From the NCBI RefSeq assembly GCF_017696055.1, contig NZ_JAAORG010000003.1, forward strand, positions 1 to 64,000: a stretch of 64,000 nt of DNA, in the 5' to 3' direction. The notes beneath the pieces were generated by a model. It was given only the letters and a program-made list of their open reading frames with translations. It had not been told where the DNA came from and made no database searches. The position numbers were made by a program, and so were the translations under genes. Within the stretch, counting starts at the first letter, position 1. The number at the start of each line of letters is the position of its first letter. This DNA comes from Prochlorococcus marinus XMU1406 (GTDB lineage: Bacteria; Cyanobacteriota; Cyanobacteriia; PCC-6307; Cyanobiaceae). Positions 1-64,000 of this stretch are shown here, one piece after another.

Positions 1-396
1 AAATGAAGTTTGGACTACAAATGCTAATGGTATTCATACCTCTCATACAGGCTGGATTACAGATGCGCAAGCAGTAGCAGAAGGTTATGAAAATACTTTT
101 ACCAAAGACTTCAATAATGATGGATTGATTTCTGGGGGTTCTTATTATCAATTACTCGGAGATAATGGAGCTGTAACTCTTAAATATAGAAGTAGTCATA
201 GTGGTTGGAATGATGATACTAGTAATCATTGGAATGTTATCGCAGCTAAAAATAATTCATCATCCTTCCAGGTTTTATTTGACGGCACCGCTAAAAATGA
301 GGGGTTAAATGAAGTTTGGACTACAAATGCTAATGGTATTCATACCTCTCATACAGGCTGGATGACAGATGCGCAAGCAGTAGCAGAAGGTTATGA
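1..396 (+). repeat. Direct repeat, 306-bp period, within the Trp-rich protein gene
   Basis: Bases 1-90 recur at 307-396 with a single mismatch (T58 against G364), then the copies diverge. The period of 306 bp equals 102 codons, so one complete protein module is duplicated in frame. Near identity at the DNA level, in a protein otherwise free to drift, points to recent duplication or gene conversion. More copies probably lie upstream of the window. Confidence 0.9.
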
Positions 397-445
397 ATCC
401 ATATTTAACTTAGATATTAATAATAATGGCTCAATAGGTATTTGA
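2..445 (+). CDS. 3' end of a large repeat protein with Trp-rich domains (5' partial)
   Basis: The frame is open from the first bases of the window, so only the C-terminal ~147 residues of a longer protein are seen. The visible part has a Trp-rich module (YQLLGDNGAVTLKY, then GWNDD..NHWNVIAA, then FQVLFDG, then EVWTTNANG). It resembles the Trp-rich C-terminal domain described from Synechocystis (W_rich_C type). After each module comes an Asp/Asn/Gly loop (DFNNDGLIS, DINNNGSIG), which looks like a calcium-binding EF-hand or dockerin-like loop. The family assignment is from memory of motifs; a secreted or surface role is inferred. It stops at TGA 443-445. Confidence 0.7.
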   Translation, partial: NEVWTTNANGIHTSHTGWITDAQAVAEGYENTFTKDFNNDGLISGGSYYQLLGDNGAVTLKYRSSHSGWNDDTSNHWNVIAAKNNSSSFQVLFDGTAKNEGLNEVWTTNANGIHTSHTGWMTDAQAVAEGYESIFNLDINNNGSIGI

Positions 446-510
446 TATTTTTATAGAATAATTGGATTTTTGCAGAAAATCAAATTGAAACCCTATTTAT
501 GCAGATAGGT

Positions 511-562
511 TGTAAGGTGTTTTGGGAGCACTAGGACGCAGGTTCAAATCCTGTCGCCCTGA
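511..562 (+). pseudogene. tRNA-Pro(UGG) 3' fragment (possible attachment-site remnant)
   Basis: An anticodon arm is readable: stem 516-520 with 528-532, and a 7-base loop TTTGGGA with anticodon TGG at 523-525. It is followed by a T arm (stem 538-542 with 550-554, loop TTCAAAT) and the 3' acceptor strand CGCCCTG plus discriminator A (555-562). The 5' acceptor strand, expected to be CAGGGCG about 74 bases before the end, is absent, and bases 485-512 form no D arm. This is therefore the 3' two-thirds of a tRNA-Pro. Such fragments are typical of att sites left by elements that integrate into tRNA genes; that interpretation is inference. Confidence 0.8.
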
Positions 563-585
563 CTCAATCAAATCCAAGTCAAGCT

Positions 586-615
586 AGAGAGTTTTCCAGA
601 CTCTCTCTCTTTTTT
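586..615 (+). terminator. Rho-independent terminator after the tRNA-Pro fragment
   Basis: A 7-bp stem, AGAGAGT (586-592) with ACTCTCT (600-606), is followed by a T-rich run (610-615). It sits just after the tRNA fragment, where a tRNA terminator would be. The rest of 446-922 holds no convincing gene; 620-922 is AT-rich and presumably includes the promoter of the TPR gene at 923. Confidence 0.7.
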
Positions 616-922
616 ATTGTCTGCTACTCTCATAAGCCAAAAGATGCTTAATTGCACTATCCGAATAAAGAACTAAAAGTATCCTTAATTAGTGGTTTTA
701 ATGCTTAAAGGAAAGCTTTTTTTCATTATTTATTGAAAAGTTTGTATCTTTATTCAAAAGATTCTTTGCTGACGTTTAATTTGATTGATGTTTTAGTAAT
801 TTGTAAATCTTCAGAACTCAAACCTTCTTTATAGATAGATGAATTATGAATTTATTATTTAATAAATGTCCTCATTTACTATCATTTAGTTATATCCAAA
901 GTAAATTTCGCAAATATATTAG

Positions 923-2716
923 ATGGAGGAAAAAAGTAAAAAAGAGACCCTAGCATTTAAAGCCTTGAAAAAAGGCAACTATCTGGAGGCAGAGAATTTA
1001 CTTAGAGAAATTGTTTCAAGTGGAACTAATAATTATTCCGTTTATGGAAGTTTGGCAGTTTTAAGTGGAAAAAAAGGAAATATAGAAAAAATGCTCGAAT
1101 ACTTAACGCACTCAACCAAGCTAAACCCAAAATATGCTGAAGGACATTTTAATTTAGGCATTATTTATTTAAAAAAAGGGGATTTTGATAATGCTGTAAA
1201 TTCCTTTTTAAACACAATAAGAATAAGGCCTGAGGACTCAAATGCTCTAAATATGATTGGAGTAGCTTTTTTTAAAAAAGGAAATATAAAATCATCAATT
1301 AGTTATTATTCAAAGGCAATAGAATTAAATCCCCAGAACGACAAAATCTATAGCAACCTTGCAATTGCATATTCAAAGTCAGGTAATCTTGAAGCTGCTT
1401 TATCAACTTACTTAAAGGCCTTAAAAATAGATTCAAATAGTTTTTCTACACTTTTTAATTTAGGAAAAATTTATCAACAAAAAGGTGATTTAGAAAAAGC
1501 TTTGGAAACTTTCGAAACAATATTAAAGCTCAAAAATGTTAATTCCCTTGATTTGGTGTTCAATGAAATTGGAATTACCCTACAAAAAAAAGAAGATTTT
1601 GATTCAGCTATTAAATCTTACTTAAAAGCAATTAAGCTCAATAAAAATTTAATCCAGGCATACAATAATTTGGGTTATGCTCAATTTGAAATTGAGGATT
1701 TTGATTCCGCTACCTCCAGTTTTTTAAAGGCAATAAAACTCAATCCCAAAAATGCAATAGCTAGAAAAAATTTAAGTAAAATCTTTTTACTCAACGGAAA
1801 TTACAAAGAAGGATTTAAAAATTATGAATACAGGTATAAGCATTCAAACATAAGGATCCTTCCACACGCATCTCCTAACATTCCTATTTGGAGTGGGAAG
1901 GATTCAGAAAGGCCTGATAAGTTATTAATTGTTTCAGAACAAGGTTTAGGAGATACCCTTCAGTTCATGAGATTTTTACCTTTATTAAGAAAAAAAGATA
2001 AAAAGGTTTATTTTTGTGCTCAAGAAAAGCTTCACGGTTTAATCAGAAATTCAAAAATAGACTTGGATCCATTATCGCCAAATAAAGCAAATAAATTTTC
2101 AGAAGGTAAATGGATTCCTTTATTATCACTTCCAAAAATACTTAATTTTCGTCCAAACAATCAACTTATAAAAGCTCCATATATCTATTCTGATGATTAT
2201 TTAATTAATAAATGGAAATTATTATTTTCTAAATATGAAGAAAAAATAATTGGCATTCATTGGCAAGGGAACCCAGAAACTGAGCAAGGAATTCATAAAG
2301 GAAGATCTTTATTACTTAACGAATTTTCAACACTAGCTGAAAATAGTAAATGCAAATTTTTATCATTGCAAAAAGGTTATGGAGAGGAACAATTAAAAGA
2401 TTGCTTATTTAAGGATAAATTTGTTGATTTTCAAAAAGAGGTCAATGAGATCTGGGATTTTGTTGAAACATCATCAATAATTGAAAATTGTGATTTAATT
2501 ATTACTTCAGACTCTGCAGTTGCTCACTTAGCTGCTGGCATGGGAAAAAAAACATGGCTACTACTTCAGAAAATCCCTGATTGGAGGTGGGGTTTAAAAG
2601 GAAGCGATACCTTCTGGTACGAAAACATGGAAATATTTCGCCAAGTTGAAAGAAATAATTGGCGGGAAGTAATGATAAGGGTTTCAATAAGACTAAATAA
2701 TTTTTTAAATAATTAA
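923..2716 (+). CDS. TPR protein with C-terminal glycosyltransferase-9-like domain
   Basis: The 597-residue product has about eight 34-residue tetratricopeptide repeats in its first ~290 residues (recurrent A..LNP.....NLG...K.G....A pattern). A C-terminal domain follows with LLIVSEQGLGDTLQFMR near residue 335 and TSDSAVAHLAAGMGKK near residue 530. These match the sugar-nucleotide side of family-9/heptosyltransferase-like enzymes that are commonly fused to TPRs in cyanobacteria. The role is probably glycosylation of a cell-surface polymer or protein; the acceptor is unknown. ATG at 923 follows AGATGGAGG. It runs into the DUF6165 gene two bases downstream. Confidence 0.75.
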   Translation: MEEKSKKETLAFKALKKGNYLEAENLLREIVSSGTNNYSVYGSLAVLSGKKGNIEKMLEYLTHSTKLNPKYAEGHFNLGIIYLKKGDFDNAVNSFLNTIRIRPEDSNALNMIGVAFFKKGNIKSSISYYSKAIELNPQNDKIYSNLAIAYSKSGNLEAALSTYLKALKIDSNSFSTLFNLGKIYQQKGDLEKALETFETILKLKNVNSLDLVFNEIGITLQKKEDFDSAIKSYLKAIKLNKNLIQAYNNLGYAQFEIEDFDSATSSFLKAIKLNPKNAIARKNLSKIFLLNGNYKEGFKNYEYRYKHSNIRILPHASPNIPIWSGKDSERPDKLLIVSEQGLGDTLQFMRFLPLLRKKDKKVYFCAQEKLHGLIRNSKIDLDPLSPNKANKFSEGKWIPLLSLPKILNFRPNNQLIKAPYIYSDDYLINKWKLLFSKYEEKIIGIHWQGNPETEQGIHKGRSLLLNEFSTLAENSKCKFLSLQKGYGEEQLKDCLFKDKFVDFQKEVNEIWDFVETSSIIENCDLIITSDSAVAHLAAGMGKKTWLLLQKIPDWRWGLKGSDTFWYENMEIFRQVERNNWREVMIRVSIRLNNFLNN

Positions 2717-2718
2717 AT

Positions 2719-3120
2719 ATGAAAAATTACTCTATTAAAAAAAAAATTATTAATGCCCCAATCTCAATTGGAGAGCTCGTAGACAAAATTACCATCCTTG
2801 AAATAAAAAAAAATAAATTACAAAACTCTAAATTGGAAAATGTATTGAAAGAACTTTCTTTTTTGAGAAAATTGATGGAAAAACATCAAATAGAAATAAC
2901 TGAAGATTTATTTGCCCAGCTTAAAGAAATAAACCTAACATTATGGAACATTGAGGACCAAATAAGAATAAAAGAGAAAAACAAAGAATTCGACAATATT
3001 TTTATTGAATTAGCCAGATCTGTTTATTTTAAAAATGATAAACGTGCAGAAATAAAAAAAAGAATAAATCGATTATCTAATTCAGAAATTACTGAAGAAA
3101 AGTCATATGCAGAGTACTAA
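2719..3120 (+). CDS. DUF6165 family protein
   Basis: The 133-residue protein carries the family signature as I recall it: an N-terminal ISIGELVDKITILEIK segment, a central LW.IEDQIR..E segment and a C-terminal FIELARSVYFKNDKRAEIKKRIN segment. It is helical with no signal peptide. The function of the family is unknown. The ATG lies two bases after the stop of the TPR-glycosyltransferase gene, so the two are almost certainly co-transcribed and it may serve the same glycan pathway. Confidence 0.75.
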   Translation: MKNYSIKKKIINAPISIGELVDKITILEIKKNKLQNSKLENVLKELSFLRKLMEKHQIEITEDLFAQLKEINLTLWNIEDQIRIKEKNKEFDNIFIELARSVYFKNDKRAEIKKRINRLSNSEITEEKSYAEY

Positions 3121-3147
3121 ATCCTGAAACCTATATGGTTTGCAATC

Positions 3148-3948
3148 TTAAAACAAATTTAATAAATCGCTTGGTAAATTAGGAAATTTTTTAATTTCTT
3201 CTTTAATAAAATTCTTCATTAATATTTTTTCTTCATCACAAATCTCCATTGCTTTTCCGTAAATAAATTTTTCTTTATTTGGTTTTGTTGGTTGCTGGAA
3301 CATATTGATCTTAAGTTTATGGCATATATATTCAATGGTTTTTTCAAAGTTATTTTTCAATTCCGAATAATTTACTAAAACTATATTCGATGAATTTCTT
3401 GCTGCGTTTTTCGCATCAATTATGTGTGATGCCCATCTCTCAAAATAATTCGTATAATTTTCTATTTGATATCTTTGCGACTGTCCTTTTGGATTAGTTT
3501 TAATAAGTTCTAAAGGTGAACTTAACTTAGGGCCTTCCAACCAATTCCATCTATGCAAAAACTTCCAATAAGAAATAAAAACCTCGTCAGGATTCCTATA
3601 AATGTATATAACCCTTAATAAATTCTTTTTATGGTCTAAAAGACTTAATGGGAAATGGGACTTAATAATACTGTTAACACAGTGAGCACTATATTCATTT
3701 TTACTAATATCCTGTAGAGAAAACAGAAATTTATTCATACTTTCCTTTGAAAAAAAATTAACAACAGAACCCAAAGGCATATAGTCAAAGTTTAAGAATG
3801 GATTAACGGTGTATTCAGTACATTCTGAAATTGAGTTCATCATGAAATGAGTCCCGCTTCTTTCATGAGAACATACCATTAATGGGATCTTTACTTTCTC
3901 AGAACAAGATAATACAAAGCTTGGACCATTGATCTTGTAATTTACCAT
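3148..3948 (-). CDS. Sulfotransferase family protein
   Basis: The 266-residue protein has the 5'-phosphosulfate-binding loop near its N-terminus (SHERSGTHFMMNSI, residues 27-40). A 3'-phosphate-binding segment follows near residue 115 (YIYRNPDEVFISYWKF). These are the two PAPS-binding motifs of sulfotransferases. The substrate is probably a glycan or other surface molecule, inferred from the convergent TPR-glycosyltransferase/DUF6165 pair. The length is normal for the family and it is soluble, with no membrane anchor. The 274 bases between it and the divergent hli gene at 4223 show no gene. Confidence 0.85.
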   Translation of the reverse strand: MVNYKINGPSFVLSCSEKVKIPLMVCSHERSGTHFMMNSISECTEYTVNPFLNFDYMPLGSVVNFFSKESMNKFLFSLQDISKNEYSAHCVNSIIKSHFPLSLLDHKKNLLRVIYIYRNPDEVFISYWKFLHRWNWLEGPKLSSPLELIKTNPKGQSQRYQIENYTNYFERWASHIIDAKNAARNSSNIVLVNYSELKNNFEKTIEYICHKLKINMFQQPTKPNKEKFIYGKAMEICDEEKILMKNFIKEEIKKFPNLPSDLLNLF

Positions 3949-4222
3949 TTCAAAAAAAATTCTTTTGCTATAAAAGCAATATTTTGACTATATATTCATC
4001 ATATTTAAACTATTTCATTCCAACTTTAGGCGGAGCTCACAGGAAGTACTTTGATGTATTTAGTGCCTATTCTTAAAGGGAGGGAAATACTTATATATTG
4101 TTGATTAGAAGTAGCTATATTTTTTTCCCTTGCAATTGTTTAGCGATTAAATAATAAAATGCTTATTTAACCTATTTGGCCTTTTTATTTTTTAATATAT
4201 ACAATATTGATTTCTAATATTA

Positions 4223-4477
4223 ATGATTAAGTTTAAAGATAACTTTTCAAGCGAAAGTTTTTACCCAGATAGTAATTATTATCTTGACCAAGATAATACT
4301 CCTAAAGAGGACTTAATTTCAGAAGATCAAAAATCCAATATGGGTAAAATTTTTGAATGGCCAAATACCTATTGGTTCATTGCTGAAAGAACAAATGGGA
4401 GGCTTGCAATGATAGGTTTCATGGCTGTCATCATTAACTACACCTTATTTGGTTGGATAGCTTATCCAATCCTTTAA
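4223..4477 (+). CDS. hli: High-light-inducible protein (Hli, one-helix LHC-like)
   Basis: The C-terminal half of this 84-residue protein carries the chlorophyll-binding one-helix motif (AERTNGRLAMIGFMAV) followed by a hydrophobic helix ending in FGWIAYPIL. The first ~45 residues form a polar, acidic extension, longer than in minimal Hli proteins. Hli proteins sit in the thylakoid membrane and help dissipate excess light energy or support photosystem assembly. The next ORF begins directly after the stop codon, suggesting a two-gene unit. Confidence 0.9.
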   Translation: MIKFKDNFSSESFYPDSNYYLDQDNTPKEDLISEDQKSNMGKIFEWPNTYWFIAERTNGRLAMIGFMAVIINYTLFGWIAYPIL

Positions 4478-4705
4478 ATGAGTAATTCTAATTTTGACAA
4501 AAATGGTGTAGATAAGTCTGGAACACATTGGCTTCAATATGCTGCTTTTGTTGTAACAGCATTTGCTATTTTTTTTGGCTGGGCATTTTTCAATGATGCC
4601 AATTTCCATCAATTCTCTGTAAAAATATTCAAGTTCTGGAATTGTAATGGATATAACCCATTAAGTTATTGCATGATGCGTTGGAAAGTAAACTTTTATC
4701 CTTAA
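4478..4705 (+). CDS. Small membrane protein, cotranscribed with hli
   Basis: This 75-residue ORF starts on the base after the hli stop. Residues ~18-42 (HWLQYAAFVVTAFAIFFGWAFF) form one transmembrane helix. The last ~30 residues are Cys/Trp-rich and unlike the rest, which could mean a late frameshift. Similar short membrane proteins often follow hli genes in picocyanobacteria, but I do not recognise a named family. A role beside the Hli protein in the thylakoid is inference. Confidence 0.6.
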   Translation: MSNSNFDKNGVDKSGTHWLQYAAFVVTAFAIFFGWAFFNDANFHQFSVKIFKFWNCNGYNPLSYCMMRWKVNFYP

Positions 4706-4807
4706 AAAAGTAGTGGCTACTAGGTCTTATTGTTTGGTTAATTCAAATAGATAAAGGTTAAAAAAGTTTATCTAAAATACAAATCACAAAGATCAATTTT
4801 TAAATAT

Positions 4808-5015
4808 ATGTTTATTGATTCTGGGAAGGTTACTTTTAGATGGGGCAAAGAACCACCTTTGATAACAACAAAAAAGAATTAAAGAAAGATGCAGCTAGAG
4901 AAGAATAGAAAAATTTAATTGCTCAGGCTTGGAGAAGAACTGAGGAAGATTGGAACAAAAAAAAGCAAGGGCTGCTAATCTCTTAATCGGTGGTCAAATA
5001 ATACTCAATTACTAA
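4808..5015 (+). pseudogene. Broken small gene: two frameshifts and one stop
   Basis: Three frames read in succession give one coherent small protein: from ATG 4808 (MFIDSGKVTFRWGKEPPL), a shift near the A-run at 4871-4875 (KELKKDAAREE, then TAG, then NLIAQAWRRTEEDWNKK), and a second shift at the A-run near 4960 (KARAANLLIGGQIILNY, TAA 5013-5015). The reconstructed product would be about 68 residues, acidic-basic mixed, with no recognised domain. Both frameshifts fall in poly-A runs, so sequencing error is a possible alternative to real decay. I see nothing else in 4706-5144. Confidence 0.6.
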
Positions 5016-5144
5016 CTAATGGCGGCGCAAGTATTAAATGTTTCATACTATTTAAGTTATTTCTGCCGAAGTCGAAGAGTATAAATCTTGCATTTTTGCA
5101 ACCCAATTTACTTTAAATTCCCAATTATTTTTATTGGTTTTTGA

Positions 5145-5867
5145 TTAGTCATATGTTTTTGAGGAGTTTTCGAGTAATTCATTTAATTCCAGGATTTCTT
5201 CTTTACTAAGTTCTCTATATTCTCCTGTTGGAACATCTAACTTAATATTCATAATTCTTACACGCTTTAATGATCGTACTCTATACCCTAAAGCCTCACA
5301 CATTCTTCTAATCTGGCGGTTAAGTCCCTGTGTGAGTATTATTTTAAAATTTCTTGGACCCAATTGTTTTACGAAACAACTTTTAGTTATTGTGTCTAAT
5401 ATTTCAACTCCATTACTCATGCTTTTAATAAAGTCGTTATTAATAGGACGATTAACTTTTACAATATATTCTTTTTCATGATTATTTCTTGCTCTCAGTA
5501 TTTTATTTACGATATCTCCATCATTAGTTAAAAAAATCAATCCCTCACTGAGCTTATCTAATCTTCCGATGGGGAAAATTCTTTTAGGATATTTAATGAA
5601 ATCTATGACATTATTGGGTTCTACTTTTCTATCTGTTGTGCAAACAATTCCTACAGGTTTATTAAAAGCTAAGTATATATTTTTTTGTCTCTTTGATTTT
5701 TCTATTCTTTGACCTTTAACTTCGACTTGATCACTTTCTTCTACCTTGGTTCCAATTTCTGGAATTTTACCATTAATGGTTACCTTTCCCTCTAGGATTA
5801 ATCTATCTGCTTCTCTTCTAGAACAATAACCGACTTCACTTAAATATTTATTTATTCTGGTAGACAT
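5145..5867 (-). CDS. rluF: 23S rRNA pseudouridine synthase, RluF type
   Basis: The 240-residue protein has an N-terminal S4 RNA-binding domain (residues ~1-60: INKYLSEVGYCSRREADRL). An RsuA/RluB/RluE/RluF catalytic domain follows. The catalytic motif GRLDKLSEGLIFLTNDG (Asp104) is followed by ILRARNNHEKEY and GLNRQIRRMCEALGY. These are closest to E. coli RluF, which modifies U2604 of 23S rRNA. The position modified in this organism is inferred from family. Confidence 0.88.
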   Translation of the reverse strand: MSTRINKYLSEVGYCSRREADRLILEGKVTINGKIPEIGTKVEESDQVEVKGQRIEKSKRQKNIYLAFNKPVGIVCTTDRKVEPNNVIDFIKYPKRIFPIGRLDKLSEGLIFLTNDGDIVNKILRARNNHEKEYIVKVNRPINNDFIKSMSNGVEILDTITKSCFVKQLGPRNFKIILTQGLNRQIRRMCEALGYRVRSLKRVRIMNIKLDVPTGEYRELSKEEILELNELLENSSKTYD

Positions 5868-6018
5868 TTTGGATGTTTCATTTTTATCTGCACTAAATAA
5901 AATAATTTACTAATCTCCTCATATTTTAGATCGGCTGTCAATTTTAGTTAATATTCTCATTATTGAATTTCAAATTATTTTCATCAAAAATTTCTACCGC
6001 ACAGATTTAACTCTCTTT

Positions 6019-6264
6019 TTAATTCCAATTTTTTTCAATTTTCCTCCATCCTTTAGAAAGTAATCTTTCATAAATTTCTCTAGCTAAATCTATTTCAACA
6101 GAAACTGTATTTGTCATTACTGGTGGTATATTTCCTAATCCCCCCACTATTTTTCCAGTATCTATAAACATATACTCAAAAACTCCATCAATACTCTTAT
6201 CGTTTTTCATAAATCTTTTAACTTCTGACCTATTTGAATTAATCAACCAATAAGATTTAGCCAT
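6019..6264 (-). CDS. Conserved small hypothetical protein
   Basis: The product is 81 residues if it starts at ATG 6264 (MAKSYWLINSN). The frame stays open further upstream, but a start at 6351 would overlap the SRAP gene by 55 bases, so the internal ATG is preferred. It contains a well-ordered globular sequence (KSIDGVFEYMFIDTGK, then VSVEIDLAREIYERLLSKGW) without membrane segments. I do not recognise a family. It lies 32 bases downstream of the SRAP gene on the same strand and may be co-transcribed. Confidence 0.65.
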   Translation of the reverse strand: MAKSYWLINSNRSEVKRFMKNDKSIDGVFEYMFIDTGKIVGGLGNIPPVMTNTVSVEIDLAREIYERLLSKGWRKIEKNWN

Positions 6265-6296
6265 TAATCTAACCTTGGGATAAGTAAGCGTTCCAT

Positions 6297-6935
6297 TTAA
6301 AACAAACTCATTTGAACAGTATCTTTTTTCTTTAGAACATCTACTAGCCACCCATCAGGGGACCAACTCATCATGATTGCAAATAATCCTTTTAATTCAT
6401 CTGCATCTTTAACTTGCTCTGTCCATTGTTCCTCATATCCATTAGGAACGATAACAGGCATGCGGTGATGTATAGGTTTAATTAAATCATTTGGATCAGT
6501 AGTTAAAACGCAGCAACTCTCAAGTTCTGCTCCATCTGGTGAGGTCCACTTACTCCAAATTCCTCCCAACCAAAAAGTCTCATAATTCGCTTTTCGAACG
6601 CGATATTTTTTTTCAAAAAAACCGCTCGCAGGTATTAGGCACCTTTTATGTTTCCAACTTCCACTAAATAATTTTTTTTCTTCTACAGTTTCTGATCTTG
6701 CATTAAATGGCCTTGGTCTGCCCTTATCAAATGGGTCTCTCGCCCAAGGAGAAATAAAGCCCCAAGTCATAAAAGTAGTTTTAATTCTTCCTTCGTTTTT
6801 AATTACAAGAACAGGATCATTAGGTCTTATTAGATTTTGAGTCTCATATTTAGAATCAAGTCCACTTGGATAGTCTTGTTTCATAACCGTTGGCAAATTC
6901 TCAAATTTAGTTTTAAGCTCAAATCTTCCGCACAT
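6297..6935 (-). CDS. SRAP domain protein (SOS-response-associated, YedK/HMCES-like)
   Basis: The 212-residue protein starts with MCGR, leaving Cys2 as the processed N-terminal nucleophile of SRAP proteins. The other catalytic features are present: FNARSE (Asn78, Arg80), a Glu in ASGFFE near residue 108, and HHRMPVI near residue 156. Family members crosslink covalently to abasic sites in single-stranded DNA to protect them. The usual GWYEW-type segment is replaced by GFFEKK. Length is normal. Confidence 0.9.
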   Translation of the reverse strand: MCGRFELKTKFENLPTVMKQDYPSGLDSKYETQNLIRPNDPVLVIKNEGRIKTTFMTWGFISPWARDPFDKGRPRPFNARSETVEEKKLFSGSWKHKRCLIPASGFFEKKYRVRKANYETFWLGGIWSKWTSPDGAELESCCVLTTDPNDLIKPIHHRMPVIVPNGYEEQWTEQVKDADELKGLFAIMMSWSPDGWLVDVLKKKDTVQMSLF

Positions 6936-7126
6936 TGATTTTTAAAATATTTTTAAAACTCACTTAAAAAAAACAGCAAATTTACCTTATTTTAGATCTA
7001 CTTTCAGTTTTCTCAAATAAAAAACAATTTTTTGATCGTAGAAAGTTTTTTATCTAAATAATTAAAAGAAAATATAGATATTGAAAAGCTTCCTCGAATT
7101 TAATTTGAATGTTTCACACTTGAATT

Positions 7127-7273
7127 ATGACAGATCCTATTCTTTATTTATCTATGTTATTGGGACTTGGAGGAGTTTATGTATTAATCACTTCCTTCCA
7201 TGATGATGACGATGGTGATGATGATGGAGAAAAATATATTTATAATCTCGAATACACTAATTTAGTAAAATAG
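7127..7273 (+). CDS. Small membrane protein with acidic Asp cluster
   Basis: This 48-residue ORF runs from ATG 7127 to TAG 7271. It has one N-terminal hydrophobic helix (ILYLSMLLGLGGVYVLITSF), then a striking acidic patch (HDDDDGDDDGE) and a polar tail. The architecture is one membrane span with an acidic, possibly cation-binding loop; function unknown. No recognised family. Confidence 0.5.
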   Translation: MTDPILYLSMLLGLGGVYVLITSFHDDDDGDDDGEKYIYNLEYTNLVK

Positions 7274-7522
7274 TTTATGTGTTTATAAAGTCACATTATC
7301 TACAAAAAGTTAATTTCAAAAACAGGCTCTATTGAAAATTGTTTTATAGAAGTGACAGAAATATTATGCCTCCTCTACTTAATTCAATAAAACATTATAT
7401 TCATTTTTAAATTTAGTTGTTGGTCCTCTTTCCGTATATGCTTGTGCCTTAAACCGTACATTTTTATAAGTCGGTTGATGAGCATGCCTAGTTAGAACTT
7501 AGTAGTAACAGAAATAAATTAA

Positions 7523-7708
7523 ATGCCTTCAACACCGATCAAATCTTGTAATAAATATGTGTTGAGTTACAAAGATTCATCAAATAAGACACATGAAGTT
7601 GGCTTCTACGCACTCGATGCATACGATTGCCTAATGCTTGCGAGAGAATTCAACTCTTACGTACATGAGAATCCAGGATCTGTAATCAGAATCCAACAAA
7701 AATTTTGA
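7523..7708 (+). CDS. Small conserved hypothetical protein
   Basis: The 61-residue soluble protein is rich in aromatic residues (KYVLSYKDSSNKTHEVGFYALDAYDCLMLAREF) and likely folds as a compact alpha/beta unit. No family recognised. It is followed 11 bases later by another small ORF with the Shine-Dalgarno-like GAGGGAATT between them, so the two may form an operon. Bases 7274-7522 upstream hold no convincing gene. Confidence 0.6.
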   Translation: MPSTPIKSCNKYVLSYKDSSNKTHEVGFYALDAYDCLMLAREFNSYVHENPGSVIRIQQKF

Positions 7709-7719
7709 GGGAATTAATT

Positions 7720-7884
7720 ATGAATTTAAAAAGATCACCATTCGCAATTGAAGATAAAAATGCAAGAGATCTTGATAATGCAAAAGATTATCCAACAATT
7801 GCAGATTTAATTAGAGAACAGAAAGTTCCACAAGATGACAGAAATACAGTTCACCATCGTAGAGATTTAGACTCACTCGGTTAG
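7720..7884 (+). CDS. Small charged hypothetical protein
   Basis: This 54-residue ORF runs from ATG 7720 to TAG 7882. The product is highly charged (SPFAIEDKNARDLDNAKDY, then IREQKVPQDDRNTVHHRRD) and lacks hydrophobic segments, suggesting a cytosolic, partly disordered protein. GAGGGAATTAATT upstream can serve as ribosome-binding site. It is probably co-transcribed with the gene ending at 7708. Confidence 0.55.
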   Translation: MNLKRSPFAIEDKNARDLDNAKDYPTIADLIREQKVPQDDRNTVHHRRDLDSLG

Positions 7885-7974
7885 TTACGAGAATGTCTAT
7901 TTACTAATTTATAAAAATTAACGATCATGATAAATGGCATTTGCGATTCATTCACAAGATAATGTTTTCTTCAT

Positions 7975-8118
7975 CAAGTTTTTTTTAGCTCTATAGGCAT
8001 ATATGCATTATCTCTCTTTATTGCATTAATAGCATATCTATACTTTTCAGATTCATCTAACAGGATTTTTATTAAATTGTATTGACTTTCAATTTCTTCA
8101 GAAGAAAATTTTCCCATA
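7975..8118 (-). CDS. Small helical hypothetical protein
   Basis: This 47-residue ORF runs from ATG at 8118 down to TGA at 7975. The sequence (GKFSSEEIESQYNLIKIL, then SEKYRYAINAIKRD) is amphipathic and helical with no signal or membrane helix. No family recognised. It is supported by a coherent heptad-like pattern and absence of internal stops. Confidence 0.45.
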
Positions 8119-8177
8119 AAAAATTTCTACTACGCTTTTATTTTAGATCAACAGTCAAACATTCAAAAGATTAACTA

Positions 8178-8489
8178 TTAGCTAGACACTGCTGCGATTT
8201 CTTTATGGACGGAAAGAAATTCTTTATCCGTTAGAACTGGTGTAACTTCAATTTCTACGCCAAAATTATCGACCCAGATACTACTCCATTTCCAAATGTT
8301 CTGATGGTTTGAAGATTCAACTATTGCCCAACCATTAGCTCCCTCAGGATTTACTACTCGATTAAGAACTTTAAACCCATCAAATTCATCACCTTCGCAC
8401 CCTCCTTCAACAAAACCTGCAAAAGCTTCAGCCCCTTGCATATGACTTTCTTGATCTGGAAATTGCCAATGTACGATGTAAGTTTGCAT
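8178..8489 (-). CDS. DUF3303 family protein
   Basis: The 103-residue protein, starting at the MQTYIVHWQFP methionine, matches what I recall of DUF3303: HWQFPDQE near the N-terminus, EGGCEGDEFDGF in the middle, WAIVE and IWKWSSIWVDNFGV, ending in TPVLTDKE. These are small dimeric alpha/beta-barrel-like cytosolic proteins of unknown function, widespread in marine cyanobacteria. A start three residues upstream (8498) is possible. Confidence 0.82.
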   Translation of the reverse strand: MQTYIVHWQFPDQESHMQGAEAFAGFVEGGCEGDEFDGFKVLNRVVNPEGANGWAIVESSNHQNIWKWSSIWVDNFGVEIEVTPVLTDKEFLSVHKEIAAVSS

Positions 8490-8591
8490 AAATAACATTA
8501 TTTTTTTAATTATTAATTATCGAATTTAAAAATTAAATAAAAAGTCTTTAAACACTAATTTTAAAGGACTTAAGCCTAGAAGGGAAAAATA

Positions 8592-8786
8592 GCAAAAAAA
8601 AAGGACTCTTACGAGCCTAGGTGATGGGGACTCCTATAATGACAAATTAAACAGACACAAACAACCCCATCAATAGGTAATTTTAAATACTTACAAACAC
8701 CATATGTAGTGCTAAGATTTTAAAAAGGTTGGGTGATGGGGATTATCCTGCTTTTTGATTGGGGCGAAGCTAACGCCCTTTTTTTA
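8592..8786 (+). ncRNA. Candidate structured small RNA with repeated TGATGGGGA motifs
   Basis: This gene-free interval has GGTGATGGGGA at 8620-8630 and again at 8732-8742, with the complementary CCCCATCA at 8665-8672 between them. The middle segment can pair with either flank, giving two alternative hairpins. A plus-strand terminator closes the interval (8762-8785). A minus-strand terminator-like hairpin with a long T-run lies at the other end (about 8592-8617). No ORF of note is inside. A riboregulator or small RNA is inferred; I recognise no named family. Nothing else was seen in 8490-8869. Confidence 0.4.
8762..8785 (+). terminator. Rho-independent terminator
   Basis: GGGCG (8762-8766) pairs with CGCCC (8774-8778) around a 7-base loop, followed by seven T's (8779-8785). 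There is no plus-strand CDS immediately upstream, which implies a non-coding transcript ends here. Confidence 0.75.
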
Positions 8787-8869
8787 TGGAAAAATTTACT
8801 TTAATCAATAAATCAAGATCGAGGATTAAAGTATTTGAACCTTTTTAAGATAGTTCTAAGAACTCTTCT

Positions 8870-9056
8870 ATGATTAATGCAATTTTAATCTCTTATGATT
8901 GTGTTTATAAGCGATCAAGTAAGCCAGTTATGAAAGGCTCTAGGGTAGAATCTATCGAAGAAGCGATAAACTAATAAAAAAGCTATTAGAGTAAGGGTGG
9001 AAAAACATATAGATTCAATAGTTTTTAAAAAAATGGTGAATAGGTACTTTACCTAA
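8870..9056 (+). pseudogene. Frameshifted small gene
   Basis: From ATG 8870 the frame reads MINAILISYDCVYKRSS, then KPVMKGSRVESIEEAIN, and stops at TAA 8972. The +1 frame continues coherently with TNKKAIRVRVEKHIDS, then IVFKKMVNRYFT, to TAA 9054-9056. A single base change near the A-rich 8963-8980 stretch would restore a 61-residue basic protein. It could be genuine decay or a sequencing slip. No family recognised. Confidence 0.45.
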
Positions 9057-9106
9057 AATTTGACATTATTAAAAATTAATTACTAGATAGGCTTCAGAAT
9101 GAAAGA

Positions 9107-9280
9107 TTGAACATAAAAAAAGATATTTATTCAAATATTAAAGATTCAGATGCTTTGCAAAGTTTTTTTGAATGTATAACTTCTTGTAGCATCAATAGTG
9201 AGGGAGTAGATTGCAGAACAGCATGTTATTTAAAACATTTAGAACCAAACAATATCAATTACCCTTTAAAATTTTCATAA
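9107..9280 (+). CDS. Small protein with twin CX3C motif
   Basis: The 57-residue ORF probably starts at TTG 9107; the nearer ATG at 9099 is in another frame and stops at once. The centre reads FFECITSCSINSEGVDC followed by RTACYLKHL, giving two C-x3-C pairs nine residues apart. This pattern typically forms a disulfide-bonded helical hairpin or binds a metal. There is no signal peptide. No family recognised; the function is open. Confidence 0.55.
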   Translation: MNIKKDIYSNIKDSDALQSFFECITSCSINSEGVDCRTACYLKHLEPNNINYPLKFS

Positions 9281-9313
9281 GCAAAGCTTATTTATAATTG
9301 TTAAATTTCATTG

Positions 9314-9427
9314 ATGTTATTTCCACCTCCTCAAGTTATTTTTGGTCTATTGCTTTTATCTATAGCAGTAGTTCTCATCTGGGATATTAGATACAATCCT
9401 TTTGGAGAAGACGAAGACGGGATTTAA
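9314..9427 (+). CDS. Small single-span membrane protein
   Basis: This 37-residue ORF runs from ATG 9314 to TAA 9425. One transmembrane helix (VIFGLLLLSIAVVLIWDI) is followed by a short acidic tail (PFGEDEDGI). It looks like the minimal membrane subunits and accessory peptides common in this genus. Function unknown. Confidence 0.5.
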   Translation: MLFPPPQVIFGLLLLSIAVVLIWDIRYNPFGEDEDGI

Positions 9428-9430
9428 CCT

Positions 9431-9547
9431 TCAACTAGGAAGCTGATTTGTAGGTGGTGCGTGAAATTGTCGTTTCTTTCTTTTGAGTCTTTTGTAAGCG
9501 ACTAAAGAGCCTAATAATAACAATGTAATAGCTATTGAGTTAATCAT
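9431..9547 (-). CDS. Small single-span membrane protein, basic tail
   Basis: The 38-residue ORF runs from ATG at 9547. It has an N-terminal helix (SIAITLLLLGSLVAY) then a strongly basic stretch (KRLKRKKRQ), so the tail should face the cytoplasm. It is convergent with the 37-residue gene ending at 9427. No family recognised. Confidence 0.45.
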   Translation of the reverse strand: MINSIAITLLLLGSLVAYKRLKRKKRQFHAPPTNQLPS

Positions 9548-9729
9548 ATAAAGTAGTTTTATACATATAAAAACAAATATGTTCTAAATATCAATGATGA
9601 AAGTTATTTTTTCAAAAAGAAACTAATCATAGACTCATTTTTAATATTTAGCTTTGACATTAGGTACCCAAAACAACCAAGAGAAAATGCTTATCTAACC
9701 AAAAGTAATTTCTATGCAATGAGAATAAA

Positions 9730-9834
9730 TCACTTTTTCTTATTTCTCATTTGATATTGCAGAACAGCTTTTAGGTGTTGTACTTCTTTTTCTAAAGTCT
9801 CAATTCTTTTTTCTAATTCTTCATTAGTTGCCAT
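9730..9834 (-). CDS. Tiny coiled-coil protein
   Basis: The 34-residue ORF runs from ATG at 9834. Nearly the whole sequence is one amphipathic coiled coil (NEELEKRIETLEKEVQHL), reminiscent of SlyX-like or leucine-zipper peptides. Function unknown; it may oligomerise. Confidence 0.45.
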   Translation of the reverse strand: MATNEELEKRIETLEKEVQHLKAVLQYQMRNKKK

Positions 9835-9979
9835 ATTTTCATGAGATAAATTCTTTGATATTTATACCATTAAAAAAGTGACTCGTTATTCATGGCAAAC
9901 GTCAAATAAGTATTAGAGCCTATTGATTGGAATAATTTCTGTAGATAAATTATGCAGAGTATAAATTTAGGGGTAATTT

Positions 9980-10123
9980 ATGAGCGGAGATTATGAGACA
10001 CTAGAAATCAATCAACCTAAAATTAGATATTTTCAGAAAAAATCCGAAAATAATACAGAATGGTTAGATGAATTAATCAACCAAATTGAAGATATGAAAA
10101 ATAATATATCCAAATCTGCTTAA
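9980..10123 (+). CDS. Small acidic hypothetical protein, first of a compact run
   Basis: The 47-residue ORF from ATG 9980 is preceded by AGGGGTAATTT. It is soluble and helical toward the end (WLDELINQIEDMKNN). Its TAA overlaps the next ATG (TAATG), so translation of 9980-10239 is probably coupled. It leads into the MauE/DUF411 run that extends to 12006. Family not recognised. Confidence 0.55.
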   Translation: MSGDYETLEINQPKIRYFQKKSENNTEWLDELINQIEDMKNNISKSA

Positions 10124-10239
10124 TGACAGAAAAAGAATTGAAGGAATTTGAAAAATTTGTAAAAGAAAATGGATACAATGAAGAGCTAAAAGATATATAT
10201 TTAAGGGAAGTTATAGGCAGAAATAAAGTATACGAATGA
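10123..10239 (+). CDS. Small charged hypothetical protein
   Basis: The 38-residue ORF (TEKELKEFEKFVKENGY, then EELKDIYLREVIG) has ATG overlapping the previous stop and a stop overlapping the next ATG (ATGA). The tight couplings on both sides argue it is a real operon member. No domain recognised; likely a helical cytosolic peptide. Confidence 0.5.
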   Translation: MTEKELKEFEKFVKENGYNEELKDIYLREVIGRNKVYE

Positions 10240-10466
10240 GATCAAATTTTCTACCAAACATTCGACTAGCTACAAACATTCTTGTAGTTATTGATACTTT
10301 TGCTATTGCTTTAAAGATTGCTCCAATCGCAGAGGTATATCAGAAAAAAAATCTATGTATTAAATATTTGAAAAATCAAATAGCTAAAGACGAACTTATA
10401 AAAAGACTAAAAATAATTAAACAAGCAAATTTATCTAGTATTTGTGATTCTATCCTCAAAAGTTAA
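10236..10466 (+). CDS. Small hypothetical protein with N-terminal hydrophobic helix
   Basis: The 76-residue protein has a hydrophobic N-terminal segment (LATNILVVIDTFAIALKIAPI) followed by a charged helical region with two cysteines (residues ~42 and ~70). It may be membrane-tethered. The start overlaps the previous stop by ATGA, and the next gene begins two bases after its stop. No family recognised. Confidence 0.55.
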   Translation: MRSNFLPNIRLATNILVVIDTFAIALKIAPIAEVYQKKNLCIKYLKNQIAKDELIKRLKIIKQANLSSICDSILKS

Positions 10467-10468
10467 GA

Positions 10469-10921
10469 ATGAAGATCAAGTCATTTACACCTTTAATTGC
10501 AGTCTTTGGTACTTCATTTCTGATAACCATTACATTGCTTAAAAGTTTCCAAATTTTTATGGGAATATCAATTTGTCTTTTAGCGATGCTCAAGCTTATG
10601 GATATTGAAGCTTTTGGAACAAGTTATAAGAAATATGATTTAATATCTTCTAAATTTGATAGCTGGATATATATTTATCCTTTTTGCGAATTATTAATTG
10701 GAATAAGTTTTCTTAATTCTTCTCCACCCTCTTTAATTGTTTTTATTGCCCTAATTTTAGGAATTTCTGGAATGATTTCAGTATTTAAGGCTGTTTATTT
10801 GGATAAATTAAAATTAAATTGTGCATGTATCGGTGGATATGCAAAAACTCCTTTGGGAATTATTAGTTTTATTGAAAATCTTTTAATGGCAATTATGAGT
10901 GTCTTAATTTTGATTAAATAG
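10469..10921 (+). CDS. MauE/DoxX-like four-helix membrane protein
   Basis: The 150-residue protein is almost entirely hydrophobic, with four likely transmembrane helices. Near residue 118 it has LNCACIGGYAKTPLGI, matching the CxC-G segment that follows helix 3 in MauE-type proteins. MauE-like proteins work with periplasmic thiol or metal proteins; here a DUF411 CGCC protein follows 61 bases downstream. A joint redox or metal-delivery role is inferred from that pairing. Confidence 0.7.
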   Translation: MKIKSFTPLIAVFGTSFLITITLLKSFQIFMGISICLLAMLKLMDIEAFGTSYKKYDLISSKFDSWIYIYPFCELLIGISFLNSSPPSLIVFIALILGISGMISVFKAVYLDKLKLNCACIGGYAKTPLGIISFIENLLMAIMSVLILIK

Positions 10922-10982
10922 CGATTTAAGAAATTTTCATTTATGGTTAATTTAAATATTAAATTTAATCGTCGTAATTAGT

Positions 10983-11501
10983 ATGACACTTAATAAAATA
11001 TTGATTAAAAGGGGATTTTTAAATTATCTAATTTTTTCTGGAATTCTTTTTGCAAATACTATTAACGTTCATAGGATTAGTGCAAAAACTCAAGAAAATA
11101 AAGATATCCCAAAAGTTGTTTCTTACAGATCATCATCATGTGGTTGTTGCAAAAAATGGATCAATCATTTAAGAGATAATGGATTAGAAGTTGTTGATAA
11201 TATAGTTGAAGATATCTCAGTAATAAAAAACCAATATCAAATTCCCAATAATTTGAGGTCATGTCACTCAGCTCAAATAGCTAACTATACTATTGAAGGA
11301 CATGTCCCGATTGAATCAATCAACAAACTTTTTAGAGAAAAACCAAATATCAATGGGATAGCTGTACGTGGCATGCCACTTGGCTCTCCAGGCATGGAAA
11401 TGCATTCTCACGAATCTCACTCTCATGATTATGAGAACTACAAAGTGGTTTCATTTAATAAAACTGGCAAAACAAAAATATTTGATGAAATCTCTCCTTA
11501 A
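10983..11501 (+). CDS. DUF411 family CGCC metal-binding/redox protein, exported
   Basis: The 172-residue protein has an N-terminal hydrophobic signal or anchor (residues ~11-26). A thioredoxin-like DUF411 domain follows, with SCGCCKKWINHLRDNG (Cys53, Cys55, Cys56), SCHSAQIANYTIEGHVP and GIAVRGMPLGSPGME. The C-terminus is His-rich (MHSHESHSHDY), which would bind copper or another soft metal. DUF411 proteins are usually found with copper-handling genes. Acting in the periplasm is inferred from the leader. The function of this copy is not proven. Confidence 0.85.
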   Translation: MTLNKILIKRGFLNYLIFSGILFANTINVHRISAKTQENKDIPKVVSYRSSSCGCCKKWINHLRDNGLEVVDNIVEDISVIKNQYQIPNNLRSCHSAQIANYTIEGHVPIESINKLFREKPNINGIAVRGMPLGSPGMEMHSHESHSHDYENYKVVSFNKTGKTKIFDEISP

Positions 11502-11523
11502 AACAAATACTTAATTTGAAATA

Positions 11524-11745
11524 ATGCATATTTTTCTTAGAAATTTTAAATTTTTTATTTTTTTATTTTCCTTATCTCTTAATTTCAATAGTTATTTGCA
11601 TGCACATTTGAGGGGTACATTTCTTTCTGAAGAGGACGCCGAAAATAGATCTTTAGAACTTGGTTGCGAAGGAATACATAAGAACCAAGATAAATGGATG
11701 CCATGCAAAAACGAAAAAGAATTACATATTTATTTGAGAAAATAA
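11524..11745 (+). CDS. DUF3721-like secreted small protein
   Basis: The 73-residue protein has a signal peptide (FKFFIFLFSLSLNFNSYLHA). A short domain follows with EDAENRSLELGCEGIHKN and WMPCKNE, which is the Cys...MPC pattern I associate with DUF3721. The two cysteines could form a disulfide or bind metal. It follows the DUF411 gene and ends directly at the next ATG (11746), so it belongs to the same run. Confidence 0.65.
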   Translation: MHIFLRNFKFFIFLFSLSLNFNSYLHAHLRGTFLSEEDAENRSLELGCEGIHKNQDKWMPCKNEKELHIYLRK

Positions 11746-12006
11746 ATGGGGAAATTAAAAACCGATAAAAGAAAAATTCACAGAAAAATAACGGCACTTT
11801 CAGCAATCCCTTTATTAATTACTATTTTATCTGGGACTATTTATAGTATCCTGCAGCCATTAGGAGTAGATGCTTTTTGGTTAATCAAATGGCATACAGG
11901 CAATTTTGGCATTATTAATTTGCAACCTTTCTACTCGATATTTCTTGGTGTGGCATCAATAATCTCTATAATATCTGGCCTAGGACTATTACAAAAAAGT
12001 ACTTAG
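11746..12006 (+). CDS. Two-helix membrane protein (PepSY-associated-like)
   Basis: The 86-residue protein has a basic N-terminus (KTDKRKIHRKITALSAIP) then two membrane helices separated by a loop with WLIKWHTGNFGII. The K.HR.....P pattern and WH.G motif recall fragments of PepSY-associated membrane proteins, but the match is weak. It starts on the base after the DUF3721 stop and closes the MauE/DUF411/DUF3721 run. Confidence 0.55.
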   Translation: MGKLKTDKRKIHRKITALSAIPLLITILSGTIYSILQPLGVDAFWLIKWHTGNFGIINLQPFYSIFLGVASIISIISGLGLLQKST

Positions 12007-12035
12007 ATAGATTCTAAGTAAGGCCAAAAATCTAA

Positions 12036-12236
12036 TTAATTAATACTATTTGCTCCGCCACTTACTAAGAAAATTATCGCTCCTAGCGCCATTGTTGCCA
12101 CACCCATATAAGGGTATTTCTTAATCCTTGATTTGGTAATAGGAAGCCATGAAATGTATCTATCAGATTTATTTAATTCAACTTTTTTTTGTCTAGGTGG
12201 CAATCCTAATTCCTCTCTTCTTTTAGCTTCGCCCAT
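12036..12236 (-). CDS. DUF2839 family protein
   Basis: The 66-residue protein begins MGEAKRREELGLPPRQKK, the start typical of DUF2839, and ends in a single transmembrane helix (MGVATMALGAIIFLVSGG). The family is cyanobacterial and of unknown function. A second member lies at 14433-14648 on the same strand. It is convergent with the plus-strand run that ends at 12006. Confidence 0.8.
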   Translation of the reverse strand: MGEAKRREELGLPPRQKKVELNKSDRYISWLPITKSRIKKYPYMGVATMALGAIIFLVSGGANSIN

Positions 12237-12340
12237 AATCTTAAATTTATTTATATCTCAATATTAAAAATTATGTTCTGCACCTGCGAGTTAATTTTAT
12301 TTAAAAAATAGGCCTTTTAATAAGGATAAATTATTTAAGT

Positions 12341-12487
12341 TTATTTAGCCTTCTTTAAATATAGATTCTTTGTATTTGCCTGATCTGATGTAAATAACAA
12401 AATTAATATAGTTCCAACTAGAAATGAAAAAATCATTGTTAAACCAACAACTTCAACCATCTCACTAGGCAGATAATTTAGAAACAT
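12341..12487 (-). CDS. Small single-span membrane protein
   Basis: The 48-residue ORF runs from ATG at 12487 to TAA at 12341. It has an N-terminal amphipathic stretch (LNYLPSEMVEVVGL), one transmembrane helix (MIFSFLVGTILILLF) and a basic tail (YLKKAK). No family recognised. Confidence 0.5.
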   Translation of the reverse strand: MFLNYLPSEMVEVVGLTMIFSFLVGTILILLFTSDQANTKNLYLKKAK

Positions 12488-12641
12488 AATGAATAGATCT
12501 CTTATTTTAAACTTAGCAATTGTATTTTTTATGTAAAGTAAGTATTGTTTCTTAAATTTCGAAATGAGCTGATTGAAACTTGATACTCTTTACTTATCTC
12601 TATGTTCAGGATAAATCTTTTCTGAGTCGATAAAAATTTTC

Positions 12642-12932
12642 TTACTTAGCTATACCTATTTTCTTAAGCAATTTCAGGTAAGGCAAGGCCCAATTACCAA
12701 AGGTAAAAGAAATTGTTGTATTTTTTGTATTTGGTAATAATGTTTTAGAACGAATAGAGGCTAATTTAGAGAATTTCTTAATAGTCTCTGCTTCTAGATT
12801 ATCCATATACAATTTTTTTTGAACACCTCGATCTTTCTTCTGTGGCAAATAATTTTCTATAAACCATAAGACCTGATCTAACTTTGATTTATTGGTTGAG
12901 TTATTAAATTTGTTATATTTCTTTTTAAACAT
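12642..12932 (-). CDS. Hypothetical basic protein
   Basis: The 96-residue protein is rich in Lys and Asn, without signal or membrane helices (KLDQVLWFIENYLPQKK, then TIKKFSKLASIRSKT). The end reads WALPYLKLLKKIG. It could bind nucleic acid given its high pI, but that is speculative. No family recognised. Confidence 0.5.
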   Translation of the reverse strand: MFKKKYNKFNNSTNKSKLDQVLWFIENYLPQKKDRGVQKKLYMDNLEAETIKKFSKLASIRSKTLLPNTKNTTISFTFGNWALPYLKLLKKIGIAK

Positions 12933-13062
12933 CTTTATTTACCTTTTTATTCCTAAATTAAATTTGCCATTTATATATTTTTAAATCAATAGTAAAAGCA
13001 TCAAAATAATTTTCTTTTAATAATCGAGAATTGGCAAAAGAAATATATTTTATTTCTTGATT

Positions 13063-13092
13063 AAAAAAAGAGGAATTAATCCCTCTTTTTTT
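13063..13092 (-). terminator. Bidirectional terminator hairpin
   Basis: AAAAAAAGAGG (13063-13073) pairs with CCTCTTTTTTT (13082-13092) around an 8-base loop. The T-run works on both strands; the likely user is the minus-strand gene ending at 13152. Confidence 0.7.
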
Positions 13093-13151
13093 AATCAGTT
13101 CCAAATAAGAATTTAAATTTTTTAGTCTTTCAATTTCATTCCTTTTTGTGT

Positions 13152-13283
13152 TTACCTGATTCTTTCTTCAAAGACGGATCTTCTGTATGGAATTACTTCT
13201 CCATTTTTATTTGCCAAAAGTTGGACTTTGTGAAGCCTATTGGCTCTTTTGATTTTTTCTCTTATTTGTAAGAGGTTATTCAT
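13152..13283 (-). CDS. Small basic hypothetical protein
   Basis: The 43-residue ORF starts at ATG 13283 (NNLLQIREKIKRANRLHK, then VQLLANKNGEVIPYRRS). It is soluble, basic and coherent to its stop, with a terminator hairpin 60 bases downstream. No family recognised. Bases 13284-13473 upstream show no other gene. Confidence 0.5.
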   Translation of the reverse strand: MNNLLQIREKIKRANRLHKVQLLANKNGEVIPYRRSVFEERIR

Positions 13284-13473
13284 GGTCTTGTGCAGTTAAT
13301 GAGAATCCTGTTCCCTATTCCCATGACTTGTGTCCAGAATTATAAACTTGGATGAAGGGAAATGAACAATAACACCTCCTAAAAAATAACGCGAGAGTAA
13401 TTTTTACTAATTATTTTCTCAAAAATAAAGAATATATAAATTGAAAAAAAATATTTTAATTTTAAGTACATTA

Positions 13474-13749
13474 TTAGGATAAGAAAATAGTCTGAGAACC
13501 ATCATTTTTATTCTGAATAACTATTTTTTTATTTGGGAATATATCTGATAATATTTTCTTCAAATTTGAATTATCTGAAGAAATTTCATTTTCCATATTT
13601 TTTGAATTAATTTTCCAATTTTCATCTACGAATAGTTCTTTATCATCACTTTTGTTTATCTCAACTGATGTCTTATTTATAATCTTAAGCAACAATTCGG
13701 AATCATAATCTTTAAATTCTTCATTGCTCTCTTTGAAATTCTCAATCAT
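13474..13749 (-). CDS. Acidic hypothetical protein
   Basis: The 91-residue protein is Glu/Asp/Asn/Ser-rich (KESNEEFKDYDSELLLKI) and looks partly disordered, with a more ordered end (LKKILSDIFPNKKIVIQN). No signal, membrane helix or known motif is seen. Family not recognised. Confidence 0.5.
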   Translation of the reverse strand: MIENFKESNEEFKDYDSELLLKIINKTSVEINKSDDKELFVDENWKINSKNMENEISSDNSNLKKILSDIFPNKKIVIQNKNDGSQTIFLS

Positions 13750-13974
13750 TATTTAAAAATCTAATGTTTCTAAATCTTGCATGAGAAATTTCAAGAATAC
13801 AAGGTATTAATTACCTAAAAATTTCTTTTAAAATAAAAAATTTGGATGAAATTAAAATATTTTTCTTTAAAGAATTTAATTTCAAAATAGTTAAAGAATG
13901 ATATTTAAAAAGATTAATTAACCATTTACACCATTTATTTACTTGTTAATTTGCAAATAAGAGATTCAGGAAAA

Positions 13975-14106
13975 ATGGCAAGAATAATTAACAAAAGAAT
14001 TAGACTTTTTAGATGGTTAAACTCAGGCATGATACTACCATTTATCTTTATGGCTGCATCCTCATCTATTATTCTTTATGGTGTTTTATTTATCCTAATA
14101 AAATAG
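13975..14106 (+). CDS. Small single-span membrane protein
   Basis: The 43-residue ORF from ATG 13975 is preceded by CAGGAAAA. It has a basic N-terminus (ARIINKRIRLFRWLN), then a hydrophobic helix (MILPFIFMAASSSIILYGVL). Consistent with an inner or thylakoid membrane peptide. No family recognised. Confidence 0.5.
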   Translation: MARIINKRIRLFRWLNSGMILPFIFMAASSSIILYGVLFILIK

Positions 14107-14115
14107 ATTTCTAAT

Positions 14116-14250
14116 TTAAGCAGCTAAGTTTTCCTCTGATTCAGACTTAATCATTGCAGCTTTTTTTAATAAACTAACTACTTCTTTTCTTCCAACCGCA
14201 TTATCAGCTTGGTGCATTATTTCAGCATATTTTTTATTTATGTTTTTCAT
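14116..14250 (-). CDS. Small helical protein, paralogue of the gene at 23250
   Basis: The 44-residue product (INKKYAEIMHQADNAVGRKE, then VVSLLKKAAMIK) aligns with the 45-residue product at 23250-23387 (ISKKYADLLIQANNTTGRKE, then ALSLIKQATKLK). The shared KKYA-(x)n-QA(D/N)N..GRKE..SL.K.A core shows a small gene family. That conservation supports both as real genes. Helical, cytosolic, function unknown. Confidence 0.6.
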   Translation of the reverse strand: MKNINKKYAEIMHQADNAVGRKEVVSLLKKAAMIKSESEENLAA

Positions 14251-14432
14251 AAATAGTTTTAATTTTAATCCAAAATTACAGCACAATAAGATGGTGTCAA
14301 TCGTAAATAAGTCTCATATATTATTTATTTGATTTTTTTTGCAGAATAAAAATTTCTGATTTATTGTCCTTAAAGTTTTTTTAATTGATGATCCAAAAGA
14401 TTCATAAATATCAAAATTAAGAACCATCATAA

Positions 14433-14648
14433 TTAAGCAATATTAAAAGATTTGAAAACATAAAATAAACCTCCAATTAAGATCAATATTGCAGCTCCAT
14501 AAAAAAGAAAAGGAATAATTGGATATTTATATAATGTAGACCTAACTTTTTGTTGTATGTCTTTTTTATCAAGTTGAGGCAACTTTATATCTTCAGTTTT
14601 TTCTCTAGGCGGAATACCTAAATTTTTTCTTCTCTTTGCCTCTCCCAT
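14433..14648 (-). CDS. DUF2839 family protein, second copy
   Basis: The 71-residue protein starts at the MGEAKRRKNLGIPPRE methionine, as in the copy at 12036. A start ten residues upstream (14675) would overlap the neighbouring gene and is rejected. It ends in one transmembrane helix (IPFLFYGAAILILIGGLFYV). The gene at 14651-14881 stops two bases before this start, so they are probably co-transcribed. Confidence 0.78.
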   Translation of the reverse strand: MGEAKRRKNLGIPPREKTEDIKLPQLDKKDIQQKVRSTLYKYPIIPFLFYGAAILILIGGLFYVFKSFNIA

Positions 14649-14650
14649 AA

Positions 14651-14881
14651 TTAATCCTGAGGAATTCCCATACATTTTAAATAATTGTTATCAGCTAAAT
14701 CTAAAATCTGATTCCATTCTTCATGAGATGTTTCCAAATTATTTTTAAAATCTTTTTCAAATTTAAGAATACATCTTTTTTCTATATTTTCTGGTGAATT
14801 ATAGTTTCTTAAAAAAGTAAAACTCAAATACGATAATGATGAAAAAACTATAATTACTTTAGCAATTCTAAAAATATTCAT
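14651..14881 (-). CDS. Hypothetical protein with N-terminal membrane anchor
   Basis: The 76-residue protein has an N-terminal hydrophobic anchor (FRIAKVIIVFSSLSYLSFTFL) followed by a charged soluble domain with two cysteines (RCILKFEKDFKNN, then NNYLKCMGIPQD), possibly a periplasmic disulfide. No family recognised. It is upstream of, and nearly touching, the DUF2839 gene. Confidence 0.5.
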   Translation of the reverse strand: MNIFRIAKVIIVFSSLSYLSFTFLRNYNSPENIEKRCILKFEKDFKNNLETSHEEWNQILDLADNNYLKCMGIPQD

Positions 14882-14962
14882 ATCTTAGATGATATTTCCC
14901 TATTAATAAATAAGTTACTTTTTGGTTTTATAATTAAATTAATTTATTTAGAACAATTATAA

Positions 14963-15160
14963 ATGATAAATTCGGTAAATTTTAACCATTTGCCTATTCA
15001 AGATTTGGTTGTTTCAGGGTTAATAATCTTTATAATGTCGACGATTATTGCCAATATTTATAACCCATTATTAGCAATACTTTATGCATTTGGAAATATA
15101 CTTACTCTTACTTTTTTGAGTTGGTTATACCAAGAAACCTGGAGTGATCCAAGCAAATAA
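14963..15160 (+). CDS. Two-helix small membrane protein
   Basis: The 65-residue protein has two hydrophobic helices (LVVSGLIIFIMSTIIANIY, then LLAILYAFGNILTLTFLSW) and a short polar end. It has no recognised motif. Upstream is a 80-base AT-rich region shared with the divergent gene at 14881. Confidence 0.5.
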   Translation: MINSVNFNHLPIQDLVVSGLIIFIMSTIIANIYNPLLAILYAFGNILTLTFLSWLYQETWSDPSK

Positions 15161-15206
15161 AAGCAATTAAGAAAAAAAGATTAATATATATATATTTATA
15201 TTTATT

Positions 15207-15320
15207 CTACTTTTGTATTTTTAACTTTGAAGAATACTTTAAATTCACAATGTATGTAGCAACAAGAGAAAGTATTAAGAAAAATAATAAGCTCTCTAAA
15301 GTAGATTGAGGCATAACCAT
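15207..15320 (-). CDS. Small single-span membrane protein
   Basis: The 37-residue ORF starts at ATG 15320 (or ATG 15314). It has one helix (LESLLFFLILSLVATYIV) then a short basic tail (LKYSSKLKIQK). No family recognised; modest support only from open frame and composition. Confidence 0.45.
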   Translation of the reverse strand: MVMPQSTLESLLFFLILSLVATYIVNLKYSSKLKIQK

Positions 15321-15400
15321 AATTAGTAGCAAAAATAATACATTTCTAGAAAAACGAATTCTGAAGAAAAATCAACCCTTTAATTATTTTTATTTTCAAA

Positions 15401-16705
15401 TTAATAAATCCCAATCCCAAAGAATGAATTTGCAATAAATAACAAACTAAATAATGTTAAGAAAATTAATCCTATCCAACTTATTGTTTTTAAAAATATT
15501 CCATATCTATTTTTAATTGGGACTAATTTGCTATTTATAGTATCCATTGCCATCCATGCAAATAAAGGTGCGGTTAGAAAACTTCCCGTCATTGCAGCAA
15601 ATACAAAATCTTTTACCCCTATACCTCCAGACCTTGCAATCAGCAAAGCTATTAATGATGCAAATATATGTACAATCATCCACAGTTGAAATCTATTTCG
15701 TTCTGCCTTGGAATCCATATGTCCAAAATCAGTTCCTCTCAATAAACCTTGAATAGCAGAAATACTTCTTGGATATGCATCTAGACAAGTAATTGTGGTA
15801 CTAAACATTGCGGCAAATGCTGCAGGTATAATGATCCATTTAGCCCAATTGCCAATGGATTTAGTGTAAAGGAGTATTAATTTTTGAGCAAAGGAGACTC
15901 CACTTCCGGAAAGCATTCCATCGCCGGTACCATACATTGTTATGGCTCCAAGAGTAAGGAAGAAAATAGCAGTAACAACAGTTATTACGTAACCGAGATT
16001 AAAATCAAATTCTGCTTCACTAATATTTGGTTTATAATTTGAATCTTTAGCTCGAGAAAACATCCATAAAGAAGGCCAAACACATAACTCTACTGGACAA
16101 GGCATCCATCCCATTAGGGGGATCAAAAAAGCTAAATTTGTTAACTTCCATGGGCTGATTTCTGGTTCAAAAAAACTCATATTTAGAGACTCATTTATTG
16201 AACCTTTTAATAAAAGCGATAAAACTGCAAATAATGTTAAAAAAGTTAGGCCAGATACTAAAATTTTTGAAATCCTATCAAGGGCTTTATATTTACCAAG
16301 AATTAATATCATTCCAGAAACAATTAGGATTCCTATAGACAAATCCATGGCTGGGAAAGCTGAGAAAAAGGGAATATTAGTTAAAAGGACACCAGAGACA
16401 AAACTTACAGCCGCTATTGTGAAAGTACCTGTAATTAGACTAACTATTAGAAATAAAGGAAGATATAAAGAATTCTGCTCTTTGAAACCTTCTAATAATG
16501 ATTTACCAGTAGATGCTGTAAATCTAGTCCCAACTAACAAGAATGGATATTTTAAAAGATTAGTAAGAAGGATTAGGCCAACTAATGAAAATCCAAACCT
16601 TGCACCAGCAGTAGTTGATGACAATAAATGAGAACCCCCAATAGCCGCTCCAGCTAGCAAAATTCCTGGACCTAAACTTTTTTGTATTCCTTTTGTTAAA
16701 TTCAT
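15401..16705 (-). CDS. Nramp-related metal transporter lacking the canonical metal motif
   Basis: The 434-residue integral membrane protein has about eleven helices and the overall Nramp plan. It starts LGPGILLAGAAIGGSHLLSS, where canonical Nramps carry DPGN in helix 1. In helix 6 it has LIPLMGWMPCPVELCVWPS, where canonical members have a MPH-type motif. It therefore belongs to a divergent clade with altered substrate site; Mn/Fe transport cannot be assumed. ATG 16705 is preferred over TTG 16717. It stands alone on the minus strand. Confidence 0.75.
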   Translation of the reverse strand: MNLTKGIQKSLGPGILLAGAAIGGSHLLSSTTAGARFGFSLVGLILLTNLLKYPFLLVGTRFTASTGKSLLEGFKEQNSLYLPLFLIVSLITGTFTIAAVSFVSGVLLTNIPFFSAFPAMDLSIGILIVSGMILILGKYKALDRISKILVSGLTFLTLFAVLSLLLKGSINESLNMSFFEPEISPWKLTNLAFLIPLMGWMPCPVELCVWPSLWMFSRAKDSNYKPNISEAEFDFNLGYVITVVTAIFFLTLGAITMYGTGDGMLSGSGVSFAQKLILLYTKSIGNWAKWIIIPAAFAAMFSTTITCLDAYPRSISAIQGLLRGTDFGHMDSKAERNRFQLWMIVHIFASLIALLIARSGGIGVKDFVFAAMTGSFLTAPLFAWMAMDTINSKLVPIKNRYGIFLKTISWIGLIFLTLFSLLFIANSFFGIGIY

Positions 16706-16722
16706 GTCTTTAATCAAATGAT

Positions 16723-16839
16723 TTAATTTAATTTTTGAGCCCTTCTAAACTTATTTTTTAATACTCTTTTTTTAAACGCAAAATGAGATAATGCGTTAAA
16801 AATAAACAGAATAATTAGTAATCCTATTCGAACTTTCAT
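16723..16839 (-). CDS. Small membrane protein upstream of the Nramp-like gene
   Basis: The 38-residue ORF has ATG at 16839, preceded by a good GAAGGA site eight bases away on the minus strand. It has one hydrophobic helix (RIGLLIILFIFNALSHFAF) and a strongly basic tail (KKRVLKNKFRRAQK). It ends 18 bases before the transporter start and may be co-transcribed with it. Confidence 0.55.
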   Translation of the reverse strand: MKVRIGLLIILFIFNALSHFAFKKRVLKNKFRRAQKLN

Positions 16840-16866
16840 AAGATTTTTCCTTCAAATATGCTTTAA

Positions 16867-16983
16867 TCAGATATTTATTTTGTATTCAACCTCTTTTCTC
16901 CATAAGATCCTCAAAAACCTATCTAAAACATCTAATTCCTTTTTATCAAAACTTTTTATTTTCTTTTTATTTTGTTTTTGCAT
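16867..16983 (-). CDS. Tiny basic hypothetical protein
   Basis: The 38-residue ORF from ATG 16983 reads QKQNKKKIKSFDKKELDVL, then DRFLRILWRKEVEYKIN. It is very basic at the N-terminus with an amphipathic helix after it. There is no clear ribosome-binding site. Weak call, based on open frame and coherent helix only. Confidence 0.35.
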   Translation of the reverse strand: MQKQNKKKIKSFDKKELDVLDRFLRILWRKEVEYKINI

Positions 16984-17074
16984 AAATTATTACTTAAGCA
17001 TTTCAACTTTAAACTGAGCTAAAAAAAACACAATAAGCAAAACTTCTTAAAACTCAAGGTAGTTTGGATTGTTT

Positions 17075-17431
17075 TTAATTTGATATATATTTTTCTGCCC
17101 TTCTTAATGCTTTTATTGCGCCTCTATAATCAAGATTTTTTAATTTTTCCTGACTTTTACGTTCCAACATTTGAACTATTTCATTTATCTTTATTTCATT
17201 AATTTTCAGTTTATGATCGAATATAAGATCAAATTTTGAGCAATACAAATTAGATAATTCTTTTCTATATTCTTGAATCATTTTTTCATCACAAAATTTA
17301 GATTTCAATATTGCATTAGCTTTAATTTTGTCGTCTAAAGCGCCTTTAAAATTTCCTCGTTTAAATTTATTTTCACTTGATCTAGTTAGCTTAATAAGAT
17401 TTTCCAATATCACTCGCCCAGAATCTTCCAT
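17075..17431 (-). CDS. Hypothetical TPR-like helical protein
   Basis: The 118-residue product starts at the MEDSGRVILENL methionine; the ORF extends 22 codons upstream to 17497 but that part looks non-coding. It is all-helical with a repeat-like KRGNFKGALDDKIKAN and KNLDYRGAIKALRRAEKY at its two ends, both typical of single TPR units. Possibly a small scaffold. No named family. Confidence 0.5.
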   Translation of the reverse strand: MEDSGRVILENLIKLTRSSENKFKRGNFKGALDDKIKANAILKSKFCDEKMIQEYRKELSNLYCSKFDLIFDHKLKINEIKINEIVQMLERKSQEKLKNLDYRGAIKALRRAEKYISN

Positions 17432-17509
17432 TTTTTTTGCTGACCTAAAACCAATCCTATCAGCATAAAGAAAAAAAAATTCATTTTTAATAATCAAAAA
17501 AATAATTAT

Positions 17510-17809
17510 TTAGCCAATAACAAGTCCTTTTTCAAGAAGTAAATCGAAAACCTCCACACTTTTCGTTTTCCCAAATTGTGGGGGCTTATTTAAATCTAAT
17601 ATTTCAGCAAGGCACATTATCCAATAAGTATCTTTTTTTAAATTAAGACCTTCGCAAATATGAGAGGGAGCAGATTTTAAAAATCCAAATTCTGTTGATA
17701 TATTAATGTTCATGATTTGAGTTTCAAGTTCCAGACTTAAGAGTTCTATTTCTTGCTCAGAAAGGCATGACCCAAGAGAATATGATTCAATTAAAAGTTG
17801 GTAATTCAT
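17510..17809 (-). CDS. Small hypothetical protein, paralogue of the gene at 23502
   Basis: The 99-residue protein shares a pattern with the 96-residue product at 23502: E(I/L)E.L..ELE/ELWE.TQ, then (S/K)AP..IC..L.L, then YW/CWQLC-A..LD....P..G, then a final F..LL helix. The shared Cys and Trp positions suggest a common fold. Soluble, no signal peptide. Function unknown. Confidence 0.6.
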   Translation of the reverse strand: MNYQLLIESYSLGSCLSEQEIELLSLELETQIMNINISTEFGFLKSAPSHICEGLNLKKDTYWIMCLAEILDLNKPPQFGKTKSVEVFDLLLEKGLVIG

Positions 17810-17824
17810 AAAAAGAATTATTTT

Positions 17825-18040
17825 TTAAGAAATCCAGCGAGTGATTTTTGTCCCCGCGGAAATATGTCCTGAAGCTTCAACTATAGGTTTTGTTTCAGGA
17901 TTCATAAAAATATCATATAAAACATTTTCTGGTCCTTGAAAAATTACAGTCGCCCTTTGAGGATCATCTAATGATTTACCAATATAAAATGTTTTAACTC
18001 CCATTTCTTTAAACATTGTCTTCTGTTTTTTTGTATTCAT
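17825..18040 (-). CDS. Conserved small protein with a broken N-terminus
   Basis: The 71-residue ORF (FKEMGVKTFYIGKSLDDP, then RATVIFQGPENVLYDIF, then ETKPIVEASGH) looks like the C-terminal part of a dimeric alpha/beta-barrel-type protein. In the same frame upstream of the ATG, codons read TETTILDF, then TAA (18074-18076), then LSNTYEEYESH, which resembles the missing N-terminal strand and helix. A Lys codon AAA changed to TAA would explain this. Either the gene now re-initiates at ATG 18040 or it is a recent pseudogene. Confidence 0.6.
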   Translation of the reverse strand: MNTKKQKTMFKEMGVKTFYIGKSLDDPQRATVIFQGPENVLYDIFMNPETKPIVEASGHISAGTKITRWIS

Positions 18041-18240
18041 ATGTGATTCATACTCCTCATAGGTATTACTTAGTTAAAAATCTAAAATAGTCGTTTCAGT
18101 ATTGATAAGAATAATTAAAGTTTTTTAATTCTAAATCTTTATCAAAAAAATTAATCTAAAAAAATTAGTTTTTATTAAGCAAAGTGTTAACTAATTTTTA
18201 TTTATGAGTTATAAATCAACTATAAAAAACGATTTTAATT

Positions 18241-19584
18241 TTGGACTCAAAAATTTCTCAGAGAGAAGAATGGACTAGTAAGCTAGGATTCATTCTCGCA
18301 GCTGCTGGTAGTGCAGTAGGTCTAGGCAACCTTTGGGGTTTTGCTTACAGAGCATCTCAAGGTGGAGGTGCGGCGTTTGTACTTTTATATATATTAATCG
18401 TTTTAATTGTATGTCTTCCGGTATTTGTTGCTGAAATGGCTCTAGGAAGAAACGCAATGTCAAGCACATTGCTTGCTCCTGTTAAGCTGGCTGGTAAGAA
18501 TTGGTATCCATTAGGAATTCTTTTCTTCATAGCTCCTCTAGGAATAGCATCATATTATTCAGTGATAATGGGATGGACTGCAGATACCTTGTTCCATTCT
18601 TTATTTTTTGGATTACCAAAGAATTTAACTGAAGCAGAAACCTTCTTTGGCTCAATTAGTAGTGGCAGCAGTGTCTTGTTGGGCCACCTATTAAGTCTTG
18701 TACTTACAGCAATAATAGTTTCATCAGGCATAAAAAAGGGGATAGAAAAGGTTACTAGATATTTCATGCCAATCCTATTCATAATTATTGTGATTCTTGC
18801 TATTTGGGCTACTTCACTTTCAGGTGCATGGGAAGGATATAAAACATTTCTACTTAAGTTTGATTTTAATGAATTGAGAAATCCTCAAACAATAAGAAAC
18901 GCTTTTACACAAGCATTCTTTTCACTAAGCTTAGGGATTGGAATTATGGTTACCTACGCATCCTATTTAAATAAAAAAAGTAATCTTCCAAAACTAAGTG
19001 TTGGAGTTGCATCATTAGATACTTTGGTTGGACTAATGGCTGGATTTATAACTTTCCCAATAGTTTTAACATTCGGTTTAAGTGACGCTATTTCTGAATC
19101 CACTGTTGGTGCTTTATTTATCTCAATTCCAACAGGTCTAGGTTCATATGGTGCAGCAGGAAGAATTGTAGCTGTTGCATTTTTTGCACTAGCTTATATC
19201 GCAGCCATAACTTCATCTGTTTCATTATTGGAGGTTCCAGTTTCCTCATTAATGGATAAATTCGGCTTTAAAAGAGAAAAATCGGTTTGGTTGATAACTC
19301 TTTTCCTATTCTTAACAGGTATCCCTTCTGCATTAAATTTAAATATTCTTGGAACAGTTGATTCGATTTTTGGTGGCGTATTACTGATCTTTGGTGGATT
19401 CTTGGTTACTTTCTTTATGGGATGGGTAGTCCCTGGAAAATTTAATGAAGAACTTAGTGATTCAAAAGTTGGAATCAAAACGACACGTTATTTGAAATTC
19501 ATGACAAGATGGGTTGCGCCCCCAATTATTGGTTTTGGACTATTTATTAGTGTTTTTGATTTGCTAAAAGGCTGGGTAAGTTAG
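18241..19584 (+). CDS. Neurotransmitter:sodium symporter (NSS/LeuT) family transporter
   Basis: The 447-residue protein has twelve predicted helices. The N-terminus shows REEWTSKLGFILAAAGSAVG followed by LGNLWGFAYRASQ, the unwound helix-1 region that binds substrate and sodium in LeuT-fold transporters. YSVIMGWT (helix 3) and SLSLGIGIMVTYASY (helix 6) also fit. It probably imports an amino acid or similar small amine with Na+; the substrate is unknown. The start is TTG 18241; no ATG occurs nearby. Confidence 0.88.
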   Translation: MDSKISQREEWTSKLGFILAAAGSAVGLGNLWGFAYRASQGGGAAFVLLYILIVLIVCLPVFVAEMALGRNAMSSTLLAPVKLAGKNWYPLGILFFIAPLGIASYYSVIMGWTADTLFHSLFFGLPKNLTEAETFFGSISSGSSVLLGHLLSLVLTAIIVSSGIKKGIEKVTRYFMPILFIIIVILAIWATSLSGAWEGYKTFLLKFDFNELRNPQTIRNAFTQAFFSLSLGIGIMVTYASYLNKKSNLPKLSVGVASLDTLVGLMAGFITFPIVLTFGLSDAISESTVGALFISIPTGLGSYGAAGRIVAVAFFALAYIAAITSSVSLLEVPVSSLMDKFGFKREKSVWLITLFLFLTGIPSALNLNILGTVDSIFGGVLLIFGGFLVTFFMGWVVPGKFNEELSDSKVGIKTTRYLKFMTRWVAPPIIGFGLFISVFDLLKGWVS

Positions 19585-19734
19585 ATAATATTTTACGGCG
19601 GAACCTTTTTTTAAGTAAATATTAAATTTTAAAAGTAACAGCAGAAACCATCCCTGATAAGAAAATATATAAGATATATCTAGATGTTGAATTTAAAGAA
19701 ATTACAACGCAATCAAAAATAGATTACAAATTTA

Positions 19735-21438
19735 ATGCCAACCAAGTCTAATTCATTAAAAGAAAAGCTTACGGAAAATTTTTCTGAATTTTCTCAATTA
19801 TCTGACTATTCTTTTATGAATTGTCTTAAAGCAGATCCTCAATCAACAAAAGATGGAAATGATCATAAGCCGCGTTCAGTTTATTCAGGCCATTACGTAC
19901 CAGTTCTCCCAACTGCTATTCCAGACCCAGAATATATCTCCCATAGCAAGAAACTTTTTAAAGAATTAGGACTAAGCTCAGATCTTACTAGAGACAAGAA
20001 TTTTTGTCGTTTTTTCTCAGGTGATATTTCTGTTGCTGATTATCCAATGAGTCCTGTTGGTTGGGCAACAGGTTATGCATTATCAATTTACGGTACTGAA
20101 TATACCCAACAATGTCCCTTTGGCACCGGCAATGGTTATGGCGATGGCAGAGCAATTTCTGTTTTTGAAGGTTTATTCATTGGGAAAAGAATGGAAATGC
20201 AACTTAAAGGAGGAGGTCCCACTCCCTACTGTCGTGGAGCAGATGGTAGAGCTGTCTTAAGGTCTAGCGTACGAGAATTTCTAGCACAGGAATTAATGGA
20301 TGCCTTGGGAATCCCTACCTCAAGATCTTTAACACTTTATGTCTCACGTTCAGAAATAGTTAGAAGACCGTGGTATTCCAAAGGGTCCAAGTATTTTGAA
20401 CCTGACATCATGATTGATAATCAAGCGGCTATTACAACGAGGGTCGCTCCATCTTTTTTACGAGTTGGACAGCTTGAACTTTTTGCAAGACGAGTTCGCA
20501 ATAATGCTCATGATGAAGCTCTTAGTGAACTAAAGATGATAGTTCAACATCTTATTGATAGAAACTATAAAGATGAAATTGAAAATGAGATTTCACTTGA
20601 AAGTAAGGTAATAAAACTTTCTTGTTTATATAGATCGAGACTTATATCTCTTGTAACTAACTGGATGCGAGTTGGTTATTGCCAGGGTAATTTCAATAGT
20701 GATAATTGTGCTGCTGGAGGTTATACCTTGGACTATGGACCCTTTGGATTCTGCGAATTATTTGATCCAAGATTTCAACCATGGACAGGTGGAGGTGAGC
20801 ATTTTTCATTTTTTAACCAACCTTCTGCTGCGGGAATCAACTTTAAAACATTTTGTTCCTCTCTTAGTCCGTTACTCTCAAAAAGCAAACATGATTTTGA
20901 AAAGCTAGAGCAAATCGAAAAAGACTTTTCTGAATTAATGAATAAGGAATTGATGAAAATGTGGGCAAACAAGCTTGGTTTAGAACATTACAACGAAACT
21001 CTAATAAATGAATTTTTTAATCTCATGGTCATTTCAAAAGCAGACTATACAATTTTGTTTCGTAAACTCTCTGAAATACCTGATAACTTAGATTCTTTAA
21101 TAGACAGTTTCTATTTTCCAATTGATGATGAGCTCAATAATAGGTGGGAAGTATGGCTTGAAAACTGGCAATCAGTCTTGAAGAAAGAGGGAAATATTAA
21201 AGCAAAATCGACATCAATGAAATCCCTTAATCCAGTCTATACTTGGCGCGAATGGATGGTCGTTCCCGCATATGAAGAAGCTGAAAAAGGAAATTACAAA
21301 AAAATAAAAGAGTTACAGGATGTCTTTAGCAATCCATATATAGAACAACCCTCAGAAATAGATCAAAAATATAATCGACTAAAGCCAAGCCAGTATTTTA
21401 ACTATGGAGGCGTATCTCACTACAGCTGTTCTTCATAA
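19735..21438 (+). CDS. selO: Protein adenylyltransferase SelO (YdiU/UPF0061 family)
   Basis: The 567-residue protein has the pseudokinase-like SelO fold: GTGNGYGDGRAISVFEG, MQLKGGGPTPYCRGADGRA, REFLAQELMDALGIPTSRSL and the active-site NSDN and DYGPFGF segments. It ends in SCSS, like bacterial SelO with Cys in place of selenocysteine. Family members transfer AMP to proteins, often redox enzymes. One difference is GYCQGNFNSDN, where most members have H-G. Length is normal for a full protein. It is a single gene with its own promoter region. Confidence 0.88.
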   Translation: MPTKSNSLKEKLTENFSEFSQLSDYSFMNCLKADPQSTKDGNDHKPRSVYSGHYVPVLPTAIPDPEYISHSKKLFKELGLSSDLTRDKNFCRFFSGDISVADYPMSPVGWATGYALSIYGTEYTQQCPFGTGNGYGDGRAISVFEGLFIGKRMEMQLKGGGPTPYCRGADGRAVLRSSVREFLAQELMDALGIPTSRSLTLYVSRSEIVRRPWYSKGSKYFEPDIMIDNQAAITTRVAPSFLRVGQLELFARRVRNNAHDEALSELKMIVQHLIDRNYKDEIENEISLESKVIKLSCLYRSRLISLVTNWMRVGYCQGNFNSDNCAAGGYTLDYGPFGFCELFDPRFQPWTGGGEHFSFFNQPSAAGINFKTFCSSLSPLLSKSKHDFEKLEQIEKDFSELMNKELMKMWANKLGLEHYNETLINEFFNLMVISKADYTILFRKLSEIPDNLDSLIDSFYFPIDDELNNRWEVWLENWQSVLKKEGNIKAKSTSMKSLNPVYTWREWMVVPAYEEAEKGNYKKIKELQDVFSNPYIEQPSEIDQKYNRLKPSQYFNYGGVSHYSCSS

Positions 21439-21480
21439 AAGTTTAATCTTCATACTGATAGAACAACTTTGAGAAAAATC

Positions 21481-21903
21481 TTATTTATTTATGGCCGTAG
21501 GCATTCCAACTACTGATACAACTCCCACATGAAGTATGGCCGGCTTCTTTCCAACATTTTTCACATAGTGGGGGCCCCCATTATTACTCTCTATAAATGC
21601 ATCACCCGCTTTAAAGAAATTAATTTCTTCACCCCTCACATGCTTTAATCTTCCTCTGGTGACATGAATCAACATTGGGGAAGGATGAGTATGAATTGGA
21701 GTTTTCAAGCCAACTGGAATTTTTACTTTTAAGAGTCTTAATTCAGGCTTACCCTCGAGATAATTAAAATTTTTACCACTTAGTCCTTTTGAACTTTGAA
21801 TAATAGTTATAACTTCAACCTTTTCTTCAGCTAGAGAAGGTTGGAGTAAAGCTAAAGTCCCAATAAAAAGGAAGCAAAATGGAATAAATTTTCTTAATTT
21901 CAT
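21481..21903 (-). CDS. Exported cupin-domain protein
   Basis: The 140-residue protein starts with a clear signal peptide (KLRKFIPFCFLFIGTLALL, ending near PSLA). A cupin barrel follows with THPSPMLIHVTRG and GDAFIESNNGGPHYVKN. ATG 21903 is preferred over an upstream GTG because it gives a classical leader. The metal ligands H..P.....H partly fit cupin motif 1. It is periplasmic by inference; substrate unknown. Confidence 0.8.
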   Translation of the reverse strand: MKLRKFIPFCFLFIGTLALLQPSLAEEKVEVITIIQSSKGLSGKNFNYLEGKPELRLLKVKIPVGLKTPIHTHPSPMLIHVTRGRLKHVRGEEINFFKAGDAFIESNNGGPHYVKNVGKKPAILHVGVVSVVGMPTAINK

Positions 21904-21956
21904 TAGATATTTGAGTTTCACTAATAATAGATAGTTTGCAAAAATAATAAACTAAT

Positions 21957-22118
21957 TTATTTTTTGTATAACTTTTCTAATTGCTTAATTTCCTCTCTTA
22001 AATCCTTACCTCTATTATTTAATTTATTATTCTTAATAACTATAGGGATAATCCACCAGGCTTGAAGACCTAAAAAGATAAATACTAGGATCAATAATTC
22101 AAAAGTACCAGGCTGCAT
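21957..22118 (-). CDS. Small membrane protein with coiled-coil tail
   Basis: The 53-residue ORF starts at ATG 22118. It has one N-terminal hydrophobic helix (FELLILVFIFLGLQAWWII) then a charged helix (KDLREEIKQLEKLYKK). The coherent frame and two-part architecture support it. No family recognised. Confidence 0.55.
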   Translation of the reverse strand: MQPGTFELLILVFIFLGLQAWWIIPIVIKNNKLNNRGKDLREEIKQLEKLYKK

Positions 22119-22192
22119 TTGATAAATAACCCTTCTTTGTTAATAACTTTATTCTAAAAGTTATTAAACATTCATGAGATATTCAAATTTTT

Positions 22193-22375
22193 CTAGGCTG
22201 CCTCTAATTCAATGTTAAGTTCAATTCCCTTTGAAATGATTGCTTTTTTAAATTCAATAAGTTTGGAAATTATTCTTTGCTTCTCAGGATCAGTTTTATG
22301 GATATCATCTACAACTTCCTGCATTGCAAGTGTTACTTTTTGTAGTTTGATTTCTAGATCTTCCCTGTAATTCAT
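22193..22375 (-). CDS. Small helical hypothetical protein
   Basis: The 60-residue product is one long amphipathic helical hairpin (LEIKLQKVTLAMQEVVDD, then KQRIISKLIEFKKAI) without membrane segments. No family recognised. It stands alone. Confidence 0.55.
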   Translation of the reverse strand: MNYREDLEIKLQKVTLAMQEVVDDIHKTDPEKQRIISKLIEFKKAIISKGIELNIELEAA

Positions 22376-22524
22376 AAGCTTAAAGAAATTATCTTATTTA
22401 TTAAAAAACAAAATAATTATTAGTAAATAAGTACTTAACCTTAAAAGGATTGACAGCAAAACAAGGAGGATATAATTTATAGTACAAATGTATTAATCAT
22501 CAACCAGTCAATTAAAGGTAAAGT

Positions 22525-22794
22525 ATGGAGCCTAAGTACTCATTTGGTAGTAGCACGAGCAAACCTAACGGATGCCTACTAAATCCCGAAGGCAGCAGAA
22601 TTATCTTTTTCGAAGAATGCAAAAATACTCCTAAACCTAATTTAAAAATTCATACTCATCTTTTCTACACAAATCACCTTGGAGAACCTGGAGGGTACAA
22701 ATCCTCTGAAAAACTCAACATAGATTCAGCCTGGGAAAAGTGGCACGAACTTCACCAAAAAGGATGGACAGAAGTATCTCATAATTACGGATAA
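22525..22794 (+). CDS. Small conserved protein, DUF1651-like
   Basis: The 89-residue protein has a glycine-rich start, a central strand segment (SRIIFFEECKN), LKIHTHLFYTNHLGEPGGY and a terminal SAWEKWHELHQKGWTEV. The final W..L...GW pattern is what I remember of DUF1651, a cyanobacterial family of unknown function; this assignment is tentative. Upstream sequence contains AAGGAGG (22461-22467) but too far to act as its ribosome-binding site. Confidence 0.55.
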   Translation: MEPKYSFGSSTSKPNGCLLNPEGSRIIFFEECKNTPKPNLKIHTHLFYTNHLGEPGGYKSSEKLNIDSAWEKWHELHQKGWTEVSHNYG

Positions 22795-22850
22795 GTGATC
22801 CGGCCAAGAAAAAGCCTTTATGTTTTATGAGCTTAAGAGTTTCCTAAAAT

Positions 22851-23051
22851 ATGGAATTCGGTGTCAAAATAAATAATCAATATTTATTGACAATTTTATA
22901 TGAGGAAACTTTAAATTGTCTAAAATCTCATAAGAATAAAAGAATAAAAATTATTATGCAATATTATTTAAATGATAAAAAATTAAATAAGATTGAAAAG
23001 CAAAAGGCGGAGAATGATGGTCTGAAAATTTTCAATCCCATTCATGAATAG
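22851..23051 (+). CDS. Small basic hypothetical protein
   Basis: The 66-residue product is Lys- and Asn-rich (LTILYEETLNCLKSHKNKR, then MQYYLNDKKLNKIEKQK) and probably helical. No family recognised. It overlaps the doubtful minus-strand ORF at 23042 by ten bases. Confidence 0.45.
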   Translation: MEFGVKINNQYLLTILYEETLNCLKSHKNKRIKIIMQYYLNDKKLNKIEKQKAENDGLKIFNPIHE

Positions 23052-23224
23052 CTATAAATTAAATCAGGGTTTGATGACAATGTAATCGTAGATACCAACA
23101 GCTTTTTTATTAATTGATTATAAATAAAAACACGAGTTAACCCGTTCCAATTTGTTGACTCTGAGGTTTTAACCGTTGATTCCTTATCTACTACTAGTTG
23201 TGACTCGCTAGTTGAAAGATTCAA
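23042..23224 (-). CDS. Doubtful small ORF
   Basis: The 60-residue frame begins at TTG 23224. It is Ser/Thr-rich at first (NLSTSESQLVVDKESTVK), then more ordered (NWNGLTRVFIYNQLIKKLL). No motif and no ribosome-binding site are visible. It is listed because the second half has protein-like hydrophobic spacing and the interval is otherwise empty. Confidence 0.3.
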   Translation of the reverse strand: MNLSTSESQLVVDKESTVKTSESTNWNGLTRVFIYNQLIKKLLVSTITLSSNPDLIYSYS

Positions 23225-23249
23225 AAACGGTATTTAAATACTCTAAATC

Positions 23250-23387
23250 ATGGAAAAAAAAATCTCAAAGAAATACGCAGATCTTTTAATACAGGCTAAC
23301 AATACAACTGGCAGAAAAGAAGCTTTGTCATTAATCAAACAAGCAACAAAATTAAAAACCAAACTTGATCAATACGAAATGATGTAG
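23250..23387 (+). CDS. Small helical protein, paralogue of the gene at 14116
   Basis: The 45-residue product (ISKKYADLLIQANNTTGRKE, then ALSLIKQATKLKTKLDQY) is clearly related to the minus-strand product at 14116-14250. The pair defines a small family in this genome. Cytosolic and helical; function unknown. Confidence 0.6.
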   Translation: MEKKISKKYADLLIQANNTTGRKEALSLIKQATKLKTKLDQYEMM

Positions 23388-23501
23388 TTTCTTAACTATC
23401 TATAGGCGATTCAAGATGAGGTACAAACTAGTTCCTTTTTTTTTTATCTTGCTATACAAATACTAAGAGATGATTTAACTTCTTCTGTTTCAATAAAATT
23501 T

Positions 23502-23792
23502 GTGGAATTAACTGAGCTAATTAAGGATTACGTTGCTACAGAATTATTATCAAGTATTGAAATTGATTTTCTCGAAGGAGAATTATGGGAAACTACTCAA
23601 CATATCGCAGAAATAAATACAGTTATCAAAGCTCCAAAAAATATATGCAAGAAATTAGGACTAGATGAAAAATCTTGTTGGCAATTATGTTGTGCAGCCG
23701 TTCTTGACTCCTCAAGACCATTAAAAAATGGACAAAATAGAGTTGATGATTTTAAAAAATTAATTAATCGATATGAAATTAGCTACATATAA
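23502..23792 (+). CDS. Small hypothetical protein, paralogue of the gene at 17510
   Basis: The 96-residue product starts at GTG 23502. It shares with the 17510 product the motifs EIDFLEGELWETTQ, KAPKNICKKLGL and CWQLCCAAVLDSSRP. Four cysteines are present, three clustered. A small soluble domain of unknown function. The next gene follows 12 bases later. Confidence 0.6.
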   Translation: MELTELIKDYVATELLSSIEIDFLEGELWETTQHIAEINTVIKAPKNICKKLGLDEKSCWQLCCAAVLDSSRPLKNGQNRVDDFKKLINRYEISYI

Positions 23793-23804
23793 AATAAAGA
23801 CTCA

Positions 23805-24101
23805 ATGATACGTTTACTTATTGCATCAATTCTTTTTTTTTCCCCATTAGGAGGTTTTGCTGATGAAAAGCAAAGAGAAATTGAGAATGAAGCTATAAAT
23901 CTTGTTATTAAAAAATATGGAAAAGGCTTAGAAAATAGATTAAAAGGAACGGGAGTAACTCCTAGTTATCGAAGTTGGTATGAAAATGATTGTTTCGTAA
24001 GTATTGCAGCAGGTACATACCAAGAAGATACTTGGTCGGCAATGAAGTGGTTTAGCGTTAATGTCTGTTCTGAATCAGCTGAAATAATGGAAAGTGAATG
24101 A
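23805..24101 (+). CDS. Exported small hypothetical protein
   Basis: The 98-residue protein has a signal peptide (IRLLIASILFFSPLGGFA). The mature domain has two cysteines about 33 residues apart (YENDCFVSIAAGTYQED, then WFSVNVCSESAE), likely a disulfide. Its stop overlaps the amidotransferase start by four bases (ATGA), so the two genes are coupled. Confidence 0.6.
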   Translation: MIRLLIASILFFSPLGGFADEKQREIENEAINLVIKKYGKGLENRLKGTGVTPSYRSWYENDCFVSIAAGTYQEDTWSAMKWFSVNVCSESAEIMESE

Positions 24102-24835
24102 AGGGAATAAGACGCGTATTAGTTTTGCAGCATTTAGAAATAGAGGGGCCAGGTCTTTTTGAACAATTTGCTAAAGAAAGAGATTTGAAAATCGAAATTA
24201 TTCGTTTAGATAATAAAAATGCTCTGCCGCAAACAAAAAAAGGCGACTTGATTTTAATTATGGGTGGACCAATGGGAGTTAAAGATATTGGTAGCGAAAG
24301 ATATCCCTGGCTCAAGTTAGAAAGAGATTTTATAAAAAAAGAATTAGAAAATGAAAGACCTATAATCGGTGTTTGCTTAGGGGCTCAGTTGCTTGCGAGT
24401 GCTGCTGGAGGAGATGTAGAAATTCTTAAATATGGATCACCTCCAAAAGCATTACCAGAAATTGGATGGTCTCAAATTTTTATTAATAATTCAAATAAAG
24501 ACTTTAAAGCACTGTTTGAAGACCCTTTTCATGTACTGCATTGGCATGGAGATAGGATTTTATTACCTAATAAAGCATTACTCATTGCTAGTAGTGCACG
24601 TTGTAAGGAACAGTTTTTTAGGATTGGTAATTTTGCTTACGGATTACAATTCCATATCGAGACAACGGGAGGAATGATAAATAAGTGGATTAAAGAAGAT
24701 AAAGAATTTGTCTTTAAAGGATTAGGCTCAAATGGTCAGGAAATTTTAAAAGAAGAGAATAAAAAATATATTGATAAAACTTTTTTTAAAAGAAAGCTTC
24801 TAATAAGTAAATTATTTGAATTATTAGATAATTAA
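24098..24835 (+). CDS. Class I glutamine amidotransferase-like protein
   Basis: The 245-residue protein is a stand-alone GATase1 domain. The nucleophile elbow is GVCLGAQLLA with Cys93, and the His-Glu pair is LQFHIET (His186, Glu188). GGPMGVKD near residue 56 is the oxyanion region seen in GuaA-like members. No synthetase domain is attached, so it may act on a free gamma-glutamyl compound or pair with a separate enzyme. The true reaction is unknown. Coupled to the upstream exported protein. Confidence 0.85.
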   Translation: MKGIRRVLVLQHLEIEGPGLFEQFAKERDLKIEIIRLDNKNALPQTKKGDLILIMGGPMGVKDIGSERYPWLKLERDFIKKELENERPIIGVCLGAQLLASAAGGDVEILKYGSPPKALPEIGWSQIFINNSNKDFKALFEDPFHVLHWHGDRILLPNKALLIASSARCKEQFFRIGNFAYGLQFHIETTGGMINKWIKEDKEFVFKGLGSNGQEILKEENKKYIDKTFFKRKLLISKLFELLDN

Positions 24836-24855
24836 AAAGAGAATACTCATACAGT

Positions 24856-24884
24856 AAAAAAGGGCTTGATAAAGCCCTGAAAAA
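24856..24884 (-). terminator. Terminator hairpin between convergent genes
   Basis: AGGGCTT (24861-24867) pairs with AAGCCCT (24872-24878). On the minus strand the stem is followed by six T's, so it mainly ends the hli gene that starts at 25032. It may also slow transcription from the amidotransferase side. Confidence 0.65.
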
Positions 24885-24903
24885 AATTTAAAAAGGATTT
24901 CTA

Positions 24904-25032
24904 CTAGAAAATTCCTGGAAGAATTTGACCAGTAAAATAATAAGCTCCTACAAGAGCAAACATTCCAAGCATTGCGGCTTTACCATTAAGCTTTTCAGCT
25001 TTTTCGGTCATGATTTTTTTTGCGAATTCCAT
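24904..25032 (-). CDS. hli: High-light-inducible protein (short Hli)
   Basis: The 42-residue protein reads MEFAKKIMTEKAEKLNGKAA then MLGMFALVGAYYFTGQILPG. It keeps the E..NG..AM.G chlorophyll-binding helix but with Lys in place of the usual Arg (NGKAAM). The TGQILPGIF ending is shared with the plus-strand copies next to it. It is a thylakoid one-helix protein. Divergent from the three plus-strand hli genes about 300 bases away. Confidence 0.88.
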   Translation of the reverse strand: MEFAKKIMTEKAEKLNGKAAMLGMFALVGAYYFTGQILPGIF

Positions 25033-25336
25033 AATAAAGTGAAATATAATATATCTAAAAACTAATTATTAAGATTTCAGAATGATGTAGTTTTTTCTAC
25101 CAAATTGATATCTTTCTAAGGATTAAAAAAAAAATACTTAATTAACTAATTGAACTCTTAATAGAGCGCCAGCCAATCTGTAAAGCGTAGCAAGCCTAAA
25201 AAACAACTATTTAAAAGTTTATGTCACGGTTATGCTACATTTATGTAGTAAATATCTTGAAAATAACTTAATTTCCGCCCAATACTTTACATTTGTTAAT
25301 AGTAGTGTTACATTAATTAACAATTACATAACTTCA

Positions 25337-25543
25337 ATGGCTAATTCAAACGTTACTACTGAATCAGGCGGCAGACAGAACATGTTCCCAACTGAAACAC
25401 GTCCTTACATAGATGAGTCTGTTTCATACGATAGCTACCCACAAAATGCAGAAAAAGTTAATGGTCGTTGGGCAATGATTGGCCTTGTTGCATTAGTTGG
25501 TGCCTATGTTTCAACTGGACAAATTATTCCTGGCATTTTTTAA
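25337..25543 (+). CDS. hli: High-light-inducible protein
   Basis: The 68-residue protein starts at ATG 25337 (MANSNVTTESGGRQ); an apparent earlier start at 25232 adds unrelated sequence. The helix motif is AEKVNGRWAMIGLVALVG with a TGQIIPGIF end. This class of hli, present in multiple copies and with the TGQIIPG ending, is the kind shared with cyanophages. The next hli overlaps its stop (TAATG). Confidence 0.92.
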   Translation: MANSNVTTESGGRQNMFPTETRPYIDESVSYDSYPQNAEKVNGRWAMIGLVALVGAYVSTGQIIPGIF

Positions 25544-25803
25544 TGAGTCCACTTTCAGGTTTTTTAGCCGTAATTGTATTCTTTACAGCCACTCTCGTTG
25601 CTTATCTAACCAAGCAATTTCAAAATGAAAATTTAAACTATTTATCTTCTAATCAAATGAAAAACACAAACACAAAAGTCAAAACAATCGAAAAAGAAAA
25701 AGTTGTTGCTGAAACTCTCAACGGCAGATTCGCAATGCTTGGATTAATTGCCGCTGTTGGAGCATACCTAACAACAGGTCAAATAATTCCTGGTTTCGTT
25801 TAA
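25543..25803 (+). CDS. hli: High-light-inducible protein with N-terminal extension
   Basis: The 86-residue protein has an added N-terminal hydrophobic segment (SGFLAVIVFFTATLVAYL) and a polar linker. The Hli helix follows (AETLNGRFAMLGLIAAVG, TGQIIPGFV). It may thus have two membrane spans. The ATG overlaps the stop of the upstream hli, so translation is coupled. Confidence 0.88.
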   Translation: MSPLSGFLAVIVFFTATLVAYLTKQFQNENLNYLSSNQMKNTNTKVKTIEKEKVVAETLNGRFAMLGLIAAVGAYLTTGQIIPGFV

Positions 25804-25839
25804 AAACTTACTATTTAACAATTTTACAAATTAGAAGAA

Positions 25840-25968
25840 ATGGAAAATTCAAAACCAACTTATTGGCAATATGCCGAAAGAACTAATGGAAGAATGGCAA
25901 TGATGGGCTTATTTGCATTAGTTGTAAATTATGGCTTATTCGGCTGGATAATCCCAGGAATTTTTTAA
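25840..25968 (+). CDS. hli: High-light-inducible protein (minimal Hli)
   Basis: The 42-residue protein is a minimal Hli: YWQYAERTNGRMAMMG then LFALVVNYGLFGWIIPGIF. Its AERTNGR...GLFGWI pattern is close to the longer hli at 4223. It lies 36 bases after the previous hli with AGAAGAA upstream, and is the last of three plus-strand copies. Confidence 0.9.
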   Translation: MENSKPTYWQYAERTNGRMAMMGLFALVVNYGLFGWIIPGIF

Positions 25969-26006
25969 AAATAAACTTAGGCTTACTTTTTCTTAAAGTA
26001 AATACT

Positions 26007-26150
26007 TTGGGAGTTATAACTCTTTCTGAACTTGATTGGATAACCAACCATCAATCCGATTTTTCAAGGCTAGATATGGCTTTAGTTATTAAAATCGGCC
26101 GTCTTATGGATTCAGGAGTAGTGGAAATTGATAATAGATTGTCTGTTTAA
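26007..26150 (+). CDS. Small conserved hypothetical protein after the hli cluster
   Basis: The 47-residue protein probably starts at TTG 26007 (GVITLSELDWITNHQSD, then FSRLDMALVIKIGRLMDSG). It is soluble and alpha-helical, ending in EIDNRLSV. The frame stays open upstream but no ATG is present. It lies within 40 bases of the hli genes and ends just before a strong terminator, so it may be the last gene of that unit. Confidence 0.55.
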   Translation: MGVITLSELDWITNHQSDFSRLDMALVIKIGRLMDSGVVEIDNRLSV

Positions 26151-26174
26151 TTTTTTAAAAATTGATCGTCATGA

Positions 26175-26210
26175 GTGTTTGTCAATAGGGATACTGACAA
26201 GCACTTTTTT
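26175..26210 (+). terminator. Terminator of the hli-cluster transcript
   Basis: GTGTTTGTCA (26175-26184) pairs with TGACAAGCAC (26195-26204) with one G-T pair, followed by six T's (26205-26210). It directly follows the plus-strand gene that ends at 26150. Confidence 0.8.
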
Positions 26211-26228
26211 ATGAGAAAAAATAATTAT

Positions 26229-26265
26229 AAAAAAAAGAGATTGTTTCTTAGCTAAAAACAATCTC
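26229..26265 (-). terminator. Terminator of the minus-strand genes from 27245 to 26360
   Basis: GAGATTGTTT (26237-26246) pairs with AAACAATCTC (26256-26265). Read on the minus strand the stem is followed by eight T's. It ends the run of small membrane-protein genes upstream. Confidence 0.75.
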
Positions 26266-26359
26266 TCAATCACCTAATTCTTACATGAAAATTTCAAGTA
26301 AGCTCACAGATTTTAACTGATTTGTTTTTATAGTAAATACATAAAAATGCTTTTGTTAT

Positions 26360-26575
26360 TTATCTTTTTAAACCACCTCTTTTTATCCATAGGAACCATG
26401 TAACCCAAACAGGAGGGAGGAATCTGATTAAAAAAGAAATTTTATATATATAAAATGGAGCATTTTCACTTTGAAATAAATTTATCAAAAAGGAAGATAT
26501 AGTTACCCAAAGTAAAATTATTAATATATTTGCTCCCAACAAAGCGAACTTATTTTGTTTGAATATTTTTGGCAT
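26360..26575 (-). CDS. Two-helix small membrane protein
   Basis: The 71-residue product has two hydrophobic helices (ALLGANILIILLWVTISSFL, then FLIRFLPPVWVTWFLWI) and a basic end (KRGGLKR). No family recognised. It is the third of three small membrane-protein genes on the minus strand before a terminator. Confidence 0.5.
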   Translation of the reverse strand: MPKIFKQNKFALLGANILIILLWVTISSFLINLFQSENAPFYIYKISFLIRFLPPVWVTWFLWIKRGGLKR

Positions 26576-26632
26576 AAGGTAAATATTTATCTTATTTATT
26601 TTAAATAACCTCCGTATATAAATTATAAATCT

Positions 26633-26884
26633 TCAAAAAAACTTTAAATTTAAAATCCATATCCAAATAAAAAAAATGCTAAATTTCAATCCCTCTCCAA
26701 ATAATATTCCAAAAGCAATAGGAGGAGAAAATATTAAAAAAAGAATAGAGAATAAACTAAATAAAGCAAATGATCCTCTTAAAAAAAAATTCTTTCTTTT
26801 TGTTCTTCTTAGATTTTTTAAGGTATTCCGCTCCCATTCAATAAACCTGTAGAATTTTTCTGATAATAAAAATAAATACTTCAT
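26633..26884 (-). CDS. Small membrane protein
   Basis: The 83-residue protein has a basic N-terminal half (WERNTLKNLRRTKRKNFF) then two hydrophobic helices (FALFSLFSILFLIFSPP, then LKFSIFFIWIWILN). Positive-inside logic puts the N-terminus in the cytoplasm. No family recognised. Confidence 0.5.
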   Translation of the reverse strand: MKYLFLLSEKFYRFIEWERNTLKNLRRTKRKNFFLRGSFALFSLFSILFLIFSPPIAFGILFGEGLKFSIFFIWIWILNLKFF

Positions 26885-26939
26885 TTAAAATTATTAATTT
26901 CTATCGGGCTTTTCCTATTTATAAAATTAATTTTTCCTG

Positions 26940-27245
26940 TTAGCAATAAACTTTATCCCCTTCTTCAGAAAGATAGTAAATTCTATTTTCTGAACTTACA
27001 AAGAAAGTTAATCCCTTATATTGTGATCTTCTAAATTTATCTAATCTAAGTTTGTGTAAATCCCAATTATCTGTACTTATATCAGGATTAAATTCTTGTT
27101 CTTTTAAGAAAGGAACATAAGTTGGACTAATTGCTTTTTTTTTGGCTGACTTATTATTTCGTTTTGAATCAACAAATAATAGAAATAAAAGTAGAAAAAA
27201 AACAATCAGCAAAAAAAGAATTAGCAATATATTTGTCATTGTCAA
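26940..27245 (-). CDS. Hypothetical protein with N-terminal membrane anchor
   Basis: The 101-residue protein has a strongly hydrophobic N-terminal helix (ILLILFLLIVFFLLLFLLFV), a basic linker, and a soluble domain with PTYVPFLKEQEFNPDIS and YKGLTFFVSSENRIYYLSE. The soluble part looks like a small beta-rich domain. No family recognised. Confidence 0.55.
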   Translation of the reverse strand: MTMTNILLILFLLIVFFLLLFLLFVDSKRNNKSAKKKAISPTYVPFLKEQEFNPDISTDNWDLHKLRLDKFRRSQYKGLTFFVSSENRIYYLSEEGDKVYC

Positions 27246-27383
27246 TTTTTCTAATTTGAAAAAACTTTATTTTGGAGAATCAAGAACTTTTCACAATAAA
27301 TTTCTTAGTAAGTAAAAAATCCTATTTTTATATTCTTGTATTTTTGAATACTTATCAAGGGTTTACCTAAATCAGATTATAAA

Positions 27384-27545
27384 ATGAGTCGCATTTTTAA
27401 CATGACTCAAAATTCCATGAATACTCCTTATGCAAAAAGGGTAGCTGAAAAATTTAGAGAGGCTCAAAACTATTTAAAAACTAATGGTTTTAGTAGATCA
27501 ACTAAACATTTACTGGAAGATATTGAAAATTCTGTTGAAAAATAA
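27384..27545 (+). CDS. Small helical hypothetical protein
   Basis: The 53-residue product (TPYAKRVAEKFREAQNYL, then SRSTKHLLEDIENSVEK) is helical and soluble. Its TAA overlaps the ATG of the following gene (TAATG), so the two are translationally coupled. No family recognised. Confidence 0.55.
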   Translation: MSRIFNMTQNSMNTPYAKRVAEKFREAQNYLKTNGFSRSTKHLLEDIENSVEK

Positions 27546-27703
27546 TGCCAATACCCCCTCACTTACCACAATTACAATATGGCTACGATGATGGCTTTAC
27601 AACCATTGTTTTTGGGTTAATAGGAAGTTGCTTAGGATGTATCTTAATTTTATTAATTTCATTTTTTGAATTTAAATTCAAAAAGCAAAATAGTAAGCCT
27701 TAA
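27545..27703 (+). CDS. Small single-span membrane protein
   Basis: The 52-residue product has a soluble start (PIPPHLPQLQYGYDDGFT), one membrane helix (IVFGLIGSCLGCILILLISF) containing two cysteines four residues apart (C-x2-C spacing), and a basic tail. It is coupled to the upstream 53-residue gene and convergent with ychF. Confidence 0.5.
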   Translation: MPIPPHLPQLQYGYDDGFTTIVFGLIGSCLGCILILLISFFEFKFKKQNSKP

Positions 27704-27711
27704 GAGACTTA

Positions 27712-28803
27712 CTAAACATTAAATAAGAATTCCATTACATCACCTTCGTTAACAATATATTCCTTACCTTCACTTCTTAAAAGACCTTTAGTTTTTGCAT
27801 TGGCAATTGAACCTGAATCAATTAAATTTTGATACGAAATAGTCTGAGCTCTTATAAATCCTTTTTCAAAATCAGTATGAATTACTCCTGCTGCCTGTGG
27901 CGCAGTCATCCCATCTTTTATTGTCCATGCTTTTGTCTCCTTTTCTCCGGTGGTGAAATAAGTTTTTAATCCCAATAATTTATATGTTGATCTAATTAAG
28001 GAACTTAAACCCCCTTCTTTTACTCCTAAACCAATAAGGTAGTCTTTTTTATCTTCTGGTTCTAACTCTATTAATTCAGATTCGACTTGCGCTGATATTT
28101 TTATACATTCTGTATTTTTATTGCTTGCAAAACTCTGAACTTTTGATGAGAAATCATTACCTTCAGCTAAATCATTTTCATTCAAATTTGTTGCGTAAAT
28201 AATTGGTTTTGCAGTAAGGAAGCCAAGTTGCTTAATTATTAAATTTTCTTCTTCACTCAAAGATATTGATCTAACTGAAAGTCCTTTCTGTAGCTCTTCT
28301 TCAATTTTTTCTAGTAAGGTGTCTTCTTTTGCTGCCTCTTTACTAGTTCTAACCTGTTTTTTAATTCTTTCTCTTCTTTTTTGGAGTTGAGATAAATCAG
28401 CTAAATTCAATTCCAGATTAATTATCTCAATGTCATCTAAGGGATCTACCTTGCCAGAAACATGAATTACATCACTATCTTCAAAGCACCTTACAACATG
28501 AACTATTGCATCAACCTCCCTAATATTTGATAAAAATTTATTTCCCAAACCTTCGCCTTTACTAGCTCCTTTTACTAGTCCTGCGATATCTACAAATTCA
28601 ATTTTTGTTGGGATAATATTTTGGCTAGAACTTAAATTACCTAACTCTTGCAACCTTTGATCTGGGACTGAAACTATGCCTTTATTAGGTTCTATAGTAC
28701 AAAAGGGGAAATTAGCCGCTTGGGCCTTAGCATTTTCTACAAGTGCATTAAATAGAGTTGATTTTCCAACATTTGGTAATCCAATAATACCTGCTTTTAA
28801 CAT
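27712..28803 (-). CDS. ychF: Obg-like ATPase YchF
   Basis: The 363-residue protein has the P-loop GIIGLPNVGKSTLFNAL at its N-terminus, NFPFCTIEPNKGIV, FVDIAGLVKGASKGEGLGNKF (switch region) and ATNLNENDLAE in the NxxE position typical of the ATP-preferring YchF family. The C-terminal TGS-like domain (GEKETKAWTIKDGMTAPQAA, GFIRAQ) is complete. YchF binds ribosomes and affects stress responses in other bacteria. Length is normal. Confidence 0.95.
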   Translation of the reverse strand: MLKAGIIGLPNVGKSTLFNALVENAKAQAANFPFCTIEPNKGIVSVPDQRLQELGNLSSSQNIIPTKIEFVDIAGLVKGASKGEGLGNKFLSNIREVDAIVHVVRCFEDSDVIHVSGKVDPLDDIEIINLELNLADLSQLQKRRERIKKQVRTSKEAAKEDTLLEKIEEELQKGLSVRSISLSEEENLIIKQLGFLTAKPIIYATNLNENDLAEGNDFSSKVQSFASNKNTECIKISAQVESELIELEPEDKKDYLIGLGVKEGGLSSLIRSTYKLLGLKTYFTTGEKETKAWTIKDGMTAPQAAGVIHTDFEKGFIRAQTISYQNLIDSGSIANAKTKGLLRSEGKEYIVNEGDVMEFLFNV

Positions 28804-28946
28804 TTGAAAAAACTTATGGAAAAATTATCAAGAAACATCTTCTAGTAATATAGTATTTACTTAACCAATCTTGGATAAGTTAATTATAATCGTCTTGATT
28901 ATTTATTTAGTTCCTAAATATTCTCTAATTCTGCTTTTAAAAAGAA

Positions 28947-30005
28947 ATGTTTGATTTAATAAAAAAAAATATAAATCTAAGAAGTGGAATTATATTGCTT
29001 TCTCTAGCTATATTTTTCGTTTTTATAACCAATTCCTTCAAGAAAAATAAGTCAAAAGATATTTCTGATTTTGTAGTTCAAGTGGAAAAAGGTATCCTCT
29101 CAGATTCAATTAATACTAGTGGTGAAGTAAAAGCAATAAGGACAAGCAATATTGGGCCTCGGAAGCAAGGCGTAATAAAAGAAATCAAAGTAGATGAGGG
29201 CGATCTTGTAAAAAAAGATCAGGTTTTAGCTTCTCTTGATGATGAAGACTTTATCTATAAAATTGAAGAACTTGAACTAAATGTAGAAAAACAAAAATCT
29301 GAATTTTTAAGAAGGGAATATTTATATCAAGAAGGTGCGGTAAGTAAAGAAGACTATGAAAGTTATAAAAATAACTTCAACATTAGTAGCGCCAAACTTA
29401 ATGATGCAAAAGCTGAAAAAAGTTTCTATATAATTAAAGCTCCTTATGGAGGAAAGATAACTGCAAAATATGCTGAGATAGGATCTTATGTCACACCAAG
29501 TACAAACTTAAGTTCAGACCCTAAAACCAAAAACTTTATTTTTGAACTATCAGAGGGCATAGAAATTGTTGCGAAAGTTCCTGAGAGTGACATTGGCAGA
29601 ATAAAAATAGGTCAAGAAGCCTCAGTAAGAATAGAGGCTTATCCCTCAAAAAAATATAGTGCCATAGTTAAAAAAATAGCTACAAGAGCTGTAAAAGATA
29701 ATAATGTAACCTCATTCGAAGTAACTTTAAATTTTAAAGATATTTCTGAAGAAATCAAAATTGGAATGACTGCAGATCTTGAATTTAGAGTCGAAGGTAA
29801 TGAAGAAAAAATCTTAGTGCCAACAGTTTCTATTGTCACAGAAAATGGTGAAAAAGGAATTTTGAAAGTTGATAAAAACAATTCTCCCAAATTTGAAAAA
29901 ATTGAAATTGGTATTAGTAGTGGCAATAAAACTTCAGTCATTGATGGATTAGAACCTGGAGAGCAAATCTTTATTGATATTCCACCTTGGGCTAAGAAGA
30001 GATAA
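28947..30005 (+). CDS. HlyD-type periplasmic adaptor (membrane fusion protein)
   Basis: The 352-residue protein has an N-terminal membrane anchor (SGIILLSLAIFFVFITNSF). A biotinyl-lipoyl-like half follows (VKEIKVDEGDLVKKDQVLA-type), then a coiled-coil hairpin (residues ~105-145), the second lipoyl half (YIIKAPYGGKITAKYAEIG) and a beta-barrel (IGRIKIGQEASVRIEAYPS). These adaptors link inner-membrane ABC or RND pumps to the outer membrane. No pump gene is adjacent; its partner must be elsewhere. Its stop overlaps polA's start. Confidence 0.85.
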   Translation: MFDLIKKNINLRSGIILLSLAIFFVFITNSFKKNKSKDISDFVVQVEKGILSDSINTSGEVKAIRTSNIGPRKQGVIKEIKVDEGDLVKKDQVLASLDDEDFIYKIEELELNVEKQKSEFLRREYLYQEGAVSKEDYESYKNNFNISSAKLNDAKAEKSFYIIKAPYGGKITAKYAEIGSYVTPSTNLSSDPKTKNFIFELSEGIEIVAKVPESDIGRIKIGQEASVRIEAYPSKKYSAIVKKIATRAVKDNNVTSFEVTLNFKDISEEIKIGMTADLEFRVEGNEEKILVPTVSIVTENGEKGILKVDKNNSPKFEKIEIGISSGNKTSVIDGLEPGEQIFIDIPPWAKKR

Positions 30006-32935
30006 TGAGTTTAAAATCTGAGAACTCTAAAAAACCAATTTTACTTTTAGTCGATGGCCACTCACTTGCTTTTAGAAGCTTCTATGCATTTAGCAAAGGG
30101 ATTGATGGAGGTTTAACCACCAAAGAGGGATTTCCAACAAGTGTCACTTATGGATTTCTAAAAAGTCTTCTGGATAATTGCAAAAATATTAGTCCTGAGG
30201 GTGTTTGTATTACGTTTGATACCGAAAAACCAACTTTCAGACATGAATTAGATCCAAATTATAAGGCCAATAGAGATGTAGCACCAGATGTTTTTTTTCA
30301 GGATATTGAACAACTAGAAATCATTTTAGAAGAAAGCCTTAACTTACCAATTTTTAAATCTCCAGGATACGAAGCAGATGATCTCCTAGGCACAATTGCA
30401 AATGATGCTTCTTCTAAAGGATGGTGCGTGAATATTCTTTCTGGAGATAGGGACTTATTTCAATTAGTAGATGATCAAAAAGATATTTATGTACTTTATA
30501 TGGGTGGTGGTCCATATGCGAAAAGTGGTAATCCAACTCTTATGAATGAAAATGGAGTAAAAGAAAAATTAGGTGTTGCGCCAGAAAGAGTGGTTGATCT
30601 TAAAGCCCTAACTGGTGATAGTTCTGATAATATTCCGGGTATTAAAGGGGTAGGTCCAAAAACTGCAATAAATCTACTAAAAGAGAACGACACTCTTGAT
30701 GGAATCTATCAGGCTTTGGACAAGATTCAACAGAACAACGATAAGAAATATAAAGGATTCATCAAAGGTTCAGTTATAGAAAAGCTCAGAAACGATAAAC
30801 ATAATGCTTTTCTTTCCAGGGATTTAGCAAAAATAAATACTGAGGTGCCTTTAATTTTAGGTAACGGTTATGAATTAAAAAATATAAATCAAGAACTACT
30901 TTCAGAGTCACTGCAAAAACTTGAATTATCTACACTACTTAGACAAATTGATATTTTTAATTCAACTTTCAGCAAAGGTGGTTTTGCCAAAAATAATGTA
31001 GCTAAAGAAGAGGAGAAGGCACCAAAAGTCTCAAGTAATAATGAATTAGAAAATAGTGAAAATAAAATCCCTAAAATCAAAGTAATTGTTGTAAATGATT
31101 TCGAATTACTTGATAAATTAATTCAAAGATTAGACAAGACCAATCAAATAGTTTCTTTAGATACAGAGACCAATAATTTGAATCCAATCGATGCAGAACT
31201 TGTTGGGATAGGGTTATGTCTTGGAGAAGAAAATGATGATTTATTTTATATACCTCTTGGTCATCAAACAAAAAAAGAGACCTCAAATCAATTATTAATT
31301 GAAGATGTTTTCTCAAAGCTAAGAAATTGGATAGAAGATCCAAACAAAGAAAAGGCACTCCAAAATTCTAAATTTGATAGGCAAATATTTTTTAATCATG
31401 GAATTGATCTTAAAGGCGTAACCTTTGACACTTTGTTAGCAGACTACCTTCTTAATAATCAGGAGAAACATGGGTTAAGTGAAATTAGTTTTAGATTATT
31501 TGGATTTAAGCCCCCTTCATTTAAAGAAACAGTTGGGAAGAATAAAGACTTTTCATTTGTTGATATTGATGAAGCAAGTATTTACTGCGGTTATGATGTT
31601 TTTCTAACTTTTAAGATTGTAAAAATTTTCAAAGAAAGATTTTCAAAGGAAAAAGATGAATTAATCAAATTGTTCAAAGAAATCGAGCTGCCTTTAGAGC
31701 CGGTATTGTCCCAAATGGAAATGAATGGCATAACCATAGACATCCCTTATTTGGATAAACTCTCAAAAGAACTAAAAAGTACCTTAGAAGATATTGAAAA
31801 TAAAGTTTATGAATTAGCAGAGGAGACTTTTAATCTATCTTCACCAAAACAACTTGGTGAGATCTTGTTTGAAAAATTAAATTTGGATAAGAAAAAATCA
31901 CGGAAAACAAAAACAGGATGGAGTACAGATGCAGTAGTTCTTGAAAGATTAGTCGACGAACATGAAATAATCCAACATTTAATAAAACACAGAACTCTTA
32001 GCAAATTACTTAGCACCTATATTGATGCTCTTCCAAATCTTATTAACAAAAAGACAGGAAGAGTTCATACAAACTTTAATCAAGCTGCTACAGCAACTGG
32101 GAGACTAAGTAGTAGCAATCCTAATCTTCAAAATATCCCAGTTAGGACTGAATTTAGTAGGAGAATCAGAAAAGCATTCTTGCCTGAAAAAAATTGGAAA
32201 CTTTTATCAGCTGATTATTCTCAGATTGAATTAAGAATACTCGCTCACTTAGCGGATGAAGAAATACTAATAAATGCGTTTCATAAAAATGATGACATTC
32301 ATTCTTTGACTGCAAGATTAATTTTTGAGAAAGAAGAAATATCTTCTGATGAGAGGAGAGTTGGAAAAACAATAAATTTTGGAGTTATCTATGGTATGGG
32401 AATAAAAAAGTTTGCACGTTCAACAGGAGTAAGTACTCCAGAAGCAAAAGAATTCCTAATAAAATACAAAGAAAGATATTCAAAAATTTTCAAATTTCTT
32501 GAACTCCAAGAAAGGCTTGCCCTATCAAAAGGTTATGTTAAAACAATTTTTGGTCGAAAGAGAGAATTTAAGTTTGATAAAAATGGACTTGGAAGACTAA
32601 TGGGGAAGGATCCTTATGCAATTGACTTGCAATCTGCAAGAAGGGCAGGCATGGAGGCACAGTCATTGAGAGCTGCAGCTAATGCACCAATTCAGGGTTC
32701 AAGTGCAGACATTATCAAAATTGCAATGGTTCAACTAAATAAAAAATTTATAGAAATGAATGTTCCCGCAAAAATGCTTTTACAAGTACATGATGAATTA
32801 TTGTTTGAAGTTGAACCAGATTCTTTGGAACTTACTACGAAATTAGTGAAGAAGACTATGGAAGATTGTGTAAAATTAAATGTGCCTCTTTTAGTTGATA
32901 TTGGTATTGGAGATAATTGGATGGAGACAAAATAA
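30005..32935 (+). CDS. polA: DNA polymerase I
   Basis: The 976-residue protein has all three domains: 5'-3' exonuclease (residues ~1-310; GYEADDLLGTIA, SGDRDLFQLV), a 3'-5' exonuclease with SLDTETNNL (motif I) and YCGYDVFLTF (motif III) intact, and a polymerase with SADYSQIELRILAHL (motif A), RRVGKTINFGVIYGMG (motif B) and LQVHDELLFEVE (motif C). It functions in replication and repair. ATG overlaps the preceding stop (TAATG), suggesting coupling with the HlyD-type gene. Confidence 0.97.
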   Translation: MSLKSENSKKPILLLVDGHSLAFRSFYAFSKGIDGGLTTKEGFPTSVTYGFLKSLLDNCKNISPEGVCITFDTEKPTFRHELDPNYKANRDVAPDVFFQDIEQLEIILEESLNLPIFKSPGYEADDLLGTIANDASSKGWCVNILSGDRDLFQLVDDQKDIYVLYMGGGPYAKSGNPTLMNENGVKEKLGVAPERVVDLKALTGDSSDNIPGIKGVGPKTAINLLKENDTLDGIYQALDKIQQNNDKKYKGFIKGSVIEKLRNDKHNAFLSRDLAKINTEVPLILGNGYELKNINQELLSESLQKLELSTLLRQIDIFNSTFSKGGFAKNNVAKEEEKAPKVSSNNELENSENKIPKIKVIVVNDFELLDKLIQRLDKTNQIVSLDTETNNLNPIDAELVGIGLCLGEENDDLFYIPLGHQTKKETSNQLLIEDVFSKLRNWIEDPNKEKALQNSKFDRQIFFNHGIDLKGVTFDTLLADYLLNNQEKHGLSEISFRLFGFKPPSFKETVGKNKDFSFVDIDEASIYCGYDVFLTFKIVKIFKERFSKEKDELIKLFKEIELPLEPVLSQMEMNGITIDIPYLDKLSKELKSTLEDIENKVYELAEETFNLSSPKQLGEILFEKLNLDKKKSRKTKTGWSTDAVVLERLVDEHEIIQHLIKHRTLSKLLSTYIDALPNLINKKTGRVHTNFNQAATATGRLSSSNPNLQNIPVRTEFSRRIRKAFLPEKNWKLLSADYSQIELRILAHLADEEILINAFHKNDDIHSLTARLIFEKEEISSDERRVGKTINFGVIYGMGIKKFARSTGVSTPEAKEFLIKYKERYSKIFKFLELQERLALSKGYVKTIFGRKREFKFDKNGLGRLMGKDPYAIDLQSARRAGMEAQSLRAAANAPIQGSSADIIKIAMVQLNKKFIEMNVPAKMLLQVHDELLFEVEPDSLELTTKLVKKTMEDCVKLNVPLLVDIGIGDNWMETK

Positions 32936-32959
32936 ACCTTATGAAATACTTAATTTAAG

Positions 32960-34429
32960 ATGATCAAACTTTTTAATACTTTAAGCAAAAGGGTTGAGGT
33001 TTTTAAACCTATTGATGATGTAGTAAAAATTTATTGTTGTGGAGTAACTGTTTATGATTTATGTCATCTTGGTCATGCCAGAAGTTATATAGCTTGGGAT
33101 GTATTGCGAAGATTTTTAATATACAGTGATTACAAAGTGAAGTATGTTCAAAATTTTACAGATATTGATGACAAGATCTTAAAAAGAGCGAAAGAAGAAA
33201 GCAGTTCAATGAAGGAAGTATCTGAAAAGAATATTATTGAATTTCATAAAGATATGGATTCTTTAGGGATAATGCGTCCGGATAGTATGCCAAGAGCAAC
33301 GAATCATATATGCAATATCTGCTCCTTCATTACAATCCTTGAGGACAAAGGTTATGCATACTCTAGGGATGGAGATGTTTATTATTCTGTTTTTAAAAAT
33401 AAAAATTATGGAAAGCTTAGTAAGCAAAATATACAAGAACAAAATATCAATCAGCAAGGAAGAATGGCTAATGAGGAAAATAGTAAAAAACTAAATCCGC
33501 AAGATTTTGCACTATGGAAAAAAGCCAAAGATGATGAACCATTTTTTGATTCGCCATGGGGTAAAGGTAGGCCAGGATGGCACATTGAATGTTCGGCAAT
33601 GGTTAAAGATGAATTAGGAGATACTATTGATATCCATTTAGGTGGTTCTGATTTGATTTTTCCACATCATGAGAATGAAATCGCTCAATCAGAAGCAGCC
33701 AATGGCAAAAAGCTAGCAAACTATTGGTTACACAATGGGATGGTCAATGTAAATGGACAAAAGATGAGTAAATCACTTAAAAATTTTAAAACTATCAGAG
33801 AGCTAATTAAGTCAGGCATAAGCCCTATGACTTTGCGATATTTTGTTATGACTGTGAATTATAGAAAACCACTTGATTTTACGGAAGAAGCTTTAAGGAG
33901 TGCTTCAGAAGCTTGGAAAAATATTAATGTAGCCCTTTCTTTTATGGACCTTACAAAAGGTGATTTTAGATCTATTGATAAAAATGAATCTCTCGCAGAA
34001 GAATATAAAGAGAAAATAAGTTTTGAATTATCTCAAAAAAAGCTTAAATTTTCTGAGGCTCTTGGAAATGACCTTAATACAGCAGGTGCTATTGCAATTA
34101 TTTACGATTTAGCGAAACCATTAAAAAACTTTTTAAACCAATTTCAAAGGGTTGAAGGTTTTACAATAGACCTAAATGAAAAATTGTTTCTACTTGAGAA
34201 TTTTAAAACTCTTGAAAAGTTGACTGAGGTACTTGGTCTTAAAAAAGAGGTTTTAGTAAAAGAAAGTAAAATAAAAGAGGAAGAAATATCATCACTTATT
34301 AATGAAAGATTGAAAGCAAAAATGGAAAAGAATTATGCGAAGGCGGATGAAATCAGGAGTTTGTTAAAAGAAAAAGGTATTGAACTTATTGATCAATCAA
34401 AGGAAATAACAAAATGGATAAGGGTCTAA
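32960..34429 (+). CDS. cysS: Cysteinyl-tRNA synthetase
   Basis: The 489-residue class I synthetase has the HIGH-like HLGH in VYDLCHLGHARSYIAWDV and the KMSKS signature in GQKMSKSLKNF. Zinc ligands are Cys27 (YCCGVTV) and GWHIECSAM in the middle. The DALR-like C-terminal helices are complete. It charges tRNA-Cys. It follows polA by 24 bases. An AT-rich hairpin with a T-run downstream (about 34437-34467) may terminate the unit. Confidence 0.97.
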   Translation: MIKLFNTLSKRVEVFKPIDDVVKIYCCGVTVYDLCHLGHARSYIAWDVLRRFLIYSDYKVKYVQNFTDIDDKILKRAKEESSSMKEVSEKNIIEFHKDMDSLGIMRPDSMPRATNHICNICSFITILEDKGYAYSRDGDVYYSVFKNKNYGKLSKQNIQEQNINQQGRMANEENSKKLNPQDFALWKKAKDDEPFFDSPWGKGRPGWHIECSAMVKDELGDTIDIHLGGSDLIFPHHENEIAQSEAANGKKLANYWLHNGMVNVNGQKMSKSLKNFKTIRELIKSGISPMTLRYFVMTVNYRKPLDFTEEALRSASEAWKNINVALSFMDLTKGDFRSIDKNESLAEEYKEKISFELSQKKLKFSEALGNDLNTAGAIAIIYDLAKPLKNFLNQFQRVEGFTIDLNEKLFLLENFKTLEKLTEVLGLKKEVLVKESKIKEEEISSLINERLKAKMEKNYAKADEIRSLLKEKGIELIDQSKEITKWIRV

Positions 34430-34511
34430 ATTTTAAGAAAAAAACAAATTTGAAATTTTTGTTTTTTAAATACACCTTTAAATGGGAAGATATTAGAAAT
34501 ATCAGAGAAAA

Positions 34512-35741
34512 TTGAAATACATTACTGTGCTCGGTTCTACAGGTTCAATTGGGACTCAAACTCTCGAAATAGCTAGTGAGCAGCCTTATAAGTTTAAAGC
34601 CGTAGCTCTTTCGGCAGGAAGAAATATTAATTTATTAACCGAACAAGTTAAAACACATAAACCAGAAGTAGTCGCGATTGAGGATGAAAATCTTATAGAA
34701 GATTTAAAAGATAATATTAATAACTTAGATTTGGATAGTCCTCCCTTGGTTTTGAGTGGGAAGGAGGGGATTAACGCAGTTGCAGCATGGGATAAGGCAG
34801 ATACTGTGGTTACAGGGATAGTAGGCTGTGCTGGCTTAATTCCAACAATGTCAGCAATTAATGCGGGGAAAAATATTGCACTTGCTAACAAAGAAACTTT
34901 AATCGCGGCAGGGCCAATTGTTATTCCTGCATTAAAGAAAAATAATAGTAGGCTTTTACCTGCAGATTCAGAACACTCTGCTATCTTTCAATGTTTACAA
35001 GGATTACCCAATTATGAAAATGCAGATTTTTCAACAGGAGAGATACCTAAAGGTTTAAAAGCAATACATTTAACAGCTTCTGGTGGTGCTTTCAGAGATT
35101 GGGCCGTTGAGGATTTAAAGCATGTCACAGTGGAAGATGCAACTTCACATCCTAATTGGGATATGGGAAAAAAAATAACTGTAGATTCTGCAACTCTTAT
35201 GAATAAAGGATTAGAAGTTATAGAAGCTCATTATTTATTTGGTACCTCTTACGAAAATATCGAAATAGTTATCCACCCTCAAAGTATTATTCATTCAATG
35301 ATTGAGATGGAAGATTCTTCAGTATTAGCTCAATTAGGTTGGCCAGATATGAAACTACCTATTTTATATGCGATGAGTTGGCCTGAAAGATTTAAAACAA
35401 ATTGGAAAAGATTAAACCTAAGTGAAATTGGAAAATTAACTTTTAAAGAGCCAGACGAGTTTAAATATCCATGCATGGGACTAGCCTACGCCGCAGGAAA
35501 ATCTTCTGGGACTATGCCTGCAGTCTTAAATGCTGCTAATGAAATGGCTGTTGAACAATTCCTTAAAGAAAAAATTTCTTTTCAAGAAATTCCAACATTT
35601 ATAAGTAAAGCTTGTGAATCACATATGGAGAATTTGAATTTGAGTCCCGAATTGGAGGATATTCTTGAAGTCGACAATTGGGCCAGACTTTTTGTTGAGC
35701 AAGAAATTAAAAAAGGAAAAAAATACGTAAGTATTGGATAA
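34512..35741 (+). CDS. dxr: 1-deoxy-D-xylulose 5-phosphate reductoisomerase
   Basis: The 409-residue protein begins [14 protein letters not shown] (NADPH-binding), has [27 protein letters not shown] and [10 protein letters not shown], and the metal/catalytic segment [21 protein letters not shown]. It catalyses the second step of the MEP isoprenoid pathway, feeding chlorophyll, carotenoid and quinone synthesis. Start is TTG 34512; the N-terminus at this position fits the family. Separated from the following minus-strand block by 85 bases. Confidence 0.96.
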
Positions 35742-35826
35742 AAGTGAATATTAAAAGTCACCTAACTAACCATTTCTTACGACTATTGGATGTTGAACTT
35801 ATAAGCAAAGTTTTTATCTTTAAACT

Positions 35827-36513
35827 TTATGCCACTCTGAATTCTCGTTTCATGTTCATTTCAGGCAAGTCATTCATTGAATCTCTCCATTCCTGGGCCC
35901 ATTCACTTTGACTATGTCTATAAATTCTAATTAGTTCATCTACAGAAGAATCATGATAATCAACTCTAAGGTCTAAAAGGGGAAAGCCTAGTTCTCCGCT
36001 TACCTTTAGGGCGCTTGAGGTTGAACGGGGGCTTCGTCTATCTCCACCTATATTTTCTCCTGCATTAAGAGCATCAATTAGTCTTTTCCCTAATTTAATA
36101 TTTGGATCACTTTGTTTAAAAACATCAGCCATCACCTCAAGAACTTCAATATTCTCTAGAAAATTGCCAGCAACAGAAAAGTTTTCTCCACTTATATGTC
36201 CGCTTATCTGAAAACATTCTTGACCTGTCCAGCATGCGCTTCTCCCATACTTATCAATTAAGTGAACCTGTCTTTTATTCCTGCCAAAATCTTCTTTAAT
36301 TAAATCTTCCAAAACAATTTTTGAATCAGAGCAGCATTGGAGTGACTCAAGACTTCTTAACCCTAAATAAGGATTAGTTTGCCCTTGAGTTGCAACAGCA
36401 CCAACCTGTGATCTAACGAATGAAACTGTTGAGCCAACAGCTATATGACAAGAAGAAACTGCAACACCAAATCTATTTTTTAAAGGATCAAAACCAATAA
36501 TTGAAAATGTCAT
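35827..36513 (-). CDS. DUF1028 family protein (Ntn-hydrolase-like)
   Basis: The 228-residue protein begins TFSIIGFDPLKNRFGVAVSS and continues with GAVATQGQTNPYLGLRSLE, SACWTGQEC, FSVAGNFLEN and NIGGDRRSPRSTSSALKV, all features of DUF1028. Members are predicted N-terminal-nucleophile-like hydrolases and often stand next to M20 amidohydrolases. Here the M20 gene ends on the base before this ATG, so both are surely co-transcribed. The reaction is unknown; hydrolysis of an amide or carbamoyl product is inferred from context. Confidence 0.88.
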   Translation of the reverse strand: MTFSIIGFDPLKNRFGVAVSSCHIAVGSTVSFVRSQVGAVATQGQTNPYLGLRSLESLQCCSDSKIVLEDLIKEDFGRNKRQVHLIDKYGRSACWTGQECFQISGHISGENFSVAGNFLENIEVLEVMADVFKQSDPNIKLGKRLIDALNAGENIGGDRRSPRSTSSALKVSGELGFPLLDLRVDYHDSSVDELIRIYRHSQSEWAQEWRDSMNDLPEMNMKREFRVA

Positions 36514-37791
36514 TTATATCATTAGAGGCTTGTCTAAAAAATTCTTATCAATAGAAAATATTGTATTTAATAAAACCTCAATACCATTAGCACATTGATC
36601 AAGAGAAGTATATTCCTTATAGGAATGACTCAGACCATTCCTGCTTGGGACAAAGATCATAACCATAGGACAAATCCTTCCTATTTCTTGTGAGTCATGA
36701 CTTGCTTTGCTTGGTAAGATTCCAGTTTTAAATCCCAACTTTTCAGATTCATGAAATGAAGAGCTCACTAATTTAGGGCATGACTTAGTGGGAATCACTT
36801 CAAATTGAGCTTCTATCTGTACTACGCATCCAGTAACTTCTTGAATTTCTGAGCATAGATTCTCAATTCTTAAACTCATTTTCCCAATTACATCTTCATC
36901 CAAATCTCTCATATCTATAGTGAATACTGCCTCTCCTGGAATAACATTTGCCGCATTTGGATGTAATTTCAATTTACCAACTGTTGCGACTGCACTTTCA
37001 GAAGTAGTTTTAGCAATCTGTTCAATGCCAACAATAATTTTAGAGGCGGCCAAAAGTGCATCATTTCTATTTGACATCGGTGTAGTTCCTGCATGATTTG
37101 CCTGGCCTGTAACCTTAACGGTTATTCTTTTTTGACCTACTATTCCATTAACAATTCCGATATCCAAACCACCATCTTCTAGAACCTTTCCCTGTTCAAC
37201 ATGTAATTCAAGAAAAGCGAATATATCTTTTTTACTTCTTGCCGCACTTCTAATCTCAAGCCAATTTCCACCAATCAGAGAAAGATTATCAATTATTGAA
37301 CAAGAATTACTAGTAATAAAATCTTCTTCGTTTACAGATAAATTACCTGTAAAGCCTTTACAACCAATCATTGTCGATTCTTCATCAGCAAAGACAATTA
37401 TTTCAAATGGTCTATTTAATTTAATGTCATTTTCCTGAAGGAAAAAAGCAATTTCGATTCCTGCAATTACTCCTAAAGTTCCGTCGTACTTACCTCCCTT
37501 TGGAACAGTGTCGAGATGAGATCCAGTAACAATAGGAGGTAAATTATTATCATGACCATCTAATCTTGCAATAATATTTCCTGCAGTATCTATCCTTATT
37601 TTTAAACCTAAGTCCTCAAGGGTTTTCATAAAAAAATTTCTTGCATATATATCTTCATCAGAAAACCCTCTTCTTGAAACAGAACCATTCTCAGAAGCTC
37701 CGATTGAAGAAAAAGAATTTATCAATTCTTGGATTCTCTCCCTATTTATTACCTGTGGCTCTAGGATATTTAACCCAGCGCTATAGCTCAT
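36514..37791 (-). CDS. M20 N-carbamoyl-L-amino-acid hydrolase / allantoate amidohydrolase type enzyme
   Basis: The 425-residue protein is a di-zinc M20 hydrolase: GSHLDTVPKGGKYDGTLGVIA (His/Asp ligands), FADEESTMIGCKGF (Glu pair), ELHVEQGKVLEDGG, and QANHAGTTPMSNRNDALLAA in the dimerisation domain, ending PSRNGLSHSYKEYTS. This combination defines the hydantoinase/carbamoylase subfamily that removes N-carbamoyl or ureido groups. The actual substrate is not evident. It lies between the asparagine-synthase-type gene and the DUF1028 gene on one strand. Confidence 0.88.
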   Translation of the reverse strand: MSYSAGLNILEPQVINRERIQELINSFSSIGASENGSVSRRGFSDEDIYARNFFMKTLEDLGLKIRIDTAGNIIARLDGHDNNLPPIVTGSHLDTVPKGGKYDGTLGVIAGIEIAFFLQENDIKLNRPFEIIVFADEESTMIGCKGFTGNLSVNEEDFITSNSCSIIDNLSLIGGNWLEIRSAARSKKDIFAFLELHVEQGKVLEDGGLDIGIVNGIVGQKRITVKVTGQANHAGTTPMSNRNDALLAASKIIVGIEQIAKTTSESAVATVGKLKLHPNAANVIPGEAVFTIDMRDLDEDVIGKMSLRIENLCSEIQEVTGCVVQIEAQFEVIPTKSCPKLVSSSFHESEKLGFKTGILPSKASHDSQEIGRICPMVMIFVPSRNGLSHSYKEYTSLDQCANGIEVLLNTIFSIDKNFLDKPLMI

Positions 37792-37885
37792 ACTTCTATT
37801 ACTTAAACCTACTTAAGGTCTCTTATTTTTCAAATAAAACCTGTATTGGTTTACACCTTTTCAGAAATTAATTTAAGGAACGAAT

Positions 37886-39898
37886 TCAAACTTTCCAACC
37901 TAAATTATCAGCCATCTTTTGAGCCTTATCTGGGATATCCTCAATTATAAAAATCTTATATAAGATCTGAACGCTTAAAAGATGATTGATTATTGCATCC
38001 AATTGTACTTTTTCTGAGGCATCAAGCTCTGAACTAAAAAATTTATTCAGCAAATTATTTACTTCTGTTTCATCCAAGATTCCAAATTCTCTTATCCTCT
38101 CTGGACTTAAAAACTCACCCACAATTTCCTGCATAGAACTTAAATTATCTTTATCTGCATGAGAAGGGGGAGCCATAAAAGGAAATTTTTCACGTTTATA
38201 TAATGATTCAGGCAGTAATCCTGACATGGCTTCTCTTAAAACATACTTCTCGACATTGTCTTTAATCCTTAATTCAGGGGGAACAGCAACAGCAGCTTCA
38301 GCTAGGTAATGATCTAAAAATGCAGGTCTGGCTTCCATTGAATTTGACATATCCACTCTATCTCCTCCCCATGTGAGAATTTGGCCCTCAAGCATAGTCT
38401 TCATCCAAACGTACTGAGCCTGATCAATTGCGTATCTATCCTCTAACTGTTCAAGATCAAGTTCTCCAAAAATTGCCGCTCCAGGATCATAATCTTCCGT
38501 TAACTCTTTATATTTACTTGAGACTAGACTTTTGGCATAAGTTTCACATGCAAGCCAAGGTTGAAGGCAACTTGGCGTAAATCCTAAAAATTCCTTGAAA
38601 GATTGATTACTTATCTCTTCATTAGCTAGCATCGCGCCTTTAAAAATATCATTTGAATTTTCTAGATTTTCTTTAAGATTCCTAGATTCTGCATTAGAAA
38701 TTCCTACCCCATAGGTATACATATCTTTTCTAAAAGCGGGATAGCCACCAAACAATTCATCTGAACCCTCTCCTGTCATAACGACCTTATAATCGAGCTC
38801 ATTCACTCTTTTACTCATAAGGTATTTTGCAATTGCAAGGGTGTTATAAATAGATCTTTCAGTAAACCATAGAACCTTTTCAAAATTCCCATACAGATCA
38901 TCCCCATTTATTTTTAAAATCTCATGATCTGCATTTGTGGCGACAGCCATCTCTTTTGCTATCGAAGTTTCATCATATCTTTCATCACTGAAACCAATCG
39001 TGAATGCCTTTACTGATTTTTGACTTATTGCAGAAGCCAATCCCAAAATTGAGCAACTATCAATTCCACCGGATAAATAACAGCCGACCGGAACATCAGC
39101 AACCATTCTTAATTCGACAGCTCTCAACAATTCTTTTCTAATATTTTCAATAAAATATTCTTCACTTTTTTCTCTTTCATAATTGTTTTTCTTTGGGAAA
39201 TTTATATCCCAGAACTTTTCCTCTGTTATCTGAAATTGATTATTTAATCTTTTGACCTTAAGAATATATCCAGGCTTAACTTGTTTAACACCTGCAAATG
39301 CTGTAGAGCCAGGGACCATAACCTGCATCAACTGATGAACCAGTCCTTCTCCCGTAAATTTTCTTTCAACTGATGGATGGGCAAATAATACTTTTAATTC
39401 AGAGCCAAATATTATAGAATCATCGGTCTCAATCCAGTATTGAGGTTTAATCCCAAATCGATCTCTTACAAGATAAAGACAATCCTTTTCTGCATCAAAC
39501 AATGAAAAGGCAAATTCTCCTCTCAGATAAGATAATGACTCATCAATGCCATATTTCTCATAAAGTCTAAGCAATATTTCCGAATCACTTTTTGAAGAAA
39601 AGTTTACGCCCTGAGCAACAAGATCAGCCCTGATTCTTTGAAAGTCATAAAATTCACCGTTATGTGCCATCAAAATATGATTTTTGTCACCTCCAATAAA
39701 AGGCTGTCTAGCTCGATTTTCATTTAAATCTATTATTGATAGTCGCGCATGACAGAATCCTACAGAAGCATCATCTGATAATTTATACCCAAAACCGTCC
39801 GGTCCACGATGGCTTTGAATAGCAGCCATATTTACAAGAATCTGAGGTTCAACAGATTTATCTTTTGATTTATTAAAAACCCCCCCTATTCCACACAT
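37886..39898 (-). CDS. Asparagine-synthase-type glutamine amidotransferase
   Basis: The 670-residue protein has an N-terminal glutaminase with Cys2 (MCGIGGVFNKS; also SHRGPDGFGY and AHNGEFYDF). An ATP-pyrophosphatase-type synthetase follows, with YLSGGIDSCSILG (residues ~274-286) and VVMTGEGSDELFGGYPAF. It is longer than classical AsnB (about 554). Related enzymes also amidate other carboxylates. It starts four bases after the stop of the carbamoyltransferase-like gene. In this context, amidation of a carbamoylated acid is a reasonable hypothesis, while plain asparagine synthesis is the default alternative. Confidence 0.88.
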   Translation of the reverse strand: MCGIGGVFNKSKDKSVEPQILVNMAAIQSHRGPDGFGYKLSDDASVGFCHARLSIIDLNENRARQPFIGGDKNHILMAHNGEFYDFQRIRADLVAQGVNFSSKSDSEILLRLYEKYGIDESLSYLRGEFAFSLFDAEKDCLYLVRDRFGIKPQYWIETDDSIIFGSELKVLFAHPSVERKFTGEGLVHQLMQVMVPGSTAFAGVKQVKPGYILKVKRLNNQFQITEEKFWDINFPKKNNYEREKSEEYFIENIRKELLRAVELRMVADVPVGCYLSGGIDSCSILGLASAISQKSVKAFTIGFSDERYDETSIAKEMAVATNADHEILKINGDDLYGNFEKVLWFTERSIYNTLAIAKYLMSKRVNELDYKVVMTGEGSDELFGGYPAFRKDMYTYGVGISNAESRNLKENLENSNDIFKGAMLANEEISNQSFKEFLGFTPSCLQPWLACETYAKSLVSSKYKELTEDYDPGAAIFGELDLEQLEDRYAIDQAQYVWMKTMLEGQILTWGGDRVDMSNSMEARPAFLDHYLAEAAVAVPPELRIKDNVEKYVLREAMSGLLPESLYKREKFPFMAPPSHADKDNLSSMQEIVGEFLSPERIREFGILDETEVNNLLNKFFSSELDASEKVQLDAIINHLLSVQILYKIFIIEDIPDKAQKMADNLGWKV

Positions 39899-39902
39899 CT
39901 AG

Positions 39903-41030
39903 TTAAATGACATCCATTACTCTTGTTGTTCTATCCATCAGACAGGTAAGTAATGCCATTCTTACAAATACTGCGCCTCTTGACTGAGCAAAATACCAAT
40001 TTTTTGAGGTCTGATCCAGTGATGTTGACAATTCAGGGCCACGCGCAAGTGGATGCAATATTATTGAATCTTTTTTAAATGGCAACTCACTGTGCAATCT
40101 AAATGCACTTCCATGAACCTCATAATTTTCTCCCACCCATGCAATTGCATTTATATAGGTAACGTCCAAGGAAGGTAATACTTTTTGCATATCCGTCTCC
40201 AGCTGAATCTTTAGACCAGATTCAATAAGTTGTTCCAGCTGACCTTCATCAAATAGATCGTTCTGATCGATGGATTTGTCATCGTAAATGACAATAATTT
40301 TTTTTATGAAATATGAAAACTTGCAGAATAATTTCAGAAGAGATCTGACCGTTCTCATACGTGATGGAACTCCGATGATACCAATGGTTATTTTTTCACT
40401 ATCATCAATTGATTTGTTAACCAGATGCGGTCTCCATTTAAAAATCGTATAAAGATCAGACATCGCCTGAGTGGGATGTTCATCGATTCCATTACCGGCA
40501 TTGATTATTGGAATTCTCAATGATTTTGTCATTTCAAAAATCGCCTTATTGTCACTTTCTCTGAGGACAATGCAGTCACCGTAATTATTAAACATATGAG
40601 CAATATCCAGATGGGTTTCTCCCTTGGCAATTCCAGTGGAACTTTTATCGGTGATATTTATTGAATCGCCACCCAGCCTGTGCCATGCGCTGTCAAACGA
40701 TAATCTTGTTCTGGTGCTTGGTTCATAAAAGGCATTTATGAGTATCTTTCCCTTGAGGGGACTGTTATGGGAAATATATCTGTTTGGATTACTTTCAAAT
40801 TTTGCCGCCAGCCTAAAAAGTTGTAGGAGACAATCATTACTAAAGGGGTCTATAGAAATTACATGCCTGTCCAATAACTGATATAAAAATTCAGCTCTTT
40901 CCTTGATTTCAGATAATAAATTCTGAGGATGAGTGGAGCCGTAAATATCAGGTCCGATTCTTGAAAAAGAAAATGATTTTTCCTTATGTAAGGTTTTTAC
41001 TTTATATGATCCCAAAATATTAAAGTTCAA
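39903..41030 (-). CDS. Aspartate-carbamoyltransferase-like enzyme with altered amino-acid site
   Basis: The 375-residue protein keeps the carbamoyl-phosphate site: EPSTRTRLSF (residues 103-112), SSTGIAKGET (130-139), Arg147, EHPTQAMSDL (His175) and RMRTVRSLL. Where E. coli PyrB has T-R-V-Q (Arg229 and Gln231 bind aspartate) this protein has N-A-I-A (284-287), and HPLP is HPLA (316-319). So the aspartate site is gone while carbamoyl transfer should remain. It is about 60 residues longer than PyrB, mostly at the N-terminus. Start is TTG 41030. The DNA looks somewhat richer in GC than neighbours. First gene of the block down to 35827. Confidence 0.82.
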   Translation of the reverse strand: MNFNILGSYKVKTLHKEKSFSFSRIGPDIYGSTHPQNLLSEIKERAEFLYQLLDRHVISIDPFSNDCLLQLFRLAAKFESNPNRYISHNSPLKGKILINAFYEPSTRTRLSFDSAWHRLGGDSINITDKSSTGIAKGETHLDIAHMFNNYGDCIVLRESDNKAIFEMTKSLRIPIINAGNGIDEHPTQAMSDLYTIFKWRPHLVNKSIDDSEKITIGIIGVPSRMRTVRSLLKLFCKFSYFIKKIIVIYDDKSIDQNDLFDEGQLEQLIESGLKIQLETDMQKVLPSLDVTYINAIAWVGENYEVHGSAFRLHSELPFKKDSIILHPLARGPELSTSLDQTSKNWYFAQSRGAVFVRMALLTCLMDRTTRVMDVI

Positions 41031-41275
41031 AAATTGTGCCGATAACTACATTTTTATAAAAAAAAATAAATAAAGACAAGTAATTTCAAAGAAAAATCTC
41101 AGAAAATGTCTAATTATTATCAGTTTCTGTATAGAACTAATACAGGAAATATTTAATTCAGCTCATAATTTAACAGCAATACTAGTTGCTTTACCCTTTG
41201 AAAAAGAAGTTTTAACGGGTGATTGTATCATGCCCTAGAATTAGCTTAATGGGAGTATGGCAGAGGGATTTAAAA

Positions 41276-41623
41276 ATGACAAAATGGGTAAATAAACACC
41301 TTCTGCTATGCGCAACACCCACAAAACAGAAATGCTTTAAAGGAAATGAAGGTCAAAAAACATGGGAATATCTGAAAAAGACTTTAAAAAAATTTGAGAA
41401 TGATCCCTGTACAAAAAACGTTCATATATTAAGATCAAAAGCTGACTGTTTAAGAATATGTAAGAACGGCCCAATTCTTCTTGTTTGGCCTGATGGTATT
41501 TGGTATGAGAAAGTTTCTCCAGAAAAAATTTCAGAAATTTTTACCTCACATATTATTAACGGTAAGCCAATAGAAAAATGGATTTTTAAAAAAACACCAT
41601 TTTTAAATAGTCCTAGATACTAA
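41276..41623 (+). CDS. Thioredoxin-fold [2Fe-2S] ferredoxin-like protein
   Basis: The 115-residue protein starts at ATG 41276 with GAGGG upstream; the frame is open to 41219 but without support. The cysteine pattern LLCATPTKQKCFKG with a later DCLRICKNGPILLVWPDGIWY matches the thioredoxin-like [2Fe-2S] ferredoxin family. It probably serves electron transfer. It overlaps the convergent hydrolase gene by 11 bases at the 3' ends. Confidence 0.8.
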   Translation: MTKWVNKHLLLCATPTKQKCFKGNEGQKTWEYLKKTLKKFENDPCTKNVHILRSKADCLRICKNGPILLVWPDGIWYEKVSPEKISEIFTSHIINGKPIEKWIFKKTPFLNSPRY

Positions 41624-42698
41624 TAAACCAGTTCTTTACAACTTCGTCTGACCAGCAGCCATTAATCGAATGAAAACCATTATGACCTCCTTTTTCAGTT
41701 ATAAAAATAGTAAATTTATCAATAAATTTTCCTCTTAAATTCAAAGTTGCATTATATGGAACCCAAGGATCATCTTTGGCATGAATAAAAAGCATTTGAG
41801 GTAATTTTTTTATTGAGTTTTGGATTCTAAATATTGGAGAAGCTTTAACATAATAATCTTCTAAAGAATTAAATCCCCAACTAGGAGCTGTAAATTTCTG
41901 ATCAAATTCCCTTATACTTTTTAAACTTCTAATTTTTTTTCTTAATTTCTCATTATTAAGAATTTTGCCTTCATCATTATATCCCTCCCATAACTGATTT
42001 TTTAAGCGGTTAAGTAACCATTTTTGGTATATATAATTTCTAGATTTTTCAATACAGAGACTGCATGATGATAAATCTAAAGGGCTACTCACACAGGCTA
42101 GGCCATCTAAAAGTTTTTCTCCTTTGTTTTCATCGTAATCTAAGCAGGAATTTAAAAGAATTGTTCCGCCTAAAGATAATCCAACTCCATAAATTGGAAG
42201 ATTATTCATCTTAATCAGATCTTTAAACTCTAAATTAATGAATTTTTTAAAATGATTAATTGCTGAAATAACATCACTGGAGCATCTAGCACAATAATTT
42301 CCTTTAGCTAAATATCTCGCAGATCCAGATCCTCTTAGATTTAATTTAAGAACTCCAAAACCATTATTTACTAATTTCCTAGAAATTCTTCTTAAACCAA
42401 ACCGTTTAGTTGAGCCCCCTAAACCATGTGTAACGATTACAAAACCTCTAAGAGAGTTTAAGTTTTCAGGTAATTCTAAAAACCCTAGAAGATAATCACA
42501 TTCAAATTTTTTAGAAAGAATTTTATGAATCGGAAAGAATATTTTTTTATTTTTTTTTGATTTACCAAAATCAATAACAAAAGTATCTCTCAAAGTTTGT
42601 AAGTCACCACCTATCCAAGGTAAGACTTCTCGAAATGGCTTATTTTTTAAGTAATCTGAAAAGCTAGAAGATATACTATTATTTCTCCCCAACTCCAA
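41613..42698 (-). CDS. Alpha/beta hydrolase, YheT family
   Basis: The 361-residue protein has THGLGGSTKRFGLRRISRKL near residue 89, LKLNLRGSGSARY, the nucleophile elbow GVGLSLGGTILLNS and a late His in EKGGHNGFHS. These match the YheT-type hydrolases of unknown substrate. The start overlaps the pntB 3' end by 20 bases, so it may be translated from the same transcript as the transhydrogenase genes. Confidence 0.85.
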   Translation of the reverse strand: MELGRNNSISSSFSDYLKNKPFREVLPWIGGDLQTLRDTFVIDFGKSKKNKKIFFPIHKILSKKFECDYLLGFLELPENLNSLRGFVIVTHGLGGSTKRFGLRRISRKLVNNGFGVLKLNLRGSGSARYLAKGNYCARCSSDVISAINHFKKFINLEFKDLIKMNNLPIYGVGLSLGGTILLNSCLDYDENKGEKLLDGLACVSSPLDLSSCSLCIEKSRNYIYQKWLLNRLKNQLWEGYNDEGKILNNEKLRKKIRSLKSIREFDQKFTAPSWGFNSLEDYYVKASPIFRIQNSIKKLPQMLFIHAKDDPWVPYNATLNLRGKFIDKFTIFITEKGGHNGFHSINGCWSDEVVKNWFISI

Positions 42699-44118
42699 GA
42701 TCCTTTAATTCTCCAATCAAATCATTCAGTACCTTTTTTGCATCACCAAAGACCATAGAGGTATTTGGAAGATCAAATAAATCATTTTTTATTCCGGAGT
42801 AGCCTGCACTCATGCCTCGTTTAATTACAAATACCGTTCTTGCTTCCTGCACATCAAGAACTGGCATACCATATAAAGGAGAAGAGCTATCATTTTTAGC
42901 CTGAGGATTAACCACATCATTTGCTCCTAAAACTAAAACAACATCCGTTGCTGGAAAATCAGGATTTACAACGTCCATCTCTTTAAGTTGTTCATAAGGA
43001 ACATCTGCTTCTGCTAAAAGTACATTCATATGTCCAGGCATCCTCCCTGCTACAGGATGTATTGCATAAACAACTTCAATACCATTTTGCTCAAGTTTTT
43101 TTGTAACTTCCCTTAAAGTATGTTGGGCTTGAGCTACTGCTAAACCATAACCAGGAACAATTATTACCTTGTTAGCTGCCTCTAAAGTCAATGCACATTC
43201 TTCAACGCTGCAAGAAGTTATATTTGTATATTCTCCTGAACCAGAAGAGGCTGTACTTTGCGCAGATAAAGATCCTCCAAAAAGAACTGATACCAATGAT
43301 CTATTCATACCTTTGCACATTACTTGAGTAAGTATTAGACCTGCAGCTCCAACCATTGCGCCTGCTACTATCAAAAGCTGACTATCTACAACGAAACCTG
43401 CTGCTGCTGCTGCAATCCCTGAATAGCTATTTAATAAAGATATAACAACTGGCATATCAGCTCCACCAATTGGTAAAGTAACTCCTATACCTAATAAAGA
43501 AGAAACTATAACTAAAAGCCAAATAGAACTTGTATTACCGTTTATCAAATCAAAAAAGGCTATCAAGGAAGCAACTGCAAAAACAATATTTACAAAATGT
43601 CTAACTTTGCTCTGAGTCCATCCTGGAGTTGACAGCCAACCCTGTAACTTTGCCATTGCCACAATTGAACCTGTGAAAGTTATGGCACCAACAAATATAG
43701 AAACAGAGATTGAAACTTCGTTAATCAGTGACTTAAAAAAATCAAGATTTTCTTGGCCACCAGATATAGGAAAAATAGCCACTCCTAAGGCCACTAAAAG
43801 TGATGACATTCCTCCACAACCATTGAACAACGCCACTGTCTCAGGCATGGAGGTCATAGGTACTTTTTTTGCAAGTATTGCTCCGAACAAACTACCTATG
43901 ATCGATCCAATTATTATCCAAACCCAAGACTGAATAGAAATTCCAGAAGAACCCAAATAATAAGAAAGTAATCCTATTACTGATAACGACATTGCAAATG
44001 CAGCTAATCTATTGGCATCCCTTGCTGATTTTACTTTTGACAATCCTTTAATTCCCAAAGCCAGTAAAAGTACAGCTAGAAGGTCAATAACGAATTTAAT
44101 AATTACAGGTAGATTCAT
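42679..44118 (-). CDS. pntB: NAD(P) transhydrogenase subunit beta
   Basis: The 479-residue protein has about nine membrane helices in its first ~280 residues (GLLSYYLGSSGISIQSW, GGADMPVVISLLNSYSG). The NADP(H)-binding domain III follows (VIIVPGYGLAVAQAQH, HPVAGRMPGHMNVLLAEA, GANDVVNPQA). With PntA1 and PntA2 it forms the proton-translocating transhydrogenase, balancing NADPH and NADH in the membrane. It follows pntA2 by nine bases. Confidence 0.96.
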   Translation of the reverse strand: MNLPVIIKFVIDLLAVLLLALGIKGLSKVKSARDANRLAAFAMSLSVIGLLSYYLGSSGISIQSWVWIIIGSIIGSLFGAILAKKVPMTSMPETVALFNGCGGMSSLLVALGVAIFPISGGQENLDFFKSLINEVSISVSIFVGAITFTGSIVAMAKLQGWLSTPGWTQSKVRHFVNIVFAVASLIAFFDLINGNTSSIWLLVIVSSLLGIGVTLPIGGADMPVVISLLNSYSGIAAAAAGFVVDSQLLIVAGAMVGAAGLILTQVMCKGMNRSLVSVLFGGSLSAQSTASSGSGEYTNITSCSVEECALTLEAANKVIIVPGYGLAVAQAQHTLREVTKKLEQNGIEVVYAIHPVAGRMPGHMNVLLAEADVPYEQLKEMDVVNPDFPATDVVLVLGANDVVNPQAKNDSSSPLYGMPVLDVQEARTVFVIKRGMSAGYSGIKNDLFDLPNTSMVFGDAKKVLNDLIGELKDLGVGEK

Positions 44119-44126
44119 GTTAAAAA

Positions 44127-44420
44127 TTACTTCTTATTTGATGGTTTACGACTAAACATCGCGAGCATTCGATCAGTTACAAAGAAACCGCCTACGACGT
44201 TGAAAAGAGCAAATCCAAGAGAAACTGAACCAATTATTAAAAGAGGTACGTTACCTTCTGCTTTTACAATTAAAGTTAATGCTGCCAGCATTGTTATTCC
44301 TGAAATTGCATTTGCTCCGCTCATTAGAGGTGTGTGAAGAGTAGGAGGAACTTTTCCAATTAACTCGAGACCCAATAAACTGCCAAGTAAAAGAACCCAA
44401 AGAAGACTTACAAAAGACAT
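44127..44420 (-). CDS. pntA2: NAD(P) transhydrogenase subunit alpha, membrane part
   Basis: The 97-residue protein has three membrane helices (FVSLLWVLLLGSLLGLELI, SGITMLAALTLIVKA, LIIGSVSLGFALFNVVGGFF) and FFVTDRMLAMFSRK, the C-terminal end of the E. coli-type PntA. In cyanobacteria the alpha subunit is split, as here. It lies 12 bases after pntA1 and 9 before pntB. Confidence 0.94.
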   Translation of the reverse strand: MSFVSLLWVLLLGSLLGLELIGKVPPTLHTPLMSGANAISGITMLAALTLIVKAEGNVPLLIIGSVSLGFALFNVVGGFFVTDRMLAMFSRKPSNKK

Positions 44421-44432
44421 AATTTTAAAACC

Positions 44433-45563
44433 TCAATTTTCAAAAACTTTATTTTGAAGAACAACTCCTTCATCGCTTAATAAACATCCAGAAATGAGTT
44501 CATCCTCTTTATCTAATTTAATTACACCATCTTTTATAAAAGGCGTAATCAAAGATGTTAAGTTCTTAGCATAAAGTGAACTTGCATCATAAGGAACTGA
44601 TGAGGGTAATTCTCCCGCTCCTATAAGTTTTACCCCATCTTTGATAATAGTTTCATTTGATTTTGTTCCTTCACAATTACCTCCCTGAGAAACTGCCAAA
44701 TCAATCACTACTGCACCAGGCCGCATTTTTTCGATCATCGGAGAGTCTATTAAAACAGGAGCCTTTTTACCTAAAACTTGCGCGGTACATATAGCAACAT
44801 CAGCTTCAGATAAATATTTAGTTAAAGTAGCCTTCTGTTTTGAAAGAAATTCAGGAGTTACAGCTTTTGCATAACCTCCTGCCTCTCCTGGTTTTTCGTC
44901 AACTTCAGGAAGTTCTATAAACCTTGCTCCAAGAGACTCTACTTGTTCTTTAACAGCAGGTCTTATATCGGATACAAATACTATTGCTCCAAGTCTTTTT
45001 GCTGTAGCGACTGCCTGCAATCCTGCAACGCCTCCTCCAAGAACCACTACTTTGGCAGGTTGAACAGTTCCTGCTGCAGTCATAAGCATTGGGAAATATC
45101 TATCTAACTCACTTGCAGCTAAAAGAACTGCTTTGTATCCGGCGATATTGGCCTGAGAAGAAAGGACATCAGAAGATTGAGCTCTACTAATCCTCGGAAG
45201 CAACTCTAGTGATAAAGCTGAAATCTTATTACTATCAATAATCCTGAGAAGCTGCTTATTACCGTATGGGTTCAGAAGACCAAGAAGAACAGCGCCTTCC
45301 TTTAATTTAGTTAAATTCTCCTCAGATGGAGTTTGAACACAAAATATTAAGTCCGCTTCACCCCAAATTTTATGATCTAAGTTATTTATTATTATTCCGC
45401 CCGATTCTTCATATGATAAGTCACTAAATCCTGATAATTTTCCAGCTGAACTTTCAATATAAACATCACATCCAAGGCCTTTTAATTTCTTTACCGCTTC
45501 TGGTGTAGCTGAAACTCTCCTTTCACCAGAGCTTTTTTCGGAAGGAATAAGTATCTTTGTCAA
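44433..45563 (-). CDS. pntA1: NAD(P) transhydrogenase subunit alpha, soluble NAD-binding part
   Basis: The 376-residue protein is the soluble domain I. It starts with SEKSSGERRVSATPEAV, has the NAD-binding VVVLGGGVAGLQAVATAKRLG and the RPAVKEQVESLGA segment, and ends with the alanine-dehydrogenase-like DLAVSQGGNCEGT. It supplies NAD(H) binding to the PntA1-PntA2-PntB complex, first gene of the operon. Confidence 0.95.
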   Translation of the reverse strand: MTKILIPSEKSSGERRVSATPEAVKKLKGLGCDVYIESSAGKLSGFSDLSYEESGGIIINNLDHKIWGEADLIFCVQTPSEENLTKLKEGAVLLGLLNPYGNKQLLRIIDSNKISALSLELLPRISRAQSSDVLSSQANIAGYKAVLLAASELDRYFPMLMTAAGTVQPAKVVVLGGGVAGLQAVATAKRLGAIVFVSDIRPAVKEQVESLGARFIELPEVDEKPGEAGGYAKAVTPEFLSKQKATLTKYLSEADVAICTAQVLGKKAPVLIDSPMIEKMRPGAVVIDLAVSQGGNCEGTKSNETIIKDGVKLIGAGELPSSVPYDASSLYAKNLTSLITPFIKDGVIKLDKEDELISGCLLSDEGVVLQNKVFEN

Positions 45564-45690
45564 TTTATTGATTTTTTTAACATACTAAATATAAATTGAA
45601 GAAAGTCAAAAGTCTTGGATTTTTGTTAAAAATATATTTTCTTTTCTATAAAAAATAGCTATCTAGAATATATAGGTACTAAATAATCCA

Positions 45691-46269
45691 ATGAGTATAA
45701 AAGCAATCGAATGTCCTGATGGAGTATGTCACAGTCATCATGGTGGTCATGCTGTTCCCAGACAAGCTATGCAGAAAAATCTAGAAAAGCATGGTAAAGA
45801 CTGGTGCGAGAAATTAGCAGAGCGAATTTATGAAATGTCAGTTGATACTTATTCGCAGACAGTCATGCCCAGTCTTCACTCGGCAGGTTGGCAAAGAAGA
45901 CATTTAGATTGGGAATTCAAGCTTGCAGAAAATGATTCTGAACCTGATGAGGCTCTAGTTGAAGGAATTATCAATGCCACAGAAAGCTTCTTAAGAAGTA
46001 GTGAGGTGCATCGATTATTTATTCAAGAATTAGTCCAGGGTACATTTGAAGAAGCAAATGACAAAAAAATAATTTCTAAAGCAATAAAATCTATTATTGA
46101 AGAAGAAATTGTTACTACGCTAAGAGAAAAGAAAGAAACTCTTTTGAAGAAAATATCTGCAAAATTAGTATCAGAAGAAAAAGTTAGCGAGGAACTTGCA
46201 ATAAATTCAGCTAAAGAGGGTTTTGAGGAAGTCGAAAGGCTACTTGCAAATCACAGCGAAGCAGTTTAA
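45691..46269 (+). CDS. Conserved hypothetical protein
   Basis: The 192-residue protein begins with a His/Cys-rich segment (ECPDGVCHSHHGGHAVPR), which may bind metal, followed by a mostly helical body (WCEKLAERIYEMSVDTYSQ, ATESFLRSSEVHRLFI). There are no membrane helices. I do not recognise the family, though its order suggests a conserved cyanobacterial protein. It is transcribed divergently from pntA1. Confidence 0.65.
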   Translation: MSIKAIECPDGVCHSHHGGHAVPRQAMQKNLEKHGKDWCEKLAERIYEMSVDTYSQTVMPSLHSAGWQRRHLDWEFKLAENDSEPDEALVEGIINATESFLRSSEVHRLFIQELVQGTFEEANDKKIISKAIKSIIEEEIVTTLREKKETLLKKISAKLVSEEKVSEELAINSAKEGFEEVERLLANHSEAV

Positions 46270-46424
46270 CCTCAATTCTTTATATTTTCTTCATAGTTGG
46301 CGCAAAAATCCGCTCAAATATAAATTAAATATTAAATTACTGTTTGAAAGTACAAAGTTGTAACTTATTAGACATTTGATATGTTCTTTGATGTGTTTAC
46401 CTATATAGAACACCTTAAGTTTCA

Positions 46425-46649
46425 ATGGAAAATTTCATTAGAAAAAGGATCGATATTGCAACCTGTTGGGCTACCAATAGGATTTCTGTAATGGATACTT
46501 TAGAAAAATATGAAGATAGTTATGCAATCGCAGAAGAATTTAGAGAGTGGATACTACATATAGGAGAAAAGAATGAAAATTTAAGAGATTCTGTTTTAAA
46601 CTTCCCAAAGGAATTAAAAGAATTATTAGACCAAAAAGTAAACGACTAA
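46425..46649 (+). CDS. Small conserved hypothetical protein
   Basis: The 74-residue helical protein (RKRIDIATCWATNRIS, then SYAIAEEFREWILHIGEKN) has no signal or membrane segment. No family recognised. It sits 80 bases upstream of the NTRC-type reductase on the same strand. Confidence 0.55.
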   Translation: MENFIRKRIDIATCWATNRISVMDTLEKYEDSYAIAEEFREWILHIGEKNENLRDSVLNFPKELKELLDQKVND

Positions 46650-46728
46650 ATAATAAATTCATCGTGTAAAATCCGATCTTCATTATTCCGTCTTATTTAT
46701 TATTATTAATAATGATACTTGTAAATAA

Positions 46729-48105
46729 ATGGAAAATAACGAGAAGACTTCAAACGTAGAAAATGTTGTAATTATAGGTTCCGGGCCTGCGGGTTTTACA
46801 GCTGCGATATATGCAGCACGAGCAAATCTACAACCTTTGCTTGTAACCGGATTTAATTCAGGTGGTATTCCTGGTGGACAATTAATGACCACAACATTTG
46901 TTGAAAATTATCCAGGTTTCCCCGATGGAGTATTAGGTCCTGAATTGATGGACCTAATGAAGGCCCAAGCAGAAAGATGGGGGACAAATCTATATGAAAG
47001 TGATGTTGTCTCAATTAATACTGATTTACATCCATTTGAATTAAAAACTTTAGAAGGGACTATAAAAGCAAACTCAATTATTATTGCGACTGGAGCAAGT
47101 GCAAATAGATTAGGCGTAATAAATGAAGATAAATTCTGGAGTAAGGGAATAAGTGCTTGTGCAATTTGTGATGGGGCAACTCCACAATTTAGAGATGAAG
47201 AACTAGCTGTTATAGGAGGAGGAGACTCTGCATGTGAAGAAGCAGCATATCTCACAAAGTATGGAAGCAAAGTGCATTTGATTGTTAGATCAGAGAAATT
47301 AAGAGCTAGCGCAGCAATGGTAGATAGAGTAAAAGCTAATCCAAAGATAGAAATCCATTGGAATACAAAAGTTGATAAAGCTAATGGGTCTGAATGGCTT
47401 GAGAAAATAGAAACTATTCATTCTCAAGAAGGTAAAGGGGAGATCAATATAAAAGGTCTTTTTTATGCAATAGGGCACACCCCAAATACTAATTTCTTAG
47501 GCAATAAAATTGATTTAGATAACAAAGGATATATTGCTTGCAAATCAGGAAGGCCAGAAACATCTGTTGAAGGCATTTTTGCGGCAGGTGATGTTGTTGA
47601 TTCTGAGTGGAGACAAGGAGTTACCGCTGCAGGAACTGGATGCATGGCAGCATTAGCTACAGAAAGGTGGTTAGCAGAGAAAAACTTAGCAAAAACTATA
47701 GTCAGAGAAACACCCGAACCAGAAAAAAAACTTAATTCATTAGATTTTAATGAAGAAGAAGTTAATGAAGATACTTTCGATTCAAATTCTGAATGGCAAA
47801 AAGGCAGTTATGCATTGAGGAAACTTTATCACGAGAGCAAAAAACCTATCTTAGTAATTTTTAGTTCCCCAAGCTGTGGCCCATGTCATGTTTTGAAACC
47901 TCAGTTAAAAAGAGTAATTAAAGAACTTGATGGTGCAGTTCTTGGCGTTGAAATAGATATTGATAAAGATCAAGATATTGCAAAACAAGCTGGTATTAAC
48001 GGCACACCAACAGTTCAACTTTTTAAAGAAAAATTATTAAAAAAACAATGGCAAGGTGTTAAACAAAGAAGTGAGTTTAAAGAAGCGATAAAAAATATTA
48101 TCTAA
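46729..48105 (+). CDS. ntrC-like (trxB fusion): NADPH-thioredoxin reductase fused to thioredoxin (NTRC type)
   Basis: The 458-residue protein has an FAD-binding GSGPAGFTAAIYAARA motif, the redox-active CAICDGA (Cys-x-x-Cys), an NADPH-binding GGGDSACEEA and GIFAAGDVVD, all of a low-Mr thioredoxin reductase. A C-terminal thioredoxin domain (residues ~350-458) carries SSPSCGPCHVLKP. This fused form serves peroxiredoxins and regulates photosynthetic enzymes in plants and cyanobacteria. Here both domains are intact. The name NTRC should not be confused with the nitrogen regulator NtrC. Confidence 0.93.
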   Translation: MENNEKTSNVENVVIIGSGPAGFTAAIYAARANLQPLLVTGFNSGGIPGGQLMTTTFVENYPGFPDGVLGPELMDLMKAQAERWGTNLYESDVVSINTDLHPFELKTLEGTIKANSIIIATGASANRLGVINEDKFWSKGISACAICDGATPQFRDEELAVIGGGDSACEEAAYLTKYGSKVHLIVRSEKLRASAAMVDRVKANPKIEIHWNTKVDKANGSEWLEKIETIHSQEGKGEINIKGLFYAIGHTPNTNFLGNKIDLDNKGYIACKSGRPETSVEGIFAAGDVVDSEWRQGVTAAGTGCMAALATERWLAEKNLAKTIVRETPEPEKKLNSLDFNEEEVNEDTFDSNSEWQKGSYALRKLYHESKKPILVIFSSPSCGPCHVLKPQLKRVIKELDGAVLGVEIDIDKDQDIAKQAGINGTPTVQLFKEKLLKKQWQGVKQRSEFKEAIKNII

Positions 48106-48114
48106 AGTAACTTT

Positions 48115-48381
48115 TTATTTATTATTTCTCTTGGGATTATTTTTATTAGTAGTAGGTCTAGCACCACCTGCATTCCTCTCTCGATAAGTTATCCTCCCTC
48201 TAGAAAGATCATAAGGACTTATCTCAACTAACACTTTATCTCCAGCTAATAATTTAATTCTAAATTTAGTCAATTTACCTGCAGCTCTACATAAACATTG
48301 ATGTCCTTCAGGTTGTTCTAAGGTAACCAAATAAAATCCATTACCCTGCTCTTTTTCTATTACACCTGAAGTTTCAATCAT
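48115..48381 (-). CDS. infA: Translation initiation factor IF-1 (divergent paralogue)
   Basis: The 88-residue protein has the S1/OB fold of IF-1, ending ISPYDLSRGRITYRERN. It differs from the common form: the AHISGKIRRNYI segment is replaced by CLCRAAGKLTKFRI, and it has a basic C-terminal tail (GGARPTTNKNNPKRNNK). It may be a second IF-1-like protein in this organism. It is convergent with the NTRC gene, nine bases apart. Confidence 0.8.
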   Translation of the reverse strand: MIETSGVIEKEQGNGFYLVTLEQPEGHQCLCRAAGKLTKFRIKLLAGDKVLVEISPYDLSRGRITYRERNAGGARPTTNKNNPKRNNK

Positions 48382-48474
48382 TAATTAATCTTTTACTAAG
48401 TACATCTTATCAGAAAAAGATTGGCCAAAATTGATTTAAAAAAAAATTTGATCCGTAAAAATATGAAATTCAAT

Positions 48475-48687
48475 TCAAATTGAAAATTTAATTTCATTAA
48501 TTATTTGAAGTTGACCATAGTAAAAATTTGCTTTCGCAATTTTTTCAGAATCTTCTAATTGATCAAAAAAAACAAACCCAAGGCTTTCCCATAATGAAGA
48601 TCCGCAAACATTATTCAATTCATTTTTTGCTTCTTTTGCAAAATTATCTAGTTTTCGTTCAAGATTTTTAGACTTAGAAACAGACAT
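48475..48687 (-). CDS. Small helical hypothetical protein
   Basis: The 70-residue protein starts at MSVSKSKNLERKLDN (ATG 48687; six more codons lie upstream). It is helical with one cysteine (KNELNNVCGSSLWESLG) and ends in YYGQLQIINEIKF. No family recognised. It lies between infA and ycf39 on the same strand. Confidence 0.55.
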   Translation of the reverse strand: MSVSKSKNLERKLDNFAKEAKNELNNVCGSSLWESLGFVFFDQLEDSEKIAKANFYYGQLQIINEIKFSI

Positions 48688-48741
48688 AATCAAAAATATT
48701 AACATAGTACAAATATACTATGTAAGTCTAAAATTGCAATA

Positions 48742-49704
48742 TTAAAAAGGTAATCTCTTTTTTTCTTCAATATTAAGATCTGCTTCCATCTCCCTTAATC
48801 TTTTAAGTATTTGTTGGTAGTAATCCTTGATATAACTCTCTAGTGAGGTCATATCTTCTTTTTTAAGTTCCAATATTTCGTAAGTTTTGCTCATGTCAGC
48901 ATCTAATGTTTCACCACTACTAGTTACTTCAGCAAAAGCCAATCGCTCAGCGACATTAAGAGAATCTTGGAAAAAGGAAACTACTTTTTGAGTGAAATTA
49001 ATTATGAAAGGGGAAACTCTAAAAATTTTCGCCTTTTTTTCACTAAATTTTTCACATAAAGATATAACTTCATTTGAATCCCATGCTTTGGGACCTACTA
49101 ATGGCAATGATGTTCTGTGAGTTTTTGGATTATTTATTGCTGCTACAACAACTTTCGCCATATCTTGAGTATTCATATAAGCAATTTTAGTTGGTGTCCC
49201 ACTCATCCATACTGCTTGACTATCCAAAATTGGGATGGCGAATTGACCAATAACTCCTTGCATAAAAGCTGCGCATTTGAAGATTGTATAGTCCAAAGCC
49301 GATTTCTCAAGAAGTTTTTCAGTGCAAAATTTAATATCCATCAAAGGGACATTTCTAAACTTTTCTGTTAAGAGGATAGAAAGGAATATTACCCTTTTTA
49401 CATTTGTAGATTCACAAGCATTAAATAAGTTGAGTTTTCCATCCCAATCTATTTCATAAATACTTTTAGGATCATCTGGCCTGCTGGTCGCTGCATCAAT
49501 AACTACTTCAATATCTTGTAATGCATATTCAATATCTGAAGAACTTAATAAATTACCTTTTGTTAGTTCACAACCCCACTCTTGTAGAAAGGAAGCTTTT
49601 CTTGGGTTTCTGACAAAGCATCTTACTTCATGTCCATTTTCTATAGCTTGCTTTGCTATTTGTCTACCAAGTGTCCCTGTTGCTCCTACTAAAAGAATCT
49701 TCAT
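48742..49704 (-). CDS. ycf39: Ycf39-type NAD(P)-binding protein
   Basis: The 320-residue atypical short-chain dehydrogenase begins KILLVGATGTLGRQIAKQA, with RCFVRNPRKASFLQEWG and DAATSRPDDPKSIYEIDWDG. These match Ycf39, which works with Hli proteins in chlorophyll delivery and early photosystem II assembly in Synechocystis. The presence of several hli genes in this window is consistent with that role. Length is normal. petM lies upstream on the same strand. Confidence 0.9.
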   Translation of the reverse strand: MKILLVGATGTLGRQIAKQAIENGHEVRCFVRNPRKASFLQEWGCELTKGNLLSSSDIEYALQDIEVVIDAATSRPDDPKSIYEIDWDGKLNLFNACESTNVKRVIFLSILLTEKFRNVPLMDIKFCTEKLLEKSALDYTIFKCAAFMQGVIGQFAIPILDSQAVWMSGTPTKIAYMNTQDMAKVVVAAINNPKTHRTSLPLVGPKAWDSNEVISLCEKFSEKKAKIFRVSPFIINFTQKVVSFFQDSLNVAERLAFAEVTSSGETLDADMSKTYEILELKKEDMTSLESYIKDYYQQILKRLREMEADLNIEEKKRLPF

Positions 49705-49761
49705 ATTTAAGATTTACTTAACTTTTAGACCATAACTCAAATTGTGATGAATTCGTGAGAA

Positions 49762-49860
49762 TCAATCTCCCTGAAACTTTAATAACAAAGCTCCGCCAAC
49801 CAATCCTATTGGTATCAGTATCCAAAAAACTGCCGCAATACTAAAAATTTCTTTAGCCAT
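49762..49860 (-). CDS. petM: Cytochrome b6f complex subunit PetM (subunit VII)
   Basis: The 32-residue protein reads [17 protein letters not shown] then [15 protein letters not shown]. It matches PetM, the single-helix subunit of cytochrome b6f: an [13 protein letters not shown] core and a QGD end. Its N-terminal MA.EIF is also typical. It stands 57 bases upstream of ycf39 on the same strand. Confidence 0.92.
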
Positions 49861-49953
49861 AGTAAAATTTAATGATTAATATAATTTACATTCAATATAC
49901 ATTTATTTGTTAAAAAAGTAGATAATGCAAATATCTTGAAAATTTTCAAATAT

Positions 49954-50883
49954 ATGAATAATAATTTCAAAAAAAATATAAACTTTCCTAATTACTGGAA
50001 TTGGAATGGTTTTAAAGTTTGTTGGAGTGTTACAGGCGAAGATAATGAAATTCCAATTATCTTTCTCCATGGATTTGGCGCTAGTCGAAAACATTGGAGA
50101 AACAATTTAGGATATTTTGCGAAAAGGAATTGTGCCTCTTATTCTTTAGATTTAATAGGATTTGGGGATTCAGATCAACCTGGGATTAGACAAATTGGAA
50201 AACTAGATAATGAGATTTGGTCTAATCAAGTAAAAGACTTTATTGCACAGGTGATAAGACCAAAGAATTCTGGGAAAGTAATTCTTATTGGCAATTCCCT
50301 TGGATCACTAGTTGCTTTAACATGTGCTGTTTCATTAGAGGATCAAATTTCAAAAGTTATTGCATCCCCTCTGCCAGATCAAATTCAAGAAAATAAAAAG
50401 TCCATAACAAAAAAATTATCATTTAAAAAATTTCAAGATAGATTCATAAGAATATTTTTTATGTTTTTCCCTTTGGAGATTATTTTATTTTTAATAACCA
50501 AATTGGGAGTTATAAAACTGGGACTAAATTCTGCCTATTTCAAAAAAGATAGTATTGATAGCGAATTAATAGATTTGATAACGAAACCAGTTCTAAGGAG
50601 AACTTCAGCTAGATCATTAAGAGCAATGTGTATTGGGATGTCTTCAAGAGATGAAAAATTTCAAGCTTCTTACCTTTTGAGAAAACTTAGCGCCTCAAAA
50701 AAAGTTCCTTTTTTATTGATTTGGGGAGAAAAAGATAATTTCATACCTTTGTTTGTTGGTAAAAAGATTGCAAATTTCCATAGATGGGTAAAATTAAAAA
50801 TAGTATCCAATTCAGGGCATTGTATCCATGATGAAGATCCTTCTGTATTCAATAGAATCTCTTATGAATGGATTAGAGATTAA
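49954..50883 (+). CDS. Alpha/beta-fold hydrolase
   Basis: The protein is 309 residues from ATG 49954 (a TTG at 49936 is possible). It has IFLHGFGASRKHWRNNLG, DLIGFGDSDQPG, the nucleophile elbow LIGNSLGSLVAL and the terminal His in VSNSGHCIHDEDP. These give a complete Ser-Asp-His triad pattern. It is like the cyanobacterial hydrolases sometimes annotated as chlorophyll-related, but the substrate is unknown. ilvH follows 15 bases after the stop. Confidence 0.82.
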   Translation: MNNNFKKNINFPNYWNWNGFKVCWSVTGEDNEIPIIFLHGFGASRKHWRNNLGYFAKRNCASYSLDLIGFGDSDQPGIRQIGKLDNEIWSNQVKDFIAQVIRPKNSGKVILIGNSLGSLVALTCAVSLEDQISKVIASPLPDQIQENKKSITKKLSFKKFQDRFIRIFFMFFPLEIILFLITKLGVIKLGLNSAYFKKDSIDSELIDLITKPVLRRTSARSLRAMCIGMSSRDEKFQASYLLRKLSASKKVPFLLIWGEKDNFIPLFVGKKIANFHRWVKLKIVSNSGHCIHDEDPSVFNRISYEWIRD

Positions 50884-50898
50884 AAAACCTCTTAAAAT

Positions 50899-51423
50899 AT
50901 GAAACATACATTATCAGTTCTTGTAGAAGACGAATCTGGAGCCTTGAGTAGAATCTCAGGTCTCTTTGCTAGAAGGGGATTCAACATAGATAGCCTCGCA
51001 GTAGGACCTGCAGAATCTAAAGGGATTTCAAGGTTAACAATGGTAGTAGAAGGTGACGATGAAACTCTTCAACAAATGACTAAGCAACTTAATAAGTTAT
51101 TTAATGTTCTTGGAGTTGTAGATTTTACTAATCTCGCAGCTGTTGAGAGGGAATTAATGTTACTAAAAGTTTCATCGAAAGAAGATACCAGGAGTAATAT
51201 CCTTGATATAGTACAAATTTTCCGTGCAAAAGTTGTTGATGTATCAGATATGGCCTTAACTCTCGAGGTGGTTGGGGATCCTGGGAAGTTAGTTGCTTTA
51301 GAGAAATTACTCGAGCCATACGGCATCCTTGAAATTGCAAGAACTGGTAAGGTTGCACTTAAACGCTCTTCAGGAGTTAATACAGAAATGTTGAAAATTA
51401 ACAAATATTCGCTAGAAATTTAA
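50899..51423 (+). CDS. ilvH: Acetolactate synthase small (regulatory) subunit
   Basis: The 174-residue protein begins [25 protein letters not shown], an ACT domain that binds valine for feedback. It continues with [18 protein letters not shown] and RELMLLKVS, and ends in the second ACT-like domain. It works with the catalytic IlvB in branched-chain amino-acid synthesis. The 3' end overlaps the convergent cyclophilin gene by four bases. Confidence 0.95.
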
Positions 51424-52031
51424 TTATTTATCTGGACTGACTTGATGTAGTCTTCCTTATTGATTTTTTTGAGTATATCTAATCCTTTAATAATCTTTCC
51501 AAAAATCGAATATCTTCCATCTAGTTCTGGAATCTTACTAGTTACAAAAAAAAATTCAGTAGATGAAGACTTATTCTTACCCCTCTTAACCATAGCGATT
51601 GAACCAATCTCAAAAGTATTAACTAAATTTTCAGTTTCATGAGGATTTTTTACTTGATAGTTATATCTAGGTTTAATTTCTTCTTTGAATTTTATTTCTA
51701 AAGGTATTGATGAACTTGTCTTATTCAGGTTTTGTTTTCGTTCAATATAAAGTTTATTTTCTGGATTAACACCACCATGTATAAACCTTATTTGGGGATA
51801 ATTTATTATTTTATAAAATTTTTGATTTACGTAAATATTATTGTCTATGTTTTTAAGAAAGTTTGATACTGTAACTGGGCTATCTTTACCAAATAATTTA
51901 ACCTCAAAATCACCTTTTGTAGTTTTAAAATAAACTACTTTATTACTCTTAATACAACTAAATTTCAGTTTTTGGCAATAATAATTAGAATCAATCTTAT
52001 TTTTATAATCACAAGCTTGCACCAAAAACAA
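51420..52031 (-). CDS. Cyclophilin-type peptidyl-prolyl isomerase, probably a lipoprotein
   Basis: The 203-residue ORF from TTG 52031 contains the cyclophilin core ([62 protein letters not shown]). Upstream of the TTG, the same frame continues: KKKYFLKILSFIQV then LFLVQAC, a lipoprotein signal with lipobox V-Q-A-C. No ATG starts it; ATA at 52074-52076 is the natural position. So the real start is upstream and non-standard, or a base is wrong. It starts within the ycf4 stop region. Confidence 0.78.
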
Positions 52032-52072
52032 AACCTGTATAAAAGATAATATTTTTAAAAAATATTTTTTTT

Positions 52073-52630
52073 TTATTTTAGGCCCTCCAAATTAACATCC
52101 AAAAATTTAGCCAGACGAGCTCCTTCTTCTTCAACTTGAAGCAGTGGTTTAAGTTCACCTGCCCCGCTTAAAGGTAGAGGTTTTTTTCTACCTTTTAGTA
52201 CTAAAGCGATTCTTCTTCTAGGATTAAATCCCTCACTTATATCCAACTTAACAGATTTAATTTCATCAAAATTCAATTTAACTTCAATATCTTTGAATAA
52301 TCCTTTTCTTTTTATTTCTACAGATTTTGATGATTTGTCAAAATAATTGCTTCCTGAACCAAAGTTTATGTAAACCAAATACCATAAGTAAAAATTTAAT
52401 AAATTGGCTATTACTCCATACGCTCCCATTATTATTCCTTGAGGGATAAACAATAAAGTTGAAGGATTTCCTAAAGGTAATAAATCCCTTCCTGTGTAGC
52501 TAGATATAGAGGCCAAAAGAAAACCAATACCTCCTATTGTTAACATACCTCCAATAATATAATTTGAAATTTTTCTTGATCCACCAATTTTTTGTTCGAT
52601 TTTATCGAAAGACGTGAGGTCTGAATTCAT
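52073..52630 (-). CDS. ycf4: Photosystem I assembly protein Ycf4
   Basis: The 185-residue protein has two N-terminal membrane helices (SNYIIGGMLTIGGIGFLLAS, then LLFIPQGIIMGAYGVIANL). A soluble domain follows, with the Ycf4 signatures GLFKDIEVKLNFDEIKSVKL, NPRRRIALVLKGRK and PLPLSGAGELKPL. It is required for efficient photosystem I assembly. It is divergent from psbD, about 180 bases away. Confidence 0.95.
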   Translation of the reverse strand: MNSDLTSFDKIEQKIGGSRKISNYIIGGMLTIGGIGFLLASISSYTGRDLLPLGNPSTLLFIPQGIIMGAYGVIANLLNFYLWYLVYINFGSGSNYFDKSSKSVEIKRKGLFKDIEVKLNFDEIKSVKLDISEGFNPRRRIALVLKGRKKPLPLSGAGELKPLLQVEEEGARLAKFLDVNLEGLK

Positions 52631-52811
52631 TTTTATCTTTTTTTAGAGCCTAGTTAAGATAATTTAACAAACTAAGGGAGTATTCTTACCTAATTTTTAA
52701 TAAAAAAGTCAGGAAAGCTTTACAAGGCATTTCAGATATACAAATATTTCCCCACATTACTCTCAATCTTTGTTACAGTCACTGCGTATCCCGAAGCTAA
52801 AACGATTTCTC

Positions 52812-53888
52812 ATGACGATCGCAGTTGGTAGCGCCCCGCAAAGAGGATGGTTTGATGTCCTCGATGATTGGTTGAAGCGTGACCGCTTTGTATTTATTGG
52901 TTGGTCCGGACTACTTCTACTTCCTTGTGCATATCTTGCTATAGGTGGTTGGTTTGTCGGAACAACATTTGTTACCTCTTGGTACACACACGGAGTTGCA
53001 AGCTCATACCTTGAAGGTTGTAACTTTTTAACAGCAGCTGTAAGCACCCCTGGTGATGCCATGGGACACAGTCTTCTATTTTTATGGGGTCCTGAAGCCC
53101 AAGGTAGTTTCGTAAGATGGCTACAACTTGGAGGCCTTTGGAACTTCGTCGCATTACATGGAGTATTTGGCCTTATTGGTTTTATGCTTCGTCAGTTTGA
53201 AATTGCTGGCCTTGTTGGAATTAGACCATACAACGCACTAGCTTTCTCAGCAGTAATTGCAGTATTTACAAGTATTTTCCTTATTTATCCTTTAGGACAG
53301 CATAGTTGGTTCTTCGCACCTTCATTCGGTGTTGCAGCAATCTTCCGTTACATCCTGTTCATTCAAGGTTTTCACAATATCACTTTAAATCCATTCCATA
53401 TGATGGGAGTTGCTGGAATTCTAGGTGGTGCTCTACTTTGCGCTATTCATGGAGCTACAGTACAAAACACTTTGTATGAAGATACAAGTATCTACACAGA
53501 TGGTAAGGTTCAAAGTTCAACATTTAGAGCTTTTGACCCAACTCAAGAAGAAGAAACTTATTCAATGATTACAGCTAATAGATTCTGGAGTCAAATCTTC
53601 GGTATTGCTTTCTCAAACAAGCGTTTCTTGCATTTCTTGATGCTATTTGTACCTGTTATGGGTATGTGGACATCTTCAATTGGTATTGTCGGCTTAGCAC
53701 TAAACCTAAGAGCTTATGATTTCGTAAGCCAAGAAATCCGTGCAGCAGAAGATCCAGAATTTGAAACTTTCTATACAAAAAATATACTTTTGAACGAAGG
53801 TATGCGAGCATGGATGTCTTCTGTGGATCAACCACACGAAAACTTTGTATTCCCTGAGGAGGTTCTTCCACGTGGAAACGCCCTTTAA
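52812..53888 (+). CDS. psbD: Photosystem II D2 protein
   Basis: The 358-residue protein starts at ATG 52812 ([20 protein letters not shown]); a longer open frame from 52770 adds non-conserved residues. It has the full D2 sequence, including [27 protein letters not shown]-type region, [20 protein letters not shown] with its iron and quinone ligand His, and the GNAL C-terminus. It forms the PSII reaction centre with D1. psbC starts 17 bases before its stop. Confidence 0.97.
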
Positions 53889-55254
53889 TAATTTATTAAG
53901 AGCTCCAAACCAAAGTATTGAGGAAACTGGTTATGCCTGGTATGTAGGCAACGCTAGATTAATCAATTTATCTGGACGTTTACTAGGAGCTCACATTGCT
54001 CACTCTGGACTAATAGTCTTTTGGGCGGGAGCAATGATGCTCTTTGAGGTTAATCATTTTACTTTTGATAAACCAATGTGGGAGCAAGGTTTAATCTGTA
54101 TGCCACACGTCGCAATGTTTGGTTACGGAATAGGCCCTGGTGGTGAAGTTACCGATATCATGCCTTTCTTTCAGGCAGGTGTGGTTCACTTGATAGCTTC
54201 TGCTGTTCTTGGTTTTGGTGGTATTTACCATTCATTAGCAGGTCCAGAAAAACTAGAAGAAGATTTCCCATTTTTCTCTACTGATTGGAGAGACAAAAAT
54301 CAAATGACTAATATCCTTGGATATCATTTGATTGTTCTAGGTGTAGGTGCATTAGCATGGTCAGTCAACTGGTGTTTTATTGGCGGTGCATATGACACAT
54401 GGGCACCTGGTGGTGGTGAAGTTAGACTTGTTAACCCAACTTTAGATCCAAGAGTTATTCTTGGTTATTTATTTAGATCTCCATGGGGAGGTGCTGGTTC
54501 AATAATCGGTGTTAACTCCATTGAAGATATTGTTGGTGGACATGTTTATGTGGGTATTACTGCAATTATTGGAGGAATATTCCATATCTTTACCAAACCT
54601 TTTGGATGGGCAAGAAGAGCATTCATCTGGAACGGTGAAGGACTATTAAGTTATGCTCTTGGTGGAATTTGTGTAGCAAGTTTTATTGCTTCAACATTCA
54701 TTTGGTTTAACAACACTGCTTACCCTTCTGAATTTTATGGTCCAACAAATGCTGAAGCTTCACAGGCACAAAGCTTTACTTTCCTAGTGAGAGATCAAAG
54801 AATTGGAGCTAACGTAGGCTCAACAATGGGACCAACAGGTCTAGGTAAGTATCTCATGAGATCTCCTACTGGTGAAATTATATTTGGTGGTGAAACAATG
54901 AGATTTTGGGATTTCAGAGGTCCATGGTTAGAACCTTTAAGAGGGCCTAACGGATTGAGCCTTGAGAAAATTCAAAATGATATTCAGCCTTGGCAGGTAA
55001 GAAGAGCTGCTGAATATATGACTCATGCTCCTAACGCTTCTATCAACTCTGTTGGTGGAATTATTACGGAGCCTAATGCTGTTAACTTCGTTAACTTAAG
55101 ACAATGGTTAGCCGCTGCACAATTCTTCTTAGGATGGTTTACATTCATCGGTCACCTTTGGCATGCTGGGCGTGCTAGAGCAGCCGCTGCTGGTTTCGAA
55201 AAAGGAATCGACAGAAAGAGTGAACCAGCTCTAGAAATGCCTGATTTAGACTAA
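53872..55254 (+). CDS. psbC: Photosystem II CP43 chlorophyll protein
   Basis: The 460-residue protein starts at GTG 53872, preceded by GAGGAGG, within the 3' end of psbD, the classical psbD/psbC 17-base overlap. It begins [20 protein letters not shown] and has six helices with the chlorophyll-ligand His residues, plus the large lumenal loop ([32 protein letters not shown]). CP43 is the inner antenna of PSII. The first residue is GTG-encoded. Confidence 0.97.
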
Positions 55255-55271
55255 CCTCTATATCATCTAAA

Positions 55272-55302
55272 AAAACCCTATTTTAAGATAGGGTTTTTTT
55301 TT
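55272..55302 (+). terminator. Terminator after psbC
   Basis: AAACCCTAT pairs with ATAGGGTTT around a 6-base loop (TTTAAG-like), followed by a T-run at 55294-55302. The complementary A-run upstream lets it also end the convergent maf gene. Confidence 0.85.
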
Positions 55303-55313
55303 GCTCAATTTTA

Positions 55314-55925
55314 TTATCTATATAAATTTTTTCTGAGCCATGGCAAACTTAAACCCATTACATTACTGAAGCAACCCTCTATTTTTTCTATATATTTACC
55401 GCCTATACCTTCCAAAGCAAATCCTCCAGCACAAAATAAAGGTTCATTTGTATCTACATAACTCTTGATTTCCCAATCTGCCAACTTAGAAAAATAAACT
55501 CTTGAACTTACTGTTTTTTTTATTATTTTAGTGCTTTTGAAATTTTTGGAAGTCGACTCAAAATTTCCAATTATTAAAGTATGGCCAGTATGTAAAAATC
55601 CAAATTCCCCTGACATTTTTTTCCATCTAAGAAATGCCTCTTTTTTATTAGATGGTTTTCCAAAAGCTTCTCCTTTAAATTCGAAAATTGAATCACACCC
55701 AAGTATTTCCAAAGGACCATAATTAAATTCTTCGGGCAATGATATTTTTTGGATATTTTCAGATAAACTATTTGCCTTTTGAAAAGATAGTTCCAAAGCT
55801 AAATTAAATATATTCTTTTCTTGAATAGTAGTTTCATCAAAGTTACTTGATATTTGAATAAATTCAATTTGACAATTTTCAAGTAATTTCTTTCTAGATT
55901 GTGAAGCAGAGGCTAGAATTAACAC
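55314..55925 (-). CDS. maf: Maf-like nucleoside triphosphate pyrophosphatase
   Basis: The 203-residue protein begins [19 protein letters not shown] (start GTG 55925), with [17 protein letters not shown] and [19 protein letters not shown] and the YAGG-like [13 protein letters not shown]. Maf proteins hydrolyse modified or house-cleaning nucleotides. It is convergent with psbC. Confidence 0.9.
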
Positions 55926-55991
55926 AAATTTTTTATCAAATTATAGTTCAATTCACTTATTAATAAATTTTATAATTAATATAAATTACCA

Positions 55992-57521
55992 ATGGAGTTA
56001 GCAGAAAAATTACATGAAATAAAGAAACCAATAATGGTCCTAGGCACTTCCAGTGGAGCAGGTAAATCATTAACAGTTACTGCTATTTGCAGGATTCTTA
56101 AAAATATAGGAGAAGAACCAATCCCTTTTAAAGGTCAAAACATGAGTAACAATGCTTGGGTTGACTGTGAAGGTGGAGAGATGGCATATTCACAAGCACT
56201 TCAAGCGTTTGCTTGCGGTATTAATCCTTCTGCAGAGATGAATCCCATTTTATTAAAACCACAAGGTAATTCAATAAGTGAGGTGATTCACCTTGGCAAA
56301 AGTATAGGAATAACAACCGCCAAAAATTATTACAAAGATTGGTTTATTCCAGGTTGGGAAGTAATTAAAAAAAGTCTAAGTTCTATTTATAAAAAAAGCC
56401 CAAATTGCCGTTTAATTATCGAAGGAGCTGGAAGTCCGGTAGAAATGAATTTAATTCATAGAGATCTTACAAATTTAAGAGTTGCTAAGTATTTAAATGC
56501 AAATTGCATTTTGGTCACTGATATTGAAAGAGGAGGAGTATTTGCACAAATAATAGGAACTCTTGAATTATTGAAACCAGAAGAGAAAAAACTTATTAAG
56601 GGAATTATTATAAATAGATTTAGAGGAGACCTCTCATTATTTGAAGAAGGTAAAAAATGGATAGAAAGTAAAACTAAAATCCCTGTTATTGGAATTATTC
56701 CATGGTTGAATGATTCATTCCCCCCAGAAGATTCTTTAGATTTAATAGAAAAAAAATCACGTTTCTCAAATCCTGAGATCAAAGTTGGAATTATAAAATT
56801 GCCGTCTATAAGTAATTTTTCAGATTTTGATCCTTTAGAAAATGAAGAATCAATATTAATTGAATGGATTAGAGAATCGCAAAACTTGAATAATTCTGAC
56901 TTTATTATTCTTCCTGGGAGTAAACAAACTATTAAAGATCAAATATTTCTTGAAAATTCAGGTTTATCTCAGGATATAAGAGAATATTCGAATAGCAATG
57001 GCAACATAGTTGGGATCTGTGGAGGTTTACAAATGTTAGGAACAACACTTGAAGATCCCTATTCTAAAGAAGGTCCCAAAATCTATTCTAAACAAAAAAC
57101 CAAAGGTATTGGATTACTGCCATTAAAAACAACTTTCTTTGAGAAAAAATTAACCCGTCAAATCAGTACCGAATCTTTATGGCCATGCCAATCCAAAATT
57201 CGTGGTTTTGAAATTCACAATGGCCAGACGGAATTAGATCATACTCAAAACTCATTAAAGATTAACCCTATCTTCAAAGACTTAAATCTAGGTTGGTACA
57301 AAGAAAATAAAAAAGGTGGAACTATTGCAGGAACTTACATACATGGGATCTTTGAAAATGATATTTGGAGAGATCAATATATAAACTTGATAAGGAAGAG
57401 AAAAAAATTACCAGCATTAAAGAAAAGAACACGCTCTTATAAAGTTAAGCGAGAATCAATAATTGAAAATCTCGCAAATGAATTTAACAAGCATTTAAAT
57501 CTCTCATCATTATTAAATTGA
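55992..57521 (+). CDS. cobQ: Cobyric acid synthase
   Basis: The 509-residue protein has the P-loop-like MVLGTSSGAGKSLTVTAICRI, PFKGQNMSNNAWV, EGAGSPVEMNL and TDIERGGVFAQIIGTL. A C-terminal glutamine amidotransferase domain follows with GICGGLQMLG (Cys nucleophile) and GTYIHGIFEN. It amidates four carboxylates of the corrin ring in cobalamin synthesis, in its marine form pseudocobalamin. The 3' end overlaps the ferredoxin start by four bases. Confidence 0.96.
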   Translation: MELAEKLHEIKKPIMVLGTSSGAGKSLTVTAICRILKNIGEEPIPFKGQNMSNNAWVDCEGGEMAYSQALQAFACGINPSAEMNPILLKPQGNSISEVIHLGKSIGITTAKNYYKDWFIPGWEVIKKSLSSIYKKSPNCRLIIEGAGSPVEMNLIHRDLTNLRVAKYLNANCILVTDIERGGVFAQIIGTLELLKPEEKKLIKGIIINRFRGDLSLFEEGKKWIESKTKIPVIGIIPWLNDSFPPEDSLDLIEKKSRFSNPEIKVGIIKLPSISNFSDFDPLENEESILIEWIRESQNLNNSDFIILPGSKQTIKDQIFLENSGLSQDIREYSNSNGNIVGICGGLQMLGTTLEDPYSKEGPKIYSKQKTKGIGLLPLKTTFFEKKLTRQISTESLWPCQSKIRGFEIHNGQTELDHTQNSLKINPIFKDLNLGWYKENKKGGTIAGTYIHGIFENDIWRDQYINLIRKRKKLPALKKRTRSYKVKRESIIENLANEFNKHLNLSSLLN

Positions 57522-57769
57522 AGAACTCAAAAATTAAACTAATTTGGCCAAATAATATTGAAACATATGTTTGTGAAGGAGAAGATTGGTTCTCTAATGC
57601 AGAGAAAGCAGGTTTTGAAATTCCATCTGGCTGCCTAACCGGAAGTTGTGGAGCCTGTGAAATAGATGTTAATGGAGAGACCATAAGAGCATGCATAAGC
57701 AATATTGAAAGTAAAACAAGATCTCCATTAAAAATTTCTTTAACTACAGACCCTTTTTGGGAAGACTAA
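57518..57769 (+). CDS. [2Fe-2S] ferredoxin, plant type
   Basis: The 83-residue protein has the plant-type cluster motif in PSGCLTGSCGACEIDVNG (C-x4-C-x2-C) with the fourth Cys in ETIRACISNI. It is a soluble electron carrier. Start TTG 57518 overlaps the cobQ stop (TTGA). It may be translated together with cobQ; a reductant role for cobalt reduction is possible but unproven. Confidence 0.88.
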   Translation: MKNSKIKLIWPNNIETYVCEGEDWFSNAEKAGFEIPSGCLTGSCGACEIDVNGETIRACISNIESKTRSPLKISLTTDPFWED

Positions 57770-57887
57770 ATTTTCTATTTAATTAACATAAGAAAATTTA
57801 ATTAAAGTTCCTAATTTATTATTCCGTTTCTGACTTAGAACTATATGTATTAATAAAAAGAGATTGTGAAATTCAATCTCAAAATCA

Positions 57888-58029
57888 GTGGATAAATTCA
57901 AGAAATATTATCATGTAGCACTTATTTTTGAGTGCTTATGAGAATATTCACCAACACATCCACCAACACCAAAAACTTGCCGATATTGGGCAATATGGGA
58001 AAGTAAATAAAATTAGTGAGTTTGCATAA
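57888..58029 (+). pseudogene. Frameshifted small gene
   Basis: From GTG 57888 the frame reads DKFKKYYHVALIFECL and stops (TGA 57939). The +1 frame reads LFLSAYENIHQHIHQHQ then KLADIGQYGKVNKISEFA and ends at TAA 58027-58029. A one-base change at the T-run 57924-57930 would join them to a ~46-residue protein. Real decay and sequencing error are both possible. Bases 57770-57887 show nothing further. Confidence 0.4.
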
Positions 58030-58121
58030 AAAAAAGACCCCTATTTCTAGAGGTCTTTCTTGGTTTTACTAAATCAAGTGTTTCCTTGTTTCCACTTTTT
58101 TCGTAAACCACTCCTACACAC
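58030..58121 (-). ncRNA. yfr2: Yfr2-like small RNA
   Basis: On the minus strand the sequence carries GGAAACA twice (58087-58093 and 58079-58085), closed by the stem AAGTG/CACTT. This double GGAAACA loop is the hallmark of the Yfr2 family of abundant cyanobacterial RNAs. It ends with a terminator: AAAGACC/GGTCTTT and eight T's (58052-58031). The 5' portion reads GTGTGTAGGAGT (58110-58121), complementary with one bulge to the conserved motif of the Yfr1-like RNA beside it. The exact 5' end is inferred. Confidence 0.75.
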
Positions 58122-58220
58122 ATATTTAAAATATGCGATATATTTCTTTTCCGTGGTAAGGACGAACGGAATGTTACTTAACTGTCACATGTTTAAGTTG
58201 TGTATTGAAGCATATTAGTA

Positions 58221-58290
58221 ATTAAAAAACACCCTAATGTAGAGAGAAGGGTGTTTACTTATCAGAAATTAGTGTGTGAGGAGTTTCAGA
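58221..58290 (-). ncRNA. yfr1-like: Yfr1-like small RNA
   Basis: The minus strand contains ACTCCTCACAC (58274-58284), the unpaired core that defines Yfr1. It is followed by a terminator hairpin AAACACCC/GGGTGTTT (58227-58234 with 58249-58256) and a T-run. A -10-like TATATAA lies just upstream (about 58291-58298). The 5' stem found in canonical Yfr1 is not visible, and the usual guaB/trxA neighbours are absent. So this is a Yfr1-like element of perhaps 65 nt; a variant form is likely. Confidence 0.6.
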
Positions 58291-58323
58291 TTTATATAAT
58301 TAAATGGCAAAAGTTATTAATTA

Positions 58324-58518
58324 CTAATTCTTTTCCCAAAATAGATAAAGATTTGAAAACTGGTTTGTAGTATCAACTATTGCGGTACTTGTTGAGATTA
58401 ACTTCCATCCTGCAGAATTACGTTTTTTCATAATTAATTCAATTTCTTTTTCTTGTCTTTGAGTATTTGCATTTCCTGCTGCGAAATAAATATCAAGACC
58501 ATTCTCTACTTTTCCCAT
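58324..58518 (-). CDS. Small protein, DUF4177-like
   Basis: The 64-residue product (EIELIMKKRNSAGWKLIST, then NQFSNLYLFWEKN) has the L...G.GWKL....(x)n..L.(F/W)EK pattern of small DUF4177-type domains. That match is loose. It is soluble; function unknown. It lies next to the small-RNA cluster on the same strand. Confidence 0.55.
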   Translation of the reverse strand: MGKVENGLDIYFAAGNANTQRQEKEIELIMKKRNSAGWKLISTSTAIVDTTNQFSNLYLFWEKN

Positions 58519-58611
58519 TTTTTAAGGCGATGCTTTATTCAGAATTAATATTACTCAATCTTTCATCGTTACCGGGACAGATTAGATAAGGTAAGTGAAA
58601 ATGAAACTTAT

Positions 58612-58716
58612 ATGGTATTGCCTACTCCCCAAATTGCGATTGGATTACTGCTTATAAGTATTGGAATAGTAGTTACTTTTGATATCAAAATTGATTTATA
58701 CAAAAGAAAAGAGTAA
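58612..58716 (+). CDS. Tiny single-span membrane protein
   Basis: The 34-residue ORF (PTPQIAIGLLLISIGIVV, then TFDIKIDLYKRKE) has one clear hydrophobic helix. It is preceded by AAGTGAAAATGAAAC with weak ribosome-binding potential. No family recognised. Confidence 0.45.
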   Translation: MVLPTPQIAIGLLLISIGIVVTFDIKIDLYKRKE

Positions 58717-58781
58717 AAGAAAAAAGTTGGATATCTGGGAAAATAACTATATTAATTTGATTAACTAATAATTAACATTAA

Positions 58782-59383
58782 TTAGATGAAGAATAAAAAA
58801 CACCCTGCAATAAATCCACTTAAATGACCTAATAAACTTACCCCTGGTAAAAAAGAGAAAATCAAACCTATAAGACATATTGTCTTTGACATTTTTTGAA
58901 CTTCATAATTGGATTTAAAACCTATTTCTTTACCTAAAAAATAACTCTTTCCATAAAAAGAAGTTAATAGTAAGAATCCAAATAAAGCATAAATTATTCC
59001 ACTGAATCCTAAAGCAGCATAATTCTGATATACAGAAAAATTCGATAAGATCTTTTCGTAAACCCAAATAATAAAAAAATTCAAAAAAGAACAAATTAAA
59101 ATAAATTTCAAATAAAAAAATCTGCTTTTAATTCCGAGTCTCATCAAAAAATATCTAGTAATGATTATTCCACCAAGATTACTTAATAAATGATTTAAAT
59201 CTGCATGGATTAGTATTGATGTGAAAATCCTATGGGGTTGATCACTAATTAATTTTGGTACAAAGTAAAAATATTCTTTATCAAAAACTCTTATTAAATC
59301 TGTAAAAAAAAAACTGAGATTAAAATAAACCCAGTTACAAGAAACTGCCAATCATATTTAGATATTGAATTATTAAAAGGCAT
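58782..59383 (-). CDS. Rhomboid-family intramembrane protease, frameshift near the N-terminus
   Basis: The body (from 59351) is a rhomboid: HRIFTSILIHADLNHLLSN, the catalytic serine in ALGFSGIIYALFGF and the histidine in SLLGHLSGFIAG, with about six helices. Its apparent start is not protein-like. A better start is ATG 59383 (PFNNSISKYDWQFLVTGFIL), in another frame. The two frames meet at a ten-base T-run on the coding strand (59304-59313). So the gene is frameshifted at a homopolymer, either truly or by sequencing error. Confidence 0.65.
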
Positions 59384-59469
59384 TGTATTTTTAAATTAAA
59401 AAATATCTTCTTAAATAGAAGAAAAGAACCTGATAAAGGTCTTTTTGAATATCTTAACTTATTTTGCCT

Positions 59470-59628
59470 TTAGTAAACTTTGCAATGAGAACTTGCTGGG
59501 TGATCTATGCATTCTTTTTCCCAATAATCTTGTCTTTGATCTTTAGGTAGTTGATAATTAAAATCATGCATTCTCCAAATATCTGAAGTTGCATTTCTAA
59601 AAGCAGTGAATGGAGTGGCTAGTCTCAT
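59470..59628 (-). CDS. Small conserved hypothetical protein
   Basis: The 52-residue product (ATPFTAFRNATSDIWRM, then QLPKDQRQDYWEKECIDHP) is preceded by a strong AGGAGG at ideal spacing. The two cysteines in EKECIDHPASSHCK might bind metal or form a disulfide. Soluble. Too short for confident family placement. Confidence 0.65.
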   Translation of the reverse strand: MRLATPFTAFRNATSDIWRMHDFNYQLPKDQRQDYWEKECIDHPASSHCKVY

Positions 59629-59709
59629 AAAACCTCCTATATCTCTACTCCTTTATTATCCTCCTATTCAATTGAATTTAATAGAGTATTAATACCCGAG
59701 TATTAGTGC

Positions 59710-59808
59710 TTTGTAGTTATCGCGACTATATTTTCCTATCCAGTAGGAGTAAGAGTAATTCAGGATTCAAAAGCTCTTCATCGACTTTGTGTAAAGCGAC
59801 GTGCATAA
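59710..59808 (+). pseudogene. Possible remnant of a small gene
   Basis: One frame reads FVVIATIFSYPVGVRVIQ then DSKALHRLCVKRRA, then TAA (59806-59808), then DSKRADKYPL. It lacks any normal start codon. The stop may replace a Tyr codon (TAC to TAA). The sequence looks protein-like but I cannot place it. Confidence 0.25.
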
Positions 59809-59969
59809 GACTCAAAGCGAGCAGACAAATACCCTCTTATTTTTTTTTTTCAATTTTATTAGTGCTTTTTGTTAAAGAATTAAACTTATAAAGTAAATGA
59901 TAATATTTCTTATTCAAAAAATAATGATTAGAATCACTTTGATAATTTTAAAAAGTATATAGAGAAACT

Positions 59970-60155
59970 ATGAGCACTAAATGGGATGACAAATCTTGGC
60001 AGAAAGATTTCTTAAACATGAAGTCACATTCTCCCTCAGATGCAAAACTCTTAATGGGAAGTGTAAAAGGATTAAGGGATGCATGGCGTCTAGGTGTTCT
60101 GCATGTGGAATATGAAAAACTGAAAAAAATACATGAGATTCAGCAACAACAATGA
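59970..60155 (+). CDS. Small conserved hypothetical protein
   Basis: The 61-residue product (WDDKSWQKDFLNMKSHSPS, then AKLLMGSVKGLRDAWRLGV) is soluble with a helical end. The start follows a typical upstream AGAGAAAC. Its stop overlaps the start of the next, broken gene (ATGA), so the two originally formed a pair. Confidence 0.6.
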   Translation: MSTKWDDKSWQKDFLNMKSHSPSDAKLLMGSVKGLRDAWRLGVLHVEYEKLKKIHEIQQQQ

Positions 60156-60382
60156 CAGAAAAAATAAATTGGCAGAAAGAATTACTAGAAAGTTGAAAAT
60201 TTAATAATAAATTTTCAAAAAATCTTCTAGAGCATGGAGCAAAAAACTTTATGCAAAGAATCTATCTTGGAAATATATATTCCAGATGGAGAAAAATAAG
60301 AGGTTTAGATAAAGATGAACCTTTGCAAAACACAGCTCAAATGCAATCGTCATTCGAAAAGTTTGAGAAGAAAATTAAATGA
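60152..60382 (+). pseudogene. Small gene interrupted by one TGA stop
   Basis: The frame reads TEKINWQKELLES, then TGA (60194-60196), then KFNNKFSKNLLEHGAKNFM and on through RIYLGNIYSRWRKIRG and AQMQSSFEKFEKKIK to the final TGA at 60380. A tryptophan codon TGG changed to TGA would explain it. The W..ELL.S pattern resembles the upstream gene's WQKDFLNM start. Only this one codon breaks the frame. A whole-genome TGA-to-Trp code is not supported elsewhere. Confidence 0.6.
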
Positions 60383-60459
60383 AGATGATACTCATTAAAA
60401 CCGGAGAGGGTGTTCGTAGAGGTTTTTATAAAAGTCCAGTTGTGATCTTATTTGACTAG
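60379..60459 (+). CDS. Possible tiny ORF
   Basis: A 26-residue frame (KMILIKTGEGVRRGFYKSP, then VVILFD) begins at ATG 60379 within the previous stop. It is soluble and short. It is listed only because of the overlap and consistent composition; it may be chance. Confidence 0.25.
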   Translation: MKMILIKTGEGVRRGFYKSPVVILFD

Positions 60460-60481
60460 TTTAAAATCAAGAATTTTACAT

Positions 60482-60503
60482 AAATCACAGAGAAATCACA
60501 GAG
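60482..60503 (+). repeat. Short tandem repeat
   Basis: The 11-base unit AAATCACAGAG occurs twice without a gap. No clear role; possibly a factor-binding site or replication slippage. Confidence 0.5.
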
Positions 60504-60540
60504 ACATAATTTGAAAAAACTTTTTTAAATTTAATTTATT

Positions 60541-60575
60541 CCCAATTTGTTACCTTTTTTATTGGGATTTTTTTT
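60541..60575 (+). terminator. Rho-independent terminator
   Basis: CCCAAT (60541-60546) pairs with ATTGGG (60561-60566), followed by an eight-T run. It would end the small plus-strand genes at 59970-60459. Confidence 0.65.
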
Positions 60576-60601
60576 ATCCTTTTAAAGTGCCTTTTATATC
60601 T

Positions 60602-60868
60602 TTACCTACTTTTTTTAAACCAAATAAATTTTGTAAAACAATAAATAGGTAGAAAAAAAATTCCTAAATACAATACTTCTAACCATTGAGTATAAAGTAC
60701 GGAAAGTATTTTTAGTAGTCTGCTCCTTTCAAAATAAATTTGAGGATCAATTCTTGTATTGATTAAAAAAGGGAAAAACCCAAGTACATTTTTAAAAAAA
60801 ATACTCCAAAGATATAAGAACATAATATTAATTATCAAACGTATAATTTTGCTTTCTGAAAATTTCAT
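60602..60868 (-). CDS. Small membrane protein
   Basis: The 88-residue product has two hydrophobic helices (IIRLIINIMFLYLWSIFF, then VLYLGIFFLPIYCFTKF) separated by a polar loop with INTRIDPQIYFERSRL, and a basic end. No family recognised. Confidence 0.5.
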   Translation of the reverse strand: MKFSESKIIRLIINIMFLYLWSIFFKNVLGFFPFLINTRIDPQIYFERSRLLKILSVLYTQWLEVLYLGIFFLPIYCFTKFIWFKKSR

Positions 60869-60991
60869 TCGATGTATGCAATACCAAAAATCTAATATTA
60901 ACTACAGAGACCATTTCAAACAAATTATTGTTTAAAAATTAATTTCAAATTAAGATAGATCTAAATAAATTTCAGTAATAATTAAGTCCCA

Positions 60992-61144
60992 ATGAAAACC
61001 TTTTTAATATCTGGTCTAGTAGATGATTACAAGATAAAAACAAATATTTTTGCAATTTCTCCTAATCATGCAATTAAGGTTTTTCAACAAAAATATCCAA
61101 ATGCAATTGATATCTATGTAATTCAGAATTTATTTAAGAAATAA
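60992..61144 (+). CDS. Small hypothetical protein
   Basis: The 50-residue product (TFLISGLVDDYKIKTNIF, then AISPNHAIKVFQQKYPNA) looks like a compact beta-alpha-beta unit. No signal peptide. The frame is coherent from ATG to stop. No family recognised. Confidence 0.5.
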   Translation: MKTFLISGLVDDYKIKTNIFAISPNHAIKVFQQKYPNAIDIYVIQNLFKK

Positions 61145-61218
61145 ATTTAATCAAATTTTTAAAATATAGACTTCTGATATAAAAGGATTAGAATCTCAAA
61201 AAGTTAATTTCCATATAA

Positions 61219-63510
61219 GTGAATAGAATTGAATTTATAAAATTTATTATTGATAAAAAAAAATTAGATGAAGAAGTTTTTAAAAAATCACTTGAAATTG
61301 ATAATTATCCCATTGCAAGACAAATATTAAATAGGATTAATGGTAATGGGGATATTGAAATCATTCTCAAGTCTGGAAATATTGTTGAAATAATTTCTTC
61401 TAAACAAAATTTTATTGCAAATGAAGTTAACTTCATTAATGATTCATTTTTAAAATCTGAAATAGGTAAATTTTTAAATGACTTAGTTGATTTCAAAATT
61501 TCTCAAGGTACATTCTCAGAAAATAATTCAAAAAAAACAAAGCAAAATTTAAAGAGAGAAAATATCCAATCATCCTCTTCTTTAAAGAGTAATGATCCTG
61601 CTTATAAATTCATAAAAGCAAAAGAAAAAATACAAAAAGAAAATAAAAAAACTTTCAGGAATAATCAAACTTTAATTAATGAAAAAGCAACAAGTAACAT
61701 ATTAAAAAGTAAAAAAAAAGTCATAAGAAATAATTTTTCTAATAAATTTTCGAAACGCAAAATACTAAAATTTAACTTAATTCTATTGGGAATTATTTTC
61801 ACAATCGGAATACCTTATATTTATACAAATTTTGAGAATATAAGAACTAAAGGGCAAATCAATGTAAATTCAAAATTAAATGTGCAAGATTATTTAAGAT
61901 TGGCAGAAAAAAATGCTGGAGAAAAAAATTATAAAGGCGCTATTGATAATTATTCGAAAGTGATCAAAATCGAACCTGAAAATGCAAAAGTATATTATTT
62001 GCGCGCATTAATGAAATTTAATCTAAATATGTATGCAGAAGCATTAAAAGATCTAGAAATATATGCAAAATCAAATCCAACTGATGCTTATTTTTATGAG
62101 AAAAGAGGAATAACTAAATTTTTCTTAAAAGATTTTCAAGGTGCAATAGAAGATTATGACTTTGCGATAAAAATAAATTCAAATGATCCTTTGCTATATA
62201 TTGGACGAGCAAAAGTCAAAGAAAATAATCAAAAATTTAAAAATGCAGTTGAGGACTATAGTATTGCTATAAGTATTGAACCCAACAATCCAGAATTCTA
62301 TGCCGCAAGAGCAGCAGCAAAAATTTCTCTTAATAACTTTAAAGATTCATTAAAAGACTATAAAAAAGCAATAAAATTAAACCCAAGTAATTCTGAATAT
62401 TGGAATCTTCGAGGTAACTTGTATTTCAAATTTGAGAAATTTAAAAGATCAATTAAAGATTTTTCAAAAGCAATAGAGTTGGAACCTATGAAATCTTTGT
62501 ATTGGAGAAATCTTGCCAATGCAAAAAATTCTCTAAAAAAATATGATGAATCAATATCTCATTATAGTAAGGCAATTAGTTTAGATGTTAATAATTTAGA
62601 ACTTTATAATTTAAGAGGATTAGTAAAGATGAGAAAGAAAAACTTTAATGGCGCCATAGAAGACTTTACAAAATCAATTAATTTAAAAAATGGTAATGAT
62701 TCCAATAAAAAAATTATTGACAATGGATCGATGTATTACAACAGAGGAGTAGCAAGAGGAGAAGTCTACAATTATTCAGGCGCCCTTAATGATTTTACGA
62801 ACGCAATTAAATTAAATCCCTATTTTCCAGATGCTTTTTATTCTAGAGGTTCTGCAAAATATAATTTACAAAAAGTATCAGATGCCTGTTTAGACTATGA
62901 AAAAGCATCTTTACTTGATTTTTCATTAAAGATTCCAAACTATTGCAATAAAATAAACTATAAGAACCCAAGATATGAATCACTTCAACAAGAATTATTC
63001 AGACAAGATTTAGAGAAAAAAATTGCTATCAAAACTTATAGAGATAAATGTTATTCAATGTATGAAAGGTCAAGTTATGCTAACGGACAAAAGAATTATT
63101 TAATCAATCCTAACGGATCAGTAAATCAAATTTTATGGACATCTTTTGGAAACCCTCCTGATACTTACAGAAAACCTATTTGCAAAATAAGTCCTAATAT
63201 TATAGGAATATTGAATAAAACAGTTACTACTAGTTGTCCAAAAAAAAATAAATCAAATAGCAGGGTTTATCAAAAAGAGATATTTCTCACAGAAGAAAAC
63301 TTAATTACTGAAAGACCAGAAGAACTCGGTTTATTTGGAATAAAATTAGGATCGGAGAAGAGAGAAAAATTTCTAGTCAAATATGAAAGATCAAGACCTT
63401 GTGATGGTAATTTTAAATGGTCTTCTGTAAATGATAAAACTATAGGGAAAAAAGTTAAAAATGAACTAAGAAGATGGTATGAATATGATTACAGTGAATA
63501 TTTCCCATGA
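61219..63510 (+). CDS. Membrane-anchored TPR protein
   Basis: The 763-residue protein starts at GTG 61219. The N-terminal ~175 residues are polar and Lys/Asn-rich. One transmembrane helix (FNLILLGIIFTIGIPYIYT) follows near residue 190. About nine TPR units extend from ~220 to ~585 (repeated AI.DY.KAI.L.P.N..YY.RG pattern). The C-terminal ~180 residues are a non-repeat domain ending RRWYEYDYSEYFP. The TPR part probably faces the periplasm as a scaffold. It overlaps the next, exported gene by four bases. Confidence 0.8.
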   Translation: MNRIEFIKFIIDKKKLDEEVFKKSLEIDNYPIARQILNRINGNGDIEIILKSGNIVEIISSKQNFIANEVNFINDSFLKSEIGKFLNDLVDFKISQGTFSENNSKKTKQNLKRENIQSSSSLKSNDPAYKFIKAKEKIQKENKKTFRNNQTLINEKATSNILKSKKKVIRNNFSNKFSKRKILKFNLILLGIIFTIGIPYIYTNFENIRTKGQINVNSKLNVQDYLRLAEKNAGEKNYKGAIDNYSKVIKIEPENAKVYYLRALMKFNLNMYAEALKDLEIYAKSNPTDAYFYEKRGITKFFLKDFQGAIEDYDFAIKINSNDPLLYIGRAKVKENNQKFKNAVEDYSIAISIEPNNPEFYAARAAAKISLNNFKDSLKDYKKAIKLNPSNSEYWNLRGNLYFKFEKFKRSIKDFSKAIELEPMKSLYWRNLANAKNSLKKYDESISHYSKAISLDVNNLELYNLRGLVKMRKKNFNGAIEDFTKSINLKNGNDSNKKIIDNGSMYYNRGVARGEVYNYSGALNDFTNAIKLNPYFPDAFYSRGSAKYNLQKVSDACLDYEKASLLDFSLKIPNYCNKINYKNPRYESLQQELFRQDLEKKIAIKTYRDKCYSMYERSSYANGQKNYLINPNGSVNQILWTSFGNPPDTYRKPICKISPNIIGILNKTVTTSCPKKNKSNSRVYQKEIFLTEENLITERPEELGLFGIKLGSEKREKFLVKYERSRPCDGNFKWSSVNDKTIGKKVKNELRRWYEYDYSEYFP

Positions 63511-64000
63511 GAATAATTAAAAATTATTTACTTTTATTATTTCTTTTATTAAGCAATTTTTATCAACTTTCGGTTAAATCTAATAATTTAAAAGAGATCT
63601 TCAAACAAGAACAGATCGAAAATAATATTAAAAAGAGGGAACAAAAAATAATTAATGAAAAAGAGCAAGTCAAATGTAAAAATTTACTTGAACAATCGAA
63701 CTACTATCAAGTTTTAAGACCATATGATAATTCAGGCAAAACTAATAGTGGATATAACTATGAATTCTCAAAAAACTACAGGGTCTATATAAATCCAAAC
63801 AATAACAAAATTTTGCTAGTTGATATTATGGATAATTCTTCTAATTTGTGCAAAGATTTTGTTTTCACAAAATATAATGGTATAACTCTTGGTTTTTTAA
63901 ACAAAAGAATTACGACGAAATGTTTTGTCGATAAAAACTCGGATGAAAAATATCAATATATCGTGGAAGTCAATAAAGAAATGATTTATGACTATTACAG
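63507..64000 (+). CDS. Exported hypothetical protein (3' partial)
   Basis: The ATG overlaps the stop of the TPR gene (ATGA), indicating coupled translation. The product starts with a signal peptide (RIIKNYLLLLFLLLSNFYQL). A Lys/Glu-rich helix comes next, then a beta-rich domain with cysteines (VKCKNLLEQSNYYQVL, DNSSNLCKDFVFTKY). It runs off the window end. Co-occurrence suggests it works with the TPR protein in the periplasm. Confidence 0.7.
   Translation, partial: MRIIKNYLLLLFLLLSNFYQLSVKSNNLKEIFKQEQIENNIKKREQKIINEKEQVKCKNLLEQSNYYQVLRPYDNSGKTNSGYNYEFSKNYRVYINPNNNKILLVDIMDNSSNLCKDFVFTKYNGITLGFLNKRITTKCFVDKNSDEKYQYIVEVNKEMIYDYY

Follow-up and report, generated by a model that had tools for sequence, protein, structure and literature searches.

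Tandem Yfr10 and Yfr2 genes in published work

Yfr10, Yfr12, and Yfr18 of Prochlorococcus MED4 adjoin Yfr2, Yfr4, and Yfr5, respectively, and base pairing between the motifs of these neighbors leaves a single bulged C and a single mismatch (PMC2518516, 2008). The same source describes Yfr10 as a discrete small RNA (sRNA) and reports a 270-nt common precursor of Yfr10 and Yfr2, for which mutual action was proposed and an analogy was drawn with GlmY/GlmZ of Escherichia coli: two small RNAs, one of which acts on the other. This likeness is one of mode of action, and the mechanism proposed for Yfr10-Yfr2 differs in being direct base pairing. In a later study (PMC6778093, 2019), a Yfr2 bait enriched Yfr1 and Yfr10, and Yfr1 and Yfr10 baits enriched Yfr2 homologues, Yfr2 itself being only slightly enriched in the Yfr10 library. 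Repression of a reporter by Yfr1 in E. coli was relieved by Yfr2, binding of Yfr1/Yfr10 to ppa was abolished by Yfr2, and RNase E cleavage of Yfr2 was blocked by Yfr1/Yfr10. It was also noted that, in high-light strains, Yfr10 precedes Yfr2, and their proximity was suggested to aid the interaction. A gel shift of Yfr1 with Yfr2 is available from Nostoc (PMC6974561, 2020). The excerpts of PMC5069720 (linked to Yfr103) and PMC7368042 had no bearing on the Yfr10-Yfr2 pair.

In MED4, the neighboring position, the pairing with a bulged C, the common precursor, and a proposal of mutual action were already known, and the same holds for binding, titration in E. coli, and protection from RNase E (PMC6778093). 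The first-pass annotation of the DNA studied here suggested mutual regulation of two adjacent RNAs, or competition between them for targets, as a possibility; this has already been demonstrated for the MED4 homologues (PMC6778093), and the experiments that it suggested have in essence been done for homologues.

Identification of Yfr10

The window (the whole stretch of DNA that was analyzed; 64 kb) contained a match to RF02362 (Yfr10) on the minus strand at 58291-58214: 84.4 bits against a gathering score of 43, covering model positions 1-78 of 78 (cmscan). On the basis of this match and an alignment with MED4 Yfr10 (346661-346738), the Yfr10 gene was placed at 58214..58291 (minus). The motif common to Yfr1 and Yfr10, ACTCCTCACACAC, was located at 58272..58284 (minus) in the 5' hairpin loop; its 11-mer core, ACTCCTCACAC, corresponded to 58284-58274, and the longer form ran to 58272. 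In the whole genome (1,651,015 bases, 3 contigs), there were three copies of ACTCCTCACAC: those of two tandem pairs and that of the canonical Yfr1. The expected number was approximately 0.23 copies in a 1.65-Mb genome with the base composition of the window, both for this 11-mer and for GTGTGTAGGAG of Yfr2 (see below).

The canonical Yfr1 (RF01116, 58.0 bits) was a separate gene at C1:954813-954866 (locus L064), between trxA (thioredoxin) and guaB (IMP dehydrogenase), both identified by eye, and the MED4 Yfr1 gene likewise sits between trxA and guaB (PMC1242208). In the window, no RF01116 match was found at the gathering score. Although ACUCCUCACAC is common to Yfr1 and the window Yfr10, the motif of Yfr1 lies between two stem-loops (PMC6778093), whereas the window Yfr10 carries it in the loop of a hairpin. 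Of the two RNAs, the upstream one is Yfr10, rather than Yfr1. The first-pass annotation had called it a Yfr1-like RNA with the motif and a terminator: the motif and the terminator-like hairpin were found, but the identity was that of a Yfr10 with its motif in a hairpin loop, and not that of a Yfr1 with a missing 5' stem.

In the minimum free energy fold, ACUCCUCACAC was within the 5' hairpin loop on a stem with one U-U mismatch, by which the window Yfr10 differed from the MED4 tandem pairs; in the ensemble centroid, the 5' stem was open. The mismatch and the open centroid may be regarded as a mild point against full function. When the 42-nt 5' domain of Yfr10 was folded alone and only the 10-nt motif core was considered, 116/119 tandem-pair domains (among the matches listed) had the core in a hairpin loop; a stricter earlier count, which required the first A of the motif to be unpaired and included the terminator in the fold, gave 23/118 among the matches listed. 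A terminator-like hairpin with a T-run was found at 58222..58256 (minus; fold and sequence). It was absent from the output of a simple terminator scan, in which the loop limit was 8; its own loop has 12 nt.

The genes around the pair differed from those around MED4 yfr10: on one side, they were cobQ-like (by eye) and 2Fe-2S ferredoxin-like; on the other, there were a rhomboid gene and an ORF of 64 aa. This ORF (58324-58518, minus), which immediately precedes Yfr10 in the same orientation, had no Pfam match; its homologues immediately preceded the pair in L009, L033, L106, L132, and L162, and were away from the pair in L108 and L127. Elsewhere in the window, Yfr19 (RF02366, 99.5 bits), another known Prochlorococcus sRNA, was found at 26222-26303 (minus), and a match to IsrR (RF01419, 153.5 bits) at 54286-54469 (minus) was antisense within a psbC-like ORF (53845-55254, plus; by eye). 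The latter is perhaps not a true IsrR, the model picking up instead the conserved coding sequence of the psbC/isiA family on the opposite strand.

Identification of Yfr2 and its upstream element

Cyano-1 (RF01701, the Yfr2 family) matched 58123-58057 on the same strand: 58.7 bits against a gathering score of 41, positions 1-69 of 69 (cmscan). Of the two covariance models proposed as a check in the first-pass annotation, that of Yfr2 was matched over its gathering score, and that of Yfr1 gave no match at its gathering score in the window. By homology with MED4 Yfr2 (346828-346921; PMC1242208), the Yfr2 gene had a length of approximately 94 nt: 58028..58121 (minus). Base 346828 in G152, the surveyed genome in which the Yfr10 coordinates are those published for MED4, was the first G of GTGTGTAGGAG, and the corresponding base in the window was 58121. 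GTGTGTAGGAG occupied 58121-58111 and occurred twice in the whole genome, each time within a tandem pair. The slightly longer segment GTGTGTAGGAGT (58110..58121, minus) was the complement of the Yfr10 motif save one bulged C. Judging by homology with the MED4 5' end, the complementary segment would be inside the Yfr2 transcript; transcript ends that exclude it, by which the proposed pair was to be refuted, are not indicated by this homology. The other refuting outcome, lack of a transcript from 58221-58290, is likewise not indicated, as MED4 Yfr10 (346661-346738) aligns with 58291-58214.

A GGAAACA repeat in the 5' hairpin loop and a single-stranded 5' end are described features of Yfr2 (PMC1242208), and both were present in the window Yfr2 (fold and sequence), with the twin GGAAACA motif, recognized correctly in the first-pass annotation, at 58079..58093 (minus). 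The 3' part (58028..58060, minus) formed a terminator-like hairpin with a T-run (fold; the whole RNA had a z of -4.13), which was likewise absent from the output of the simple terminator scan.

In front of Yfr2, the element ATGTGACAGTTAAG was found at 58177..58190 (minus). Allowing up to one mismatch, it had only two occurrences in the 1.65-Mb genome, each between Yfr10 and Yfr2, and TGTGACA was present between the two genes in 105 of the 118 distinct tandem pairs (among the matches listed), versus 68 of 5000 random 170-nt stretches. The GntR regulator PMM1637 binds yfr2 promoter regions, and their motif, CGRE1, is absent elsewhere in MED4 (PMC6778093). ATGTGACAGTTAAG may be CGRE1, i.e. a candidate PMM1637 site, as compared with CGRE1 by description and not by sequence. 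A consensus promoter scan, which is of little weight here, gave no minus-strand promoter.

Pairing between Yfr10 and Yfr2

The duplex between the Yfr10 motif and the Yfr2 5' end consisted of 12 bp with one bulged C, in agreement with the complementarity proposed previously. The minimum energy of the plain duplex between the full RNAs was not in excess of that of shuffles (854 of 1000 were equal or better). Since the A+T-rich terminators cross-pair, this test was replaced by the gain on cofolding compared with random genomic stretches. The gain for Yfr10 and Yfr2 was -17.7 kcal/mol. No 78-mer taken at random from the window reached this value with Yfr2 (0/1492), and a single random 94-mer reached it with Yfr10 (1/1490). 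When UCCU was changed to AAAA in silico, the gain fell to -9.4.

The window pair was similar to Yfr10-Yfr2, Yfr12-Yfr4, and Yfr18-Yfr5 of MED4 in order, orientation, motif, bulged-C complementarity, and GTGTGTAGGAG at the Yfr2 5' end (PMC2518516). The spacing between model matches was also similar: 62-90 nt in G152 (MED4) and 90 nt in the window pair.

Distribution of the tandem arrangement

We surveyed 251 genomes from the family, an even sample of a larger set: 16 from the genus of the window, which is referred to as high-light Prochlorococcus because G152 matches MED4, and 235 others. The 16 genomes contained 23 Yfr10 matches, each of them followed on the same strand by a Cyano-1 match at a distance of 61-90 nt (compared by hand), and in several genomes the tandem pair occupied more than one site per species. 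The genome of the window itself had two pairs, the second at C1:926904-926689; the scores of Cyano-1 and Yfr10 were 80.5 and 59.8 bits in this pair, and 58.7 and 84.4 bits in the window pair, respectively. In a search of genome contigs with a tandem-pair pattern that allowed both bulged and uninterrupted forms, at least 117 stretches were found; among those listed, 116 had Prochlorococcus titles and one was from an uncultured Synechococcaceae. The genus survey and these matches ruled out the tandem as an unusual arrangement in this genus, although it had been described as unusual in the first-pass annotation; it was also reported in 2008 and 2019.

Outside the genus, there were 13 RF02362 matches, which were weaker (12 below the cut-off). 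Seven of them, all from genus g56 (G215, G224, G161, G056, G130, G185, and G206), had a same-strand downstream Yfr2. As for the remaining six, L020 had a Yfr10 match and no Yfr2 match within the locus; L022 had, by eye, a Yfr2 remnant only; and the matches in L030 and L032, without the motif, look like chance. In L021, a Yfr2-like sequence below the Rfam threshold (approximately 1406-1450, plus) was on the strand opposite to Yfr10 (1501-1581, minus). In L031, the Yfr2 match was upstream of the Yfr10 match, and the Yfr2 gene (1329-1394) was between two Yfr10-like motifs (1180-1530), a possible Yfr10-Yfr2-Yfr10 triple.

Role of the tandem pair

The locus is very probably a tandem yfr10-yfr2 cassette of high-light Prochlorococcus that functions in mutual titration of trans-acting sRNAs. 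Each gene would encode a small trans-acting RNA; Yfr10 would bind mRNAs via the ACUCCUCACAC loop, and the free 5' end of Yfr2 (GUGUGUAGGAG) would pair with this loop and with Yfr1, so that the RNAs would titrate one another. The pairing would also protect Yfr2 from cleavage by RNase E. A separate, GntR-dependent promoter of Yfr2 probably lies between both genes, and partial read-through from yfr10 would give a common precursor of approximately 260-270 nt. The following were counted in support: Rfam matches over the threshold, complementary motifs with excess cofolding energy, two pairs in the genome and the tandem order in 23/23 matches of the genus, the tandem-pair pattern in at least 117 contig stretches, a MED4 Yfr2 5' end equal to the first base of the complementary segment, ATGTGACAGTTAAG upstream of both Yfr2 copies, and the published experiments in MED4 and Nostoc. 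The null result of the plain duplex test, the stem mismatch and open centroid of Yfr10, the uncompensated motif changes in MED4 Yfr12 and L009 (see below), and the promoter scan, of little weight, were counted against it. By analogy with MED4, we infer that the window copy is expressed and works in the same manner.

Adjacency itself may reflect descent only, as a duplicated cassette whose RNAs would each act in trans on partners far away, with no regulatory role for the neighborhood. This reading, which is compatible with titration, has a real chance of being correct, albeit well short of an even one. Among the tandem copies of the genus that were compared, two, MED4 Yfr12 (CATATAC) and L009 (ACTGCTCACAAAC), had clear losses in the Yfr10-side motif, and no compensation was found in the neighboring Yfr2 (two U's of MED4 Yfr12 are still able to pair; PMC2518516). 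Adjacency is therefore not needed for pairing specificity, and it does not seem to serve it. Descent is also suggested by the same motif in the far-off Yfr1 and, outside the genus, by loci where no Yfr2 match follows Yfr10 (L020) or where the Yfr2-like sequence is on the other strand (L021). On the other hand, the order and 61-90 nt spacing were maintained in 23/23 matches of the genus, at more than one site per species in several genomes, and the common precursor reported in MED4 (PMC2518516) also argues for a role of the neighborhood.

It is improbable that the window pair is a decaying, weakly expressed paralogue and that the pair at C1:926904-926689 does the work. The Cyano-1 score was lower here (58.7 versus 80.5 bits), the Yfr10 stem has a mismatch, and L009 provides an example of a motif-broken Yfr10 with a similar neighbor protein set; however, the interaction motifs, terminator-like hairpins, and upstream element are all intact in the window pair, and its Yfr10 score was the higher of the two (84.4 versus 59.8 bits). 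The L009 copy (1501-1578), in which the broken Yfr10 is beside a Yfr2 with the variant GTGTGAAGGAGT, is perhaps itself a decaying paralogue. In spite of the identical 11-nt motif, a divergent Yfr1 without a 5' stem is hardly credible as the upstream RNA and was ruled out by the RF02362 match over the threshold along the full model and by the separate canonical Yfr1 (RF01116, 58.0 bits) between trxA and guaB.

Bulged form of the Yfr2 5' end

Within the yfr10-yfr2 cassette, the bulge looks genus-specific. The bulged form, TGTGTAGGAG followed by GGAAACA at the Yfr2 spacing, was found in 16/16 genomes of the genus and 1/235 others (exact pattern), the single genome outside probably by chance. The uninterrupted form, TGTGAGGAG followed by GTGGAAAC, showed the opposite distribution: 0/16 and 59/235, respectively (exact pattern; the two patterns differ slightly in the 3' part). 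A longer uninterrupted form, TGTGTGAGGAG, was found in 0/16 and 5/235. Most genomes outside the genus had neither exact form because exact patterns miss diverged copies; the Cyano-1 covariance model matched 234 of the 251 genomes. Among the matches listed in the search for tandem pairs, the 118 distinct pairs consisted of 96 with a bulged Yfr2 5' end, 21 with an uninterrupted one, and one other. The further variant GTGTGAAGGAGT was present in some paralogues of the genus (L005, L008, and L009).

The nearest-neighbor energy of the bulged core was -16.7 kcal/mol, versus -23.1 kcal/mol for an uninterrupted 13-bp partner; since the value for the natural uninterrupted pair of g56 was -16.8 kcal/mol, the bulge alone does not imply a weaker natural duplex. 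For MED4, a record of the bulge dates from 2008 (PMC2518516). Its restriction to the genus was not found in the excerpts of PMC2518516, PMC6778093, PMC1242208, and PMC2662882, and may have been published in the Yfr2-family and CGRE1 literature beyond these four. As a tentative and rather doubtful proposal, the single-base interruption of the duplex of Yfr2 with Yfr10/Yfr1 could be a derived, fixed trait of the high-light genus that arose not by chance drift but possibly by selection, for reversible titration or escape from double-strand cleavage.

A published sRNA-sRNA titration module was present here in two tandem copies and in 16/16 sampled genomes of the genus, and is otherwise an expected feature in these organisms. 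The apparently genus-specific bulge provides a simple natural variant with which the importance of an unbroken duplex to a module of this kind could be examined.
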